Assembly (NCBI GenBank): GCA_017547865.1 | Contig: JAFYOA010000376.1 | Location: 1-5,264 of the forward strand | DNA: 5,264 nt | Origin: Clostridia bacterium | GTDB lineage: Bacteria; Bacillota_A; Clostridia; Oscillospirales; Acutalibacteraceae | Direction of reading: 5' to 3' | Shown here: positions 1 to 5,264 of the stretch, one piece after another | Layout of the letters: each line of letters opens with the position of its first letter | Numbering within the stretch: the stretch's first letter is position 1 | The notes under the pieces: generated by a model | Database searches by the model: none | Seen by the model: only the letters and a program-made list of their open reading frames with translations | Told to the model about the DNA's origin: nothing | Program-made: the position numbers and the translations under genes

Positions 1-1579
1 CGATCAGATCGATGAGATGCTGGACTATTTCGAACTGGACGCCCTGTTTTTCGATATGCCTTTCTGGCCCCACACCTGCTATTGCGAAAAGTGCAAGGCC
101 CGCTGGGCAAAGGAAGTTGGCGGCGAGATTCCACTGAAGACGGCGGCGGGCAGCCCGGCGTATCTGCTGCTCAACGACAAGAAGTACGAATGGATGGGCA
201 AGTGGATACAGGAGATCGCGGCGTATGTGAAGAGCCGCCGCCCCGACCTGCCGGTGGAATTCAATTTTGCCGGCGGCATTTCCTGGAATTCCTCCAACGG
301 CTGCGGTTTGGAAGTGAACAACGCCAGCGATTACACCGGCGGAGACCTGTACGGCAGCATCCTGCACCATTCGTTTACCTGCAAGTTCTACAAGAACGTC
401 ACCCGCAGCCAGCCGTTTGAGTATATGTTCTCCCGCTGTAAGCCGGCGCTGCGTTCGCATACGCTGACCAAAACGCTGGATGAAATGAAAACGGCGGTCT
501 CTTTGGTGGCGGCGCACCACGGCGCCACTCTGCTCATCGATGCCATTGACCCTGTGGGAACGATGGACCGGCGCATCTACGAGCGCATGGGCGAGGTCTT
601 CGGTTTTCAAAAGCCCTACGAGCCGTACTTCCGCGGTGAAATGGCGGAGGATGTGGGCATTTACTACGGCATAAAAAGCAAGTTTGACCCGACCAAGGAA
701 AACCGTACATCGGTCACCTGCGGCGTAAGCACGGCCCAAACGCTGGTGCGCCATCACATTCCCTTTGGCGTTACCGGAATTTGGCATGGGCTGGCACCGT
801 ATAAGGCGATCATCGCCCCGGTGCTTTCTGCCGCGGAGGAAGCCGACAACGCGCGGCTGTGCGCCTATGTAAAGGACGGCGGCGTTCTGTACCTCAGCGG
901 TGCGGGCAACGCAAAGCTGGTGGAAGAGCTGACCGGCGGCAAGGTGAACGGGAAGATCGAAAACAGCAACCTTTATATTGCGCCAAAAGAAGAATACCGG
1001 CCCTGTTTTGGTGATTTCAACGCCAAGTACCCGCTGCCCTGGGATGGCACGGTGCCGGTGCTGGAGAATGTGGCCGCAGAAGATGTGGCGGCGACCTTCA
1101 CGTTCCCGTACACCGGCCGCGGCGAGCTGGCCTTCGCCTCCATCCATTCCGATCCGCCCGGCAAACCGACGCAGATCCCCGCGGTGGTGGTGCGCAAATA
1201 CGGCAAGGGAACGGTCATCTGGTCGGCAGCGGCGCTGGAATGCGGCGAGACCGAAGAATACGGCGACGTGATGTGGAACCTGGTTTCCTCTGCCGCCGGG
1301 TTGTGTGCGCCGTCTTTCTGCAGCGATGCCCCGGAAAACGTGGAACTGACTCTGTTCGAGAGCGAAGGGGAAAAGCTGCTCAGTGCGCTGGTGCTCAGCG
1401 ATGCGGCAAGCTCTTACCCCGTCTCCGGGTTCACGGCCAAGGTAAAGTGCGCCGCGCCGCCCAAAGCGGTCACGCTGCTGCCGGAAGAAACGCCGGTGGA
1501 GTTTGATTTTGCCGATGGCTATGTGTGCTTTAAGACCCGCGAGCTGCATATTTTCGATATGTACCGGATCGAACTGTAA
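1..1579 (+). CDS. Glycosyl-hydrolase-like enzyme with amidotransferase-like C-terminal half (5' truncated)
   Basis: The reading frame is open from base 2 and stops at TAA 1577-1579. The codons before the first visible ATG (base 17) read D-Q-I-D-E and continue the protein naturally, so that ATG is internal and the true start is upstream. About 525 residues are visible. Numbering from that ATG, residues 1-205 look like the later part of a TIM barrel: an aspartate ends a strand in FFDMPFW (D13) and is followed by CYCEKC (C21, C23, C26), a pattern typical of hypothetical glycosyl hydrolases of the GHL6 type and relatives of GH29/GH42. Residues about 210-425 resemble the class I amidotransferase-like trimerisation domain of beta-galactosidases (IIAPVLSAAEEAD, then VKDGGVLYLSG, and later YGKGTVIWSAA). 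The last 90 residues look like a small beta domain. A role in cleaving or binding plant or host glycans is inferred; the substrate cannot be read from the sequence. A signal peptide cannot be judged. It is convergent with the transporter gene that follows. Confidence 0.8.
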   Translation, partial: DQIDEMLDYFELDALFFDMPFWPHTCYCEKCKARWAKEVGGEIPLKTAAGSPAYLLLNDKKYEWMGKWIQEIAAYVKSRRPDLPVEFNFAGGISWNSSNGCGLEVNNASDYTGGDLYGSILHHSFTCKFYKNVTRSQPFEYMFSRCKPALRSHTLTKTLDEMKTAVSLVAAHHGATLLIDAIDPVGTMDRRIYERMGEVFGFQKPYEPYFRGEMAEDVGIYYGIKSKFDPTKENRTSVTCGVSTAQTLVRHHIPFGVTGIWHGLAPYKAIIAPVLSAAEEADNARLCAYVKDGGVLYLSGAGNAKLVEELTGGKVNGKIENSNLYIAPKEEYRPCFGDFNAKYPLPWDGTVPVLENVAAEDVAATFTFPYTGRGELAFASIHSDPPGKPTQIPAVVVRKYGKGTVIWSAAALECGETEEYGDVMWNLVSSAAGLCAPSFCSDAPENVELTLFESEGEKLLSALVLSDAASSYPVSGFTAKVKCAAPPKAVTLLPEETPVEFDFADGYVCFKTRELHIFDMYRIEL

Positions 1580-1591
1580 AGCAAAATAAAA

Positions 1592-1632
1592 AGTCCTGCT
1601 GTTCTTTTTGTGAGCAGCAGGACTGATTTTTT
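1592..1632. terminator. Bidirectional intrinsic terminator between convergent genes
   Basis: AGTCCTGCTG (1592-1601) pairs perfectly with CAGCAGGACT (1615-1624). The stem can extend inward by three pairs (1602-1604 with 1612-1614, one of them G-T), leaving a 7-nt loop. On the + strand it is followed by a T run at 1627-1632, and on the - strand by a T-rich tract (complement of 1583-1591). It starts 13 bases after the stop of the glycosidase-like gene, and its T run touches the stop codon of the opposing transporter gene, so one hairpin can serve both. Confidence 0.88.
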
Positions 1633-2500
1633 ATGTGGTTTTGTTTTTGGCCGGCAGTTTCAGGTTGACCGCCAGCATGCCGATGAGGAAGACCACCGTT
1701 CCGCCGATGATCCAGGCGGTGACAGGTTCGCTGTAGAAAAGGATGCCCCACAACAGCGACAGAGGCACGGTAATGCTTTGAATGAGTTCCACCATAAACA
1801 AAGGAACGGTTTTGATGGCTTCGGCCACCAAAAGGAAGCACACGCCCGACACAAGGCCGAAGGCCACCAGCGCCAAAAAAGCCGGCAGCTGGAAACCGGT
1901 GTAAATTTCTCCGGTAGCGGGAATGGGCAGAGCGGTGATGACCGCCGCCACGGTAAACATGGAAAGATTCATATTGGCACTGTCCATGCGGTCGATCAGC
2001 AGCTTTTGTGCAAAGGTGAAGCCGGAAGCACCGATGCCGGAGAGAATGTACAAAACGGTAAACAGCAGATTTTCTCCGCCGAACGCGGAGAGGGGCTGCC
2101 CGTTCAAAGAAATGATGACAACGCCGGCACAACACAAAAAGACACCTGCAATTTTGCGGGGAGAGGCTTTTTCACTGAAAATGAAATAAGAAAGCGCCAG
2201 GGCAGCCACGCACTGCACCGGCCGCACCAAAATATTGCCAAAGGAAAAACCGTTTTCCAGGCAGTAGTTTTCGGTCATGTAGTTCAGGCATTTGCAGGCG
2301 GCGCCCAAAAATACCGGCCAGTAAAACCGCAGCTGTATTTTATTTTTGCGCAGGGTGAGGAACAGCACCAGAAATACCGCGCCCACAAAGAAACGCATAA
2401 ACGAGATGTAGGTGGAATTCACCATGACAGAAGCTGTTTTGACCAATGTGCCGCCAAAGCTGAAAACGACGGAGACAAAAAACAAATATATATATCCCAT
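1631..2500 (-). CDS. DMT-superfamily (EamA) membrane transporter, copy 1
   Basis: This 289-residue, very hydrophobic protein has about ten predicted membrane segments and the internal duplication of two EamA domains (roughly residues 1-133 and 140-281), the normal size for the drug/metabolite transporter family. Motif-like points are the FMRFFVGAVFL helix in the first half and the PLSLLWGILFYSEPVT segment near the end of the second, both typical of EamA repeats. The start is the ATG at 2498-2500 because GGAGGA (complement of 2508-2513) lies 7 bases before it; a TTG two codons upstream (2504-2506) is almost in contact with that site and is unlikely. The substrate is unknown; the family exports or imports metabolites, amino acids, nucleotide precursors or drugs. 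A promoter-like sequence lies just upstream, so it can be transcribed apart from the preceding csoR-transporter pair, although read-through is possible since no terminator is seen between them. The protein sequence is clearly different from the neighbouring EamA protein, so this is not a recent tandem duplication. Confidence 0.9.
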   Translation of the reverse strand: MGYIYLFFVSVVFSFGGTLVKTASVMVNSTYISFMRFFVGAVFLVLFLTLRKNKIQLRFYWPVFLGAACKCLNYMTENYCLENGFSFGNILVRPVQCVAALALSYFIFSEKASPRKIAGVFLCCAGVVIISLNGQPLSAFGGENLLFTVLYILSGIGASGFTFAQKLLIDRMDSANMNLSMFTVAAVITALPIPATGEIYTGFQLPAFLALVAFGLVSGVCFLLVAEAIKTVPLFMVELIQSITVPLSLLWGILFYSEPVTAWIIGGTVVFLIGMLAVNLKLPAKNKTT

Positions 2501-2524
2501 AAACAAATCCTCCGAAACGCATTT

Positions 2525-2553
2525 ATTGTAGCACGGATAGGGGGAAAGTTCAA
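2525..2553 (-). promoter_or_regulatory. Putative promoter of EamA transporter copy 1
   Basis: On the - strand, TTGAAC (complement of 2548-2553) is followed after exactly 17 bases by TACAAT (complement of 2525-2530). This is a good match to a housekeeping sigma promoter. Transcription would start near 2518, leaving a leader of about 18 nt with the GGAGGA ribosome site. The -35 box lies 4 bases beyond the stop codon of the upstream transporter gene. Confidence 0.6.
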
Positions 2554-2557
2554 GAGA

Positions 2558-3433
2558 TCAGCCGGTGGAATCCACGGTGGCAAGGTAGGTGCCCGCGGCC
2601 ATAATGGCAAGCGCCACCCAGTACGAAACAGAAGGCAGCTCCCAGAAGATCAGCATGGAAAGACCGGCACCCACAAAGGGTGCCACGGCGTAGTAGGTGC
2701 TGGTTTTGGCAGCGCCTAAATACCGCTGGGCGTAAATGTAAAAGTAAATGCTTAAACCGTAGGCAACAAAACCCAGCAGCAAGGCAGCAAGAACGGAAAG
2801 TGCCGCGGGCAGTTTTTCACCCATGCACAGAGCAATGCAAAGTGCCCCCAGACCGGAGCCAAACCCTTTGATGACCACGATTTCCAGTGGATTTTTGGAA
2901 GAAAGCATGCGGGTGCAGTTGTTCTCCATACCCCAGCATACGCAGGCCAGCAGCACAAATACCGAACCGAAGGAAAACGAAAAGCTGCTCATGTCCTCAA
3001 AAGATAAAATAATGCTGGAGACCACCACCAGCGCAATGGCAAGCCAAAGCCGTTTGGAAATGGCTTCTTTAAAGATCACCAGTGCGATCACGGAGGTGGC
3101 AACGATCTCAAAGTTGTTCAGCAAAGAAGCGTTGGCCGCGGTGGTCATAGTCAGTCCAAGCATCAGAAAGATGGGTGCGGCAATGTCCAGCACCACCATG
3201 CCCACGGTGTAGGGGAGTTCTCTGCGGGTAAGGGGGAGTTCTTTTTCTTTTTTGCCGGCAAGCTTTTGAACAGCTCCCACTAAAAACAATCCCGCACCCG
3301 CGCCGAGGTAGAGAAAGGCTGCCATCATGGTGGCGGGAATATCATGCAGCAGAAGTTTGGAAAACGGTGCGTTCAGTGCATACAGCACCGCCGCCAGAAA
3401 AGCAAAAAATACAGCTCGTTTTGTGCAGTTCAT
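2558..3433 (-). CDS. DMT-superfamily (EamA) membrane transporter, copy 2, coupled to csoR
   Basis: This 291-residue protein has about ten hydrophobic segments and two EamA repeats (roughly residues 5-140 and 150-287). Family-like stretches are ALNAPFSKLLL in helix 1, LNNFEIVATSVIALVIFKE in the first repeat and APFVGAGLSMLIFWE in the second. Two starts are possible. ATG 3443-3445 overlaps the csoR stop as ATGA but has no ribosome site before it. ATG 3431-3433, four codons later, has GAGG (complement of 3440-3443) 6 bases upstream, so I chose it; the alternative would give 295 residues. Either way the gene is translationally close-coupled to csoR and should share its mRNA. If CsoR responds to a metal, this transporter is expected to be made when that ion is in excess. 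That is inference: few EamA proteins have a proven metal substrate, and metabolite or chelator export is an alternative. It acts in the cytoplasmic membrane. Confidence 0.9.
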   Translation of the reverse strand: MNCTKRAVFFAFLAAVLYALNAPFSKLLLHDIPATMMAAFLYLGAGAGLFLVGAVQKLAGKKEKELPLTRRELPYTVGMVVLDIAAPIFLMLGLTMTTAANASLLNNFEIVATSVIALVIFKEAISKRLWLAIALVVVSSIILSFEDMSSFSFSFGSVFVLLACVCWGMENNCTRMLSSKNPLEIVVIKGFGSGLGALCIALCMGEKLPAALSVLAALLLGFVAYGLSIYFYIYAQRYLGAAKTSTYYAVAPFVGAGLSMLIFWELPSVSYWVALAIMAAGTYLATVDSTG

Positions 3434-3441
3434 AGGTGACC

Positions 3442-3711
3442 TCATTTCACAAATTTGTCAATGGCGTCGCACAGCTCGTCCATGGCTTTGCCGTCGGTGG
3501 TTGCCACGGCATCGGCCACGCAGTGCTGCAGGTGGTCTTTCAAAATGATCTTGCCCGTGTTGCGGATGGCGGATTCCACGGCGGCCAGTTGAGTCAGTAC
3601 CTCTGTACAGTCGCGGCCGTCTTCCACCATTTTTTTCACGGCTTCCAGGTGGCCGATGGCCCGGGAAAGACGATGAATGACGTTTTTGGTTTCGGTGTGT
3701 TTGTGTTCCAT
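3442..3711 (-). CDS. csoR: CsoR/RcnR-family metal-sensing transcriptional repressor
   Basis: This 89-residue all-helical protein is of standard length for the CsoR/RcnR/FrmR (DUF156) family, whose members are tetrameric repressors that leave DNA when they bind metal or, in some branches, react with sulfur species or formaldehyde. The ligand positions are visible: C35 in DCTEVL, H60 and C64 in KDHLQHC. This is the Cys-His-Cys trio of copper(I) sensors. A histidine at position 3 (MEHKH) matches the N-terminal ligand of RcnR-type nickel/cobalt sensors, so the metal is not certain. There is an extra cysteine, C81, in the last helix. The start ATG at 3709-3711 has GAGGAG (complement of 3719-3724) 7 bases upstream. 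A perfect G/C-tract palindrome abuts that ribosome site, suggesting autoregulation. It is the first gene of a pair with an EamA transporter; no copper ATPase or copper chaperone is in this window. Confidence 0.93.
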   Translation of the reverse strand: MEHKHTETKNVIHRLSRAIGHLEAVKKMVEDGRDCTEVLTQLAAVESAIRNTGKIILKDHLQHCVADAVATTDGKAMDELCDAIDKFVK

Positions 3712-3724
3712 GATTTCACTCCTC

Positions 3725-3743
3725 TATCCCCCCTGGGGGGATA
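3725..3743. promoter_or_regulatory. CsoR-type operator (perfect 19-bp palindrome)
   Basis: TATCCCCCCTGGGGGGATA is a perfect inverted repeat: nine bases, one central T, nine bases. Known operators of the CsoR/RcnR/CstR family are G-tract dyads of this kind flanked by A/T. It begins 5 bases downstream of the csoR -10 box, covers the expected transcription start, and ends directly at the Shine-Dalgarno sequence, so a bound repressor would block RNA polymerase. Confidence 0.85.
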
Positions 3744-3748
3744 TGTAC

Positions 3749-3777
3749 ATTATAGGAAAATGCGCCGCCAAAAGCAA
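3749..3777 (-). promoter_or_regulatory. csoR-transporter operon promoter
   Basis: On the - strand, TTGCTT (complement of 3772-3777) is separated by 17 bases from a perfect TATAAT (complement of 3749-3754). The predicted start near 3742 falls inside the palindromic operator. The promoter is strong enough to need a repressor, and its arrangement fits negative autoregulation. Confidence 0.75.
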
Positions 3778-3824
3778 CCCCCTGCCGGAAAAAAATAAGA
3801 AGAGGCTGGTCTTTTTGCCGCAAG

Positions 3825-3835
3825 TATGGTATACT
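3825..3835 (+). promoter_or_regulatory. Extended -10 promoter of the DUF896 gene
   Basis: TATGGTATACT contains a TG one base before TATACT (3830-3835), the extended -10 form. No convincing -35 box is found at the right distance (TGGTCT at 3807-3812 is the best at 17 bases), which is usual for this class. Transcription would start near 3842, about 23 bases before the start codon. It diverges from the csoR promoter and does not overlap the CsoR operator, so co-regulation is not indicated. Confidence 0.6.
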
Positions 3836-3864
3836 TTTTCATTATAGAAAGAGAGTGAACAGAA

Positions 3865-4071
3865 ATGGTAAAAGAAAAGATCGACCGTATCAACGAGCTG
3901 GCCCGCAAGGCAAAGGCAGAGGGCCTGACCGAGGAAGAAACCAAGGAGCGCCAGGCACTGCGCGCAGAATATATCGCCGAGTTCCGTGGCAGCCTGCGCA
4001 GCCAGCTGGATGGCATCTCCATTCAGCGGCCGGATGGCAGCGTGGAACCGCTGAAAAAGAAGAGCAATTGA
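3865..4071 (+). CDS. DUF896 / UPF0291 small cytoplasmic protein (YnzC-like)
   Basis: This 68-residue charged protein has no membrane segment or signal. Residues 3-48 read as two helices of the family: KIDRINELARKAKAEGL, then TEEE followed by ERQALRAEYIAEFRGSLRSQL. The end (SIQRPDGSVEPLKKK) matches the usual short tail with a P-D/E-G turn. This is the pattern of Bacillus YnzC and relatives, a two-helix hairpin family widespread in Firmicutes. The molecular function is not established; one Bacillus member sits next to an SOS-induced division inhibitor gene, but no such neighbour is present here. The start ATG has a weak ribosome site, GAGAG at 3851-3855, 9 bases upstream. It appears to be transcribed alone. 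Confidence 0.9.
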   Translation: MVKEKIDRINELARKAKAEGLTEEETKERQALRAEYIAEFRGSLRSQLDGISIQRPDGSVEPLKKKSN

Positions 4072-4075
4072 CCGT

Positions 4076-4092
4076 AAAGCCCTGCTTTTTTT
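4076..4092 (+). terminator. Weak candidate terminator after the DUF896 gene
   Basis: AAAGC (4076-4080) can pair with GCTTT (4084-4088) around a 3-base loop, within a T run to 4092. The stem is short and poor in G/C. A second A/T-rich dyad follows (TTTTGCC 4106-4112 with GGCGAAA 4120-4126, loop of seven T). Together they may end the short transcript, but neither is a classical strong terminator. Confidence 0.35.
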
Positions 4093-4144
4093 GAAAAAAC
4101 GGTACTTTTGCCTTTTTTTGGCGAAAATCCGCACTCTTTTCACC

Positions 4145-4174
4145 TTGTTGTTTGGGTGGAAGATATGGTATAAT
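4145..4174 (+). promoter_or_regulatory. Promoter of the CNNM/CorC gene and its leader RNA
   Basis: TATAAT (4169-4174) is preceded by TG at 4166-4167 with one base between, an extended -10. TTGTTG at 4145-4150 could act as a -35 at an 18-base spacing. The expected start near 4181 gives a 5' leader of about 190 nt before the ATG at 4373, long enough to carry regulatory structure. Confidence 0.75.
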
Positions 4175-4180
4175 ATCAAC

Positions 4181-4304
4181 AATCTATTGAAGAAAGCGAG
4201 TGCCGGGTAACCGTGGACGAAAACCCTGACCCTTACAGTAACAATTGCAAAAATGTAGAGTAGAGGCAGCCTCGAAGCGTCGTTTCGTTTCGGGTCTGTC
4301 TTTT
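4181..4304 (+). promoter_or_regulatory. Candidate riboswitch-like leader of the CNNM/CorC gene
   Basis: Directly seen: CGAGTGCC (4197-4204) can pair with GGCA (4265-4268) and CTCG (4271-4274), eight pairs with a 2-base bulge. This closes a 60-nt inner domain holding smaller possible hairpins: GGGT 4205-4208 with ACCC 4223-4226, or alternatively CGG-GTAA-CCG at 4204-4213; and TTACA 4233-4237 with TGTAG 4254-4258 (one G-T pair). The 3' strand of the closing helix is also the 5' arm of a terminator-like hairpin at 4262-4303, so the two structures exclude each other. Inference: stabilising the inner domain, for example by an ion, would prevent termination and turn the exporter gene on. No match to the consensus cores I know for M-box, yybP-ykoY (Mn), NiCo, ydaO or fluoride riboswitches was found by eye, so the class is unassigned and the function unproven. 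Confidence 0.5.
4262..4304 (+). terminator. Leader terminator (attenuator) upstream of the CNNM/CorC gene
   Basis: CTCGAAGCG (4271-4279) pairs with CGTTTCGGG (4286-4294) over nine positions, two of them G-T, around a 6-base loop. Beyond one C-T mismatch the stem continues as GGCAG (4265-4269) with CTGTC (4296-4300), and A-T and G-T pairs lead into the T run 4301-4304. The run is short (four T, then GTGCGTTTT), so it may be a partial terminator or a pause site. Its left arm overlaps the closing helix of the leader domain. Confidence 0.55.
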
Positions 4305-4311
4305 GTGCGTT

Positions 4312-4332
4312 TTAAGCCTTGTTAAAGCCTTG
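4312..4332 (+). repeat. Short tandem repeat in the leader
   Basis: TTAAGCCTTG (4312-4321) is followed directly by TTAAAGCCTTG (4322-4332), identical apart from one inserted A. It sits between the attenuator and the ribosome site. It may be chance or slippage; no function is evident. Confidence 0.35.
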
Positions 4333-4372
4333 CTTTTCTGCAAAAATATTTTTTATGGAGTGAATTTGTTTT

Positions 4373-5264
4373 ATGTTGGACGGCAGTACAATCGGTATGA
4401 TCGTTGCACTGGTGGTTTGTGTGGCCCTTTCGGCCTTTTTCTCGGCTTCGGAGACAGCCTTCTCCTCGCTGAATAAAATTCGCATGAAGGCGAAGGCGGA
4501 GGCCGGCGATGCCCGCGCTGCCCGTACCCTGGAATTTGCCGAAAACTACGATGAACTGCTTTCGACCATTCTGATCGGCAATAATATTGTGAATATCGCC
4601 GCCTCCTCTTTAGGTACGGTGCTGTTTACCATTGCGTTTAAAGAGTACGGCCCCACGGTTTCTACGGTGGCCCTTACCGTGATTATCCTGATCTTCGGCG
4701 AGATTTCCCCCAAGGGCATTGCCAAAGAAAACGCAGAAATGATCGCAATGGCGGTAACCGCCCCGTTGAAATTGATCCGCGCGGTGTTCCACCCGTTGAA
4801 TATCCTCTTTATGGCCATTAAGCGTTTTGTTTCCGGGCTGGTGAAAAGCAACGATGACAACGTGGTGACCGAAGAAGAACTGATTACGTATGTTTCTGAG
4901 GTTGAAAACGAAGGCGGTCTGGAAGAAGCCGAAAGCCAGCTGATCCGCAACGCCATCGAATTCAACGATGTGGAAGTTTCTGAAATTCTGGTGCCCCGCG
5001 TGGATATTTGCGCTGTGGAAGACAGCGCCACCGTGGAAGAGATTGCCGCCGCGTTTGCAGAAAGCGGTTATTCCCGTCTGCCTGTGTACCACGATTCCAT
5101 CGATACCATCGTGGGCGTCATCCACGAAAAAGATTTCTATAATGCCCGTTTTCATGGGGATGACAACCTGAGCGCCATTATGAAGCAGCCTACCTGCACC
5201 ACCTATTCCGTTAAGATCCCCGACCTTCTGCGTACCCTGCAGAAAGATAAGACCCACATGGCCA
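4373..5264 (+). CDS. CNNM/CorC (HlyC) family divalent-cation transporter with CBS domains (3' truncated)
   Basis: The frame is open from ATG 4373 to the window end, giving 297 residues; family members usually have about 420-450, so the second CBS domain is incomplete and any C-terminal CorC_HlyC domain is missing. Residues 1-185 form the DUF21/CNNM membrane domain: a first helix (about 5-25) leading into SASETAFSSL, the conserved IGNNIVNIA (68-76) in the next hydrophobic block, and a third block ending in GEISPK (109-114). The acidic linker TEEEL (166-170) precedes the CBS pair, which opens with VPRVDI (207-212) and SRLPVYHDSIDTIVGVI. The family exports Mg2+ (some Co2+) across the cytoplasmic membrane, in studied cases driven by Na+, with the CBS pair sensing Mg-ATP; applying this here is inference. 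The only ribosome site is GGAG at 4357-4360, 12 bases before the ATG, which is longer than usual. An earlier ATG at 4355 is in frame but stops after two codons. The leader suggests regulation by attenuation. Confidence 0.93.
   Translation, partial: MLDGSTIGMIVALVVCVALSAFFSASETAFSSLNKIRMKAKAEAGDARAARTLEFAENYDELLSTILIGNNIVNIAASSLGTVLFTIAFKEYGPTVSTVALTVIILIFGEISPKGIAKENAEMIAMAVTAPLKLIRAVFHPLNILFMAIKRFVSGLVKSNDDNVVTEEELITYVSEVENEGGLEEAESQLIRNAIEFNDVEVSEILVPRVDICAVEDSATVEEIAAAFAESGYSRLPVYHDSIDTIVGVIHEKDFYNARFHGDDNLSAIMKQPTCTTYSVKIPDLLRTLQKDKTHMA

Follow-up and report, generated by a model that had tools for sequence, protein, structure and literature searches.

A leader that is probably best read as a leader-peptide attenuator precedes the CNNM/CorC-type gene at the right end of the window, as the whole stretch of 5264 bases analysed here is called. 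It would be a Mg2+ sensor of the MgtL kind acting with opposite sign on a CNNM exporter. Between the promoter and the CNNM gene sits a conserved short upstream open reading frame (uORF), whose peptide starts MDENPDP, with acidic residues alternating with proline inside the first ~10 residues. Its stop codon abuts the 5' arm of a terminator-like hairpin that covaries across related leaders. Judged from the sequence comparisons presented below, the reading in which the leader is a ribosome-mediated attenuator that would sense Mg2+ through the uORF and turn the exporter on at high Mg2+ is given a probability of roughly 0.6; its Mg2+ dependence and the termination step are what we infer from this arrangement.

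The locus and its promoter

On the plus strand, the right end of the window comprises a DUF896 gene, the intergenic leader, and the 5' part of the CNNM/CorC-type gene, which begins with an ATG at 4373 (Table 1). The CNNM and CBS domains identify the latter as a predicted Mg2+ transport gene of the exporter type. The PDB relatives of its product bear the names Hemolysin, CNNM4, and CorC; 7m1t and 7m1u are the best, followed by 7cff, and CNNM4 entries, e.g., 9y9f, score lower. A preliminary description of this DNA had placed a regulatory leader in front of a CNNM/CorC-type gene, with a promoter (TATAAT, 4169-4174) about 190 nt ahead of the start codon. The domains and the PDB relatives bear out the gene assignment, and direct reading of the sequence bears out the promoter. 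TGG stands immediately ahead of TATAAT and makes it an extended -10 element. The transcript is predicted to start at ~4181, giving a leader of ~190 nt. A consensus promoter scan of the window does not list this promoter, which has a poor -35 element and a spacer of 18. The leader as a whole is more stable than shuffled sequences (z -2.4; 3 of 200 shuffles fold at least as well). No similarity to phage DNA was found.

Further upstream, two EamA-family transporter genes recognised with Pfam (1631-2506 and 2558-3445, both on the minus strand) are tandem neighbours beside the CsoR-type metal repressor gene. A palindrome, ATCCCCCCTGGGGGGAT, lies at 3726-3742, close upstream of the start of the CsoR-type gene, and looks like the operator of that gene itself.

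Table 1. Coordinates of the leader elements and neighbouring genes in the window
Feature	Position	Strand	Basis
CsoR-type metal-sensing repressor gene	3442-3711	-	Pfam Trns_repr_metal
DUF896 gene	3865-4071	+	
Promoter: TTGTTG (4145-4150) and extended -10 TGG-TATAAT (4166-4174)	4145-4174	+	Read from sequence
5' side of competing helix, CGAGTGCC, ahead of uORF start	4197-4204	+	Folding; partner 4265-4274
Weak Shine-Dalgarno-like GGGU, 4 nt ahead of uORF start	4205-4208	+	Shine-Dalgarno score 7
uORF (leader peptide), GTG...TAG, MDENPDPYSNNCKNVE*	4213-4263	+	Read from sequence; aligned with 27 relatives
Codons 2-7 of the uORF (D E N P D P), acidic and proline residues; proposed ribosome-destabilising segment	4216-4233	+	Enrichment among CNNM loci; likeness to MgtL
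Terminator-like hairpin, stem 4263-4269/4296-4302 and 4271-4279/4286-4294; UUUU 4301-4304, then GUGCG	4263-4304	+	Folding, covariation
GGAG, likely ribosome binding site of CNNM gene, spacing 12	4357-4360	+	Read from sequence
CNNM/CorC-type transporter gene, 5' part, leaving the window	4373-5263	+	Pfam CNNM 165.4 bits, CBS 32.4 bits

The uORF in the window and in related loci

The uORF of the window consists of 16 codons and a stop (GTG GAC GAA AAC CCT GAC CCT TAC AGT AAC AAT TGC AAA AAT GTA GAG TAG). In the leaders of 26 related CNNM loci, it is a short reading frame and not an RNA fold that many have in common. An ortholog that is 76% identical (L001) carries the uORF MDEGPDPGSTNNKIKCKK, and GTGG is invariant at the uORF start in 28/28 aligned leaders (the window, this ortholog, and 26 others). 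Where the window has GGGU, most of the aligned relatives have GGTGAG or GGTGAT, and CC often comes next; presumably this GGUGA(U)CC is an extended Shine-Dalgarno sequence, the complement of the 16S 3' end. The uORFs in the leaders of orthologous CNNM genes have acidic/proline starts such as MDEGPDP, MDEPPP, MSDPDPAG, and MDDSPHP, and those of other relatives include MDEPPPSNNC..., MDEPPLPNYI..., MDQPPPSN..., MEDSSVPLG..., and MEDLEIPI.... By genus, MSDPDPAGRLPF... was found in Agathobaculum, MDDSPHP... in Holdemania, and MDDSPIP... in Anaerorhabdus. Some uORFs contain a single acidic residue but PPP (MDQPPP, MDRPPP, MGEPPP). No such uORF was found in some close relatives, e.g., L002, L172, L174, L176, and L177. 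In several peptides, the acidic/proline start is followed by S-N-N, P-N-Y-I, or N-Y-I (A1 columns 62-75 of the alignment described below, window ~4231-4244), possibly a second conserved patch acting in the exit tunnel.

The survey of uORF frequency covered 259 loci. In 239 of them, the window included, the CNNM gene is 40% or more identical to that of the window, and in the other 20 identity is lower. This sample is non-random, being composed of the best-scoring matches and 100 from further down the ranking. A locus was excluded if it had less than 200 nt upstream or if its last 120 nt exactly duplicated those of another, and the starts of CNNM and control genes were picked by a script. To qualify under the strict criterion, a uORF of 8-60 residues needed a Shine-Dalgarno score of 8 or more, an acidic residue (D or E) second or third in the peptide, a P somewhere in residues 3-8, and three or more D, E, or P in residues 2-9. 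Such a uORF was present in 72/239 CNNM loci and in 6/257 other genes from the same DNA, with a Fisher P of 3e-19 that overstates the evidence because the loci are top search matches and mutually related. About two thirds of the CNNM loci, all but these 72, have no uORF under this criterion. The window is absent from the 72 positive loci since its uORF has a Shine-Dalgarno score of 7, below the survey cut-off of 8. The 72 uORFs represent 51 distinct N-terminal octapeptides, and at least four of them (L191, L278, L277, and L194) look by eye like the ends of upstream genes. Four of the six control matches are close variants of one sequence (MEVLP...). A looser criterion gave 62/217 loci with at least 45% identity against 10/258 control genes, and 20 sets of dinucleotide shuffles gave a mean of 7.3 and a maximum of 11. 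Under looser criteria, a uORF was present in 5/22 loci of the 40-45% group and in 1/20 of the group below 40%.

Within codons 2-5 of the 28 aligned leaders, the third position departs from the majority base in 22 of its 112 cells, the first position in 7 of 112, and the second in 5 of 112; the 34 uORFs starting M[DG][EQR]PP use three different proline codons for Pro4 and four for Pro5. Such a pattern speaks for selection on the peptide, which seems to have been kept, and not the DNA alone. In addition, a search of 300 genomes from one family finds the pattern GGTGAN6GTGGAYGARCCNCC a single time in each of 19, and a reversed-pattern control in none. All 19 matches are on the same strand as a matched CNNM segment and less than 170 nt upstream of it; a CNNM match is present in 219 of the 300 genomes. 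No report of uORFs of this kind ahead of CNNM genes was found in the available portions of open-licence PMC full texts, and mpfA is absent from the main text of a uORF study in S. aureus.

The terminator-like hairpin

The preliminary description had proposed a terminator-like hairpin at 4262-4303, and this structure holds up. Folded alone, the hairpin (4263-4302) has a free energy of -22.3 kcal/mol, and its pair probability is 0.95 once the transcript reaches 4303. A simple terminator scan places it at 4271-4294, one of 11 sites listed for the window, where shuffles give 8.5 +/- 2.9; it is the covariation across relatives that marks the hairpin as more than chance.

Covariation was assessed in an alignment, A1, of 28 leaders, the window and 27 of the 72, with a GTG start, M[DG][EQR], and P within the next three residues. 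Entry also required at least 49% identity and a recognisable 3' end of the hairpin; L241 was manually trimmed at its end, and L242 was left out because its hairpin lay outside the search pattern, though it fitted otherwise. In A1, 93.8% of hairpin cells are paired, two-sided changes occur in 8 of 14 pairs, and 0/500 shuffles are as high on any of five measures. The outer pairs are partly selected, since entry depended on the 3' end of the hairpin, and the two-sided changes of the inner pairs are free of this selection. RNAalifold on the same 28 leaders gave this hairpin and only three further pairs, near the uORF start. The T run behind the hairpin is only 3-4 in 28/28 rows, short for an intrinsic terminator, and the model is softest here, since termination may be weak or may depend on another factor. 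In most aligned leaders, UUUUG(C/U)GCG or a similar sequence, not a long U-tract, stands behind the hairpin (A1 columns 139-147, window 4301-4309).

The competing helix and the riboswitch reading

The leader had earlier been taken for a transcriptional ON riboswitch, with a 60-nt multi-hairpin domain closed by pairing of 4197-4204 with 4265-4274 in competition with the hairpin. This pairing does exist in the window, where CGAGTGCC and GGCAGCCTCG form 4+4 bp around a 2-nt bulge, and in computed folding the helix precedes completion of the hairpin, its mean pair probability being 0.80 in a transcript ending at 4275 and 0.00 when the hairpin is complete (to 4303). However, the covariation that had been suggested as its check is lacking. 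In the 28 leaders, 51.8% of its cells are paired, no better than in controls slid by +1 (57.6%) or +3 (53.2%), and for each pair 0 or 1 of the 28 sequences changed on both sides. The supposed domain is mostly uORF, an ORF that had been overlooked; from the uORF start, which is conserved, to the hairpin, the region varies in length and sequence. A register-shifted pairing of GGUGAG, before the uORF, with CUUACC, in the hairpin, is paired in 85% of cells, above slid controls, but in covariation 123/500 shuffles are as high. It was considered as a conserved antiterminator and rejected, since it lacks covariation and GGUGA(U)CC fits the extended Shine-Dalgarno sequence.

The leader had not been assigned to a known class by eye, and Rfam 15 gives nothing at the gathering score in the window. 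The sole weak match, to the FAS-AS1 lncRNA model (19.2 bits, where the cut-off is 55; E 2.4), was taken as chance. Among 20 related loci, the only Rfam match is to an FMN riboswitch that lies apart from the leader and is unrelated to it (RF00050, 119.2 bits, L248 839-956, minus strand, which is the CNNM strand, shortly past the expected gene end). A missing Rfam match leaves room for a new class, but no conserved covarying aptamer structure was found in the 28 leaders, in which the hairpin is the conserved structure. A riboswitch closed by the 4197-4204/4265-4274 helix is thus highly improbable. A regulatory leader that has a terminator-like hairpin and the ON orientation, and that probably responds to Mg2+, fits the evidence; a riboswitch with a ligand-binding aptamer does not.

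Ribosome position and proposed mechanism

In every one of the aligned leaders, the end of the uORF lies within the hairpin, past it (three leaders: L179, L247, and L249), or at most 6 nt before it. The hairpin is thus within reach of a ribosome on the uORF in 28/28, a count to be read with the entry rule of a recognisable hairpin 3' end. Masking the bases under a ribosome at the stop codon of the window, with a footprint size that we assume, lowers the mean pair probability of the hairpin from 0.95 to 0.42, and the remnant is without the lower stem beside the U-tract; with the ribosome at codon 5, the pair probability stays at 0.955. A finished uORF should therefore prevent the hairpin, and an early failure should allow it. 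With the same presumed footprint, a ribosome at the stop would overlap the hairpin by only about 3 nt in L258 and L264.

These results are compatible with the following scheme. At sufficient cytosolic Mg2+, ribosomes would get past the D-E-N-P-D-P segment and, on arriving at the stop (4261-4263), would shield the hairpin's 5' arm, and RNA polymerase would continue into the exporter gene. At low Mg2+, the acidic/proline nascent chain would destabilise the ribosome, as in the intrinsic ribosome destabilisation of MgtL, with drop-off within the first codons; the hairpin would then form and transcription would stop. The exporter would in this way be on at high Mg2+. Some relatives may apply the same logic at the level of translation. 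A script assigned 38 of the 72 uORF loci to a terminator type and 11 to a coupled type, defined by a uORF stop at -3 to +11 relative to the CNNM start; the other 23 are of neither type. By uncontrolled single-sequence folding, the later part of the uORF takes at least three quarters of the pairing predicted for the CNNM Shine-Dalgarno sequence in 18 of the 23, and the accessibility of this sequence under ribosome masks shows a small mean rise, from 0.30 to 0.39, over the 23. For the 11 coupled leaders the masking says nothing, since the Shine-Dalgarno sequence itself lies under the mask. Tentatively, then, other relatives may use a different wiring for the same logic, through pairing of the Shine-Dalgarno sequence with the 3' part of the uORF or through a stop at the CNNM start.

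Alternative readings

In the main rival, a genuine leader peptide governs the hairpin, yet what it senses is not Mg2+ but the supply of proline, EF-P activity, or general translation stress. Its standing comes from the many members that have PP or PPP right after the first acidic residues, a known stalling context (the 34 M[DG][EQR]PP uORFs), some with one acidic residue only, in which proline stalling could outweigh acidic destabilisation. Translation of mgtA is reportedly controlled by EF-P, and the mgtC leader is described as a target of charged tRNA-Pro. The frequency of acidic residues is no independent evidence here, as the criterion itself demanded one at position 2 or 3. On the other hand, the gene downstream is of CNNM type in 19/19 pattern matches, and the motif recurs with interspersed, non-consecutive prolines (MDENPDP, MSDPDPAG, MDDSPHP). 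This explanation is considered unlikely.

A switch of opposite sign can also be drawn, in which drop-off at low Mg2+ would free the region before the uORF to pair with the 5' arm of the hairpin as an antiterminator, and the gene would be on at low Mg2+. The pairing exists in the window, and the related GGUGAG/CUUACC pairing is the one found above slid controls; yet its failure to exceed shuffles in covariation and the better explanation of GGTGA(T)CC as an extended Shine-Dalgarno sequence count against it. Such a sign would also be unsuited to an exporter, and in excerpts of PMC12421838, Salmonella corC is described as up at high Mg2+, and mgpA likewise at neutral or alkaline pH. This reading is very improbable. 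A weak constitutive terminator with a spurious or spacer ORF would agree with the short U-tract and with the two thirds of CNNM loci that have no uORF, but it is barely plausible in view of the conservation at the peptide level, the 19/19 specificity, and a geometry kept in 28/28 aligned leaders.

Comparison with known leaders

In trp-type and macrolide-type attenuators, the position of the ribosome on a leader ORF decides whether a hairpin forms. There the signal is stalling at scarce codons or by a bound drug, whereas in the CNNM leader it would be drop-off. The closer comparison is MgtL, the leader peptide of mgtA in E. coli and Salmonella, which is likewise short, has acidic and proline residues directly after the start, and precedes a Mg2+ transport gene. 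E. coli MgtL starts MEPDPTPLP, resembling the start of the window's uORF; this is a likeness and not a claim of homology, which would be unexpected at such a length. According to portions of PMC11282234, the EPDP segment of MgtL causes ribosome drop-off at low Mg2+ and thereby turns on the Mg2+ importer MgtA. In the same partial accounts, an RNA structure decides whether transcription proceeds, as proposed here, and termination is Rho-dependent. In contrast to this importer gene, on at low Mg2+, the CNNM gene is of exporter type, the sign inferred for it is opposite, and its leader has an intrinsic-type hairpin that overlaps the uORF end and has a short U-tract. Excerpts of PMC9718836 further indicate that Mg2+ relieves the destabilisation of ribosomes by acidic N-termini.

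Three enterobacterial cases involve related genes or uORFs. The N-terminal sequence of E. coli CorC (YbeX) itself is reported to abort early translation (parts of PMC12421838, citing Chadani 2021). It begins MSDDNSHSSD, with no proline in those residues. This is a CorC-family gene with a ribosome-destabilising start, but the segment lies inside the protein and not in a uORF tied to a hairpin. The YoaL-YoaE/MgpA system of E. coli and Salmonella has a leader ORF before a CorC-type gene, which is needed for its translation and for which action at high Mg2+ has been suggested, as far as the consulted text goes. Unlike the uORFs described here, YoaL begins MDRHRRHFSIRPF, without the motif, and overlaps the start of yoaE. 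E. coli YoaL was for this reason rejected as a direct precedent. The mgtQ uORF before Salmonella mgtB is short and contains Asp and Glu codons, which reportedly impede its translation and thereby control the Mg2+ transporter (PMC8092293, in part). It differs in acting on the ribosome binding site of an importer, with impeded uORF translation raising gene expression, according to the same excerpts.

The motif on the protein itself

The acidic/proline motif was also found at the N-terminus of the CNNM protein itself. It is present there in 9/20 distant paralogs (MTDPDPAG, MDDPGP, MSEDPGP...), in 13/166 closer CNNM proteins whose genes have no uORF, in 0/73 with a uORF (the window counted), and in 1/257 control genes. 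Such an either-or placement is expected of a sensor that consists of the peptide start and can be positioned freely; the contrast of 0/73 with 13/166 is modest. In L018, near 2814 (MEDPYPGETG...), and L023, near 2916 (MSGDAPVPLPDS...), the acidic/proline segment is apparently in frame with the CNNM protein, and no separate uORF was found in these two loci. The acidic/proline start peptide may be a portable Mg2+ sensor attached repeatedly to CNNM exporter genes, either as a uORF, acting through a terminator, an RBS-blocking hairpin, or coupled translation, or as an N-terminal fusion. This broader proposal is tentative and is given slightly less than an even chance.

If this broader proposal is true, the stability of the ribosome would be the cell's gauge of Mg2+ for export in Bacillota, a mirror image of the import control by MgtL. 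If the attenuator reading is true, export in many gut Bacillota would be set by whether a ribosome finishes a short acidic/proline peptide, and the same physics as in MgtL would be at work with the opposite outcome. Ribosome destabilisation as a means of metal sensing, known from a few leaders in enterobacteria, would extend to a broad range of Bacillota, and the reading provides predictions that are open to reporter assay.
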